From Planoprotostelium fungivorum (lineage: Eukaryota; Evosea; Variosea; Cavosteliida; Cavosteliaceae), in NCBI GenBank assembly GCA_003024175.1, contig MDYQ01000009.1, positions 186,001 to 250,000 on the forward strand: a stretch of DNA of 64,000 bases, written 5' to 3'. How positions within the stretch are numbered: the first letter of the stretch is position 1; every line of letters starts with the position of its first letter. Position numbers and translations under genes: made by a program. Positions 1 to 64,000 of the stretch are shown here, piece by piece. The notes beneath the pieces were generated by a model. It was not told where the DNA came from. It saw nothing but the letters and a program-made list of their open reading frames with translations, and ran no database searches.

Positions 1-3000
1 CCGTTGAGTTGGTGAGAGTTAGCCCATGCTCAGCGCCATCCATTAAGAGTGGTCTCTCCGGCTTCGCTTCCAATCTAGATTCTGTCACATCTGATACATC
101 GACCAAAGAAGTTCACCTCGGCAATGTGCACCTGGCTTGCAGTTGAACGCATATTTCAGCCATGTCTTGGTGGAGCGAGAACACGTCAGAGGATAGACTC
201 TTTGTCTGAAGGAACGATGTCTTTCCCCTCAGCTTGGCTGAAAAACTCCCTTCAACTTGTGAGCGGAAGGCGACACGGAATTCCACCGTCTTCTTTTTCA
301 ATACGGCTCTCTCGCTCGGCGTGATGGCGAATAAAGACGGAGACGATTCAAACGTCCAAGACAGAGCGGCGTCTATGAGCTGCCTCAGATGTATGAGGAC
401 GGGGTCGTCTCACCTCGAGATGAATGATTTGTAATGCGGAGAGTTCTATACGTTTCGGCTGCTCCCGAACTGACGGACCCCCAATTCATGATGGTCTGGT
501 CTCCCTTTTCGATGACGCCCAGTGTATTGTGTAGTATGCTGAGAGGTGAACCAACAACAGAGACCGTCAATGGAAGATCGAATCGAGCCTTCATCCCCTC
601 CACGTAAAAGTGCAAGACATCTGTAAATCTCCCGACCATATCGTTGTAACACGTGATCTTGATGACCTTCTGCATAAATGGAGGGAGGAGTGATAGACCT
701 CCTTCTTTCGCGCTGAATTGAAATCAACAGCGATTCATTGAGATGACGCACCTCTTCTCGACGTGGATGATGTAGGCCAGACCGAGTCCGTCTTTCAAAG
801 CCTGTTCGGCCTCCTAACGATGATCAGATATTATCGTATGATGAACAGGCACCTTTTTCGCGTGCGGTTGGGTGTCCATCAGTGATGAAAACCCTTTGCT
901 AGACATTTTACTGTGTCGGTTTAACAGACGAAGTTTTCATCTGACCCACCTCTTTTCCTTCTCGAGGTGTACAGATTCCCTGAACTTTTCGAAAGAAAGT
1001 GAAAATCTTCGATCACGTCAGCTATCCATCGTCGATGGTGTTCTCACTTGGTCGCTTGAGACGATTCGTTCTTGATGTGAAAGTACATCTCCTTTTCAGC
1101 CAAAAAATCAATCTCATCTTCCATCGTCAATGCCTCCACGGACATCGTTCTGCCCTCCTGATTCATATCCGTAGGTAGAGATCGATACAGCTCTTCAGTG
1201 GGTGGTTCAGGTGAAGTCGTGAGAGCGTAAGAGATCTGAAGACCTTGTATGTGAGCTAAGACGTTGATGCCGATCGGATCATCGTCTTCAATGTGACAGA
1301 CCATGAGAGCGTCGACTTCTGCTGCTGATATGGGGAAAAAATCGATGGTGATCTCTATGGTCTGATGTAGAGCGTCAATACGCCATCTGATAGAGGTTAT
1401 TCACCTGACCAGGTTGTACGTCTCCTCGATCAGGTTCACACCGTATGGAATATTCTAACGAGGTCAATCGATCGAAATCTTTTCTCACGAATCACCATTC
1501 GATTCCCCTATCTCCCAGTGATAACGGATGACGAAAGGACAAGGGTTGTGCATCCGCATCGTTCGTTGAACGGGCATCCCGACAAAACATTTGTTCATCT
1601 GAACCTTTCAACCGATGTCGTGATCGTAACTCACCTTCAGTACGTATTCATCGATGTATAGTTTCTGTAGCTGAGTGTGGCCAGTTATGTACAAGCAGTT
1701 CTCTGACAGGCTTCCAGGAATCGTCCAACACATGATACTGTGTGCCAAAGCGAATCGCTCCAAGGCCTGACACGTAGCCGTCACAATGACAGTTTGGGTT
1801 TCCCGCGCTGATGAAAGATTACGATTTGAGCTGAACTGGATGATTCACCTGGTATGACACCAGACATCGGCGAGAGAGAGACTTCTGTAACACCTCGATT
1901 GAACCTACAGGCTTTCCGTGATATTTCCCACGACACTTCTATGTCATGCGGATTATTCAAATAGAAAGTTCGTTCGATTTGAGACCCCAACTTGACCGTT
2001 GAAAAATCGATGAAATTAGGTGATACTGATAACGTAGCCCGCTCCACCTGTACTGCATATCAGAGGTGATTCATTATGAAAGGCTTCACCTCTCCCTGTA
2101 TGTACAATTGCACGGGCTTCGAGTGATCGATCTTACACATCATGGTGTGGTGAAACGCACCAGCTGTGTCCGGTTGCATAGAGACACGAAATATCGTATC
2201 TCCTTTCGATCTCAAAATGCCCTTCTTCGGTTGAATGTCACAGAAGCCGTCCATCCACTCGTAAGAGACTTCCGCATGACTGTCATTATGTACACGAACT
2301 TCTTGCTCAAAGGGCTGTGTAGAGTAAGCCTCGTCTCATCCTCGCATTGAATATCATTCACCTGACCGACGACCAACCTCTTTGGAACGATGATTGCTTG
2401 CGGTTTGAGGAGAACCTTCGCTCCCAACGATCTACCGTTGGCCTGTATCTCTGCCACTGCAATGCTGCGACTTCCCTTCACAACGTGAGAATTTTAACGT
2501 GACACCACGTTCACCTCGTGGTCGGTGAAAGGAGAAAGGTGCGCTCGATCGATTTGTGGTCGTTGTTCTCGGCTCATCTGATCCACCACTAGCCTCAGAA
2601 TGAAGCAGTGATCTCCTAGTTGGTCGGGATCATATCTTACGATGAAATCCTTGCGACCAGAAGGAAATAAGCCAGCAGATGGTTCTACCGAAAAGTGTGG
2701 ATGGTCAATCCACTACTATCTTCAATTTCATCATCACGAATGTCATTCCCTTACCTGGAGCGAAGACAGAATCGTGTCGGGATTCTCGGCGAGGTACATG
2801 GATTCGTACCGAAAGATTTCCCAGTGAAAATCCAACGGTAGATTCGATTGATTTGATAGATTGAATTTCTTCTGGACGATGGCGCCGGGAGTGGTCTCCC
2901 CAAAATCGGACGCGACAGATAAAACTCGCCGCGTGTTTTGCGAACTGGTGACGGTAAATCATGTGGAACGTTGTGAAGGATCACGTGTTCAAGGTGTAAT

Positions 3001-4878
3001 CGTCGATCTCCTCGATGGAGAAGTGTGGGTGAGAGCCTCGTCCCTCCAGCTTCATCGTATGTTTGCTGTTCTCTGATTCAATGCACAATCTAGCGGAATA
3101 TGTAATGTTGTCTGAAGGGAAGAAGTGAATTTCGATGCTGATGGTCTCGTTGGGATGGACCTCGGTTTCAGATGGACACACGGAAAAGATTCCCACAGAT
3201 TCTCCGTCATCAGGATCCTGCTCTATATATAGTTTTATCGGTCCACTCCCTGTGATCAATTAATCGTTCGACCTATTGGTCCTGAACTTTACCTCCGCTG
3301 TTCGTAATATCCAATCGCAAACGGGTGCTCATCGTGGCGACGCAGAATCCACAATCAAACGCCGATGGAAGATTGAAACTGGGGGAAGACTTCTGCCCGG
3401 TTAATACCAGTGAGGTCCGCTCTTCATCACCTGTCGAAGTCCATCATCATCTCTTCCATATCATTCCACACACCCGTTCGTAAGATCACTCGATCCGTCA
3501 CCGTTGACAGGGCCTTTGGACAGAACCGAACGGTCATCAGTAACACCATTCCAGCAGCTAATAAGCCCTCCTCGTGAGGATACTTTAGGTTCGTGACTGT
3601 AAAAGCTGCCCTTCCACTAGGTGCCATAACATTGATCTTCTTGCTGACCGGTGAGATATTTTTAACGCTGATCACCTGCTCGTATGTGCCTTCCGTCTCG
3701 TCAGTACAACGTCGAATGTCGTTCACTCACCTCCCACTTCGTATTCCGTGAAACTGACCTTCTCAGGTGAGAATTTGAATATCGGCCGTGGATCCGGCAG
3801 TGCATTCTTCTTGTTGAATTTGCCTCCCACGTTGGAAAATTCTGTGGAGGTGACGGCATTCCAAGGTGGCTGCATCAGCGGTGCTTGTTGGGTCTGAGCC
3901 GTGTTGCGTGAAGCAGTGTGGTTCGTTGCTCGTGTGGTGAATTGAGAGCGGCTGGCGTCTGTAGCAGTGGCCAGGACTCGCCCACCAGACTTTTCGCGAG
4001 CCACAGCAACAAACTGGTCACGTCATTGATGACATTCATCACGTCTCTCACCTTCCGTGGTGTGTGATGAGATACTGCTGACATAGGTCTCTTGCTGTTC
4101 AAAATCTCGTCTTGCTCTCGTTCGATCTAGAGTTGCAATGAGGATTGAGAGATCTCTTCGGTGATATTCACCCCTTCAATCAGCTTTCGATAATCTAACA
4201 GCAGGTCCTTTGGTAATACAGGGGATGCCTGTGGCTCTGTGGAGACAGATACGGCGCCCTCATTTGTCCGAACGTCTAATTTCTTTCGGCTGATGGACGA
4301 ATTCGGATTGGCTCTCTTCGATTCGGCTGCTGTCTCTGCCATCGCTGCACGATTCATCAGATTGATCACTTTTGTGTAATGGGGGATTGGTTCACCAGCT
4401 GCTTCTTCCGGTCGATGGATGGCCAATTGCTCTTGTAAGAGAGTACTAAACCCCAAAATCTTGGTGCGATGAGCAGACACGTGTGACTCGTACTCCTTAG
4501 CAAGCTCCTCTGATTCAAACCCATTTTTGATATTTCCTCGGCGAGGGCTGGCATCCGGCGCTGTATGACTGAAGATCTGATATCACATCATCGGGCGATC
4601 TGCGACACGGTGAACTCACCCCTTCTGACACGAGTGAAATGAACAGATCTTCTGTTAGATATTCTTTCTTTGGTATAGTTGGCTCTGTGTTTGATTTCGT
4701 GATTATTTTAGTTGAGGGCTCATTGGAAGAATCGATTTGGATGTCAGGAGCGTCTAGCTCGATCTTTGCTACATCCTGAGAAGATCAGCATTGATTTGGT
4801 GGCAGATGATCTCATGTGTCGACCTACATCTTCGTGGCCGTCATCGCGGGCCAGTTTGCGTCTGCGACGCGTGCTCAT
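1..4878 (-). CDS. DLEC1: DLEC1-like ASH-domain axonemal protein (3' end beyond window)
   Basis: Multi-exon minus-strand gene whose 3' end lies beyond base 1. The start is an ATG at 4878 giving an arginine-rich MSTRRRRKLARDD exon; the next exons (down to about 4172) give an acidic, helical N-terminus. Short introns, for example 4618-4576, restore the frame. From about 3.9 kb leftward come repeated beta-rich blocks of the ASH/MSP type: FSPEKVSFTEYEVGGE near 3.75 kb, then FNLPSAFDCGFC near 3.37 kb, then SPNFIDFSTVKLGSQIERTF near 2.0 kb. This order (helical N-terminus, repeated PxxxDFxxVxxG blocks, a DCGxC block) recalls DLEC1 (a CFAP-type protein) more than HYDIN, which is much longer. DLEC1 relatives act in or near the cilium and bind tubulin. 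Family assignment is from memory of the alignment; HYDIN, CFAP47 or CFAP65 relatives are the alternatives. About 1,400 residues are visible, so the human length of about 1,750 would fit a short missing end. Confidence 0.72.
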
Positions 4879-5122
4879 GCTGCAACAGTGTCATCCAAAT
4901 CAGCCACCGGCTGAGTCTTCGGAAAACCACAGTGTAACAAGAATGCTAAAAATAGAAGCAATATCACTGTTCACAAGATCCATATCAACATCATGATCTA
5001 CTTCACTGATATTGATTCTAATGTACAGCTATCAAAGATGGACGACCGTCGATGGACTGATTATCACTCACTGGAAAATAATATAAACATATTTCCCACC
5101 CATTAGCGAAATTTCAACAACC

Positions 5123-5195
5123 GCTCTTATGGCGCAATCGGTAGCGCGTTCGGCTGTTAACCGAAAGGTTCCTGGTTCGAGCCCAGGTAGGAGCG
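5123..5195 (+). tRNA. tRNA-Asn(GTT), copy 1
   Basis: A 73-nt cloverleaf with acceptor GCTCTTA pairing with TAGGAGC (one G-T wobble), anticodon loop CTGTTAA with anticodon GTT, and a T arm containing GGTTCGAGCC. The discriminator base is G. A run of seven T at 5200-5206 is a good RNA polymerase III stop. There is no intron. Confidence 0.95.
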
Positions 5196-5455
5196 ACTCT
5201 TTTTTTGGCGATCCATATGACCAAATGATAAAACGGCCCGAGAGATATCTGACGAGTAATAAAAGTGAACGGTGTATTGTATTCCTCTCACTAGAGGACA
5301 TAGGTCGGATCATCAGTGCATGTAGTTTATGAATATGGATATTACACAAGTGGCCGTGGAGTGCTATACTGATCGTGAAGATGTACGATGAAGAAGCGTG
5401 GCAAGTGCATCGCGTTCAGGGGTGATCCAGAATTCCGACAATTGACAAAAAGAGT

Positions 5456-5528
5456 CGCTCCTACCTGGGCTCGAACCAGGAACCTTTCGGTTAACAGCCG
5501 AACGCGCTACCGATTGCGCCATAAGAGC
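5456..5528 (-). tRNA. tRNA-Asn(GTT), copy 2
   Basis: Identical in its 73 nt to the copy at 5123-5195 but on the opposite strand, about 260 bp away and convergent with it. A T-run follows the 3' end (read as actctttttg on the minus strand). The bases just before the 5' end (caacc) match copy 1. Confidence 0.95.
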
Positions 5529-5743
5529 GGTTGTTTCCCGAAAGTTCCATGCTGTAGTTGCAAATTTCACGCAGGGCCATACAACGCCCACTATAATGGT
5601 CAACGAGAGGAGATGACCTTCAAAAATTGAAAGCATCTGTAAGCTTCTATTCTCTTCATGTTGGACAGATCCACCCACTCGTACCCGTCTTTTGATGATA
5701 CTCTTCATGTTACGTCCACAGCCACTTCTGTATGTGAGCTCAA

Positions 5744-6181
5744 CTATGCTTTTTTGACCGATTCGTTGCTACTTTCTGATGAAAATGCTCGCTCATCAGT
5801 CAGCAAGACTCGTACGACATTGACAGGTCCATAGTACGATGTTCTCTTGATGATAAACTGATATATTCTCAATGGATTCTGACATGACTGTTCCAATTCA
5901 TTTCTGATGACCCCCGGTAAATCCACACAATAAGAAGCTGTCACTTTGGAATCTCCCGTTGAAACTCCCACTACGTCGCTGACCTGTGCCGATGGATCTA
6001 CTCGGGAGTTGAACATAAACAGCGGCACAATCTCGATATGGCGACGAAAGGTTGCATGTATGATGGCCTTGCTGTTTTGACTTGAAAGATCCACAAGCTC
6101 GTCGGACAATAAAAGTCGTATGACGACATGAGCACATGAGGCTGCCCGCATGATGGCCTCGTTGTTTGCTGCTGCGTACAT
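5744..6181 (-). pseudogene. Ankyrin-repeat protein remnant
   Basis: An open frame of about 145 codons with recognisable but decayed ankyrin units: VVIRLLLSDELVDLSSQNSKA near the start and VNVVRVLLTDERAFSS near the end. The usual pattern in large protist ankyrin families is VVRLLLSDxRVDPSxxxNxAIxxA. The middle part (about residues 70-110) has lost the pattern, and no convincing start or further repeats are seen upstream to 6300. The piece sits between tRNA genes, a setting where loose gene fragments collect. It may instead be one exon of a small expressed gene; no splice structure that clearly extends it was found. Confidence 0.45.
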
Positions 6182-6606
6182 CGTTCAAGATTTCCTATCA
6201 CGATTTGGTGGTGAGATGAAGTAAAGTCCATTTTGTTCGGTTCATCTTGACTCACTCCGTGCTGGATCTATCTGATCACGACTTTTCTGTGTAGTATCTT
6301 CTGGGTTTGATTGAATCTTACGGCTATTCTTGTCTGATCCTTGTGTGGATCTATCAACAGAAGAAAATCGGGGCATCAGAAATGCAATCCCTGACGCGAA
6401 TGAACGAACTGTTTCCCTGTGAAATGAGATTCAGGGAATGAGTCTTCCCAACCGTGGTCCCTCTGTTCGAACATACTGGAATCAAGTAGAATGAGATACA
6501 ACCAAAGGGATGCGAAACCAACAAATCAACAAGTACAGAGTCGGAGTAGTCATCAAGTGGAAAACGACGATAATGCGGGCTAAAATATGGAGCTCAAAAA
6601 AAGCAT
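6182..6606. other. Intergenic, no gene seen
   Basis: About 425 bp between the ankyrin remnant and the third tRNA. It has no long frame with a recognisable motif, no repeat and no RNA gene that I can see. It may hold further decayed ankyrin sequence. Confidence 0.4.
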
Positions 6607-6679
6607 CGCTTCTACCTGGGCTCGAACCAGGAACCTTTCGGTTAACAGCCGAACGCGCTACCGATTGCGCCATAAGAGC
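6607..6679 (-). tRNA. tRNA-Asn(GTT), copy 3 with acceptor mismatch
   Basis: The same 73-nt tRNA as the two copies at 5.1-5.5 kb except in the 3' acceptor strand, which reads TAGAAGC instead of TAGGAGC. This replaces a C-G pair by C-A at the fourth acceptor pair. The anticodon arm, T arm and internal promoter boxes are intact, and a T-run (ctttttttg on the minus strand) follows. It may be a weak or decaying copy; it could still be transcribed. Confidence 0.88.
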
Positions 6680-6796
6680 GGTTGTCTTGTGGCTCGCTTC
6701 GCAAGGGAGATATGTATGCATCGCCATGTTGCATACGGAAATCTCACTTCACATGCTTTTCACAGTATGGAATGATAATACACATATCAATAGGCT

Positions 6797-7816
6797 CTAT
6801 TTCGAAGAGAGAATGGCAGTTGTGACCTCCAGCTGGTGCTTCAGCTGCTTGATCCTGTTCATCATTGTGGCTCTTTTCTTATTTTCCTCTGCGTGTCTCT
6901 CCTCTATTGTGGTCACAATTCCGTGAACTGTTCATCCTTGAGACTGTGGTGATGCAACGATACTCACTGATACGTAATAATCTCCACAAACGGGCTAAGA
7001 TGAGATAACCACTGAATTCTTCGTGCAAAATCACCTGTCATGTTCAGCATGCAGAGTCTCAGATGGTGAATGATGTCACCTCTACAACAATGGCAGCAGA
7101 GATGATCAACAGGTCAAAGACATACAGAGGATGTGTGAAGAATCTCCAACCAAAGGCAAACAATTGGACACAGACCTCACGAGCCATCAGCGGATGACCT
7201 GAGGAGAAATAGACACCTCGAGGGCGAAAGTGAACAGAATACTCCAACTCGTATATTTCAGAACTTCCTCCACAATTTCGATCCTCCTGTGGATGATTGA
7301 GAATGATACAACAATCCACACGTTATCACCTGTGCTCTTCTTCTGTTTCGTTGGGGTTTTGACTCTCATTTCGTTCCAATGTGAGCTCGACAGTCAACAC
7401 AAGGACGTCCAACACGATGAGTGCCAGGATGAAGAACTGGAAGCGGTTCGATTCAATGAACACTCCCATTCGTTTTCTCAGACGACTGAGAGGTCGTTAC
7501 AAATCGTAAGCATCCATGTTTATACATCTTGTGATGTGAAAATTCACCTGAACCAGTTGTTCTGATTGATATTGACGTGGAGGTCTTTGTGTATCTTGAA
7601 GAAATGGATGAATTTAGACCAACATGTCCTTTCTTTTTGCTCCTTCGTTTTCTCTGACAAACTCTCATCTCTCTCCAAAATGTCAATCAATCTTTGATTG
7701 GTCTGCAAGACAGAGGATGTTGGATCATGAATGGAGGATGTGGTGAATCCATCAGGCTGTCCGTGATTCAATCCTTCCTCCTCGTCATAACGTTTGAGTA
7801 GTGGTTGCGTGTCCAT
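6797..7816 (-). CDS. HVCN1: Voltage-gated proton channel (Hv1/HVCN1 family)
   Basis: Six exons joined by introns of about 40 bp give a protein of about 255 residues, close to human Hv1 (273). Residues 1-90 are a hydrophilic cytosolic N-terminus (MDTQPLLKRYDEEEG). S1 holds LIVLDVLVLTVELTL, whose Asp is the position that gives Hv1 its proton selectivity. S2 (ILFTFALE) and S3 (LYVFDLLIISAAIVVE) follow. S4 reads LARLWRLLRIIHGIV with the three-arginine R-L-W-R-x-x-R signature of Hv1, once a 40-bp intron within S4 is removed. A coiled coil (MNRIKQLKHQLEVTTAIL) ends the protein, as in Hv1 dimers. There is no pore domain, so this is not a cation channel fragment. It would move protons across plasma or phagosomal membranes. 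The ATG at 7816 was chosen because the frame further upstream has no ATG. Confidence 0.9.
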
Positions 7817-8053
7817 CGTATCAGTGGGGTGTTGATATGTCGTTCGCGATACCAAGAAAGCCTGGTTGTTTGGGGAACTGTCGTACTGATCCGCAGGACC
7901 ACACGGTAGGAGAACACATGTGGACCACTGCTCTCTCTTCTATCAAAGACCGAAGAGGGCGCCAACAGCTACTTCTCAATTGTCCACCGTAGGATGGTGG
8001 TTCCCTTCCACATTCGCAAGTCTTTCAATGATCGCGTATTACAGTCTCTGGCT

Positions 8054-11000
8054 TTATTTCGCAGCTGAGGTGACCTTCCATACGAACACAGATCTGTCTC
8101 CTCCACCGATGGAGATCACGTAGCCGTCATCGTGTGTGAATCGAACGTTGGTCACATGCGCCGAGTGTCCCACAAACTTTTTGAATGGAGCTCCCTTCTG
8201 TTGGCACGGGTAGGCGAACATCTTGACGAATCCAAAGTCATCTCCGGTCGCCATGAACTGGCAGTTGTTGCTGACCTGACCGACGTCGGCATCATCGCTC
8301 ACCATCATCGTCTTCTCACCTCCAAAGAATTGACGTCGGTGTGGTCTGCATATTTGGGGAAGACTCCCGCCACGTTTTCACCCAGAACGGAAGTCCACGA
8401 ATACCAATCTTGGATGTTGGCCAGTCGATCCTTCACACCCGATACCACCTGCCTACCACTCGGTACGTCGTCTGCACAAGGTCAACCCTTCCTCTCTTCC
8501 GTTCGACTCACAGAGAAGCTGCTCGTAAGCACCGGACGCGGTGGTCAACAGATTCGAATCCTTGTTAAAGTCCATGTGAACGATGAAGGAAGAATTGCCC
8601 TTGCAGGTACCTAACAGCTTCCAATCTGTCGTCTGATAGAAATCGACAAAGTTGTCGTTGGAGCCAACGGCGAGGTATCTTCCATCGGGGGAGAATTTGA
8701 TGTCGCCGATCATCTCCTTTCGGTTTCTCTTCTTCACCAACTCTTCGAGGTTGCTCGTGTTGTACACTCCAAACTGTGGGGATTAGGGTTCAATCGTCCA
8801 TCATCTACAACGTACCGAGCCGTTGATGAAACCGACGGCGATTTGGTTGCCGTCGGGAGTATAAGCCACCGATCTAGCCTTCTCTCCCAAAAACTTCCCT
8901 TGGATGATCGCTCGCTTCGCGATGTCCCACACGCGTAAGGTGGCGTCATCACTGCAAGTGGCAAAGATGTTTCGACTCGGGTGCGTCGCCAAACCCCACA
9001 GTTCACCATCACCGTGGCCTGTTTCTTTCAGCTCACTCATTCGATGGACTCTTCACCTGATATCATCAAGCGGGGTCGCTTGTCCGCTCCCACTTCGTAG
9101 AGTTCAGCGGTGGCTGTACCGATGACGATGTTGTTCTTGCTCTCTGCGATGGATCGAACCGTGAGAGCGTTCGTGCCTCGCGTGGGCTCCACCGGTAAGT
9201 TGAAACCTTCCTTCTTCGTGAAGCCGTTCGTGACGTTCCATCGGATGACCGTGTTATCCTTACCCCCTGATAGAACGTCATCATGATGATGTTATATGAT
9301 AAAAGATCTTCTGAACCTGTCACACTCACCGGACAAGATGTCACTGTTGGTAGTTTCTGTGAGAACGTAGACGGGTCCGGCGTGGGCGGGAATGACGGCG
9401 GTCAGAGAGTTACCAGACCACTGATAGATGTCTCCGGAGACGGCACCACTGTACGCGTTGCCCTTCAGATCGAAGGCCACGGTCAACATCGTCTGCTGCG
9501 GTCCCACCTGTCACCCTTCAGTCCACGTGACGAGCATCACCCTCACCTTTCCGTAGATACCGTTGCGACCTTCGAACGAATTTCCAACGACCTTCCAGAA
9601 GCGAATGTGCTTGCTACCCACGGTGACCAATTCACCCTCACGGTATGGATTCCATTGGACGTCAAACACTTTCGATTTGGTCACCGTCGTGTTCGCCACC
9701 TACCATCGTCAAACCCTGACGCCATATGTCTCCACCTTGACTCCCTCCTTCCACTTCCAAAGGACCATCGTGTGGTTGTCGCTCTCGTCGATGGACAAGA
9801 GTTGCTTGCCGTTGGGAGAGAAAGCCAAAGCGGTGATGGCCCTCTCTCCTGCACCTTTGATGGTGGAGAGGAGCTCCAGGGTGGAAGCACTCCAGATGTA
9901 GATCATGGGACTCTTTCCCATCTGACCGGAGGCGACGATGTCGGATGCAGGGTGGTAAGTCAGACTGACGATGTCATCTGAGTGGAGGGTGAAGTATCTC
10001 TGGGTGTTGGTGCGTGTGTCGTGAACGATGCCAACGGCGGCGCTGTGGTAGATGACCTGTGGATGTCAGGGAGAATCGAGGGAAAATTCGTGTTACGTAC
10101 CTCTCCCGATTGGGAGATGAACAAGTTGTCGTGGGCGTCATGGCAGCGGTAGCCGTGGACGTACTCGAGGTTGAGATCTTTGATGTTCTTCGGTGCCGTC
10201 TTGTTGTCTACCGCCGTGTCTCTGTGCTCTTGATCGACATCTCTTCGTGGTGCCGAAGCTTTCACACTCTCTGATGCTCCCTTCTATCACGGTGTGAATG
10301 AACACAATCGATCGATCCTTCTCACCTTGAAGGTGAGGCCGGCAGATGCCTTGACTGAGGTCTTACCCTCTTCCTCTTCCTCTTCACCTTGGTGGCGGTT
10401 CTTGTGCATCTCGGATGCGAGATCTGCTTTGCTGTGGTAAACCTACCTTCATCAGATCTCTCCTCCCTTTCAGCTCACCATCTTCTTCTCTCGCTCGATG
10501 TCCTCATCGTATGCTTCCTCCACCACTTCTTCTTCTGCCTGTGCTTCTCCTTGTTTGTATCTCCACACGAATACGCTGGCATCTAATCCACCAGTAGAGA
10601 CGAGGTATTGATCATCGTAAGAGAATCTGTCTGCTGTCAGTCGAATATCCCTCTACAAAGCGACTGGACTCACTTGACACTGGTCACGTGAGAAGAGTGT
10701 CCCTTGTACTCGTGATAAGAAGAAAACTCCGTGGGTGCCGGATATTTGAAGATCTTGACCAGCCCGAAATCATCCGCGGTAGCAATGACATCCTTTGTCT
10801 TCGTGACATCGACCGAATTGATGTCCGTTCCATCCGAAAAGGGTGGCCAGATTCCAACGACGTTATCACCCAGGATGGAAGTGTAAGTGCTCCAGCTCAT
10901 CGTGGCCGCCGTCTTCTTTGTGATGTCGATGCGGGTGCCCTTTGGCATGGAGTAGAAGAGGTACTCGTAAGCTCCAGAGTTGGTCGAGATGACGCTGGAG

Positions 11001-14000
11001 TCCTCGGCCCAGTCGAGGTGGGAGATGTAAGATGAATTGCCCGGACACTTACCGGTCCTCTTCCAGCTGTGGCTCTCGTAAACGTCGACGAAATCGTCGT
11101 GCGTTCCCACGCAGAGGTGTCGTCCGTCCGGTGCAAATTTGACCACCTGAATCACTCAATCGATGGTCGACATTCTCGACTCACCGAGACGAGTCGGTTC
11201 CTGTCCTTGGCGGTGTGGATGACGGACAATGTCTCTCCGTTCAATACAGAGAACGAACCGTTATCGTAACCGATGGCCAAGAGTTTACCATCGGGGGAGA
11301 AATCTGCGCTCCTCGCGTTGAACTCTTGCTTGGCCGCACCCAGCAGTTTCTTCTGATCCAAACTCCACAACTTGACCGTGCGATCGTCGCTGGCTGTGGC
11401 GAAGATGCGCTTGCTGGGGTGAACGGCTAAGCCCCACAGCTCTCCCAGACCGTGACCTCCCAAAATCAATTCGGCCTTGAGAGAAGACTCATTGATCTGC
11501 ATGGCGTCAGTGTGGCTCGTTGTAGATTGAGGGTACCTCGGCGATGGCGCCGTCGGCTGAACCGGCGAGGATCTTTCCGTTCTGAGAGAAGACGGAACGG
11601 ACGACGAAGGGAATGGGATTCGTCACGCTGTTGAGATCGACCGTCTTAGAGGTGGGCTGTCGAGTGTCATCGAGAGATGAGGAAGGTGACTGACCTTCAT
11701 TTCGGTGGCCCAGAGACGGAGGATACCATCTTTACCACCAGAGAAGAAACCATCTTTTGTCGCTGCGATATCGAATACGGGACCTGTTCATCATCATCAT
11801 CACCATCATCATGCATCACGATGTCGTCATGTGGTGGAAGGCATACCTTTGTGTGCGGGGATGACATTCATGAGTTGATTGTCCGACCACTGATAGATAT
11901 CACCCGAGTTGGCTCCGGTGTAAGTGAACCTCTTATCAAAGGCGAGGGACAGCATGGTCTGTAGTTCACCCTTCTTTCCAAACACTCCCTTCCTGCACAT
12001 CAAACCGTTTCCTGCGATCTTCCAGAAGCAGACGTGCTGGAGGATTCAGTGGACTCGAAATGGTCGGAGGCTTCACCTTGACACCGACGGATACGATGGT
12101 ATCGGGCTGGAAGGAGTTGTAGAGAGCCGTGTAGATCTTCTCTTTGCTTCCGTTCTGCGATGCGATCTTCTCTCCCTTCTTCCAGTTGTAGACGCAGAGT
12201 GAGTGGTTGTCGTCCAACCCCACCGAGATGACCTATCCGAGTCAGCATTTCCTTCAGGCGAAAGTTTCATTGGAGTGGAAAACTCACTTGAGAACCGTCG
12301 GGAGAGAAACCGAGGGCACAGACGCCGCGGATGTGGAAGCCGCTCATGACCGATTGCTTGGCCATGCTCTCGGTGTCCCACACGATGATGGTTGGGTCCT
12401 TTCCAATCTGTCCCGTCGCCATCAATTTACCGTCGGGGTGGATCGCCGCACAAAGAATATCATCGTGATGTTGTCCGATGAAGAACCTGATCGAAAGTCA
12501 GGCGATGATCAACATGACGATGACAAATCTCACTTTTGCGCGTGATTCTTGCGATTGTAGACGACACCGACGGCCGCCGTGTGGTAAGCGATGTCTCCGT
12601 TTTGTGTGTAGAAGAGATTGTGTCTTCCGTCGAAACCTCTGTAACCGTGGATGAACTCCAAGTGCAGCTCTCTGTCTGGCTTGGCACAGCCGTTTCCCAC
12701 GGGAATGCGGGATTTCCCTGGTTCCGGCTTCTTATCGGGTGAGTACCTCGCACGGTAGCCCAGAGAGGGTCTTCCCGCCTTCACGCTCTCCGAAACTCCC
12801 AATTTGAATTTTAAACCCGTAACGGGTGCGTCCGCCGACAGATTGTCCGGATGCTCCGGATGATTGGGAGGTAGATCTGCTTTTCCCTCCGCTCCCTGAT
12901 CTACAATCAGCCAAACCCCATACAAGACCTCGGATCCCACCGTGGCAGAGTCCGCATGATAGGCACCCTTTCTGAGCTTGACAACCTTCTTCTGCTGCTC
13001 TCTCTTGTCGTAATCAATCTCCATCTCCTTCTCCACATCTTCATCCAAATTCTCCTCCATCACGTGATGCTCCACGTCTTCTCCATGATCGTCTGCGATG
13101 ACCATCTTCCATTGGATGACGGCCTGTTCAATTGTCATGATCGACATCATGGTGATGCGCACCTGATCACCACCACCGATGGACAAGAGGGTCGTGTTGT
13201 CGTTGATCCACCTGACGCAGGTAACGTGTGCGGTGTGACCAGTGAATTTCTTGAATGGAGTTTTCTCCGGCACGGGGTACCTGAAAAGGTCACGTGACCG
13301 CTGTAGACGACGCAACTCACTCGAATAATTTGACGTAACCGTAATCGTCACCAGTAGCGAGGATATTCCAGGTCTTGTTCCTGTCTACCGCGTTCACGTC
13401 GTTCTTCTCTGCAAACGGTGGCCAGATTCCCTTCACTGCGTCGTTGTAGATGCAATGGATGGTATCCCAATCGGTGTTGGGCTTCTTCGTTGCCTTCTGA
13501 CAGTTTGGAATCTGATGGAAAGATCAGCTCGGGCCGCGGGGTGAAGAATGGATGGAGCACCTGATAGGTGAAGATGTTACCGATGTCCGTGTCAAACTGC
13601 ACGTAACGATTGTCGTTGGACCAATCGACGTGAAGGATTCCCGTATCATCACCAGCAAGAGCTCCTACGTGGTTGTACTTTCCATCGTAGATGTCCAAGA
13701 CGTTGTTGTACGATCCTGTGATGACGTCATTACACGTCACGGTGAGTACATTACACACCGACTGCGAGGTAGGCACCATCGGGGGACCATTGTAGAGCGG
13801 ATATGGCTGCACTTCGATCGCTCTTACCCACCAGCTCTCGAGCGTCTTTCGTGGAGAACACGGAGAAATTTCCGTTCGAAAAGCCCACGGCGATGGATTG
13901 TCCATCGGGAGAGAAGGCGCAGCATCTCGCTTCGGTCTGCACGGTGGTCAATCTACAACAAGGCATCTGAAATATCTTGTACCTTGCTCTGGATGGTGAA

Positions 14001-15325
14001 GAGACATCGCTTGGTGCGGGAGTCCCACAGTTTGATCGTCCTGTCGTCTGATGCGGTGACAAACTGCGATGTCTTTGTCGATGTGGCCAGTCCCCACACT
14101 TCTCCCTCTCCATGCCCTTCGATCAACATCACGGGCTGTCACGGTCATCACCATCATGCTCATCATCGTGCGCTACAGACGTACCTGTGACTTCTCCTTC
14201 TGGTAGACAATCTCCAACAGTTGAGAGTCCTTCGTTCCCACGAGGACCTTCCCCTTCCCCCAGCAGATGCTTCGGATGTTGAACTTTGTCATGGGGAGCG
14301 TGTGAAGAGGTGAAAAGTCTTTGCCCCAGAACTTCAAGATTCCATCTTTTCCTCCCGTTACAAATCCATCGTCAAAGTCTGCGATGGAGTAGACTGGTCC
14401 CTTTGTCCGTGAGTCATGTAAGTCTTTGGCGGTAGATTGTCTCACCTTGTGTGCCTTGATGGTCTTGACGTGCTTGTTGTCCTTCCAGACGTAAATCTCT
14501 CCCGTGAGGGTTCCCGTGTAGGTCAGTTTGTTCTCATGTCCGAAGGAGATGCACAGGATGGTGGCTGAAGAGACGGCGGGATCGTTTGATATGCCCTTGA
14601 CGCTCTGAAGGGTGTTGCCTGAATACTCCCAGAACTTGATGTGCTTGACACCAGCGGTGACGATGAGGTTGGAATATGGAGAGGGCTCGATGTCGAAGAT
14701 CTGATGGAATGGATGAGTCATTCGTGCTCGACTGGTACTCTGTGTGAGCTCACTCTGTCTTTGGAAGTGGGTTGCGATGTGATAGATCGACCGGTTCTCC
14801 AATCCCACAAGGCGATGGTGTGATCATCATCGAGACCAACGGAGACGAGGTATTTTCCGTCGTTTGAGAATCCTAGCGAACATATTCCTCTCTGATGTAA
14901 ACCTGTGCCTCGATCAGAGGCCAAAATATCAAGTAATTGTGCTCTCACCCCTGCAGATGGAAACGGTTTCCATTGTGATGGCATCCCAGATTATAATGCT
15001 TGGCTCTTTTCCAATTTGGCCAGTTGCCACGAGTCGTCCATTGGGGTGAAGTGTAAGACTATATCACATCAGATTCCCACCCGTCAGCCATTCAATCACC
15101 TGATAATGTCATCGTCGTGTCCGGTGAAGAATCTCTGCGTGTGCGTTTTTGGGTTGTAGACAATGCCGAGGCCAGCGATGTGGTAGACGATCTCGTCAGA
15201 CTCGATATAAAACAGGTTATCTCGACAACGTGAGCCGTGATAGCCGTAGCTGTCTGTGTCAATCGCTGAGCTGACTAGCTGGATACTCACACAAAGTCTA
15301 ACTGAAGGGTGGCGTGAGAAGGCAT
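8054..15325 (-). CDS. EMAP-like protein with three HELP/WD40 modules (EML5/EML6 type)
   Basis: A gene of about 7.3 kb encoding some 1,900 residues as three tandem EMAP modules. Each starts with a HELP motif followed by about a dozen WD40 blades: [13 protein letters not shown] near 15.2 kb, [16 protein letters not shown] near 12.6 kb and [15 protein letters not shown] near 10.15 kb. Each module ends with the EML signature [11 protein letters not shown]...SIGGGD (8.1-8.2 kb for the last). Charged linkers join the modules in continuous frame (12.75-13.1 kb and about 10.3-10.55 kb), which argues for one gene rather than three. Human EML5 and EML6 have the same three-module plan and length. EML proteins bind tubulin and tune microtubule dynamics; in protists and sea urchin they are abundant in flagella. 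The short first exon ([12 protein letters not shown]) lacks the N-terminal coiled coil of EML1-4, as in EML5/6. Confidence 0.9.
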
Positions 15326-15427
15326 GAGGTTGCTTAACTGCTCTCAAAAAGAATGAAAATCGGGTAATAAAAAAACGGCGGATCTATTTTTGGACTTCCC
15401 AGAAACACACATCACATCAGGACCATC
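15326..15427. promoter_or_regulatory. Compact divergent promoter between EML and RIIa-domain genes
   Basis: Only 102 bp separate the two start codons, so both 5' UTRs and promoters must lie here. It contains an A-rich stretch (aataaaaaaacgg) and no clear TATA box. An AGCAAC half-site just upstream of the EML start resembles half of an RFX X-box, but the other half is absent. Co-regulation of two cilium-type genes is an inference. Confidence 0.4.
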
Positions 15428-15676
15428 ATGCAAGAAACGAACTTGGTAGACTTTTTGGAGAGGCAGAAACGGCCAGCGAAGGAGTACATCATTAAGCATA
15501 AGATAGCTGAGCTTTTCGAGGTGATGATCTTCTGCAGTACTGGTCCAACCAACAAACAGGATCTCACTGCTGAATTGATGTTCGAGAAACCACAAGACCC
15601 ACGAAAATTTGTGCTGGATAGGATGCAGAGCATCAAAGCAGGGAAATACGAGCCAATCGTACCGCGAGCGGATTGA
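15428..15676 (+). CDS. Small RIIa/DPY30-fold docking protein (EFCAB10-like N-terminus)
   Basis: The 249-bp frame is open throughout, but bases 15521-15559 look like a 39-bp in-frame intron (gtgatg...aaacag). Removing it brings together AKEYIIKHKIAELFE and DLTAELMFEKPQDPRKF. That joined block is the RIIa/DPY30 helical hairpin seen in EFCAB10, AK7/AK8-type proteins and radial-spoke components (A-x-E-Y-L-x-x-H-x-I-x-E-L-x-x-x-L-T-x-x-L-x-x-x-R-P-x-D-P). The spliced product has about 69 residues, so it is little more than the docking domain. Such domains dimerise and bind amphipathic helices of AKAP-like axonemal partners. Head-to-head placement with the EML gene supports a ciliary role by inference only. 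Confidence 0.7.
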   Translation: MQETNLVDFLERQKRPAKEYIIKHKIAELFEVMIFCSTGPTNKQDLTAELMFEKPQDPRKFVLDRMQSIKAGKYEPIVPRAD

Positions 15677-15976
15677 GACAGAACGCTGTTGACAGCATCC
15701 GATCTACATGTAATGAAATTGTATGTATGTTCACAGCGTGTATTTGAGTGCTCAGCCTCTAAGCTTGGAGCACCCAGTCGTCATGAATGAGAAGACACGA
15801 TCTTCTCTAATCAGTGCAACACTCAATTGATATTACAATGTTCTCTATGTTCATACATGTGTGATCAATTGGGATATAACCTGTGGCCGCATAAATGCAT
15901 GAAAACGAAGGGCATATCACTTGTAGATAGTTTCGTTTTTTTTGTGCGTGATCACGCACATCCGTCCTCGACAGAT

Positions 15977-18679
15977 ATGAGTAGTGGCAAACAAGAAGTA
16001 AAGGCAGAGCCTTCGTCTTATCCCAGGCTTCAACTGACAGGTACATAAATCGTGTTTGTTTATGATTCACATACACCTAGCCCGTGCCAAGAGTGGTACC
16101 GCTGGATTCTTTTCAGGAGAGAAGACAGAGAGAGACAACCGTTTCGACTCGTGAGTTGGAGGAAATTGGATTTGTAATCGATTGAATCATGGCAGTACAT
16201 CGCGTGACCAGTTGGCCTGGAGTCCCGACGGAAGTCTCTGCCTCACCATCACAGATGAAGGCGTCCACATCCAAAAAGGTGATACCGGTGCTACGGTCCA
16301 AAAGATTCCCAAACCAAAGGTAATCACACCCTTTCTTGTCCTCTCCTCTTTGTCTCTGAGAGATCATGAACCAACCATATCAGGTGACCAATGTGAGCTT
16401 CTCCCCCAAATCAACTTTCCTCTTGACATGGGAGAGACCTACACCACCCACCGAGCAGGGAGGTCAGCCTCCAAACAACTTACTCCTCTGGAGAATCTCT
16501 ACTGGCGAGGTAATTCGAAAATCCTCCCACAACACCTGATGAACTCAGTGTGTATACGCCTGGTACCAGAAGGTCTTCGTGCAGGAGTTCTGGTCAGTTC
16601 GAGTTGAACGTGTTCTAGTCTGACGTTCCAATAGGCCCACCGTCCAATGGAGCAGCGAAGAGAACTTATTCGCTAGAGCTGTTTCGAACGAAATCCACCT
16701 CATGACTGACGTAGACAACAAGAAAATCACCAACATCCTCAAGGTGAGTCCATTCTACAATGCGCCATTTCAACCCAATGAAATGGGACAGGTACCAAAT
16801 GTGACCCACTTCAGCGTAGCACCTGGACCATCCCCTATGACGATCGCTACCTTTGTCAAAGAGAAGGGTGGAGCCCCCGCTCAGATCAAGCTGTGGAGAT
16901 ATCCCAGGTGAAATCGTGTATTCATCGTTGTAGATTGACGTTTTCAGTATGGCCATGGTGACATCAAAGAGCGTGTTCAACGCCAACGAAGTCAATTTCA
17001 TGTGGAATCAGCAGGGAACCGGTCTCATCGTGTCGACACACACCGACGTCGACAAGGTGAGATATCTGAGAGGGTACAGAGGGTGACACTCTGCAGACGG
17101 GTAAATCATATTACGGTACGACCGCCCTGCATTACTTTCAATCGGACGGAAAGTTCAGCAGCAACATTGAATTGAGTGAGTGAATTCATCACACCAATGG
17201 ATTGCATTCTGAACGATTCCATCAGAGAAGGAGGGACCCATCGCCGATGTGGCTTGGTCACCCAACGGCCGTGGTTTCGCCATCGTTTACGGACGTACGT
17301 ACACCTTCTACATCGATTCATCTCTTCTACATCGATCGATCACATCTGTACTATGAAGAGGCGTGTAGCTGATGGAATTAGACATGCCGTCTCAGACGAC
17401 CGTCTTCGATGCCAAGTGTCAGCCTGTGGCTGATCTGGGAACTGGACCCAATAACACTCTCCGTTGGAGTCCTAACGCCAGAAGTGAGTCCAGTGAGAAG
17501 TTGAGAGACTCAGTTGTACAGTGCTCGCCGTGGGTGGTTTCGGAAACCTTCAAGGACACATGGTGATCCATCCATCTACAACGTGTCACGACCACTGACA
17601 CCGACAGGACATCTGGGATCACCGCAAGCTTGCCAAGGTGAGAATTTTCCCCGAAACGTCTCGTCCCACGAGTCGAGAAAACTCGTCGGTTTTTCCCGCT
17701 CACGTTCCCAGGTCGGCTCCATCGATGCCAACTGCTCGGCCATCCAAGAGTGGTCCCCCGATTCTAGATTCCTCGTCACTGCCGTCGTATCTCCTCGCGT
17801 TCGCGTGGACAACGGGTGAGACATCAAACCGTAGCTTCTCTTCCTCTGATGCGATGAAAACAGATTCAAAGTGTTCCGTTACGATGGTACCCTCGTCTAT
17901 GAAGAGTCCTCGGAAGAGCTGTACCAGGTGAGACGTTTGCGTGACATCACGACTGACCCCGCAGGTGGCATGGAGACCGGTCAGCGCAAGTCTATACCCC
18001 GATCGCCCTCCTTCTCCACGTACCTATGAGAATCTCAAACAGGTCGAGCAGAAGGTGCAAGCGAAGACGAGTGAGAAATGGTGTAGAGGGGGTGTTCTGA
18101 GAGTTTGCAGCCAAGTACGTGCCCCCTCACATGGTGGGAAGAGCCTCCGCGGCGCCCGTCAAGAAGGAATCGGAGGGACCGGTCAAGTACTCTCGAACTG
18201 GAGCGCCCGTCCCAGTGGCTGGAGCTACAGCTCCACGAAAGGACCTTCCCGTTGGAGCCGACCCCGAAGAGAAGGTGAGAGCGATGACGATGATGAGAAT
18301 GAGCTGATGGAAGCAGACTTCAGGGAAGAAGAAGAAACCGGCTGGGACGAAGGTGCTGTCACATATTCAGGAATCTCCGGTAGATCTGAGACTGTGACAG
18401 GTTTCTGCCCCACCCGCTGCGTCCGCACCGGTAGTCGTCAAGGTTCAGATGCCAGTCGAAGAGGATCCACAGAAGAAGATCAAGGCCATCAACAGAAAAC
18501 TCCTTCTCATCAGCGACATAAAGGTGAAACGATTCTCGATGAGAAAAGATGAGAGAGACACGTCTGATGTGATGTAGAAATTGAGAGACAATGGAACGGA
18601 GTTGGACCAGCAGCAGCTGGCCAAGTTGGAAGAGGAAGAGCAGCTTAGACAAGATCTGAGCCGATTGTCGGTGTTTTGA
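15977..18679 (+). CDS. EIF2A: Eukaryotic translation initiation factor 2A (eIF2A)
   Basis: Many short exons encode about 570 residues. The start ATG at 15977 begins MSSGKQEVKAEPSSYPRLQ, and an intron follows at once. The body is a WD40-like beta propeller with eIF2A hallmarks: DQLAWSPDGSLCLTI near 16.2 kb, VTHFSVAPGPSPMTIATF near 16.8 kb, FNANEVNFMWNQQGTGLIV near 17.0 kb, WSPNGRGFAIVYG near 17.26 kb and the SPDSRFLVTA blade near 17.76 kb. After the propeller come the eIF2A C-terminal segments AAKYVPPHMVGR and PQKKIKAINRKLLLI, and a helical tail ending DLSRLSVF. eIF2A delivers initiator tRNA to 40S subunits in a GTP-independent way and supports non-AUG initiation. An AATAAA-like signal lies about 20 bp after the stop. 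Confidence 0.93.
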
Positions 18680-18802
18680 GGAATCTAACCGTTAGAAAAA
18701 TAAACCACCTTTTCCTTGTGCTTCTGTTTATCTATCTTTACGAAGGCAAAGTAGACCGTCTCCCAAGACTGTGAGTGAGACATCAAGTGTGCCTTCTGTG
18801 TG

Positions 18803-21800
18803 ATGGGAGGTGAGAGACCATACATGGATCCGAGAGGTCACATTGGGTGCCGATGATAATGGAATCGTAGCTCGTTTTTCGGGTCACATCTCAGAATGCA
18901 GAGAGCAGGGAGGAGAGAGATTCCTCGTGAGAGGTTCGGATAAGCTGAGAAAGAAGGAGATGAGCGGCCTCTTAGCAGCTCTCCCCAGCGAACTCCCGCA
19001 CCTGACCATGATCTCTGTTTCGGCATGTCGCATCACAAAACTCCCCCCAGGTGAGAAGGCTTAGACCGTTTGGATGATTTATCATAAACGTTATGTGACG
19101 TCGAGTTTATAACCCTCCCCGAACAGATCTGTGGGATGCAATAGGCGGTTTACCTTCCCTCTCTGCTTTAGAGCTATCCGACAATCACATCTCTCAATTG
19201 CCACCCTCTGAGACATCATGCAGATTGAAGGAATTATTATTATCAGATAACAAGCTCGTTTCATTTCCAGAGGCCCTGGCCAGTCTTTCGGAATTGAAGA
19301 CACTCGATCTCAGTCACAATCTCATCACCGAGGTGATAGGATCTTCCATCCAGTCTCTCACCCCATTCAGCTTCCCAGCACATTCAAACACCAGAGTTTA
19401 GAGAGTCTTCTTCTCTCGGGAAATCAATTGAAAGCGATACCGAAGAGTGTGTGTGAGCTTCCGCGTCTGAAGGTGAAAGCATCATCCATCGATGAGAGGA
19501 AGATGATGCGAATGATGTCATCAGAGGTTGATTCTCTCCAACAACCAGTTGAAAGAGATGCCTGCAGTACACAAAATGGCCTCTCTTACACATCTGGATC
19601 TCTCTCACAACCAATTCGAAACGTTACCAGCAGGCCTCAACAAGCGAGTTGTAGATTTCCTTCTCATCCTAATCGTCTTCAGATCAACCAGGCTACTGCA
19701 CTTGAACATCAGCAACAATCCACTGAAGCATCTCGATGATATCTCGGGTATGATATCACTGCGTAAATTGGAGATGAGATGCTGTAATCTCAACGAGTTT
19801 CCTCTGTGCATCATTGGACTGCCTAAATTGCGCGTTTTACGCCTCAACGGTAACAACTTGACGCACATATCACCTGAGGTAAGTTGAACTCTCTTCTCAT
19901 CGCTGATGACTCGTTGTAGATATCCAAAATCACCTTTTTACAAGAATTATGTCTCCAGGAGAACAAGTTGGTGGAGATCCCCCACACGATCGGACAACTG
20001 GTGCACCTGAGGCGTCTATTTTTAGAATTCAATCAATTACACGATCTACCCAGTAGTATCGTACACCTCAGATGTCTCACGGTCTTGATGTTGCACCACA
20101 ACTCCATCGTGTCCATGCCCGCCTTTCTTCAGTCCCTTCCCTCCCTCCTTCGGTGACATTTCACGTGAATCTCACACACTGACACCCGCAGCTTCACATA
20201 CGACATGTACAACCTCATCGAAACATCGGCAGCTGACAGCATCGTGGTGAGCTGAGAATTCCATCTACATTTCTCTCGATGAATATACTGAGATGTTGAT
20301 GTGCCAGGCAACCGTCGGGAGTCGAGTCGAAATGTTGGACGGTGCCGTGACGTTCCCTGCCATCGTTCTCAAATCACCCTCACGCACCAGCAACAGCGTG
20401 GAATTATCTCCAACATCAGACCCCAGGGAGAGGTACACACACCTTCTTTCCTCCCCTCACTCTCACTTCAGGTCCAGTTCACTCAAGATCAATCATCAGG
20501 GAACACTCCGCATCAAAGAGGGATCGTGAGTGATGAGATGAGATGGAATATCGATGACTCAACCATCACAGGCCAAACGGTACACTTCGATCGGCAAGGT
20601 GAGACAACTGGTCGTGGACGTCCATCGCTGACGCAGGATTCAGATCTGCGACGGATCCAAAGGAGGACAGAAGAAAGACGATTCATTTGGGACCTCTTTC
20701 ACCGAGAGGAAGTCGAGAGGCTAACGGTACGAGTACCAGCTATCCCAAATGGATCCACGCCTTCGAGCTGCTCATGTCCCAATTGTGTTACAGCGAGACG
20801 GCCAAGGATGTCATGAGGATGTTACCTCTCGAACAGAAGTGGAGGTTTCTGAAGGACTGTAAACCATCGGTGGCTCTGTTAACTGTGAGCGTCGATATTT
20901 CATCCCATGAAACGTCATCTGATCGGCTCGCGATGATGCTCGATCATGATGACGAGATTCTCTCAGACGTCTCAGCTGAACATGAACAGTCGAAGACGAC
21001 CAAATCGAAGGTATTAGAGACAGCTCTCACTTCCTCCGGTCGCTCACAATTAGTGGGGAAGCCCATCGATTGCGCAAAGGTGGGGGGACCCCTTCAGTGA
21101 AAGTGACGACGAATTAGATCCTGGGAATGGATGGTGTGAATAAGGCTGATCTGATTCTATTGCACTCTCTCTTGCAGTTGAACACGGAGAGCTTCGCCGT
21201 TAATTTTATAGAATCGGGGGGAATGTCGAATCTATTACGATTCATCGAGAGGATTTCTCTCAATTACGGGTGAGTTCGAGTTTCTCTTGTTCTCTATTTG
21301 ACTCTTCTGACGTTGATAGTGCTTCGATGGCTAGCACTTCTCTGTTGTCTGAGGCCATCAAGTGTCTCCTTCTGCTCTACGAAGTGAAATGATCATTTGA
21401 AGTATCGAATTGATTTCCAAATTAGACATCGCCGAGCACGATCGTGAGTGAAACAGAAGCGTTGACAGTCATCGCTCTCAATTACGACTCCATCGACACT
21501 CAGTTATCAGGAGACATCATCCGCTTCCTAGAGAAGGTCTCAACCCTCCCTTTCAACGTGAGACATTCAATTCTCTCACGATAGAGAAGTGTTTCTCGTC
21601 ACACGATTGAATGGATTCAGGTCACGAGGGATGATAGCATTCCAAAGACGTGGGTGGGGAGAGAATTAGTGTTTGAGGCCATACAATTTCACGCCAGAGA
21701 AGCAGGTGAACCGTCTTACAGATGTCTTTTACACTGTTATCTTCTCTTTCTATTTCTGACATAAATAGGATTCATACGAAGTGAACTGCAGCTGATCGAT

Positions 21801-24800
21801 CGCCTCATCGCATTCTTGGAAAGCTCCATCAAGAAAGAGTTACCTATTGCGGTGAGAGAAGAGAGAGATGGAGGATCTCTGATGTGATGCAGGAGAATGT
21901 GATTCATCTCATCAACAACATCATCATGGGTGAGCCCGAACTCGACATTCGGTTCGATCTTCGTTATTGCATGATCCACTCTGGCATATCTGGACTCATC
22001 GAGGTGAGAAGACATCTCTCACACAATTCATCTCCATCAGAAAATGAGGAAATGCGAGAAATACAATCCTCAAGCATTAGACTCCTTCCAGAACAAGATG
22101 TTCAGTGACGAGGAGGCCATGCGTGAAAAGTGGGTGAAACCTCATGATCTCACGCCTCACACGCTCTCCAGGCACGGGCGCATCAAAACTTGGACAAGAA
22201 AGCAGAGGGGGTCCATGCGTAGAGACGATTACATCGAAGTTTATTACGAGACATCGACACGTCATCAGTCTTGCATCATACCTTACACGGCCACGACCAT
22301 CGTCTCTCTCCTCTTGGACAAGGTCATCGAGAAATTGGAGGTGAGATGGAGAATCCGTGGAGAATCTGTGGGAACTGACGGAAAAGGTTAAAACGAGCGA
22401 TGCGGTACAGTGGGGTCTCGTCTGCTTCGGAGATGACGGGAACGAAAAGGGAGACTGGCTCGATGTAGATCAAACGATGTCTCAGCTGCAGAAGCACGGT
22501 CCCGTCTACTTGGAGCTGTCGCTCCGTACCATGAACGTCGACGTGGGACAATTCCCAGTGGAATCTCCTGACGTCATCAGATCAAACTGGTGGAGACTGG
22601 AGCGTTGAAATCGTACACGTTCACCGCTACGACACGAGTGGCCACACTCATTCACCAAGCTCTAAGTGATTTCGCCATCGAAGAGAAGAAGGACAGCATG
22701 GGATACGGACTCTTCATTCCTTCCAACGAAAACGAAGCGAGAAATGCAAAGAGGAGGTGAGGGAGAGTTGTAGATGGAGAGAGTGAAGGAGTCAGGGCCA
22801 TGGCGAGGACGGCTTCGTTTCGTCAGGCGGCTGATCCGTTCGATGCCCTGATGGGTAAATATGGAAGAATCATCGGAGAATATGGAACCATGATGGACGA
22901 CATACAATCGCTGTCCTTCTATTACGAGGCCATCCTGACCGTGCTGACTGTGAGTCGATTGTCTCCCTCATTTCTAAAGTGAACAGGGACAACTGGAATT
23001 CCGTGAGAAACCGAGTGTATTCAACGTCATCAGTCGTTTGGCCACGGAAAAATACACGTTCAAGCCAGATTCACTGGTGAAATGCATCCACATCGAAACA
23101 CCTGACCGTCGTAGATCGAGCACGTCAAGTTGGCCATTCTAGTGGACCAGAGAGACCAGAGTAATCCAGAAGAGTGGGGTCTGTTCATCCACGGCAACAT
23201 GAACACCAACCTCGTTCCCGCCCTCAACTCCGTCCCACTCAACGGAAATGGTTTGATTCGGACTTATACGTCGGACAACCCGAACTTGTGCCTGAGAGTA
23301 CAACCTCTTCCCAGGAGATTTGAGATCGTATGGTGCCCTACGGAGGGTCCAGAAGCCAAAGCCATGGTGATACTGATGGGATGGAATGAGGACTGATGGA
23401 TGACAGGTCGATCTACCTACGGATATCTCGGTCTCCATGGCGATCGATATGATCTCTCTCTTGCACTTCAGACTGGGCCCTCCGGTCAATCCGAACGGGC
23501 CGTCTCCCTACCAACTCAGTTGGAAGAGAAAGGATTCATCTGATCCAGGTGAGTCATTTATTTACTCATCATCTCCTCGTGTGATTTATTGGTGACAGAG
23601 ATCGGTCTTTCACCTTATTTATCATTGAGAGACCAGAAATTACCTTCCATCACGACGGGAGAGGTGATATACGAATGAACCACGGAATCTGACAGACGAA
23701 ACAGTTACAACTCATCTTACGGTTACAAACGGAACAGAGAACGACCGGTGAGATGATGGAGAGTAGAACGAGACGTCTGAATCGACACAGAGAATATTTG
23801 GGAGGACACGACGAGTATCGAGTACGAAGCCGATGGAAAGAGTATCGCCTATGCATCTCTCAACAAGTTGGTTGAATATGCCACATCGATCGACGATTTG
23901 AGTGCGTATTCTTCTTACAAATCTACATCTTCACCTTCATCATTGATAATGTCGAATGTCATATGTATCTCACACTGACGAATCGAATAGATATCGAATT
24001 TGAAGATGTCTTTCGAATGTGTTACAGTTCCTTCTGCACACCCGACGAACTCTTTCAAAAGTTGTTCGAGCGTTACAACGTTCCGTACAAGATGAACTCG
24101 GAAGAGAAGAAGAGGATCAAGACGAGAGGTGTGCATATGAATACGTGCCTCTTCACTTTCTCACACTTATAGTCGTTGTCTTCATCAAAAAGTGGTTGGC
24201 ATCACCCTTCGAAACGCATTCGGAAGAGTTATTGCATAAGATCAGAACTTTCATTCGAGAGAACGTGGCTGATGACAGTCCCGATCTGGTAATCACATCA
24301 TCATCATCGTCTGTCGTCTCATCTCCTGCCCAGGCCAAATTGGGTGACATCGCTCGACGACCCAATTTTGCCCTCTCCTTTGTGGAGAATCCAATGGCAA
24401 CACCACGAATCAGCCTGGGAGAGAGAACCGAGATGAACTTCCTCAGCATCGGACCGGAAGAATTAGCCCGACAGCTCTCCTTCCAAGCCTTTGACATCTT
24501 CTCTCACGTCACGGTGAATATCTCCCATTCATCTTCCATCATTCGTCTCTCTCTCTTCTAATACAGTACAGCACGCTGAGATCATCAACCGTAAATGGGA
24601 TAATCCGGGCCCAACGATCGTGACAACCATCGACAAGCTGTACCACAGAGCGGCCGATTTAGACAGCCTCGTCGCATCTTCCATCCTCTCGTGCAAAAAG
24701 TTGAGAGACCGATCCAAGATGATGGACTTTTGGTGGAGGGTCTACAAAGCCCTCTGGTCCCTCAGGAACTTTCAAGATGCATTTCACACGGCAGTGGGAT

Positions 24801-25467
24801 TGTGTCAGATCAGCGTGCAACGATTGCAATGGACTATCGACAAGGTGATGATGACGATCGTGATGATGCACGATGATGACCATGATGATGCAGACGGGCA
24901 AGACAAATCGAGAGTTCAGGAGAGAGTATGGAGATTTAGGACACATCATATTGGGTGATCGAGGAGGGGACAACGTCAAGGGAAATTACGCCAAGATACG
25001 TGCTGCCATGGAAACGAACGAGATTCCCTGCATCCCCAGCTTGTGAGTTCATCTTCACTTGATATCAAAAAAGAAATCATCAGAAAGCTGAAATACCGCA
25101 GTGTGGTGCTTGGTAAAGACTGTGACAACATCAGCCGACAGCCAAAGTTCAACGACAAAGGTCTCGTGGTGTGGCGGCCCGCGAGGTTGATGTACAATTG
25201 CATCGTCACGAATGTACAGAGGTGAGGGGAGAAGAGAAGGGAGAGAGCTGAAGGGGATAGATATCAAGAGGCACCGTACTATAGAAAGGGAGACAAGAAT
25301 GGGCCAAACAGCGACATATTGCGATTCATGGCCAACGTGCCACGTCTTTCTTACACAGAGAAACTTCGCGTTTCGATGGGTGAGTACAGATGAGATGATG
25401 CAGGGGCGATGTTAACGGTGAGATAGAATTAGAACCGAAGGGCGCCACCAAGGATCGAATCTCTTAG
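18803..25467 (+). CDS. LRR - GBD/FH3 - RA-like - RasGEF multidomain protein
   Basis: One large gene of about 6.7 kb with more than 25 short introns. The proposed start is ATG 18803 (MGARFSGHISECREQGG after a 61-bp intron). Domains in order: leucine-rich repeats (19.0-20.2 kb, units like LTHLDLSHNQFETLPAGL and LRVLRLNGNNLTHI); a formin-type GBD/FH3 armadillo region (20.7-22.1 kb: MLPLEQKWRFLKDCKPS, FIESGGMSNLLRFIE); two or three ubiquitin/RA-like segments (22.2-23.5 kb); RasGEF-N (23.8-24.3 kb: FEDVFRMCYSSFCTPDELF); and catalytic RasGEF (24.3-25.4 kb: PEELARQLSFQAFDIFSHV, FQDAFHTAVGLCQIS, IPCIPSLGVVLGKDC). The enzyme would load GTP on Ras or Rap. The GBD suggests control by a Rho/Rac GTPase and the LRR a partner-binding surface. 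Mixing formin-like and RasGEF modules is known in amoebozoans. That it is one gene is inferred from continuous splicing without an intergenic gap. Confidence 0.82.
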
Positions 25468-25534
25468 CTCTTCGCAACTTGACAAGCAGGCGAAAGGAGA
25501 AAATAAAGAAGCATGTGTATGTACAAAGTTTATA

Positions 25535-26167
25535 TTATTGACAAGAAAGTAGAGCGGCAGCGACCAGAGTGCTCAACGGTGATTCCTCTGGCTCCCACTT
25601 GACTCTCTTCTTCGATTCATTGGACAGCCGTGAATCCTCATATGACCTCCGTCTCTTCAGGATGGAGTGGTGTGGCTTGTCCTCTTCCGTCAGCTTCGGG
25701 CTACACGGTGAGCTGGTAGAGAGCACGGGTGATGATGGTCGTGAGCCAGTTGGTGTTGTTGTGTTCGATTCTTGTGATGGGGTTGTGTTGAGGGGAGCTG
25801 AGACGACGGCTGGCGTTGGTTCCGTTGATGCCTGAGCTCTTCGGCTTCTCTTTAGTTTCTTGTTGTGATCCCTCAATGTGCGGAGGACCTTGTTCGTCTC
25901 TACTTCAGATACGGGTCCACTGGCTGTCTGGTCATTGTGGTGCAATGCGAGTTTAGAGGTGGCCAGAGGCAGGCCCTTCTCCTTCACGAAGGAGGATAGA
26001 GCATCCGAGAAGACGAAGGGTGCGGGAGGACCCTCCCAGACTTGGTTGTGTGGCTCTCCTCTACCCGCAAAGATATTGTGACGGTGGGATATGATGCTGG
26101 TCATCTTCCTCTTGTTCTGGTGTGTGTTTTGTGTTTGGATATGATATGGTTTAATGACCCCCTTCAT
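25535..26167 (-). CDS. Disordered protein with SILK and RVxF (PP1-docking) motifs
   Basis: A single-exon frame of 210 codons, tail to tail with the RasGEF gene. No fold is recognised. Residues 1-75 contain a semi-conserved-looking block (NIFAGRGEPHNQVWEGPPAP). Residues 85-165 are Ser/Thr/Pro-rich with several SP sites and look disordered. Near the C-terminus lie SILK (residues 168-171) and RVKW (188-191), 16 residues apart. SILK ([GS]-I-L-[RK]) followed by RVxF ([KR]-V-x-[FW]) is the paired docking signature of protein phosphatase 1 regulators. Just after SILK is RRRS, a basic phosphorylation-type site. The role as a PP1 regulatory or targeting subunit is an inference from motifs. The start could also be the ATG at about 26104. 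Confidence 0.6.
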   Translation of the reverse strand: MKGVIKPYHIQTQNTHQNKRKMTSIISHRHNIFAGRGEPHNQVWEGPPAPFVFSDALSSFVKEKGLPLATSKLALHHNDQTASGPVSEVETNKVLRTLRDHNKKLKRSRRAQASTEPTPAVVSAPLNTTPSQESNTTTPTGSRPSSPVLSTSSPCSPKLTEEDKPHHSILKRRRSYEDSRLSNESKKRVKWEPEESPLSTLVAAALLSCQ

Positions 26168-27355
26168 TTTGATCTATATAGATAACCATAAAGATCTCCG
26201 ACATCAGACCTCACGAGAGAGTCTTAACCCCGAAGCCGCTCCGCCCTATGATGCCCTCAGATTTTGATAGAATTCGAAAATTGGAAGATAATTTTGTGGC
26301 ATCTGACTCTACGTACCTGCCATATTTGAAACCACACACGAAATCTCTATAGAAACGGCTCGTCGCTCTGATACGATGGAGAAACCATTGGGCACTCTAC
26401 GAGATACATAGCAACATTCGTGAGCGATCACAGTCGCATGAGAACACGAACGACGTCCAAAACGTTTGTACTTCCACAACATGGTTCATCATAGGCTCTA
26501 ATGAAGGAGTCATAGAGGAGAGGGTTCGACTCGTTCTGTTTCCCATCATCACGTGCATAGATGTCGACGGGATTTCGCGGTAGGTTCACCCTAACATGGA
26601 GGGATTCTCGGTTGGGCCGTACAACCGACAGTGAGGTCGCGGAGTTCTTGCAACGGCCTCCACCGCTTTTCCATCGAGACCTTCTTATGTACTCTCGTGT
26701 GAGCTTATTGCTATGCATTTTACCAATTAAATGGATCGTACGGCATAGCAACACTGAAATAAGAGGGAGATGGCTCGCTTCAGCAAATGCAGAGTGTGAC
26801 TGCACACTCGAGAAATCTCCCGGGTTGAAACAAAAGTACCTCTCACCCGATCGCATGCTGGATCTCTATATGAGGAACCAATATTGGAAGAGAACGAGAG
26901 AAGTTGGTGACAAATCTTCAGGCAAGCCCACGAATTATATATAGCATCATGACGATGAATGTGTGGATGCTCTACTCTAATCACAGGATACTATACTCTA
27001 CACAGTGCGACTTACATGGAACAATTGAACGAAGATTTATTGATTCACCGCCACTAGCGAAACGGACTCGATCTTTACTGAATCAGTAATCATCCCTGAC
27101 TGTGGTACACTTCTCACAATGGTAAACGAAACCTCTTACAACTTCTCGTGACAACTAAACGACAACCGATCGGGCTTCTTGTTTCAATGCTTTTCACTAT
27201 TCTTCATCGTTTGACTTTTCTCTGATCCTTGAGAATTGTTATTGTGCCCATGCGAATATTTACTTTTCTTTAGCACGCGGTACGATAACGCAACAGAATA
27301 GGAATTCGTAATCCTAGACCATAAAGAGCCAGAACCATCACAACCAACATCAACC
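26168..27355. other. Long intergenic stretch, nothing recognised
   Basis: About 1.2 kb with AT-richer sequence than its surroundings. Two overlapping open frames of 142 codons (minus, 26428-26856) and 127 codons (plus, 26561-26944) lie in it. Neither shows a known motif, repeat or convincing splice structure, and at least one must be spurious. It must contain the promoters of both flanking, divergently transcribed genes. Confidence 0.5.
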
Positions 27356-28514
27356 ATGGGGCTGGAAGGTCTACCACTCTTGGCGCACAATCCACAACTC
27401 ACAACTGCACAGAAGAACAACATCTCCCTACGCATCCAGAGGAGGTGAGCAATCGGATCAATAGTTTCATCATCATCATTCTGACGCTCGATGAAGGTCT
27501 GTGGGAGTGAAGATCCTGTCGGTGGTCCTCGTTTTCTCGTGCCTTGCTGGACCTCTCAGCTATTTCATTACCTCCATCACATCGGGGTACAGAGGGATAT
27601 ACAGTGTACCCATCGTACTATTTGCAACATGCATCATGCTCAGCGTTGGAACCGCTCTGGGTCTTTGGAAGCTCGCGGGCAGGTGGGCATGATCCTTCCC
27701 TTCTCTCCTCTTAACCTCTCTCAGACAGAGCCAAGTGGGAGCTCATCTGTTTGGATCTCTCTACATCGGATCGTGGGTGTATCATCCGGACGATTGGACG
27801 TACATGGCCAGTCAGCGGTACAGGAGGGCATTGAAAGTCGGTTCCATCATGGTGCTCATCTTCGCCTTCCTCTGCGCTTTGGGTGCCATCATCATGTGTA
27901 AGCCTTCTTTCGAAAACACACTGAACCTTTTTGACACACAAACAGACTACATGGACATCACCGCCACGAGGAGCCACAAGATGGATGACGTCTGGATCTT
28001 GTATGGCTCCGTCTCGGGGGGAGCCATTTTGATCTTGGCCCTTCTGTCCATCTTCATCCCTCTCATCTCCCGCAATGCAAGGTGATCGATCAGTCGTCAC
28101 CCTTCAATGACCTGACGAAATGTAGATTCAACGCAGAAGTCCACTCTTGTGTGTTAGCCAGAGGAGCCATCTTCTACGAGGGTCAGCTCCACTCACTCTC
28201 ACCGTGGTATTCCGGTTTCTTCTCTCAGAGACTGAAGAAAGTCGTATTGTCCAGGAAGAACATAAGAGGAAAGGATATGGACATCCTCACCGTATCCATG
28301 GGCTTATTCAATCGCACCATCGAGGTGAAGAATCCATCACCCATAGTGAGATGATATCGAACAGATACCAGTGAACGAGAACATGCTGCATCATGTGGTC
28401 ATGTGGGCACAGACCTTCCAGCAGAGACACTCCTCCACACCCATAGACATCATCAACCCTCTCTACGCTCAGAAGGCCCTGAGAACAGGATACAATCCCC
28501 ACTACACCGCTTGA
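27356..28514 (+). CDS. Four-TM membrane protein of unknown function
   Basis: Five exons give about 300 residues, from ATG 27356 (MGLEGLPLLAHNPQL) to TGA 28512-28514. Predicted membrane segments by hydrophobicity are VKILSVVLVFSCLAGPLSYF, SVPIVLFATCIMLSVGTALG, VGSIMVLIFAFLCALGAIIM and a segment around GAILILALLSIFIPLI. A conserved-looking luminal or cytosolic tail follows (IFYEGQLHSLSPWYSGFFS, then LTVSMGLFNRTIEIPVNE). No signal peptide is seen. I do not recognise the family. The long hydrophilic loop between TM3 and TM4 is rich in Asp and Thr. It is convergent with the ATG11-like gene, only 53 bp between stops. Confidence 0.65.
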
Positions 28515-28567
28515 GATCCTCCTCTCCTTTTGTACATAAACCACGATCCTTCTTTACATAACTTTAT

Positions 28568-31500
28568 CTATGGCTCGTCCACTACGGCCGTTACCTCGTG
28601 ATAATCCGTTCCAGAGGGTAAACCGAAAGCATCGTTGACTGAATCCTAGAGTTGTCAGTGGAGATAGAATGAATGATGTACCGTTCGGAGGGGTAGGATC
28701 TCGATGGCTTGAGCGAGGATGGGCTGTTCAGACTGGGGCGCCACCATCTCTAACACGGCCGGGGATAAGAAGTAGCGCGGTGTGTTCGTGTTCCACGCTT
28801 CGTAGTGTCCATTTCCCTTGGGTAAGAATAACATCCAGTCGTTCACTTTGAATCTACCAGGTCATCAGTTCACCATCAGAGGACATCTGCATTCTATAGA
28901 GTGTGTCTTCACTCACTTTGATTTGGAGATGGTGGGTTTCCCTGAAGAGGCCATGGGCATTCCATCTGAAGATCTCGATTGTAACATAAACTTGAAATTC
29001 TCATTCTACCATCGTCAGTCTCATCATGATGATGTGATGGATGATGTGATGATGTGATGATGTGATGATGTGATGATGTGATGATGTGATGATGTGATGA
29101 TGTGATGATGTGATGATGTGATGATGTGATGATGTGATGATGTGATGATCACCTCCTCCCACAACTTTCTGGACTTTGACTCTTCAGAGGAGAGAGCCAT
29201 CTGCAGGGCCTTGATGGAATCTCTCTCGTTCTGCACGTCCCTCTGTGCTACCTTCAGATCTTCCGACTTCTGGTTGAGTGCATTCAGTATGGCATCCATG
29301 TCCGAGCTGTGGCTGCTCTGTCTTCTCATCTCTCTCTTCAAATTCTCCACTTCGCCCGTCATCCTCTTCTTCTCTTCCTCCGCTTTCTTCTTCTCTTCCT
29401 CCGCTTTCTTCTTCTCTTCCTCCACCCTCTTCTTCTCTTCCTCCACCCTCTTCTTCTCCTCCTCCACCTTCTCTCTTCAGTCTTCTCCTCCTCCCCTCCT
29501 CACCTGTTCTTTCACTCGTATGGCCTCTTCACTCGTCTTTCGATACGTCTCCAGCAGCTTAACTGCACCCAAGTATTTGTCCCTGAAGGAAGCCATCTCC
29601 GTCTTGTTCTGTTCTGTCTGTGAAGAATCAACGAATGAATGGAATGCTCTTCACCTTCTCAGTGAGAGCCTTGGCATGATCTTCTCTCATCTGTTCGATG
29701 GTTTGATTCAGCCTCTGCGTCTCTTCTTGTGATGTCTTCTCCATCTGTGATGATATCATCGATTTGGACAGCTGGTACTGTCAGTCTCTACTGTGGGTGA
29801 CACTCTCACCGTGTCGGAATGGTCTCGTTGTAGATTGTCTAATTGACCGGTGAGTTGAGTGATTCGGTTGCGGTCTTCGTTGTGTCTCGCAATCTCTTCG
29901 TTGTACTGTCTATGTCATTCTCTCTCCCTCTTCCCTCCTCACCTTCTTCTGCAATGCCTCCATCTCTCTCATCACTCTCCTCTTCTCTTCTCCTTCTCTC
30001 TCACTCGCTTCCTCTCTCTCCTTCTTCCTCTTCTCTTCTTCTTCTCTCTCCCTCTTCCATCTCTTCTCTTCTTCTTCTCTCTGTTTGAATACATGAGATG
30101 ATGGTGGTGAGAGGAGGGGACGTACCTGTGACGTAGCTTCCTTGGTCTTGCTTCTCGATTCATTCAATAAGGTCTCCACTTCTCTCTGTATCTCTTGTGC
30201 CTCCGAAATCTGCGATTCCAATTCCGCGATTCTACTCCTCAGCTCAGCTTCCACCGTGACACTCTCTTCCCGCCTCTCTCTCAGCTCTTCGATCTGTTCT
30301 TACGTCATCATGATGTCATACCACGTCATCTCACCTCTCCTTGCTTCTCGGTCGCCTCTCTCGTCACCTTCTGTAATTCCTGTGTGAGAGAATTGATCTT
30401 GCCCTTGCTTCTGGAAATTTCTTCCTTGAGAGAGAACGAAGCTTCCTCGACTTCCCTCGCACGTACCATGGCCTGAGGAGTCAGTCGCATTCGCATGTTT
30501 CATCTGCGATCACCTTGTCCAGTGCGGACTGCAGCTCTTCCGTTCGCTGCTCCCCGCTCTCGTGTCCGAGCTGAACGGCAGACAGCCGATCGTTCAGTGA
30601 ATGGATCTCCCTCCGCAGAGACGTCGTCTCTTCATCGTAATCCTTCAATTGCTCGATGCTCAACGTCTCCCTCTCTCTCCTCTCCGTGACTTCTTGCTCC
30701 AGATTCTGATGACGAGATGAATACGAAGACGGAGGACTCCCTCACCGTGATCTTCCTCTCTAGGCTGAGTTGAGTTTGTTGAGCATTGTGTCTCTCTTCG
30801 TTAGCAGAGGCTTCTACATCAGAGAGGGTCTGCATGGCACTTCTCAGACTCTTCTCCGTCTGTAGGAGTCTGGACTCCAATGCCTCGATGAAAGACTTCT
30901 GGTCTTGCATCTGTCTCTGCAGTATCTCCTGACTGCTCGCCTCCGATTGTCTCATGGTACTGTCGGCGAGTTGTAGTTCGACGGCCTCGCACTTGGACTT
31001 GTACTGTCTGACTTGTACTTCTGATTTCTCCAGTTGATTGTACATGCTTCCCAGTTTACCTTCCAGTTGTTCGATTCGTTGTTTGTACTCTGCAGAGTTG
31101 TCTTCTGCGATCTGCGACTGCGACCGCGATCGGTTGAAGCCCATCTCGTAATTCACTCCCTTCGGTGGTGACATCGCTAGATTTTCTGTGACATTTCAGT
31201 CTTATTCACTCCTCTCCTCTCACGTGAGCTGGATAGCATCTTGATCTGATTCATCAGCCTCTCGTTCTCTCTCTCCAGCTCTTGTCTCGTCTTACCTGCA
31301 CGATGTGTCGGTGTGATGTCACGATGTACGGACTCACTCGTTTCACTGTTATCGTTGAGGGTAGACAGGAGCAGAAAGAGTTCCTCTTCATCGCTCATAC
31401 TTCCACCGGGGATATCCACGACGATATTGGGTAGAGAGTGATCGAACGTGGCGAGTTGTAGATCGAAGGAGGGTAACTCTTGTGTCAGTCCCGGTATGAG

Positions 31501-33393
31501 ATCGCGAGGTATGAATCGACCGTAGGATGTGAGGAAAGTGTGTCTCCTGGCTGCCTCTTCCTCTCTCAATTTACTGATCCTTCCGTTGATCTTGTTCATG
31601 AAGGCAGCCGTCAATTTTCCGAATTTCCGGCGGCGTGAGACCTCGTCCGTAGTCAGAAAATTCCGAGAAATTCTCTTCACCTCGTCGAGAGAGGCACGGT
31701 AAGCGGAAGGCATGGAGGATACGTAAACCAATTGTCCGAAGGCGGTCTTCTGTCTGGTCAACGCCTCGTTGTAGAGCAGTATCTTGTTGTATTGTCCCTT
31801 CACGTTACTCTGCAAGACGGCGATGGATCTCAATCTCTCGTGAATGAACTGCGATAATCTCGTCTGCTTATCTGAGTACGACGTCTTCGGTGAGATATCG
31901 TGACATTCACCTTGGATTGTGCGGTGTAGCCCATGATGCTCTTCATCGTCTTGTCGTTCTCTGTCATCTGAGCCAGATATTTTGCGTGATCATTCTTCAC
32001 GTCTTCAAAGTTTTCGTAAGATCCAACCACGTCCTTCTGTTTGGCCTGTTCCACCAACTGCTTCACCCTCTGGTAATCTACAACGGGTCAGATGGATCGA
32101 GAGGAGATGACGTCACCGTTGGTGAAGATCTGGAGACGGATCGAGACTTCGTAGGCGATATCGTTTGCCTTTCGAAATTGGGACCTCAAGGTGTTGAAGC
32201 TATTGTCTCTCAATTAAACGAAATTGAAACGGACTCACTCTACGTCGATGCTCTGGCTCTTTTGGTTCTCCTGCTCGATTCTATCTTGCAGCAATTCGTG
32301 TTCAGAATCCAATTCATTGACGAAATTGACGAGACTGTCTGCAGGATTTCCTCAGTGTCATCATCGTACCGCATCGAGACTCACAGTGCTCTGCGGAACA
32401 TTCTTCACACCACTTTTTCAATTTGGATTCTGGGACGAAATCTGCCAGTGTCTCTTTCCCCGGTCGAATTAGAGCGGGGTGCAGTTTAGTCTCCTTCAAC
32501 TGAAAGATCCCGTCGATCCACATTCATCTCGCTCACACTCTCACCTTGATCATGTTCGCATCGAAAGCGTTGAGATGCTTCTCGTGCTTCTGAAACCAAC
32601 TGTTTCTGTAATTGCGAAAATCTTTGTGAGTTCGGTTCAATTGCCTGCGAGAATTTAGATTCTTCTCTTCGGAATATCATCACGTGATCTGATCGTTGAG
32701 ATTGGCCATGGCTGCTTCTAATCCCTGTGCTTGAGTCTCTTGTTCTTGTATACAATTTTTACATAAGTCCGTTCGGGCCTCCACCACTTTCTTCATGGCC
32801 TGTACGCTTCAGTACACTTCACGTTCATCGAGTGGAGCACCTCGGCCGTGTTGAGATCGTTCAAGAATTGATTCTCGTACTTCAGCAGAGCCCACAATAT
32901 GGGTGACCTCTCCCATTCTTGAATCTGAGGCAAGGGTGGTGCGGGTGTCACTGATGACGTTGATTCGACGAAGAGATGGGTGGGATGGATTCACCTTTCA
33001 GTTCGATGGGTGGCAACACCACCTCTGCGGGTGAAGGGGCGTCGGGCTCTGTGGTCTTCTTATCGTAAAGAAAGACGTTCTTGTCCTGTTCTCTGTGAGA
33101 ATGTCGTAGATGATGGAGGTGATACACACCGGTGATGGGAGACCGTAATGGCCAAGCGTAAAATTCCTTTCGAGTTTCTGTCCTCCACAGAGTAACACTT
33201 GATCCTCTTTGGGCACTCCCGAGTGTGCGACCAAGATGTCTTTCAACTTATCGACGCTGCATAATGCATGTCAGCACAACATACGGAAATGTGTGGCAAC
33301 GGGAGGGAAAATGGGGGAGATGGTCTCTCACGTGAATGTGACGTCGGCGTCTACTTGGAAGACAACCCCAGTATCTGCCCGACGAATGATCAT
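28568..33393 (-). CDS. ATG11: ATG11/FIP200 (RB1CC1)-like selective autophagy scaffold
   Basis: Three diagnostic parts are visible in order. First is an N-terminal ubiquitin-like domain from ATG 33393 (MIIRRADTGVVFQVDADVTF, then VPKEDQVLLCGGQKLE), as in ATG11 and RB1CC1. Second is an Atg17-like helical region (31.2-32.8 kb: TLNDNSETSESVHRD and neighbouring helices) followed by very long coiled coils with KEEEKK-type repeats (29.2-31.2 kb). Third is the C-terminal ATG11 claw domain: FKVNDWMLFLPKGNGHYEAW, then RYFLSPAVLEM, and after the last intron DAFGLPSGTDYHEVTAV, matching the DPFGLPxGTxYxxVxV ending of the family. The claw binds autophagy receptors and the scaffold recruits the Atg1/ULK1 kinase. 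About 1,350 residues. One intron (29152 down to about 29.0 kb) is filled by an 8-bp tandem repeat. Confidence 0.87.
29036..29149. repeat. 8-bp tandem repeat (GTGATGAT)n in an ATG11-like intron
   Basis: About 13-14 near-perfect copies of gtgatgat in a row. They lie wholly inside an intron whose 5' splice site is at 29152 on the minus strand. Read-through would add a His/Ser/Thr-rich repeat, so correct splicing matters here. Confidence 0.9.
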
Positions 33394-33740
33394 CGTGCGT
33401 GATCTTTCCAGTTTCACTGTATATTCCTGTTTCTCCTTGTCAACTAAAAATTATACCATATAGAGCTAAATTATGTACGTCCATCGGAGGCGTTATCGAT
33501 GTAATTGAAGATCAGAAGTTCATATGACGAGTTGAACGCACGAAGAGGTGCAGTCATGTGTGTATGAATATAATTCGTTCAAAAAATGATACTATTCTTC
33601 GTGTATGAGCCATCTGTGTACGGATCGCTTCGATCAAATACGGAGGGCTTCTGAATCACCTCTTTGTATCTATCTACTATCCACGAGTACTCGAATTGAA
33701 GATCGCTCTCTCTGATGTGTGGAAGGCCAAGAGGAAATGT

Positions 33741-34099
33741 TTACGGTTGTTGACGTGCGATTCTGGCTTCCTCTTCGTTGTTCTTTCGGCAAACGAAATT
33801 TCCAATTTCTTCCGACTCGCAGGAATCCTTTGGAGGAGCCAAGCTCTCATTCCAGTGGTCTAGAAGACAGCGCCACAATTCAACCCAGAGACCACCACAA
33901 ATGCTGCTCATCCTTCTCCTCTTGGAAGTTAAAATCTCCCGGAATAGGCCCTTTCGGAGGTGTTTCGTGTACTTTGGTGGGTAATGAGGTTGGTTACAGA
34001 AGAGGAAGAGAGATAGGGGTCTATACTTGTTGCGCAGGAGGTCAGCTCCGATGTCACTAGATAATTATCTTTCCGAGGAACCGCACAAACCAATCGCAT
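33741..34099 (-). CDS. Possible small spliced gene, unknown
   Basis: On the minus strand a highly charged frame can be read: PPKGPIPGDFNFQEEKDEQ, then LWWSL. After removing a 25-bp candidate intron (starting gttgaat, ending cttctag) it continues HWNESLAPPKDSCESEE and ends at a TAA at 33741-33743. Two Trp-rich patches, two Cys and a basic end are the only visible traits. The first exon is unresolved; a candidate ATG is at 34099, head to head with the TMEM256 gene. The family is unknown and the 25-bp intron would be shorter than the neighbours' introns. A plus-strand frame across 33719-34060 competes with it and has no recognisable motif either. Confidence 0.3.
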
Positions 34100-34112
34100 C
34101 TCATTTCGAATC

Positions 34113-34570
34113 ATGTCAGCACAACTCTGGTGGAAGATAGGAGCATTCAGCGCAGCATCTTCTGTTGCATTGGGAGCATTTGGAGCTCACGGACTCAAAA
34201 ACTATGTGACCGACAAGAAATTGCTGTCTGCTTACGAGACTGCTGCTCATTACCACATGGCTCATTCGCTCGCCATATTATTCGCTTCAACTTGCATCGC
34301 TACACATACTCTGTGAGGACACCCACATTCCTTCATCTCCTTGTCTCACGTAAATCCAGCTCCGATCCTAGACCACGTCTTACACCAGCAGGACATTTAT
34401 CAGCTGGTCTGTTCTTGGCAGGTTGTGGACTCTTCTCAGGCTCATTGTATGCCATGGCCGCCCTCGAAGAGAGGAGATTGGGCATCATCACACCCTTTGG
34501 TGGCCTCTGTTTCATCGCTGGATGGGCCACCCTGGCCTTTTCCAGAGGAAGGGCTCTCCCCTTGAAATGA
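34113..34570 (+). CDS. TMEM256: TMEM256/DUF423 small membrane protein
   Basis: Exon 1 encodes WWKIGAFSAASSVALGAFGAHGL and SAYETAAHYHMAHSLAI, the signature of the DUF423/TMEM256 family (GAFGAHGL, then YxTxxxYHxxHxLAL). After an intron of about 46-48 bp, exon 2 gives AGHLSAGLFLAGCGLFSGSLYA and ITPFGGLCFIAGWATLAF, matching the last two membrane helices (TPxGGxxFxxGWxxLA). About 135 residues with four TM segments, the normal size. The function is not established; vertebrate TMEM256 is found in mitochondrial or exosomal membranes. The start ATG 34113 begins MSAQLWWK. Confidence 0.92.
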
Positions 34571-34618
34571 AATCCTCATCAAACACAATTCAAATCGTAT
34601 TTTCGCAGTGATTTCGTA

Positions 34619-34760
34619 TCTCTGAACATTGTCTGGTGTGGATGTTTCGCGGGTGCTCTGTTTGCTCTGACCCAAACCGAGGACGTAACGAACCCTTACG
34701 AAATCGGCAGTCCCGACGGTTCCAAAAGCATTGGTCTTAGAAAAGACCTTGTTAAGACTT
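34619..34760 (+). other. Orphan open segment, possible unattached 3' exon
   Basis: After a good acceptor (tttcgcag) the sequence reads without stop through a membrane-like stretch SLNIVWCGCFAGALFALT, then a polar tail ending GLRKDLVKT and a TGA. It begins about 45 bp after the TMEM256 stop and has no start codon in frame. It could be an alternative last exon or the end of a gene whose 5' part I cannot place. Confidence 0.3.
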
Positions 34761-34848
34761 GATTAGAGGAGAGAAGAGGAGAGACCGAGGAGGAGTGCTG
34801 GACACACTCTTGTCTGTAATTTTGCCGGCAAGAGAGTCGAACCTCAAA

Positions 34849-35376
34849 ATGCCTTTCCGTAAGAGGCTATCTCTCCGGATCTGGGATCTCCTTGAAAACG
34901 ACCGCCTGTCAATAGCCGTTGGCCTATTTCTTCATCGATTCAACCCGCAGAAGCCTCCCCCCGCTTCTTCTCTCCTCCTCTTAGCCATTAGGAGCAGAGA
35001 GGACCACTCCGAAGGAGAGGAAGGGCGAGAAACCGATTTTCTGGCCAACTTCCCTTCGGACCTCTCATTCCAGAGCTCCGCCGTCAACGTGGATCACAAG
35101 TAGCACCGCACAGGGGTTTACAAAGACGAGACACTCTCACGACCTCTTCTGGAAGGAAACGAGTCAGCTTCTACGGAGATAGAGGTCCCCGAGACTGTTA
35201 TACACAACAGTAAGAATACCACACACATCTCACCCTCTTTGGTCAGTTGCGAAGGGAAGACGCCAGAGTCTATAACTGACCTCAAGAGAGTTATTGAATT
35301 GAAATCGGAAGGTCAAGAGCCACTGCGGGTGCACATTGTGGCAGATCGTCAGGGTCTCTGGAAAGATCAACATTAA
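34849..35376 (+). CDS. Hypothetical protein, uncertain structure
   Basis: From ATG 34849 (MPFRKRLSLRIWDLLENDRL) a frame stays open to a TAG at 35101-35103. It then continues in the same frame for about 90 more codons (RTGVYKDETLSRPLLEGNES, and later RVIELKSEGQEPLRVHI) to TAA 35374-35376. The TAG could be the end of a 21-bp in-frame intron (gtcaac...aagtag), which would join the two parts, but that is shorter than any certain intron here. I see no known domain. It is polar, with many Glu, Ser and Arg. It may be a real gene with an odd intron or a decayed gene. Confidence 0.3.
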
Positions 35377-35409
35377 GAACCGCTTTCGTGTATATTTATA
35401 GCTAAACCA

Positions 35410-37264
35410 ATGGAGTCATCTCAAAGCACGTTGAGACCTTTGGGCCAAGGTAAGAAGATACGTGATTGTGTATGTGGTCTCCGAACGGGCGATGATCATC
35501 ACAACACACAATCTCACCCTATCCTTAGCCACGCCTATTCCAGCCATGCGAACCAATCAACTGCCTTCTTTGAGCGCTCTGCATCCCATCAGTCACGCCG
35601 AATCTACGCAGCTACCTCCCCACACTCCCATGTTACCCAACGCCTCTTCTCTTCTGACACGAATTCCATACGGTGATGTGCACAAGCTGCCTCCACCAAC
35701 CACATCGTATCCCGTCTATCCATCATATCCGGTCCATCATCATCAACCGTGGGGATACAGCGCCCCTTATTATGCCTATCCATATCCTCCTCCCATGTAT
35801 ATGCACAGCCCGTATAAACCGATGGAGTCCATACCTCCACCGGCTCCCCTCTTACCATCTGCACTACCTCCGTCCATGTCATCGGCTCTACCTTCCGCTT
35901 TATCCTCCTCTTTACCTTCCGCCCTACCATCTGCACTTCCATCGGCCATGGTCCCTATGGTGAGCCCTCCGATCAACACAGAGATGTTGATGACCTCTCA
36001 GTCTTACTGGCCACACATGAACATACTGGCATCTCTCACGGATCAGACGAAGATTATGTTGGAGGTGAGCTCAAGAGATTGAAATCTCGCTGACGCTTTG
36101 AAGAAGGGAGCCGAATCACATCATCAGAAGTTGAGCAGTGAGTGTGGATTGTCATGTCATCGATTGACTCTCAGTAGTCATGGGAACATATAACAACCCA
36201 CATCCAGCTTTAATCCCAAAAAAGAAGGAAGCTCAACAGGACCTGATGGCCAACGATGATGAAGGTGAGAGATTTCACGGGAAACTACAAACTCACCGAA
36301 ACCTCCAGGATTCTACCGAAGAGGCGGGAAACCCATCCTGAGAGCAAACTCGGCCTGCGTACAGTGCAGATTGAAACACCACAAATGCGATCGAGGTGAA
36401 CCACCGACACCACCACCCTCCTGACACCCACACAGAGAAACCCTGCAGTCGTTGTAGAGAGTACAAAATCCTCTGCACCTTCGCTCAGAAGAAGAGGAGG
36501 ATCAACGATGGACAAGAGGAGATCGAGATCTCAGACGACGCAGAAGAAGAAGAACCGGAGAGCCTTCCCTTTGTAGAGAGAGAACCCACTCCACCCCCAA
36601 CCCCCCTTCCCAAAGAGAAACCCAAGAAGAAAGTCTCTCCATCGAAGGGTCTGTCTTCACCCAGCGACAGTGGAAGTGAATCACCCCCTTCGAATCAAGA
36701 AGAGACACCTTCTCTGTCCAGGGGGACTCTGTCTAGACCCTCTAGGGCAAGGTCCTCTCCCGTACCGAAACCTGCGGTGAGATATGAAGAGATGTGGAGC
36801 TGACGGGTACAGCCCGAGCCGATCGACGATGGAAGGATCTGTCTGGGATATCAGATGGCGCCGGACACGATCAAGTACGCCCTCTCGGAGAAGGATCGAA
36901 CGTTCAACGGGGCGGTGGTGAGGATCTACACGAGTGTAGATGGATGCTGATGACGTCATCAGATGAGAGAGGGGAGGTGGTTCTCACCGGGGTGCGAGCA
37001 GGTGAGGCGTGATACGGTGGTGAATGAGGAACTGAACACGTACAGAAACGATGTCTGAACAATCGAGCGATCTGTTGGCCGTGTGAGAAGATGCACCGCA
37101 GCACGAGAGCCTTCTGTCAGAACTTGGAGTACAAGCTGAGGAAGGGGACTCTGGGTGACGGAATGCCACCACAATACGTGACGCCTGGAGTGTTTGATGT
37201 AATGTTTGAAGTGTTACAAGACAAGCACAAGGAAGTCAGAGAGAGAAAGAAGAGAAAGAGATAA
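35410..37264 (+). CDS. Zn(II)2Cys6 binuclear-cluster protein
   Basis: The N-terminal half (35.55-36.1 kb) is a Pro/Tyr/Ala-Leu-Pro-Ser low-complexity region (for example YPYPPPMYMHSPYKPME). After short exons comes ANSACVQCRLKHHKCDRE joined by an intron to KPCSRCREYKILC. The six cysteines have spacing C-x2-C-x6-C-x5-C-x2-C-x6-C, the canonical fungal-type Zn2Cys6 DNA-binding knot with its basic loop. A basic patch (KKRR) and an acidic, Pro/Ser-rich linker follow (36.5-36.8 kb). Then comes a C-terminal part with RAICWPCEKMHRSTRAFCQN and a Lys/Arg-rich end (ERKKRKR). No fungal-TF middle homology domain is visible. It is likely a sequence-specific transcription factor. The cluster lies in mid-protein rather than at the N-terminus, which is unusual. 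Confidence 0.8.
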
Positions 37265-37508
37265 ACGTACATAGTCTTCATTTGGTCGTATCTTTATTGT
37301 TCGTGACAGGTTCCGCCAAGAGCGGATAAGTGTCACTCTCCTCTTCAAAACAGATAAAGAGCCAAGTTGAAGGGCTTTCTTTGATTACAGCCAATGCTGT
37401 GAGATCAGGGTGTTGTCTCTGAGGAACAGCAGTCAAACCAGCGCGGCACTTGTCTGTGCCTTCAGAAAGAGAAAACTGAATCGGGTTTGGCATTTTCTTC
37501 CATACATC

Positions 37509-38928
37509 ATGAAGATCAACACCGTCTTGTTGGTCCTCTTTGTATCCGTCGTCTCGGCGACTTTGGTTAGTGATCTTAGACAAGGTGAGATGGATGAATT
37601 CTTCTTTGTGACTGACTCTAGATAGGTAAGGTGGCTCCTCGTGGCGTTAACCTTGGAGGGTGGTTCTGTGCCGAGAGTTGGATGCAGAACCGTCTGTGGT
37701 CCTCTAGTGGATGTTCTACTTCCAGTGTTTATGGACAGTGGCAATTGGAGAGGTGCCTCGGATCGAAAGCCAGCTCTGTGAGAAGAAACATGTGCATTAT
37801 CTGAGTCAATGTGACATCTTCAGGTGCTCAAGACCCACTGGTCATCCTGGTTCACGGAATCCGATTTCTCTGCCATGAGTGCTGCCGGTGTCAATTTGCT
37901 CAGGTCCATCCATCATCTCAGCTCAGACGTCCGTGCTGATGCGAAGCAGACTCCCCGTCGGTTGGTGGAACATCTACGACCCATTGGGAGGAGTTGCGAA
38001 TGCTAAACTCAATTGGACCGTCTCTCAGAGAAATTACACCACCGGCTCCCTCCAGTACATCGATCTCGCTTTCCAATGGGCCGCCAAATACAACGTCACC
38101 ATCTTGATCGGCATCCACGCCGCACCAGGAAGCCAGAATGGGCAGGACCACAGCTCACCAGAGGTGTACAACCAGATCGGCTGGGGCACCCAGGACACCG
38201 TGGGACAGACCTTGGACTCCATTGAGAGATACGCCATTCGTTACTCCAACAGCCCCGCCCTCTTTGGATTCTACCTTCTCAACGAACCTCACTACCCAGG
38301 CGTTGATGGTACCATCATGAGGAAATATTACCAAGACGCCTACGCCAGAATCAGAAAGAAGGTGCGGAGAGATGCAGGCCATTCCTGACATCGACAGTCT
38401 TCCGATTCCGTCATCGTTCTCAATCCTTTCATCGCTCCCTTCCAAACTGGAACGGAGAGCCAGTGGACCGGTTTCATGAATCCCAGTGGAGGTTACAACG
38501 ACGTCTGGTGAGCATCATCATCACCACGTTGTTCTATCCGATGGTCATCGTCCGTCAGGATGGACCTACACGTCTACTTCTGCTTTGGTGGTAATTACAA
38601 CTCCACCGACCAGAATTCCGTCATCTCCTACATCAAGGCCAACACCGCCGCCACTCTCACCAACTACAACAAGGTCAATCCCAAGCCTCTGCTCATCGGC
38701 GAGTGGTCCGGATGCAATGGCTTCAAGAATGCCAAGGCCATCATCCGTGCTCAGTTGGAAGTCTTCAAGGTGAAGGTATAGTGCAGGAGATGGAATTGAT
38801 GATGTCAGATTGCCAGGGGATGGACCTTCTGGTCCTGGACTGACGGATCTTACGGCAACTTTTGGTCCATGAAGACGGCCCTTCGCTCTGACACGCAGTG
38901 GATCACTTCTTCTGATCTGAAGAACTGA
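37509..38928 (+). CDS. Secreted GH5 exo-beta-1,3-glucanase-like hydrolase
   Basis: A signal peptide (MKINTVLLVLFVSVVSATL) starts the protein. Family 5 features of exo-1,3-beta-glucanases follow: RGVNLGGWFCAESWM near 37.65 kb, LPVGWWNIYDPLGG near 37.96 kb, IGIHAAPGSQNGQDHSSP near 38.11 kb, the acid/base glutamate in FYLLNEPHYPG (about 38.28 kb) and the nucleophile glutamate in PLLIGEWSG (about 38.7 kb). The end is GWTFWSWTDGSYGNFWSM. About 410 residues over seven or so exons, the usual length. Asn-x-Thr sites (NWT, NYT, NVT) suggest glycosylation. It would cleave beta-1,3-glucan of fungal walls or of its own cyst or spore wall. The family is common in fungi; an amoeba that feeds on fungi would use it for digestion (inference). 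Confidence 0.88.
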
Positions 38929-39076
38929 GCAGCGATAGACACGGGCTGAAATAAATGGCAACTTCCTTCATTCCTCTCTGTGTGAATCTTGTCATAAATG
39001 AACGCGGTATGCCGTTATCGGGTCCCTCTACAACAAGTCGACACTGGCCGAACCGCCAATTCTGCATCTTTCCGAC

Positions 39077-40017
39077 ATGGAGGCCATCCGCAACTTCAAG
39101 TGAGCGGGCATAGATATCTGTGATATAGAGATCATTCTTATTACGAATAGATGGACACCACTCCGCATCTTGTCTGCAGTCCTCTTGGCCTTCTTCATAA
39201 CGTTCTTGGTATTATCCATCGTTATTCCAGCACAGTTCACCGCTCGTGCTGATGATGCCATAGACATCTTCCTGACCACTCGCTTTACCCCAGGTATTAA
39301 ACGTCAATCATCTACGGCTGAGATCTGATCTCAACCCAGGCGGTATTCTGTTAGACACAAAGAACGGTTTCACAGACGATGTGGTTAACACTAACGGCAC
39401 TCTCTACCGTATCGATCTGTCCAGAGGCTCTGAATCGTTCCGAGTCACTGTCACGTTGAAAAACTATACAGCCTCCTCAACCAACCCCATGACCTTGGAC
39501 ATCACCACACCCGCGTGAGTCCTTTTCCTCATCAACTTCCCCTCTCATAGAGAGATAGAACCATCTACAGTGCCATGGAGAACGTGACCCACGTTTACTC
39601 TAATAATTCTACCAAACCATCTTCTGCCACATTTGAGCTCTGTGTGGGATCTTGGTATCTCAACTTCACATCCGTCCCACCCATCTACAATCTCTCTATC
39701 ACCATTCAACGAGAAGACGACAAGGGAGACGCAGGTTACTGCGAGGATTATTTCGCCAGCATCACAGCCGGAGCGTGAGAATCATCTCGCATTCGAATGA
39801 CATCTGATCTCCATGCAGCCAGATCGGGGCGGTGGGCTTGGGACTGTTGTTCGGAGTCATCGCTGGATGCTTCTTCTGCTGTGCCGCTGCCGCTTTCGTT
39901 GCCGGAAAACCAAGAGTGTTCCCCAGCACACCGTACGCAGGCAACAACCAGCAGCAGCCCGAACATCACGTCAACGTCGAACTTGAGGATGAATCTGAGT
40001 ACAACTCTCGCCTCTAA
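39077..40017 (+). CDS. Two-TM glycosylated membrane protein, unknown
   Basis: The start ATG 39077 gives MEAIRNFKWTPLRILS followed by a membrane segment (AVLLAFFITFLVLSIVI) across the first intron. The middle (39.3-39.8 kb) is an extracellular-like beta-rich region with many N-glycosylation sequons (NGT, NYT, NVT, NST, NFT, NLS). A second membrane segment (GAVGLGLLFGVIAGCFFCC) and a short polar tail with NNQQQPEHH follow. This looks like a small cell-surface protein with both ends inside. No family is recognised. It lies 148 bp after the GH5 gene in the same direction. Confidence 0.6.
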
Positions 40018-40070
40018 AGTAAATATATCGGTCTCGCACATTCTTGTATTGTCATACTCTCTCGTTGCCA

Positions 40071-40415
40071 TCAGGGTCTAGGCCATTCATGCTTTTTCGT
40101 GTAATGTCTACTCAGTCCCCACATTGCAGCTGTGTTCGTTAAGGTGACGAACGATGGAACGGACGATACTCACAGATGGTGAGGAATTGAAACAAGACAC
40201 GATACCTCATCATTACGTTTGACTTTCTCTTTTGGTTGTTACTGAAAGCATACAGACCATATCCAAGGGCACAAGTCGTTGCGCCAAGTCCTGCATCATA
40301 TCAGCTGTCGATATCACATCACATGCCTTCACTGACCAACCAAACCGGTTATCTGGACTGGCGTAAACTTTCTTTTCACTATCTTTTCACGTTCACTGCT
40401 CTCTACGTCTGACAT
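40071..40415 (-). CDS. HIG1-domain mitochondrial protein (RCF1/HIGD-like)
   Basis: A three-exon gene whose pieces are each too short to stand out: exons 40346-40415, 40174-40290 and 40071-40129, total 246 nt, 81 residues. Exon 1 reads MSDVESSEREKIVKRKFTPV. Exon 2 holds LGATTCALGYGLYAFSN and NVMMRYRVLFQFLTI. The block G-x(8)-YGLYxF...Q(K)RKSNxMMRYRVLFQxLT is the HIG1 domain core (RCF1, HIGD1). The end is AMWGLSRHYTKK. Two short membrane helices flank the RYRV loop, as in the family. HIG1 proteins sit in the inner mitochondrial membrane and help assemble cytochrome oxidase supercomplexes. All exon phases join cleanly, which supports the model. It is divergent from CCDC40, 93 bp between the start codons. 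Confidence 0.82.
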
Positions 40416-40508
40416 GATGAGCGTTCACGTGTTTTTGAATTCACCTCGAATCTACAACCGAGGTTAACCACCATTTTTAGCTCGATCGCGCCGACAACAT
40501 CACAAGCC
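40416..40508. promoter_or_regulatory. Short divergent promoter, HIG1 gene / CCDC40
   Basis: 93 bp between two start codons on opposite strands must serve both genes. It holds a palindromic ggttaacc; no TATA box is seen. Confidence 0.35.
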
Positions 40509-43500
40509 ATGTCGCAGCAAGCTGCCAGGTTACCTTTCCTGGATCCAAATAATGTGCGTGGAAAGTTCATACTCTCGCTAACGTACGGCAGCCTCTCTTG
40601 AAGAGAGTTCAGGATGCCCTCACACAGCAACTCACAAAGGCTAAATCGAGCATCAATTTACAAATCAAAGAGAAGGTGACGCAAGTTCTTCATCGTGGAT
40701 GATTGATGTGATGCAGGATGAAGCATTGAAGAAGGCCGCCGCAGCTCGAGATGATTTGGGAGCTGACTTATATAATGCTCAACAAGAGTTGGGGAGAATT
40801 CAGGCCGGCGTGCAGAAGCATCAGGAGCTGCACCTTAAGATGAAGCAATTGCGCGAGGAGTCCGAGCAGAAAGTGGAACAATACAAAAAGGCGCATCAAG
40901 CACAGGTGTCGAAAACCTTCGTTCATCATCACGAGCTGAACGCACAAAGTCCGATGCTGTCAGTGAAGAGAAGATGCGGCTAGATGCGATCCAAAAAGAA
41001 TACGAGAAACTGAACATCTCACTGGCACAATTGGAAGCAGACAGAGGGCAGCTGGATAGCAAATTGAAAGTGGAAAAGAGGGAAGCTTTCAAAGCGGACG
41101 AAGAGACGAACAAATTGGAGAAGGCTCGTTCTGAACAAGACACTATTGTAGACCGTCTGAACTCGTGAGATTGTTCATCATCTCACGGTCATTGAACGTT
41201 CATGAAGGGATGTGAAGTTTCTCGAGGACAAATTGGCACTGTTGGATGCCCAACTCCAAGCGCAGAAGAGAGAGACGAAATCAGCCGAAGAGACTCTAGC
41301 AGAGGCGGCGACCGAGATGGAGAACATTTATTTCGAAAAGAAGCAACTGCTTCAGAGGTGGAAGAGCAGTTTGACTGCCATAGCTCACCGTGACCAAGCT
41401 CTTCACGCCACACAACAGGAGCACACGTGAGTTCTTCTCTGGTGCATTCATCTGATGGCCCCACAGAAAGATGGTAGAAGAGCTGCAGGCTATGTCCGGT
41501 CAGGTGGCCAATTTCAAGAAGGCCATCGTGGCAGAGCAGGGCAAAAACGAGAACAACACGGTTATCTTGAACAAAGTGAACAGCGAGATCCAGTATTTGG
41601 AGAGAGGAATAGAGAAGAACAAAGCGATCAAAGAAAGCCTGATCGCAGACTTTGACGTGGTTCAGAAGACATTGGAGACGACAGAGGTCACCCTCACCAA
41701 GACTCAATCCGTGAGTCCATCCTTCGTACAATTCTTCGCTGACGAGATGCAGGAACGAAAGACGTTGGAGGAGCAGGTCAATTCTCTCCAAAGGGAAGGA
41801 GACAACATCGTCAACCAAACGATCAAATTGGAAGAGCAGGTGATCATCACCTTCATCACGCCACGCATCTGATCATCCGATAGATCGCCCAGAATCTGCA
41901 GATCCAGAAGACGTTGGAGAAGTCTGCCAGCAACACGGAACAAGGAGCCGTGAAGATTGGAGCGGGCATTCGCGACAAAGAGATGCAGATCTCTCAGCTT
42001 CAAAACGAGATGGCTCGTATCAAGGTTGATATACAGAGCACGAATGCTCGAGTGCTGCAAGTGAAGAAACAAGCGACGGAGGTGCAATCCAGCTTGGCGG
42101 AGAAGGACAAACTGGTGGAGGAATATGAGATGGGTATCAGGAAGAGGCACGACGCCATAGAGAGGAAGCAGTCGGAAGTCGATCGACTGAACAAGAGATA
42201 TGATCAGTTGATGTCGAACATTCAAGACGAGAACATGGGTCCATTAGAGGCCACCATACACAATCTCACGAACGAGATCGCCCAGAAGGATAAGGACTGC
42301 GCAGAGATTCAATACTATTGGCTAAAGAGGTGGTTATTCATTTCGTGTGCATTCTGAATCTCTCACAGTCAAATGGAATTGGTGAAGCACAACAAGGAGA
42401 TCGAGAAGGAGTTGGAGGAGTTGAAGGATTCTGAGCGTATGTACACTGTTCTGAACCAGAAGCAACTTCGCATCAAGAGCACGACGCAACAGAGGGAGGG
42501 AGACATCCGAGAGATAGAAGCCAGCATTCGATCCCTCCAGAATGACATGCAGAAACTGAACGCTCTCGTTGAGAAGAACGGAAAGATTCAGGCCCAGCTC
42601 ACGGAGGGCAATTTCGATTTAGAGAACGCCTTCCACACCCAATTGAAGCAGTCTGGATCGGAGGCTGTACAATTGGAGGGTAAGCTCAACACCATCCGCG
42701 AAGAGAAGCAGAATGTTCTCCACGACATCGTAGAAGCAGAGTGAGATGATTCCCTCCATAATATCATCTCATTTTCATGCAGACGATTGATGATCTTGTG
42801 GCAACGAAAGATCCAGTTGGCAAAGGAGACGAAAGAGGCTCTCGACCCCAACATCGGTGCATCTGAGCAGAAGGCTCTGAAGAAGGAGATTCAGAGAATG
42901 AGAAATGCTCTCGATCAGCTCAAGTGAGCATATGGTCCATCGAATCTCGCTTCTGAACTCTTCATAGGAAACAGAGCGAGCAATTTGTACTGGAATTGAC
43001 CCGCTGCGTGGAGAGAAGAGAATCGGTTATCGTGAGGTGAATGACGAACCGAATTGCATCGCATTGAATTTCATTGCAGAGACCCACAAACGAGAGCGAA
43101 ACACACGGCCGTGGCCAAGAATTTGGCTAACAGGAAATCTGAAGATGCTCAGAAGCAGATTCGGCTCGTGAAACANTCTGAGCAGAAGGCTCTGAAGAAG
43201 GAGATTCAGAGAATGAGAAATACTCTCGATCAGCTCAAGTGAGCATATTGTTCATCGAATCTTCCTTCTCAACTCTTCATAGGAAACAGAGCGAACAATT
43301 TGTACTGGAATTGACCCGCTGCGTGGAGAGAAGAGAATCGGTTATCGTGAGGTGAATGACGAACCGAATTGCATCGCATTGAATTTCATTGCAGAGACCC
43401 ACAAACGAGAGCGAAACACACGGCCGTGGCCAAGAATTTGGCTAACAGGAAATCTGAAGATGCTCAGAAGCAGATTCGGCTCGTGAAACAGAACATCAAC

Positions 43501-43893
43501 AACATCACTGAGGAGATCAAGACGCTCACGGGTCAGAAACAAGCTGTGGCAGGAATCATCAGCAGTATCACACAAGAGTTAGCATCTCAGAGAGAGCAGA
43601 GGACGGTATTAGAACTGCAAATGATGAAAGAGTCTGTACAGAAAGATCAGGTAGATGCCAGCCATTCACCCCATTCGACTCATTTTCGATAGAATTTGGA
43701 GCTCATCACGCAATTGCAAAAGTTGTCCAAGAAGCAGGCTTCGGGAGCCCTGAAGGAAGATGCAAAGAGATCAGAGGCATTGGACAGAGAGCTGAAGCGA
43801 CAGATGGAGAAGTCCGTACAGATTCAAACCATTTACGAAGAATTGAGATCCATCCACAAGAACTTGCCCATCTCTTCCATCGAGGCGCCATAA
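40509..43893 (+). CDS. CCDC40: CCDC40 (axonemal 96-nm ruler coiled-coil protein)
   Basis: A long coiled-coil protein of roughly 900 residues from ATG 40509 (MSQQAARLPFLDPNN) to TAA 43891-43893. Beyond general coiled coil, the second half follows CCDC40 closely: MGPLEATIHNLTNEIAQKD, MYTVLNQKQLRIKSTTQQRE, LQNDMQKLNALVEKNG, IVEAERLMILWQRKIQLAKE and ALKKEIQRMRNALDQLKKQ, with the RCVERRE motif next. CCDC40 forms a complex with CCDC39 that sets the 96-nm repeat on doublet microtubules and positions dynein arms and radial spokes, so the organism should build a motile cilium. The region 42862-43490 is duplicated around one N. The extra copy happens to keep the frame (105 codons), so the true protein probably lacks it. 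Confidence 0.9.
42862..43490 (+). repeat. 314-bp direct duplication flanking a single N (likely assembly artefact)
   Basis: Bases 42862-43175 and 43177-43490 are the same 314-bp segment of CCDC40 (exon, intron, exon, intron, exon) with only a handful of differences, mostly in the introns. The unit repeats directly around the only ambiguous base in the window (N at 43176). Two overlapping contig ends joined with a 1-base gap, perhaps from two alleles, explain this best. Confidence 0.9.
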
Positions 43894-43927
43894 AGGTTGT
43901 ACATATTGTGGCACGATTTTATTGTCT

Positions 43928-46078
43928 TTAGATGACCCACATTCTCATGAACTCGTCTACCTCGGTGGAGAGGAGCTTCTCTCTGTTCAGGCACAGATCG
44001 ATGATTCTCTTGGCGTGGGCGGTAGGGTACCTGTCTTCTTTCATCTTCTCTCCTCCCCTTCCCTCTCACCTGGTGGCAACGTTGTTCTGGAACTTCTCTA
44101 CCAAGAGGGGGATACCTTCTTGTCTGCGAAGTCTGTGCGTATATCAGAACGAGGTGTTCACACGAGAAGAATGACGATGTACCTGTGACCGACGGGGTAT
44201 TCGGCCTTGAAGATGGGGGTGGTGTAACCGTCCTTGAAGAAGACTTGAACATCGGAAGCCTGAGATCTCTTCTCGGGGTCGAGGTAGTCCACGCTGGATG
44301 TGGTCAGATGTCTCCCTGCTCTCCTGAGGCTCACCTGTATGGCTTGTGCTCGGAGATGGTCATCTTCTCTCTCAGGCGGTCGATCGATGGGTTGGCTGCG
44401 GCGAACTCGTCCGCGTAACTCTCGGCGACTAATCTTCCAAAGAGGAGACCCACGGCAGACATGTACTGGATGCAGTGATCTCTGTCCGCGTAGTTGGTCA
44501 GAGGTCCTCTCTTGTCGATGATACGCATGGCGGCCTGCTCTCTCGTCAATACGAGGGATTCAAGAGAGACTCCACCTCGTGCGTGTTGAAGCGAACCTCC
44601 TTGATGTCCTCTTCGGTCCATCCTGGCTTCTCCTTGTTGAGGAGGTCGTGAATCTTGATGGACATCTCCACGGCCGTCTGTCCGTGGAATTCTGCGGGGT
44701 AAGAGATCTTGAACAAGACGTTCTCCATGATGTAACTACCCAGATCCCTGTCCCTCCTTCAGCTCCAAATGTTCTCCACTCCTTCTCCACTGTTTCCTCA
44801 CCTCTCGAGGCCGAACTCTTGGCCCTTCAGAACGACGTCTTTGTAACCCCAGCCCTTGGTGGATACGACGGATGGATAACCTCTCTCTCCCTTGACGTGC
44901 ATCATGGCAAAGTTGACGGCACGAGAGGCGGCGTCGGCGGCGGCCCAGGATTTCCTCTCACCGGTGTTGGGGAAGTGTCTGTAGGTACGCATCGGTCCGT
45001 TGTCTACAATGGCGTTCGAGATGGCAGCAGACACCTGATGCGAGTGAGGAACGAGCGAAATTTCGATGGAATTGCACCTGCTCGATGTCGCCTCCCATCA
45101 TGGCGGTGACGGTGGCGGTACTGGCCAGCTTGACGAAGAACACGTGATCGATACCCAATCTGAACATAGATCAGTGACATATCTGAATGTCGTGAACCTC
45201 ACCGGTTGAGACTGTTGTCGATGGACAGTTGTCCTTGGATCTCGTAGGCCTTGATGCCGTACTGAAGCACATCACGGACGGTGAGGGGAGGGTTACCGGA
45301 CTGGGAGACGGAGACGGAATACTTTCTGTTCTTGTTGAGGTACTGAGAGGCAGCGAGGAGGGCTCCAAAGTTGTCGGAAGGGTGACCGAACTCTTTGGCC
45401 AAGAAAGTGTCGTTGTAATCCAACCATCGGATGAGAGTGGTGTTGTTCCAAGCTCCACGAACGGGATCTACTTCGTACTGTTGTGACGTCAGCATCGATG
45501 GTCAGGGTGGAAGAGGTGAGGTACCTGAGTACCGGGGACGTTGACGCTGCTGTGGTGGGGAACGACCGTTCCTGGGATGATGGGACCCAAGTGCTTGACG
45601 GCCTCGGGGTGTCTCAGTGCGAGGACGGCGCAACCTGAAATCGTCGAATGAGCTGAGTCGTCGTCTCTCGCTTCAAGTGGAGGGAATCTCACCGAGGGTA
45701 TCGAGAAGGGCGTAGTGAGCGGTTTCGTAGGCAACATCGGTCAACTTGATCTGTCGTAGCGATTAGAAGAGATGTGATTAGAGATATTGAAGGATTACCT
45801 TGTTGTCAACACTGTATTTGGCGATCTTTGTGATGATGGGATCGTATTCTGCTTCACGTCAGATGGATGTTATCGTTGAGAAAGAAGGTTGTTTACCCTG
45901 GTCGGTGCTGGTTGGGATGTGAGAAGACATTCTGTTGAAACGTACTGAAGGGCGCTGACGAAGAGAGATGGTCTAATCGAATACGTCAGACATCTTCTAG
46001 GTACCAATCGAACCGATATGATGAGGAGATTGTCACCTTCTGTGTTAGCTGAGCTAGTCTAGTTCCGGATACGAGCAT
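43928..46078 (-). CDS. prpD: 2-methylcitrate dehydratase (PrpD), mitochondrial
   Basis: About 510 residues over ten or so exons. The first exon (ATG 46078, [14 protein letters not shown]) joined to [13 protein letters not shown] forms an amphipathic, Arg-rich mitochondrial presequence. The body follows MmgE/PrpD family landmarks: [112 protein letters not shown] and [19 protein letters not shown]. PrpD dehydrates 2-methylcitrate to methylaconitate in propionate breakdown. The stop TAA is at 43928-43930, 35 bp from the CCDC40 stop. It is directly followed upstream by the citrate/methylcitrate synthase gene in the same orientation. Cis-aconitate decarboxylase belongs to the same superfamily but differs in these motifs; PrpD is preferred. 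Confidence 0.9.
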
Positions 46079-46361
46079 CTGTGAGCAGAAGGCCTTCTTG
46101 GACTCAAAGTCAAACTCCGTCTACAACTTGTATATTTTTTGACACGCACCTGTTCGGTTGGCTGGTCCTGGAAAAATGATTTCTCTTGGTCCAGCCTTGC
46201 ATAAACGGATGCAGCCTTGTCTACCAATATTATGTAGACATTTTACAAACCAGCAGCGCCTCGTCACTCGTCGACAGTGCTGTGACCATTCACAGAATTT
46301 TCCCACGATTAAAACGATTTCTCTCGATTTTACCAGAATTTTTATTCACTGTAGTTCGACT

Positions 46362-48089
46362 CTACTGTGCAGACATCATCTTCTCGATAGCGTTCAGGCT
46401 CAAAGATTTGGGACGCTCGATGGGCATGCCCAAAGCTCTGTCCCAGACGAGTTGAGGGAGCACACCGTACGCTCTGCTGATACCAAAGATCACGGTGTAG
46501 AACTCTGTCTCCTTCATTCCGTAGTGGTGCAGCAGCACTCCACTCTGAGAGTCCACGTTGGGGAACGGGTTCTTAGTCTTACCGTGCTCTTTCAACACCT
46601 ACAACCATCAGTCGATGATATATATCGCACGTGTTATTCTGTTCACCTGAGGTGCGACGCGGCTGACGATGTCTACGAGCTTCCAATGAGGGTCCTTGGA
46701 GATGCTGTCGGACTTGCTGGAGAACTCGTGGAGGGCGGTGAAGCGAGGATCGGGCTTACGCAGTACGGCGTGACCGTAACCTGGAACGACTCTGCCGTCC
46801 TTCAGCCAGTTCCACAAGTACTGTTCGACGTCCTTCTCGGTGTAGTTCTTGGGCAACCACTGGTGCATCTGTTCAAGTCGTCAGTAAACGACATGCAGTG
46901 GACGGCCTTGTATCACCTGCAGGATGAATCGGAGGACGTCTTGTGCGGCTAAACCGTGGAGAGGACCAGCTAAACCCAAAAGTCCGGCAGAATAAGAGAG
47001 GAAAGGGTCGCTCAATGCAGATCCCACCAGATCTAAAGAAGTGAGTCGATCGAACGCCGAGCGACGGACTCACGAGTGGAATGGGCGGAGACGTTACCTC
47101 CCTCGTGATCGGCGTGAAGTGCGAGGTATAGTCTCATCATCTCCACGAAGGGTAACTTATCTCCGAAGCCGATGTTCTCGGCAAAGTTCCACGTCACATC
47201 CTTGCTCTCGTCAGCCTTGTACACCTTGCTGACCCCTGTAACTCTGTCAGTCCAAGCAGGAGGATGTTACACGAAGAGTCACCCTTGGAGCGATTGTACA
47301 GCTTGGCGGCGATAGTGGGGATCTTAGCGAGGAGGCTGATGCTGTCATCGAAGGCGGGCTCCCAGAACTTGTCCTTCGTGATGCTACCGTCAGAGTACTG
47401 CTTTGAGAAGACTGAGTTGTGCGAGAGCGAAGCGATGGCGGCGGAGAGGGAGGTCATCGGGTGCATGTCTTTGGGTAGGTTGTCGATGAGCTCGTCCACG
47501 TGTCTCGGTAAGGCGGAGTGTCTCGCTAAATCAGCTGACAGGGCTCGAACTTGCTCTGAAGACTTCGTCAGCTACTCGGTCACGAAGATGAGACGAGATG
47601 ATGATCACTCACTCTCTGTAGGGACCTCTCCCGTCATGATCAGCCACATCATAGATTCGGGCAGCATCTGCGTCGCTCCTTGTTCGGGACCGTGAGGTAA
47701 GATGCGGTTGCACTCTTCGATAGTCTTTCCGTGGAATGTGATACCCTTCTCGGCGTCCAGTTCAGACCCTGCAAACGTTGTCATGTTCTTCATCATGGAC
47801 TTTTAGAGGACAGAAAGACCTACCTTCCCACCACATGCAGCGGATACCTCTCATACCTCCCAAGACTTGTTCGACGGTCGTCTGACCAATGACGCTGGCG
47901 GAGCTCTTCTTTATACGAGTCAGCTGCTCCCTCTTGTTGGGTATGTATTTCTCCCTCATTAGATTCTTCAATTCGGTGGAGCTGAAGCGGATATTCTGTT
48001 GAAAAAAGATGGTCAGTCATGTAAAACAGACCCGGCCTCTTAGAGCTCACCTTCTGCGAAGAGATACGAAGAGAGACACGAGACAGCAT
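46362..48089 (-). CDS. Citrate synthase family: mitochondrial citrate or 2-methylcitrate synthase
   Basis: Start ATG 48089 ([13 protein letters not shown]) with an intron and then NIRFSS make a typical mitochondrial presequence. The eukaryotic citrate synthase fold follows: [27 protein letters not shown]-type [84 protein letters not shown] and [17 protein letters not shown]. The catalytic His, His and Asp are present in the last four of these. About 465 residues, usual length. Sequence alone cannot tell citrate synthase from the fungal type of 2-methylcitrate synthase, which evolved from it. Its position between PrpD and PrpB favours methylcitrate synthase (oxaloacetate plus propionyl-CoA), by inference. 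Confidence 0.92.
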
Positions 48090-48396
48090 CTGGACCTTGT
48101 GTTGGGCTGTTGTTGGTCTGTAAATCGAACAATAGGAGTCACATTTGTGAGGGTGAGGCCTCGCCGTGACAACTTGTATTGCCGACTTCCGATGCCAATG
48201 CGATGAAACGGTCTCCGTTTCTGATTTTATGTCGACGTTAATTAGCAATATTTGTCCGCAACCACGAAATGCGCCATGACGATCTATGTCTACATTCATA
48301 TTTACCCCGAATTGGGTAAGGGAATGTCGACTGTTTTCAACCCTTTGAAACGCTCATCGCAATGAAAATTACAAGGAGGAAGGAACATTTCGAAAC
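48090..48396. promoter_or_regulatory. Divergent promoter of the methylcitrate cluster
   Basis: 307 bp between the synthase (minus) and PrpB (plus) start codons. It should contain both promoters and could co-regulate them. No strong palindrome or TATA box stands out. Confidence 0.4.
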
Positions 48397-49567
48397 ATGG
48401 CGGCGAGACTGGCATCACCTGGAACTCTCTTTCGTACGGCAGTGAAGGTTAACAAACCGTTACAGATCCCTGGTGCCGTGAATGCATACACTGCCATGCT
48501 CGCTGAGCACTCGGGTGATGTCTTTTTAATGGACGTCTCCTCTCTAACAGAAGAAAGGTTTTCACGCCTTATATCTCTCCGGAAGTGGTGTCGCTGCTGC
48601 ATCTTACGGGTAACTGATTACGATTGCCATTGCAATCTCAGAGATGATTAAACCTCGACAGACTTCCCGATCTCGGCATCACGTCCCTGAATGACGTCGT
48701 GGAAGATGTGAGACGCATCACCAGAGCTTGCAAATTACCCCTCCTGGTTGACATTGACACTGGGTTCGGACCTACCGCCTTCCACATCAAGAGAGCCGTG
48801 CAAGAGATCGAAGCCGCCGGTGCTGCTGCCGTTCATTTGGAAGATCAGGCTTCCGTCAAGCGTTGTGGACACAGACCCAATAAGGTAATGACGTTGTTCC
48901 CTACAATAGTTAAAAATCGTCCAGCAAATCGTCCCCGAAGATGAGATGGTGGACCGAATCAGAGCAGCCGTGGATGGAAGAACAGACCCGAACTTTGTCA
49001 TCATGGCCAGAACGGATGCCCTTGCCAACGAAGGTGAGTGAGCTAAACCCATTCCGCCATCTCTTCTCAAGGTTAAACCGCGAGCAGGCATCGATAGCGC
49101 CCTGAAGAGATCAAAGGCTTACATCGCCGCTGGTGCTGACATGCTCTTTCCTGAAGCTCTGAACGAGCTGTCTCAGTACAAGATATTCTCCGATGCCCTT
49201 CCCGGTGTACCGAGTGCGTATATCTTCTCTCTTCACTCGACTCATCCCTCCAGTCTTGGCCAACATCACCGAATTTGGAAAGACACCCATGTTCACCACC
49301 GAAGAGCTCGCAGGTGACCATTTTAATCCGTTTTATTCTCTTCATATGCTAACACACGAGACAGGAGTCGGTGTTGGAATGGTACTCTACCCTCTATCGG
49401 CCTTCCGAGCACAGAGTGCAGCGGCGCTGAAGGTGTACGATGCCATTCGAGACAAGGGAACACAGTCAGATGTTCTATCCATCATGCAGACCCGAGAAGA
49501 GCTGTACCAGCACCTGGGCTACCACGCCTACGAAGAGAAGATGGATGCCTTGTTTGGAAAGAAATAA
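48397..49567 (+). CDS. prpB: 2-methylisocitrate lyase (PrpB), ICL/PEP-mutase family
   Basis: Six exons encode about 300 residues. The start ATG 48397 gives [18 protein letters not shown], an Arg-rich presequence-like end, then [19 protein letters not shown]. Family landmarks: [48 protein letters not shown] (metal-site region), [11 protein letters not shown], the catalytic loop [56 protein letters not shown] and [18 protein letters not shown]. The KRCGH loop, DTGFG and overall length point to 2-methylisocitrate lyase of the bacterial PrpB type rather than the longer isocitrate lyase. It splits 2-methylisocitrate to pyruvate and succinate. It is divergent from the synthase and completes a three-gene propionate set. 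Confidence 0.93.
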
Positions 49568-49601
49568 AGACGAAGAATAGTTGGTTTCATTACATTCGAT
49601 G

Positions 49602-51171
49602 TCATAAGTGGTGAGGAATCAGTCTTGATACGGAGTCGAGAGTGGGTGAGGAGTACTTTCTGTACAGTGCATCGCGCATGACCTCCTCGTTGTTGATTGG
49701 CTCTCTCTGTTGGCTCATAAAGGATTCGTAGAGTCGCATGCCCGCGGTGTATAGGTCGTCTCTGCTGTATCCCGTGGAGTAGACCATCCTCGGTGGCTGT
49801 CTCACGTCAGCATCTCATCGTGATCGGATGATGGATGTCTCACCCATGGATTTCTAACCCCCAACATTCTTTGGGATGCGTAGATGGCAGCGGCTGCGAC
49901 GAGAGAGGGTCTCAGCAGTCGGTTTTCAACGGAGAGGGTAGAGAGCTCGCATAAATATTTGGATAGATTGTAGCCCATACGGCTGATGTTGGCCTCTTCA
50001 GAGAATGCCCTGAGGAAGTCGAGGGGGTGGATTCGGTTGATTCTGTCGTGAGGATGAGTTGGAGGAGACGAGATGAGATGAGATGGACCATGACTCGATG
50101 TGGATGTGATGTGAGAAGAGGTGCTTACCTGAACTGGATGGTGCCGAGGACCATCACTTCCATGGTGCGGATGATATTGGGAGTGTATGCGTTATCGCAG
50201 ATGGAGTTGAGCTCTTGAATGGTGGGTGATCTGCCCTGCTCGAACTTGAGGGCGAGAGATACGGCTACGACGGCGAGCAATTGGAACTCGTTCCTAAATC
50301 ATGTGGTGAGATGTTTGAAGATGGACATCCATCATCAACACCTCTTCGTGTTCTTTCGGATAGACAAGAAGTGATCGATGATTCCGATGCACAAGAAGAA
50401 GGTCTCATTGACGCATCGGAACTCGCAGCAGACATCGACCACCCAATCCACTAGGACCTCTCGATCGTCGTGGGTTAGCTCTGTCTGTCCCATCATGAAG
50501 TCCTCTTCTACCATCTGTTCGACCTGAGAAATGGCTTAGCACATAGGGGATTCGAGAAGGGTGCGAATCCGTAATTGAGGTATGAGAACAAAAGCGAGTC
50601 AAGATAAAAGCCACCTCTCGCTCGGCTAAGTATTCCGAAATGTCAAGGGGTTCATCCCGAAGAGGAATGAACGACTCGCAGAACCCTGTTGCCGAGAGAT
50701 CTTGTTCCGCCTCTTCCAGTGTGATTTGGCTTCCAGCGGGCAGAAGAGGTTGAGAAGACTCGACGGTCTCTTCACAAGTCTCCTCACAAGTCTCTTCACA
50801 GGCGAGGATGCTCTCGTAGTCCTCTGGGTGTATGGAGTTGTGTGGAGAGCATTTAGCTGTTTTAAAGGTGAGCACGTCATCAGCTGACAGATAGCCACCG
50901 CACCTTCGTTCCTAGGTTTTCCTGATGTTTCTGAGGTCGATCGAGCTACTTCAGGCTGCTCTTGTACGTTGTTCGATCTGGGTACGTTGGGGTTCAGCAC
51001 TCCGAGCGGTCGTCTCCTTTCTTCATCTTGTCCATCTCCAATTCTTGCGTCTTCCTCTGACCTATCGAATCGTTGAGAGATAGGATTGTGAGATGATATG
51101 TACTTGTACGATTTGCTGGGTCGCTCTTCGCATTCACTGCGGAGATGAGATCCTGTTCTCTTGCCATCCAT
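49602..51171 (-). CDS. Mitotic A/B-type cyclin
   Basis: From ATG 51171 (MDGKRTGSHLRSECEERP) the N-terminus carries a destruction-box-like RRPLGVLNPN (R-x-x-L pattern as in cyclins A and B) and a run of CEET units (ACEETCEETCEETVESS). A YLAERE-type stretch and the cyclin N box follow: DDREVLVDWVVDVCCEF, then NETFFLCIGIIDHFLSI, LLAVVAVSLALKFEQ, TPNIIRTMEVMVL and IHPLDFLRAFS. The C-terminal cyclin lobe includes LCELSTLSVENRLLRPSLVA and AAAAIYASQRMLGVRNPW. About 440 residues with at least six introns, ending at 49602. It should activate a CDK at mitosis and be destroyed through the APC. Cyclin A versus B cannot be settled by eye. Confidence 0.85.
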
Positions 51172-51616
51172 TATCGAACTGGAGGGTGCGTCAGTATTTC
51201 TTCTACGATACGATATCTCTCTTCTGTGCGTGAATCGTCTTCAGATCCGACGCATACTATGGGATGGGACATGGAGAACTCCACCTCTGGTTAAGGTCAG
51301 CTAGCTGTGGTGCCTGTCTACCGAGGAGAGAAGAGAGTCGGATCGGTTGTCCCCTTCGTGCGTGGGTGGTGACTGATGGAATCTTTTATTTAGGTGATGG
51401 CCTTTCAAGTTTCAACAGGAAAAGCGCCATTTTCATGTTGAGGCATTTGAATTTTGAATGTGTCATCTGCCGGGAATCCTGTCACACCCGCAGTTGTCAG
51501 AAATACTTTTATCCTTCCGTTTATTTTGTGGTTTTTATGCTCCTCCAGAGGCTCTTACGCAGTCTCGTCAGCAACAGACTCGTGCTCTCTCAATACCTAT
51601 CACACTCTCAGTACTT
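51172..51616. other. Intergenic: cyclin promoter and PABP 3' region
   Basis: 445 bp holding the upstream region of the cyclin gene and the 3' flank of PABP. A plus-strand open frame crosses it but has no recognisable motif and overlaps the PABP 3' end, so I do not call it. Confidence 0.5.
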
Positions 51617-53894
<2,278 letters not shown>

Positions 53895-54298
53895 TTTTTG
53901 TAGTTTTCTTTTTCTGTTTTTTTTGGGTTTTCTATTTCTGTAGAGGGGAAATCAGTTGGATGAACATTGACTAAGACTTCCATGGAGATCGTCTCTAGTG
54001 CATTGATTTACACTCACTTTTTTTGCAAACGGAAGGATTCAGTCGAAAAAGAGACGTGTCTCTTCTCGTGGCTCGTCTGTTCTCCGCAACTATTTTACAC
54101 GATCAGAAATGGAAGGATCAACGTCATATCAAAGTGTATATGCATGTTATTATCCGGGGCTAAGAAGAGCCACACAATTTTACTATCTTTCTCTTCGATA
54201 TAGACACAGGATCGTGGCGCTTACCTCGAAAGTTGAAGAGAAAATGCGTCCAAGTTGTTCCGGAGCTTGTCTACGTTTCTGACTTTTCACGCAGAAAT
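53895..54298. other. Intergenic: PABP upstream region
   Basis: 404 bp upstream of PABP. It has a T-rich tract (53894-53935) next to the PABP start that reads as a purine-rich leader on the minus strand. I see no gene in it. Confidence 0.5.
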
Positions 54299-54644
54299 GT
54301 CTTACGGGTCGGTTATCAACTTTGACTTTGTCGACCCCTCAGGAAACAAACGGGAACGACCACACAACCTCTCGTTCTCATTCACTCTCTACTCCTTCTT
54401 CTTTTATTCTCCTTCCTCTATCTCCTCTCTTCTCCTCCCAAGCTGCAGATGACTCGTGCCATCGACTCTTCAACGTGTCACGATTCAGAGAAAGCAGAAA
54501 GGGTTGACGTATCAAGAGAATAAACTCGGATTTGAATACAATATGGACAATATCACACAGACTGGGAATAATACCACCAGCATACGATCACTCGTACTGA
54601 GAGATTCCCACATCCCTCGGCTCTACGATTCATCAATGACGTGA
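54299..54644 (+). CDS. Possible small gene, unknown
   Basis: An ATG at 54299 opens MSYGSVINFDFVDPSGNKRE, with a sensible amino-acid mix. A pyrimidine-rich tract ending ctgcag precedes a second open part (QRKQKGLTYQENKLGFEYN, then RDSHIPRLYDSSMT and a TGA at 54642-54644). I could not find a clean 5' splice site joining them. The end overlaps the convergent neighbour by about 20 bp. Family unknown. Confidence 0.3.
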
Positions 54645-55301
54645 TCGACCTGTCGTACAGTCACCTCCATCGTGTCATTCGCTCGACTCTGTCCCTTCTC
54701 TGTTTGTACTGTTCTCTCTTCTCTCGGTTGTACCCTATTGGTTGCCCTCTCCAGCTTAGGATTTCCAGGAAAACATTCGAAGAACTCAGCCTGGGCGTTG
54801 ACGTAATCGATGAGATCCTGGGACGAAGTCTCCACGGCCGCTTTCAGCTTCTCCATGTCCTCCTTGGCCCATTGATAAGCCCATGCGATCATGGATCCTC
54901 TCATGTTCATGTCAACGAGAGCTCTGGTGAATTGAAGATATTCGCGAGGTCCGTATTGGTTATAGAAGATGGCCAGCGGCTGAACCATCATCAGTCTTTT
55001 GATAATGAACGAGAAGCTCACTCTCATGGCTGATATACTTCCACCACTGAGACTCACTCCTATCTCCTGTTGATTGATCAGAATGCTGAGATGATGATGG
55101 ATGGGAGAAGGGATGAAGATTTGACAATATAGTATGGAAGCAATATGAAAGTATCCTCACATTGAACATGACATCCCATCTCTGTGAGTCGGCTTCTTGT
55201 AAGGGCAGAGACCAATTCTTTGCCGCTCTTGTAATGAGCTCCTCCGTTGTCACCTCTTCAGAAGAGCACCCGTCACCACTCGGCCCACACCCGCAGCTCA
55301 T
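54623..55301 (-). CDS. Unknown protein with Cys-rich start
   Basis: From ATG 55301, MSCGCGPSGDGCSSEEVTTE, then NWSLPLQEADSQRWDVMFN. After an intron of about 100 bp come AMRVSFSFIIKRLMMVQPLA, QYGPREYLQFTRALVDMNMR, IAWAYQWAKEDMEKLKAAVE and LIDYVNAQAEFFECFPGN, ending VDHVIDES. The second part looks all-helical and amphipathic with many aromatic residues. About 160 residues; I do not recognise the family. It is divergent from FANCL, 75 bp between start codons. Confidence 0.5.
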
Positions 55302-55376
55302 CCTTTTCCCTCCGATGTGATGTGATGTGATGTTTGGCAACTTTTTTCTGCGAATTCATTTGACACACATGATCAC

Positions 55377-56963
55377 ATGAACATCGCGGAGATCTTTCCA
55401 CAACTACTTCAATTAGATCCGGAAGGTCATCGATGGAGAGGATTTGTGTCGATACAGGTAACTCCATCCATCTCCATTACGACCCACATTGAACAGGGAA
55501 AAGACTTTTTGTTAGCCATTGAACTTCCAAACGGCCCTCAAAATTTAAAAGGTGTCGCTCGACACATTACATTTCTCATACGAAAACAGATGCAGAATTA
55601 TCTTGTGGTGAGGAACTCTCCACTCTTCTCAAAGGCATGGAGGATAAGGTGCAGCAGGTGGCTCATACATGTCATCCATGTTTGCTAATCGATGATCAGA
55701 GGTTGAATCAGAGCAAAAATCTGACTTCCTTCTTGATGGAATTGAAGGATCTTGTGGTGAGCCTCTCATCTGATAAGAATTGATCCTAAGCCAATATCAC
55801 AGCAAGGGTTATTGATCAGTGAAGAAGAGAAGACGTTCAAACCACCCGCAGAATTTTATTCTAGACTGATGATGGAGATGGACACCATCGGATGGAACCG
55901 ACTCGTTCACATCGACAAGACATTGACCAACATCCAACTCAACACGTACGACTCGAGGAATCGCAACCACATCGTTCAACTCACCATACCTAAGAACTAC
56001 CCTTCCTATCCTCCACAGGTACCCTCCTCTTCTCTTCATCATCCATCATCTTCACATCACTTCATCATCACCTCCCATCTTACATGAGATGAACATGAGA
56101 TGAGAGAGTGACAATCGACAGGTCACCTTTGACCTACCAAAAGAGTTCCTCCCAAAGTGGACACCAAACACGAGCGGACTGAAGGACGTACTGAAACAAG
56201 TAGAGGAACAGTACTCCCACTACGAAGAGCTGTGGGACAGCCTGGACGACCTCTACGAGAACACTTGGGTCTTAGAGCCCAAGCAGAAGAATTATTCGAA
56301 ATCTCGTTGTAGAATCGCACTGGGTAATTCTTTTCACGTCTTATCGACTGAATGGTTTAGGTAACCACAGCTCTATCGAGATGGAGATGGACACCATCAG
56401 ACCCAAGAACATCCCAGAGGTACAGTTCATGGGGGCTGACCAGAGGATCGCTCCGATTCGAGATCATTTCAATCGAAACGTTCACCTGTGGTCAGTTGAC
56501 ACGTCTTCCATCAATACCACTGTCTCTTCTGCATCACATCTATGTCTTCTATATGATTCTCTCTTGTATATGATTCTCTCATATGATTCTATGTTCTATA
56601 TCATTCTATGTTCTGAAGGTGAGACAGGGACAATCGAGAGAAGGTGAGGAAGAATCTAGAGAAGACGATGGGGATGCATCTGCCTTCGAGGAAGGACACA
56701 AAGGAAGAGGACATGAGCGAAGAGTGTGGAATCTGTTACACCTACGATCTCGGTACGGGGAGGTACAACACCCCCGATCGAGTGTGTGACAACGACAAGT
56801 GTGGAAAGGTGAGAGGAGAAGAGACGAAGGCTGAGAGGAGAAGGTGTTCCACAGGAGTTGTCTGTACGAGTGGCTGAGGTCCATACCATCGAGCCGACAG
56901 TCGTTTGATACTTTGTTTGGTGAATGTACATACTGCACTACACCCATATCGGTCAAGTTATAG
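55377..56963 (+). CDS. FANCL: FANCL-like E3 ubiquitin ligase
   Basis: The whole protein can be followed against FANCL. The N-terminal ELF-like part is FPQLLQLDPEGHRWRGFVSI. Next is FYSRLMMEMDTIGWNRLVHI and ITLTIP-type LTIPKNYPSYPPQ (first RWD lobe), then WTPNTSGLKDVLKQVEEQY, YENTWVLEPKQ and RIALGNHSSIEMEMD (second lobe), and FMGADQRIAPIRDHFNRNVH. The C-terminal RING reads ECGICYTYDLGTG, DRVCDNDKCGK, then after an intron VFHRSCLYEWLRSIPSSRQS and LFGECTYCTTPISVKL. RING cysteines and the histidine are all present. About 380 residues. FANCL monoubiquitinates FANCD2/FANCI in DNA crosslink repair, with UBE2T. The stop at 56961-56963 is only 19 bp from the convergent LSM7 stop. Confidence 0.92.
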
Positions 56964-56982
56964 AAGACGAGCGAGAAATAAA

Positions 56983-57463
56983 CTATATTGCCTCTCCGTT
57001 CGCGTAGGGGTTGGCGATCTCTTCTGTTCCATCCATGGGTGAGATCAGCATGACGGCGCTGCCTCTGCACACGACGATTCCGAGATGTCTCTTCTCGTTT
57101 CCTACTCTCTGTCCTTCCTCAGGATCTGGAATCGATCAGTGAATGGACCGAAAGATCGATTCATCACCTCGGATGAATTCCTCGCACTCGTCCAGAACGA
57201 GGTTGACGAGTGTGTCGTATCCTTTTAAAAGTCCCACAACTGTCAGGAGAGATTATTACAGGACCCATTATGAGGGAATATTTCATACGAATGGTGAAGT
57301 TGATTCATATGTGATATGATAAGTTGATCTCACCTTCTCTACCGCCACTAAATTTGACAGAGATCTGCTTATCAATGTAGCGATTCAGATCTAAGATCGA
57401 TTCCTTCTTGGCAGCCTATCTATCGTCAAATGATGGACGATGTACTTTCTCTGTCCTTACCAT
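56983..57463 (-). CDS. LSM7: U6 snRNA-associated Sm-like protein LSm7
   Basis: Four exons encode about 99 residues. Exon 1 appears to be the start codon alone (57461-57463) followed at once by gtaagg. Exon 2 begins AAKKESILDLNRYIDKQISV, then KFSGGREVVGLLKGYDTLVN, LVLDECEEFIRDPEEGQRV, RHLGIVVCRGSAVMLISPMD and NPYANGEAI. These are the Sm1 and Sm2 motifs of LSm7 (KKESILDLxKYIDKxIxVKFxGGRE, LGLVVCRGTxVxLIxPxDG). LSm7 is a member of the LSm2-8 ring on U6 snRNA and of the LSm1-7 ring in mRNA decay. Confidence 0.94.
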
Positions 57464-57913
57464 CTTATCTGTTGTGTTTGGTCTTTGATCATAACATCAG
57501 ATCACCTCACTTCAACCTTTCACGGAAAAGTATGACGCACTACACATGCGTGACTGGTCAAATGATTTATGATCAATTTCGCAGATTGGTTTGAACGAAT
57601 AGGAGGGTATCATCGATCCATAACAATGGGTCACAGTACGGAAGATCATTCGGATAATCTGGTCGACAGCTAGATCGAGTGGTATCTAAGTGAGTATGCG
57701 AGAATACGAATAGAATTTGCTTCAATCGTGTGGCACAATATCGGAAGAGCTTCTATGCATAGTGGCTCTTGTCTCATTCGTGTCTCAAGGGTGTGAAGGA
57801 GGGTGGCGGAGCCGACGGCTAAACGCGGTTAAATGATACAGTTTCTCCGGAGTGTCAATGCCGTTCTTATTTTTCGTTGTCCAAGACACCCGAAGCACCA
57901 ACTCATATCCACA
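57464..57913. other. Intergenic between LSM7 and ALAS
   Basis: 450 bp holding both divergent promoters. It contains a short out-of-frame ATG at 57833 ahead of the ALAS start that could act as an upstream reading frame. No RNA gene or repeat is seen. Confidence 0.45.
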
Positions 57914-59772
57914 TGTCTTCTCTTCAAGCTTGTATTAGGGGCGGCGCTGACTGCCTCAAGACTTGTCAGCTGGCCAGAATGGCTGCCGCCCGTCCAGGAG
58001 CCACCAACATTTCACTTGCAGGAATGCAAGAGAAGCCCCTGCGTATGTTCGCAGACGCCTATCAGGATATGTGCCCCTTCTTGAAAAATGGTCTATCTAA
58101 GATCACCTCGAAAGACGCAGAAAACGTAAGACATCTTCGAATCACGCTCACCCTTTCGAGTCTCTTGGAGGCTAAAAATCAAGTTACTAAACCCTCTTTC
58201 AGTTCCAAGTGAAATGCCCCTTTGGTAAGGCATTCACTGAGGCAGAGAAGACCCGCACAGAACAATCACAACTGTGTGCCTTGAACCAAGTTTCTATTGC
58301 CAAGAGTGAGTCCGCCACGCCCACGTGGATGATTCCCATTTTGATTCTTATGATTATGTAGGCACTCATTCGCCCCTCTTGAGGGTCACCTCTGACAAGT
58401 TGAAGACTGCTCTGCCCAACTTGACCGTCAAGGAACAGCTCACCAAGAACTTCTTCACCGATGTCCTCGAGCGTATGAAGGTGGAGGGTAACTACCGCAA
58501 GTTCAACCACATTGACAGAAAGGTGACTGATCACCTCCCTCATTTTTCTCATCACGATCAGGTCGGTTCATTTCCCAGAGCAGATAACCGATTGGACATT
58601 CGTCCCTCCCACATCACTCCCTCCCAGACCTGGAACGAGACCGTACAGAGGAACATCACCGTATGGTGTAACAACGATTACCTCGGCATGGGACAACACC
58701 CCGTCGTCACCTCCGCTATGAAGGAGGCCATCGACACCTTTGGCGCCGGCTCTGGAGGCACCCGAAACATCAGCGGCACCAACAGCTTGCACGTCCTCCT
58801 CGAGAGAGAATTCGCCGATCTCCACCAGAAGGTGATCCGCAATGACATCATCACAGACTGAAGACGAGACAGGAATCGGCCATCCTCTTCAGCTCGTGCT
58901 ACACCGCCAACGCCAGCATGATCCCCACCCTCATCAAGATGTTGCCCAAGGGAACGACCATCTTCTCTGACGCCAAGAACCACGCCTCCCTCATCGAGGG
59001 AATCCGCAACTCGGGTGCCAACAAGGTCGTCTTCCGTCACAACGACGTAGCCCACCTGGAGGAATGCCTCAAGAACTGCGATCCCGATGTGCCCAAGATC
59101 ATCATCTTCGAGTCGGTCTACTCCATGGACGGAACCATCTCCCCCATCGAGAAGATCTGCGACCTCGCAGACAAGTACAACGCCTTCACCATCCTCGATG
59201 AAGTCCACGCCGTCGGTCTCTACGGTCCCAGGGGTGGTGGCATCGCAGAGGAGTTGAACCTCATGGACCGAGTGGACATCATCACTGGCACTCTGGGTAA
59301 GGCCTACGGATTGTACGGAGGCTTCATCACCGGAACGGCCCCCATCATCGACTCCATCCGATCCTTCGCGGGTGGTTTCATCTTCACGACTTCTCTTCCC
59401 CCTGCCATTGTGGGTGGTGCCCTGGCTTCCGTTCGGTACCTGAAGGAGAGCAACGAGGAGAGGGACAGGCAGAGGTTCAACTCGGCCTACCTGAAGAGGA
59501 GACTGGCTGAGGAGGGCCTGCCCGTGATGGAGTCACCCTCTCACATCGTTCCCCTCTTGGTCGGTGACTCGAAGCTGTGCAGGAGCATGAGCGATCTGCT
59601 CTTGGAGAAGTACAGCCTCTACGCCCAGCCCATCAACTACCCCACCGTTGCCAAGGGAACGGAGAGGTTCAGATTGACCCCCACACCCCTGCACAGCGTG
59701 GAGGACATGGAGTATCTCATCCACTCTCTCAAGGAGTGCTGGGATCACTTTGGTGTCCCCCTCAGATTATAA
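57914..59772 (+). CDS. ALAS: 5-aminolevulinate synthase (ALAS)
   Basis: PLP-dependent alpha-oxoamine synthase that joins glycine and succinyl-CoA, the first step of heme synthesis in mitochondria. From ATG 57914 ([20 protein letters not shown]) the N-terminal region holds two Cys-Pro motifs, MCPFLKN and KCPFGKAF, like the heme regulatory motifs of animal ALAS. The catalytic core follows: [85 protein letters not shown], the PLP lysine in [14 protein letters not shown], and [17 protein letters not shown]. The GTRNISG and [10 protein letters not shown] motifs separate ALAS from KBL and SPT. About 565 residues in six exons. The presequence is less basic than usual at its very start. Confidence 0.94.
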
Positions 59773-59868
59773 AATCTCCCGTGACACACACACTCTGTTC
59801 GATTTATTCCTCCTCTCATGTCGATCTGTACACATTTGGCTTATAAATAGTTGGATGGAGAGCCAGTG

Positions 59869-62800
59869 TTACGTGCTATCCAGCAGTGATTCCTCTGTTG
59901 TATCGTTGTCATTGGATGACATCTTTTGCCTCCTCAGAGAATCCATCTTCGTTTGGAACGTCACGAAACCGATGGGCTTCGTGATGTAATCGTCCATGCC
60001 CGCCTCGTAGCATTTGTCTTCCTCTTCCTTCTGAGCGTTGGCGGTCAACGCCGCAATGTGTGTCCTCTCCAACTGTCAAAGAGTCAGTCCTGCCGTAAAG
60101 TGAAACGACGATGACCTGTCGCTTCGTCTCGATGGAACGGATCTGCTCGGTGGCCTCGATTCCATTCAAGACCGGCATCTGTTGATCCATCAAGATGCAA
60201 TCGTATCTCTCGGGTGCCTTCTCCAAAAATCTGAATCTCTTCAGACACAATACAACTTGATCGTCTCACTTTTGTACGGCAATGCTTCCATCGTCTGCAA
60301 AGTCGTAGGATATGTTCTTCAACCGATCCAGCATCAACTGCATCACCTTTCCAGTGTCATTCTACATCTCCTCATCTCCCTCTCACCCTTTGATTCGTCT
60401 TGTTGTCCTCCACGATCAGTACGTTCAGATGGACCGTCTGTACATCCACCACCGGTGGTTCATCCAATGGTAACGTGTTGATCATGGGAAGCGGAGGATT
60501 CTCTGAAGACCTAAAGATGTCATCAAAGGATATTCTTCTCCTCTCACTTGGTTGCTGCTCTCTGTCTCGTCCTGCTCAAGAGTCGAACCAGAATGGAGAG
60601 TTGGATGGGTTCGTGTATACTGCATCCCTTCCTTCTTCAGGGAGAGGAGTGAACGTACACGTCACCTGAAATTCATCGTACCGATCGATATCAGTGGTGA
60701 CGGATGTGGCAATGATGATCTGAACGATGGATTCCACGTTCATCCTTCTCATGGCCTCTGCGTCTAATTTCTCGGCGTTCTCTTGACTCACCACGATGGA
60801 CAGTTGTCTCTTCCACACCGTCTTCGTTCCTGCCATCTTTGAGGGTGCCGTGTCTCTCAAGAAGAAATTGGTGTCATCCACCGTGTGGAATCTGTTCCAT
60901 GTCAGATCTGTGTCCATTCTTCTCATCTGAAATAGATGTTCTGTTTCTATTCCAATGGAACGTGGGAAGTGTCTCACCCGAAAGTTTCGATACCCAGATC
61001 GATGGAGAGAGATTGAACCAAGAGGTCAGTGAGGTACGTATCCACCAAGAAGACACAAATGAGAGGTTTGTGAGATTGGAGAGAGACCAGTTCTCTTCGA
61101 CTCCTCTTTCCATTCAAATCCCTCATAGAGGATGTACTGTCACTGTGGCTGAACGAATCAGAGAGGAGAGAAGGAGAGGGCTCACTTTTTCATGGATTCG
61201 GCGCGTGATCGGGTGAGTGAAGAGTCGGAGTTGGAAGAAGACATGATGACGGGCACGATGAATTCGGCTCTTGTCCACTCTTTGTGTCGACTCGTGATCA
61301 TCAGGTCACCACCCTGTTCAGCTTCAGATCTTCCTCTCTCCTCTCTCTCACCATCAAGAGGAGGAGTTGCTTCACGATGTTCAGTCCGATTCCACTTCCC
61401 AGCTTGAGATTTCCTTGACCTTGAAACGGTCAGTTGTGTCAAGAGACATCCTATGAATAGAAAGAGACATCCTATGAGAATATTCTCATGATGAGAGTGA
61501 AATCCGATGTAGATGAATGATACCTCCTTGGAAGAGACGTTCGTGTAGAGCCTCTAATTCGATGGGATGGATTCCTTGCCCTGAATCGGTGACAATGAAT
61601 CGCAGAGAGGGAGCGACAGTCTTCTGACCCTCGTTCTCTTTCTCTTGGTTCATCATCACCTGCAGCGTCACTCTCCCCTTGTTGGTGTATTTGATGGCAT
61701 TCCTTTCTCTCTTCAGCGATGTTTCCTCTCAGATGACTCACGTCAATAGATTGTGTAGTATCTGCCTCAATCGATTCTCATCGTTCACGATGTACTCCGG
61801 ACATTCCGAGGAAATCCGATATCCGAATCCCAAATCCGAATCCCGAAAGAGAACGGAGAGAGCCATGCAGGAGTTCTCCACGAATTCTCTCAGTAGCAGT
61901 GTCTGACAGACGATCTTCAGTTGGCCTTGCGTCAACTTTGCAAAGTCTAAGAGGTCGTTGATCAGTCCCAGGAGGGTGTTGGCTGCCGTTCGGATGATGA
62001 CAAACATTCCCTGAAGCACGTCCGATGTGTTCTCTCCCTGTTGCACTAGATCGGAGACTCCGATGATGCAGTTGAGAGGAGTGCGTAGCTCGTGACTGAT
62101 GTTCGCAACTGTTCCATTCATCAGATGTGATGCTAGATCCATATGATTCGATAAGATGAAGGAAAGGAAGAGAACACACCGAACGTATCCTTCATGTGAG
62201 CCAATCGTATGGCCTCCTCCCGTGCACCCACCAATGCCATCTCCCTCGTCACCTGTCCCTTCAGCCCTTCCCCTCCCATTCCCTCACCTTGTCCGTCACA
62301 TCCTTTCCTAGACACAAGATCTGCACGCTCTCCTCGAACGTCTTCAGCTCTTCTTCGGCCAACAGTTCGGGCAGATGCTCGTTGTCCGTCCTCAGTACCT
62401 TGATCGTCCATTCGATGGACCTGCTCTCCCCCTGCCCCTCTCAGTCTCACACGGACGAATGTCATCGTCACCATCACATCGAAGGAACGGAAGGAGAGCT
62501 GAGTGTTGGGATCACCGCTGAGGATCAGTTCATCCAACTGCATCTGACAGACCTCAGAGTCGGTGAAGGTGAAGCATCGGAGAAAGTGAGTGGAGGACAT
62601 CCGCATGGAGCGTAGACCCAGACTCTTCACGGCGTAACGATTGAGGTGGCAGATCTCTCCACGGTTGTCCAATAACACCACGATCGAGGGAAACTGTTCT
62701 ATCATCCAGGAGATCATGTCCTGCTGTCTTTAGCTTCTCTCTCTTCACATCTTGTATGGAATAGACATCATGTGATGTAGAATCAATCAGACGAAATAGA

Positions 62801-64000
62801 TAACATTGTATGAACAGAGAAGAGAGGGCTCACCTGATGAATGTGGAGGGCTGCAGTCTTCTTCTGAGTGTCATGGTGCATGGTCTTGATCGGATTACGA
62901 AGAGTGGCCACACCGAGAGAAGAGAACAAGAAAGCAAAGGAGAAGCAACGAAGTGTGGTGGCTACGGTGTATGATGGTCCTCCTGTCGCAGTTCAGTCTC
63001 ACCATCATGACATGATCATCATGGAAAACAGATGATGGAGGCGAATGAACGGGGAGATAGAGAAACGGAGCGAAATAAGGAGAGAGTACGAACCGTTAAA
63101 GTTTGCAATATTTGCTGCCATGATGGTCTGAGCGAGACGAAAGGCTAAGCCGAGAGTGAGGTTGACCCACACGTTGGGACGAAAGGCGGGCCTTCGAAAG
63201 ATGACCAAGATCAACAGGCAGGCGAAGAAACCTTCGCGAGTCAACGGAATCGACATCGTGAGACGCACCGATGAAGAGGTTCTCCAAGATGGTTCGTGGG
63301 TAAGTGTCCTCTCCCGTCTCATCCACTAATCTGACGAACGTCTTCCATCTCATGATGCCCGACACCATCAAGATCTGTTGTGCCATCAATCGAAGGCTGT
63401 CGTCGAGAGTTCACCTGACTGGCGATGCAAATCACAACGGTTAATACTTTCGGAATCCAGCCTGTTTCTGTCATCCTCTCCTCTTCGGTTTGCATCGAAT
63501 TATTCTTTCTTCTCTCACCTCGAACTCTGATGTTGGCGATGATAAGCCCGATAAAGATGGAGACTACCTGAAGAGCTATTAACTTTTTTTCATCGCGCTG
63601 GGAATACCTCGAATGTCCTTCCGCAGATGTTGAATTGGACCACAATGTTGCTGTCTCCGGTTCCCGTTAGAGCACCATTTCTGGCGGCGCTACCAAAGAT
63701 GAGATTGATTCCAACAAAGAGATATCCAAAACCGACCTGTACCAAAGTCAGTGTCTATCTCATCCAGATATGATGACTCACTGTCAGAAAAAATCCTTTA
63801 GCAGAAGACTCGCCAAAGCAAAAGGCGGTGAACATGAGAAAACATAAGATGATTGTGGTTGTTGACAGGACATAGTCGAAAAACGTCGGTCCAATGGCGA
63901 AGCCGAGAAATAATAGACCGATACCAAAACTACTGATGAGGACGGTGAGGAGAAAGAAGCGACTCTGCAGTTCGATCCAGATCTGGCGAAAGACCCCATT
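59869..64000 (-). CDS. Membrane hybrid histidine kinase (5' end beyond window)
   Basis: The gene enters from the right edge on the minus strand and ends at TAA 59869-59871. Order: several membrane segments (63.0-64.0 kb, such as FLLTVLISSFGIGLLFLGF, TTTIILCFLMFTAF, FACLLILVIF); a PAS-like domain (about 62.4-62.7 kb: EQFPSIVVLLDNRGEICHLN); a HisKA box with the phosphoacceptor in ANISHELRTPLNCIIGV (about 62.07 kb); the ATPase domain with N box NDENRLRQILHNLLT, G1 DSGQGIHPIE and G2 GSGIGLNIVKQLL; a degenerate middle region (60.5-61.1 kb) that may be a pseudo-receiver; and a receiver with LIVEDNKTNQ, the phospho-Asp in CILMDQQMPVLNGIEA and the lysine in DDYITKPIG. All key residues seem present, so a working phosphorelay sensor is likely. 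The ligand is unknown. Confidence 0.9.

Follow-up and report, generated by a model that had tools for sequence, protein, structure and literature searches.

The window analysed here comprises 64,000 nucleotides of the Planoprotostelium fungivorum genome (bases 186001-250000 of contig 21; the assembly has 36.9 Mb in 471 contigs). Three genes assigned to the 2-methylcitrate cycle are contiguous at positions 43928-49567. The gene of a 2-methylcitrate dehydratase, prpD (46078-43928), and that of a probable mitochondrial-type 2-methylcitrate synthase, mcs (48089-46362), lie on the minus strand; prpB (48397-49567), encoding a 2-methylisocitrate lyase of the PEP-mutase/PrpB type, lies on the plus strand and is divergent from mcs. 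The spliced model of prpD has 13 exons and 12 introns and encodes 518 aa, that of mcs has 8 exons and 7 introns (458 aa), and that of prpB 7 exons and 6 introns (296 aa). Each of them yields a single open frame with one terminal stop. All 25 introns are bounded by GT-AG and measure 39-82 nt; less certain are the junctions of prpB intron 1, where the acceptor is AAAG and alternative in-frame choices exist, and of the first exon of prpD. A preliminary description of the locus had placed the three genes side by side at these coordinates with nothing between them, and spliced models and family matches agree on this, as they do on introns in every gene. The divergent gap between the synthase and prpB (48090-48396) measures 307 bp, as had been given, and is a candidate bidirectional promoter; from the mcs stop to the prpD start there are 283 bp (46079-46361). 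Pfam domains in the cluster were PEP_mutase, Citrate_synt, MmgE_PrpD_N and MmgE_PrpD_C, and the neighbouring frames outside of it carried a cyclin and an MLLE domain. Because short introns are present in all three genes and the cyclin and MLLE frames adjoin them, contamination is unlikely.

PrpD scored 650.2 bits against the NCBIfam equivalog TIGR02330 (cut-off 458) over profile positions 1-468 of 468 and shared 52-53% of its residues with three bacterial PrpDs of solved structure. Throughout the 36.9-Mb assembly, the cluster was the one place with scored matches to the PrpD family. Met23 of PrpD aligns with Met1 in two of four solved PrpDs; provided that the first exon (46037-46078) has been modelled correctly, the protein would carry a presequence at its N-terminus. 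In viral contigs scanned with the alignment of PrpD, a pattern match was obtained for 76 stretches, none of which encoded a relative.

PrpB reached 405.5 bits with the equivalog TIGR02317 (cut-off 354.4) and 481.9 bits with PRK11320 (cut-off 353). The catalytic KRCGH motif is the signature of PrpB; it is present here in the run KRCGHRPNK, to which the two solved PrpBs that match best have an identical stretch aligned. Relative to the best solved match the protein has no N-terminal extension. Its first 25 residues have a net charge of +4 without any acidic residue, but among 47 of 68 bacterial PrpBs (the others lacked a Met near the match start or held other letters) a net charge of at least +3 occurred in nine and absence of acidic residues in six. 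Mitochondrial targeting of PrpB on grounds of charge or amphipathicity was therefore dropped, since some bacterial PrpBs look alike. Basic N-termini are found in the synthase and, provided that exon 1 holds, in PrpD; that of PrpB resembles them but lacks the extension. The clear mitochondrial presequences claimed earlier for at least two of the proteins are therefore less firm: the start of the synthase is good, that of PrpD hinges on exon 1, and PrpB may or may not be targeted.

Matches to the PEP-mutase family in the assembly were confined to the cluster and contig 149, so that prpB has a single place among the scored matches. The match on contig 149 belongs to isocitrate lyase, for which it is the single strong locus (381.8 and 274.3 bits). 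As this is the one locus of its kind, there is no lyase of the fungal ICL2 style besides it, and PrpB would be the sole candidate found in the genome for a dedicated methylisocitrate lyase.

The synthase is of the eukaryotic mitochondrial type. It scored 140.1 bits against TIGR01800, the type II family of bacterial PrpC, far under the cut-off of 421.3, and does not classify as a bacterial PrpC. With cit_synth_euk (TIGR01793), the equivalog of Si-citrate synthases, it scored 553.1 bits. Type and score would suit an ordinary citrate synthase of the TCA cycle that chanced to sit between prpD and prpB, in which case two of the three genes would belong to the pathway. However, the score remains under the family cut-off of 619.75, and the nearest characterised relative is a different enzyme: the top five distinct PDB matches were mitochondrial 2-methylcitrate synthase with 534.9-539.5 bits, whereas citrate synthases reached at most 490.6. 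We take the solved mitochondrial 2-methylcitrate synthase to be that of Aspergillus fumigatus. In a tree of six rows, which included one characterised methylcitrate synthase, this enzyme and the window synthase paired with full support (100/100), opposite three citrate synthases of solved structure together with the contig-461 protein (100/100). Identity was 57.4% to the methylcitrate synthase versus 46.4-52.6% to four citrate synthases, the one on contig 461 included. At 15 diagnostic columns the synthase agreed with the methylcitrate synthase against all four citrate synthases, while eight columns were of the citrate-synthase type where the solved methylcitrate synthase differs. For the contig-461 paralogue the ranking was reversed, citrate synthase being matched with 619.4 bits and methylcitrate synthase with 482.5. 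The preliminary description had held that the clustered copy would be the TCA enzyme if the genome had no second citrate synthase; a canonical mitochondrial one is already there on contig 461. An ordinary citrate synthase in the cluster is hence highly improbable, and the clustered enzyme is most likely, as far as its sequence can tell, a methylcitrate synthase of the fungal McsA type. Methylcitrate synthases may also accept acetyl-CoA, so that specificity would be a matter of degree.

In the genome as a whole, counts of large families being lower bounds, matches to the citrate synthase family were found at four places, on contigs 21, 461, 1 and 208. Going by the translations, we take the match on contig 1 to be a citrate synthase of bacterial or peroxisomal type and that on contig 208 to be ATP-citrate lyase. 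Exons of methylmalonyl-CoA mutase are located on contig 246 with one weaker piece on contig 242, and several carboxyltransferase loci are present. The assembly also contains many myosin loci. One myosin II exon (contig 173, 167 aa) matched a set of myosin-2 motor structures, which we take to be those of Dictyostelium, with 250-254 bits and the remaining myosins among the best 60 of 120 matches with at most 203.5 bits; this single exon points to a probable amoebozoan.

The three gene products would make up a short route for propionyl-CoA. The synthase would condense propionyl-CoA and oxaloacetate to 2-methylcitrate, PrpD would dehydrate 2-methylcitrate, an aconitase, the gene of which is assumed, would rehydrate the product, and PrpB would cleave 2-methylisocitrate to succinate and pyruvate. 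The cluster may therefore serve a cobalamin-independent use or detoxification of propionyl-CoA, e.g. from odd-chain fat or branched-chain amino acids. Since the genome encodes methylmalonyl-CoA mutase as well, propionyl-CoA would have a second, B12-independent route in the cycle. We infer the substrate preference of the synthase and a mitochondrial location of the enzymes.

The locus conforms to the definition of a metabolic gene cluster: three different families that are not mutual duplicates are physically linked and belong to one pathway. We are confident that it is a compact eukaryotic gene cluster of the 2-methylcitrate cycle. Presumably, CIT3 adjoins PDH1 in S. cerevisiae, with ICL2 close by. 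In Kluyveromyces marxianus CIT3 adjoins PDH1 and ICL2 and FOX2 are nearby; CIT3, PDH1 and ICL2 are all up-regulated on xylose (PMC5773181). The adjoining genes of synthase and dehydratase are like those of the window, yet the lyase is ICL2 instead of PrpB and the trio is not contiguous. Paracoccidioides has three methylcitrate-cycle genes in about 22 kb, with mcl and mcs adjacent and mcd 16 kb off, and its synthase is predicted to be mitochondrial (PMC7324963). Here again all three dedicated genes occupy one chromosomal region of a eukaryote and the synthase is predicted to be of the mitochondrial kind, but six or seven unrelated genes separate mcd from mcs, whereas the trio of the window is contiguous within 5.6 kb. 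In Batrachochytrium and Mucor the methylcitrate-cycle genes lack synteny (PMC8085122). The statement of the preliminary description that these genes are usually scattered in fungi is thus contradicted by the clusters of Paracoccidioides and K. marxianus as these accounts give them, although Batrachochytrium and Mucor demonstrate that clustering is not universal. The three enzymes of the cycle are reported in Dikarya, choanoflagellates and Metazoa (PMC8085122).

The lyase sets the locus apart from the fungal clusters. Fungal methylisocitrate lyases are most likely derived from isocitrate lyase (PMC3593168), in contrast to the PrpB type of the window. The lyase of alveolates is PrpB-type as well, and the authors argued that it was acquired by horizontal transfer; Toxoplasma gondii has PrpB, PrpC and PrpD, and its cycle is split between cytosol and mitochondrion, PrpB being cytosolic by fractionation (PMC3593168). 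The passages cited describe no clustering of the alveolate genes. According to the same account, the closest relatives of fungal PrpDs are a set of bacterial PrpDs, and the alveolate PrpD clade stands apart from the group with the fungal proteins, while the PrpD of the window belongs to the equivalog TIGR02330. With the bacterial prpBCD operon the cluster shares the same three steps as well as the equivalog families of PrpB and PrpD; it differs in that its genes bear introns and one of them is divergent. The titles and abstract openings listed by literature searches, which covered few subscription papers, mentioned no contiguous three-gene cluster with a PrpB-type lyase in a eukaryote. We therefore regard the locus as an uncommon mixture and not as a new system: clusters are known in fungi and the enzymes themselves are known, and the unusual feature is a contiguous trio that unites a fungal-like synthase with PrpD and a lyase of the bacterial PrpB kind. 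It adds a compact case from a probable amoebozoan to the fungal methylcitrate-cycle clusters, and its fungal-like synthase is combined with a type of lyase for which the literature cited gives alveolates as the eukaryotic bearers. Should relatives confirm it, the locus would lend itself to the study of how one short pathway came to be clustered convergently, and of a eukaryote with both B12-dependent and B12-independent propionate routes.

The origins of PrpB and PrpD were addressed by comparison with bacterial loci. The best 80 of 583 bacterial PrpDs were 48.3-56.1% identical to the window PrpD (tblastn), and the closest among these 80 came from mixed lineages, i.e. Paenibacillus and other Bacilli, Poribacteria and Kangiella. 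In a tree with the 80 bacterial rows the window PrpD stood alone on a long branch. PrpB was up to 67% identical to the proteins of Enterovibrio and Aliivibrio (Gammaproteobacteria). Among 369 genomes, a sample of the class of Enterovibrio in which loci were taken for the best 30 matches, 115 had a PrpB match at E <= 1e-80, with identities of 60-67% in many cases. In a PrpB tree of 79 rows, for which four of 26 Bacillus-type rows were kept as outgroup and the other 22, three repeat loci and two weak non-PrpB matches were left out, the window PrpB grouped with Enterovibrio and Aliivibrio at a node with 92/93 support that was not a starred one. Its placement outside all ingroup bacteria was not rejected (p-AU 0.497). 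When the window PrpD was constrained with six PrpDs of Vibrionaceae, the topology was rejected with p-AU 0.00126, while the six alone were not rejected (p-AU 0.276); an earlier constraint with seven Vibrionaceae rows and the window PrpD had given p-AU 0.000544, all of these tests being subject to the caveat that long branches can mislead. An origin of PrpD from Vibrionaceae was accordingly rejected.

A prpB-prpD pair or a whole prpBCD operon may have arrived from bacteria by one transfer and acquired introns later, with a eukaryotic synthase replacing prpC. Linkage in bacteria would make this feasible, as 68 of the 80 bacterial prpD loci had a PrpB match above 200 bits in their flanks (42 over 50% identity and 26 under), and of the 12 without such a match one had a partial match of 156 bits and some were on short contigs. 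The identity of PrpB of up to 67% to Gammaproteobacteria is also in line with a transfer, and, as the placement of PrpB outside the ingroup bacteria was not rejected, both genes may have a joint origin in an old or unsampled lineage. The rejected grouping of PrpD with Vibrionaceae, the family of the nearest neighbours of PrpB, argues against it. So does the synthase: citrate-synthase-like matches at 61 of the 80 bacterial loci were just 21.6-29.1% identical to that of the window, so that an operon of this kind was not its source. We consider a single transfer unlikely, though clearly less so than a TCA synthase in the cluster. PrpB and PrpD are bacterial-type proteins, and a recent donor is evident for neither. 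Their intron load is about that of the eukaryotic-type synthase, which would point to a long residence in the genome.

The earlier view of a eukaryotic-looking synthase beside bacterial-like PrpB and PrpD agrees with the mitochondrial type of the former and the bacterial equivalogs matched by the latter. Different sources, as had been suggested for the cluster, are plausible for the synthase versus PrpB and PrpD; between PrpB and PrpD two donors are not proven by the trees. A claim of two donors on the basis of the trees was accordingly given up, in view of the unstarred node of PrpB and the placement outside ingroup bacteria that was not rejected. As a tentative scenario, a duplicated mitochondrial citrate synthase may have turned into a methylcitrate synthase and been joined to a bacterial-type PrpD and PrpB of separate histories, so that the prpBCD linkage was rebuilt de novo in Amoebozoa under a common divergent promoter.

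Finally, we considered whether the gene order may have a regulatory meaning. The adjacency might be an accident of the lineage without such a meaning. Yet the chance that three named single-copy genes of one short pathway adjoin would be about 6/N^2, i.e. below 1e-7 with an assumed figure of N = ~10,000 genes, and the parallels in fungi (PMC7324963, PMC5773181), as far as described there, likewise speak against an accident, which we hold to be improbable. Co-regulation of mcs and prpB via the 307-bp region would be in keeping with the divergent arrangement. Words shared by the two intergenic regions bear on the same question, and as promoter motifs they are a weak, post hoc hint, which leaves some room for the accident. 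ACAACTTGTAT occurs on the plus strand at 46123 and 48169, about 45 and 80 bp ahead of the start codons of PrpD and the synthase, respectively, and ATGTAGACAT is common to the 283-bp region (at 46232) and the 307-bp region. Exact matches of both within the 64-kb window are confined to the two intergenic regions. The observed number of common words was reached in 8 of 500 resamplings for 10-mers (three), in 7 of 500 for 9-mers and in 33 of 500 for 8-mers. With one mismatch allowed, ATGTAGACAT showed no excess in the window (3 matches versus 4.30 expected), whereas ACAACTTGTAT had 3 matches versus 0.79 expected, a count equalled in 5 of 100 shuffles. Among the loci of the same genome that were scanned, both 10-letter words were found only in those covering the cluster itself.

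Among the 80 fetched bacterial prpD loci, the best 80 of 583, 26 encoded a PrpB-like protein with 41-48% identity to the PrpB of the window. All 26 were from Bacilli, and here prpD was followed by the PrpB-like gene. In contrast, at four Paenibacillus loci of the same best 80 of 583, the PrpB-like protein was 59-63% identical to the PrpB of the window and its gene was placed before prpD. Thus, one phylum holds two types of PrpB.

Beyond PrpB, domain matches on the minus strand were to a cyclin N-terminal domain (50335-50535) and to an MLLE domain (51620-52408), the latter of the kind found in poly(A)-binding proteins. Farther on, the plus strand has a long open frame (58846-59772) that contains an Aminotran_1_2 domain and looks like 5-aminolevulinate synthase.

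Antisense to the 3' end of the synthase gene runs a stop-to-stop frame of 269 aa (46143-46952, plus strand), which is probably due to chance.

Downstream of PrpD, within coiled-coil-like frames, a direct duplication of 300 nt was observed at 42862-43476, with copies 98% identical and spaced by 315 nt. The only N of the window (43176) is located between the two copies; possibly the duplication is an assembly artefact. Elsewhere in the P. fungivorum assembly, contigs 35/112 and 51/312 carried pairs of loci with equal or almost equal scores for myosin and carboxyltransferase, perhaps separated haplotypes or recent duplications.
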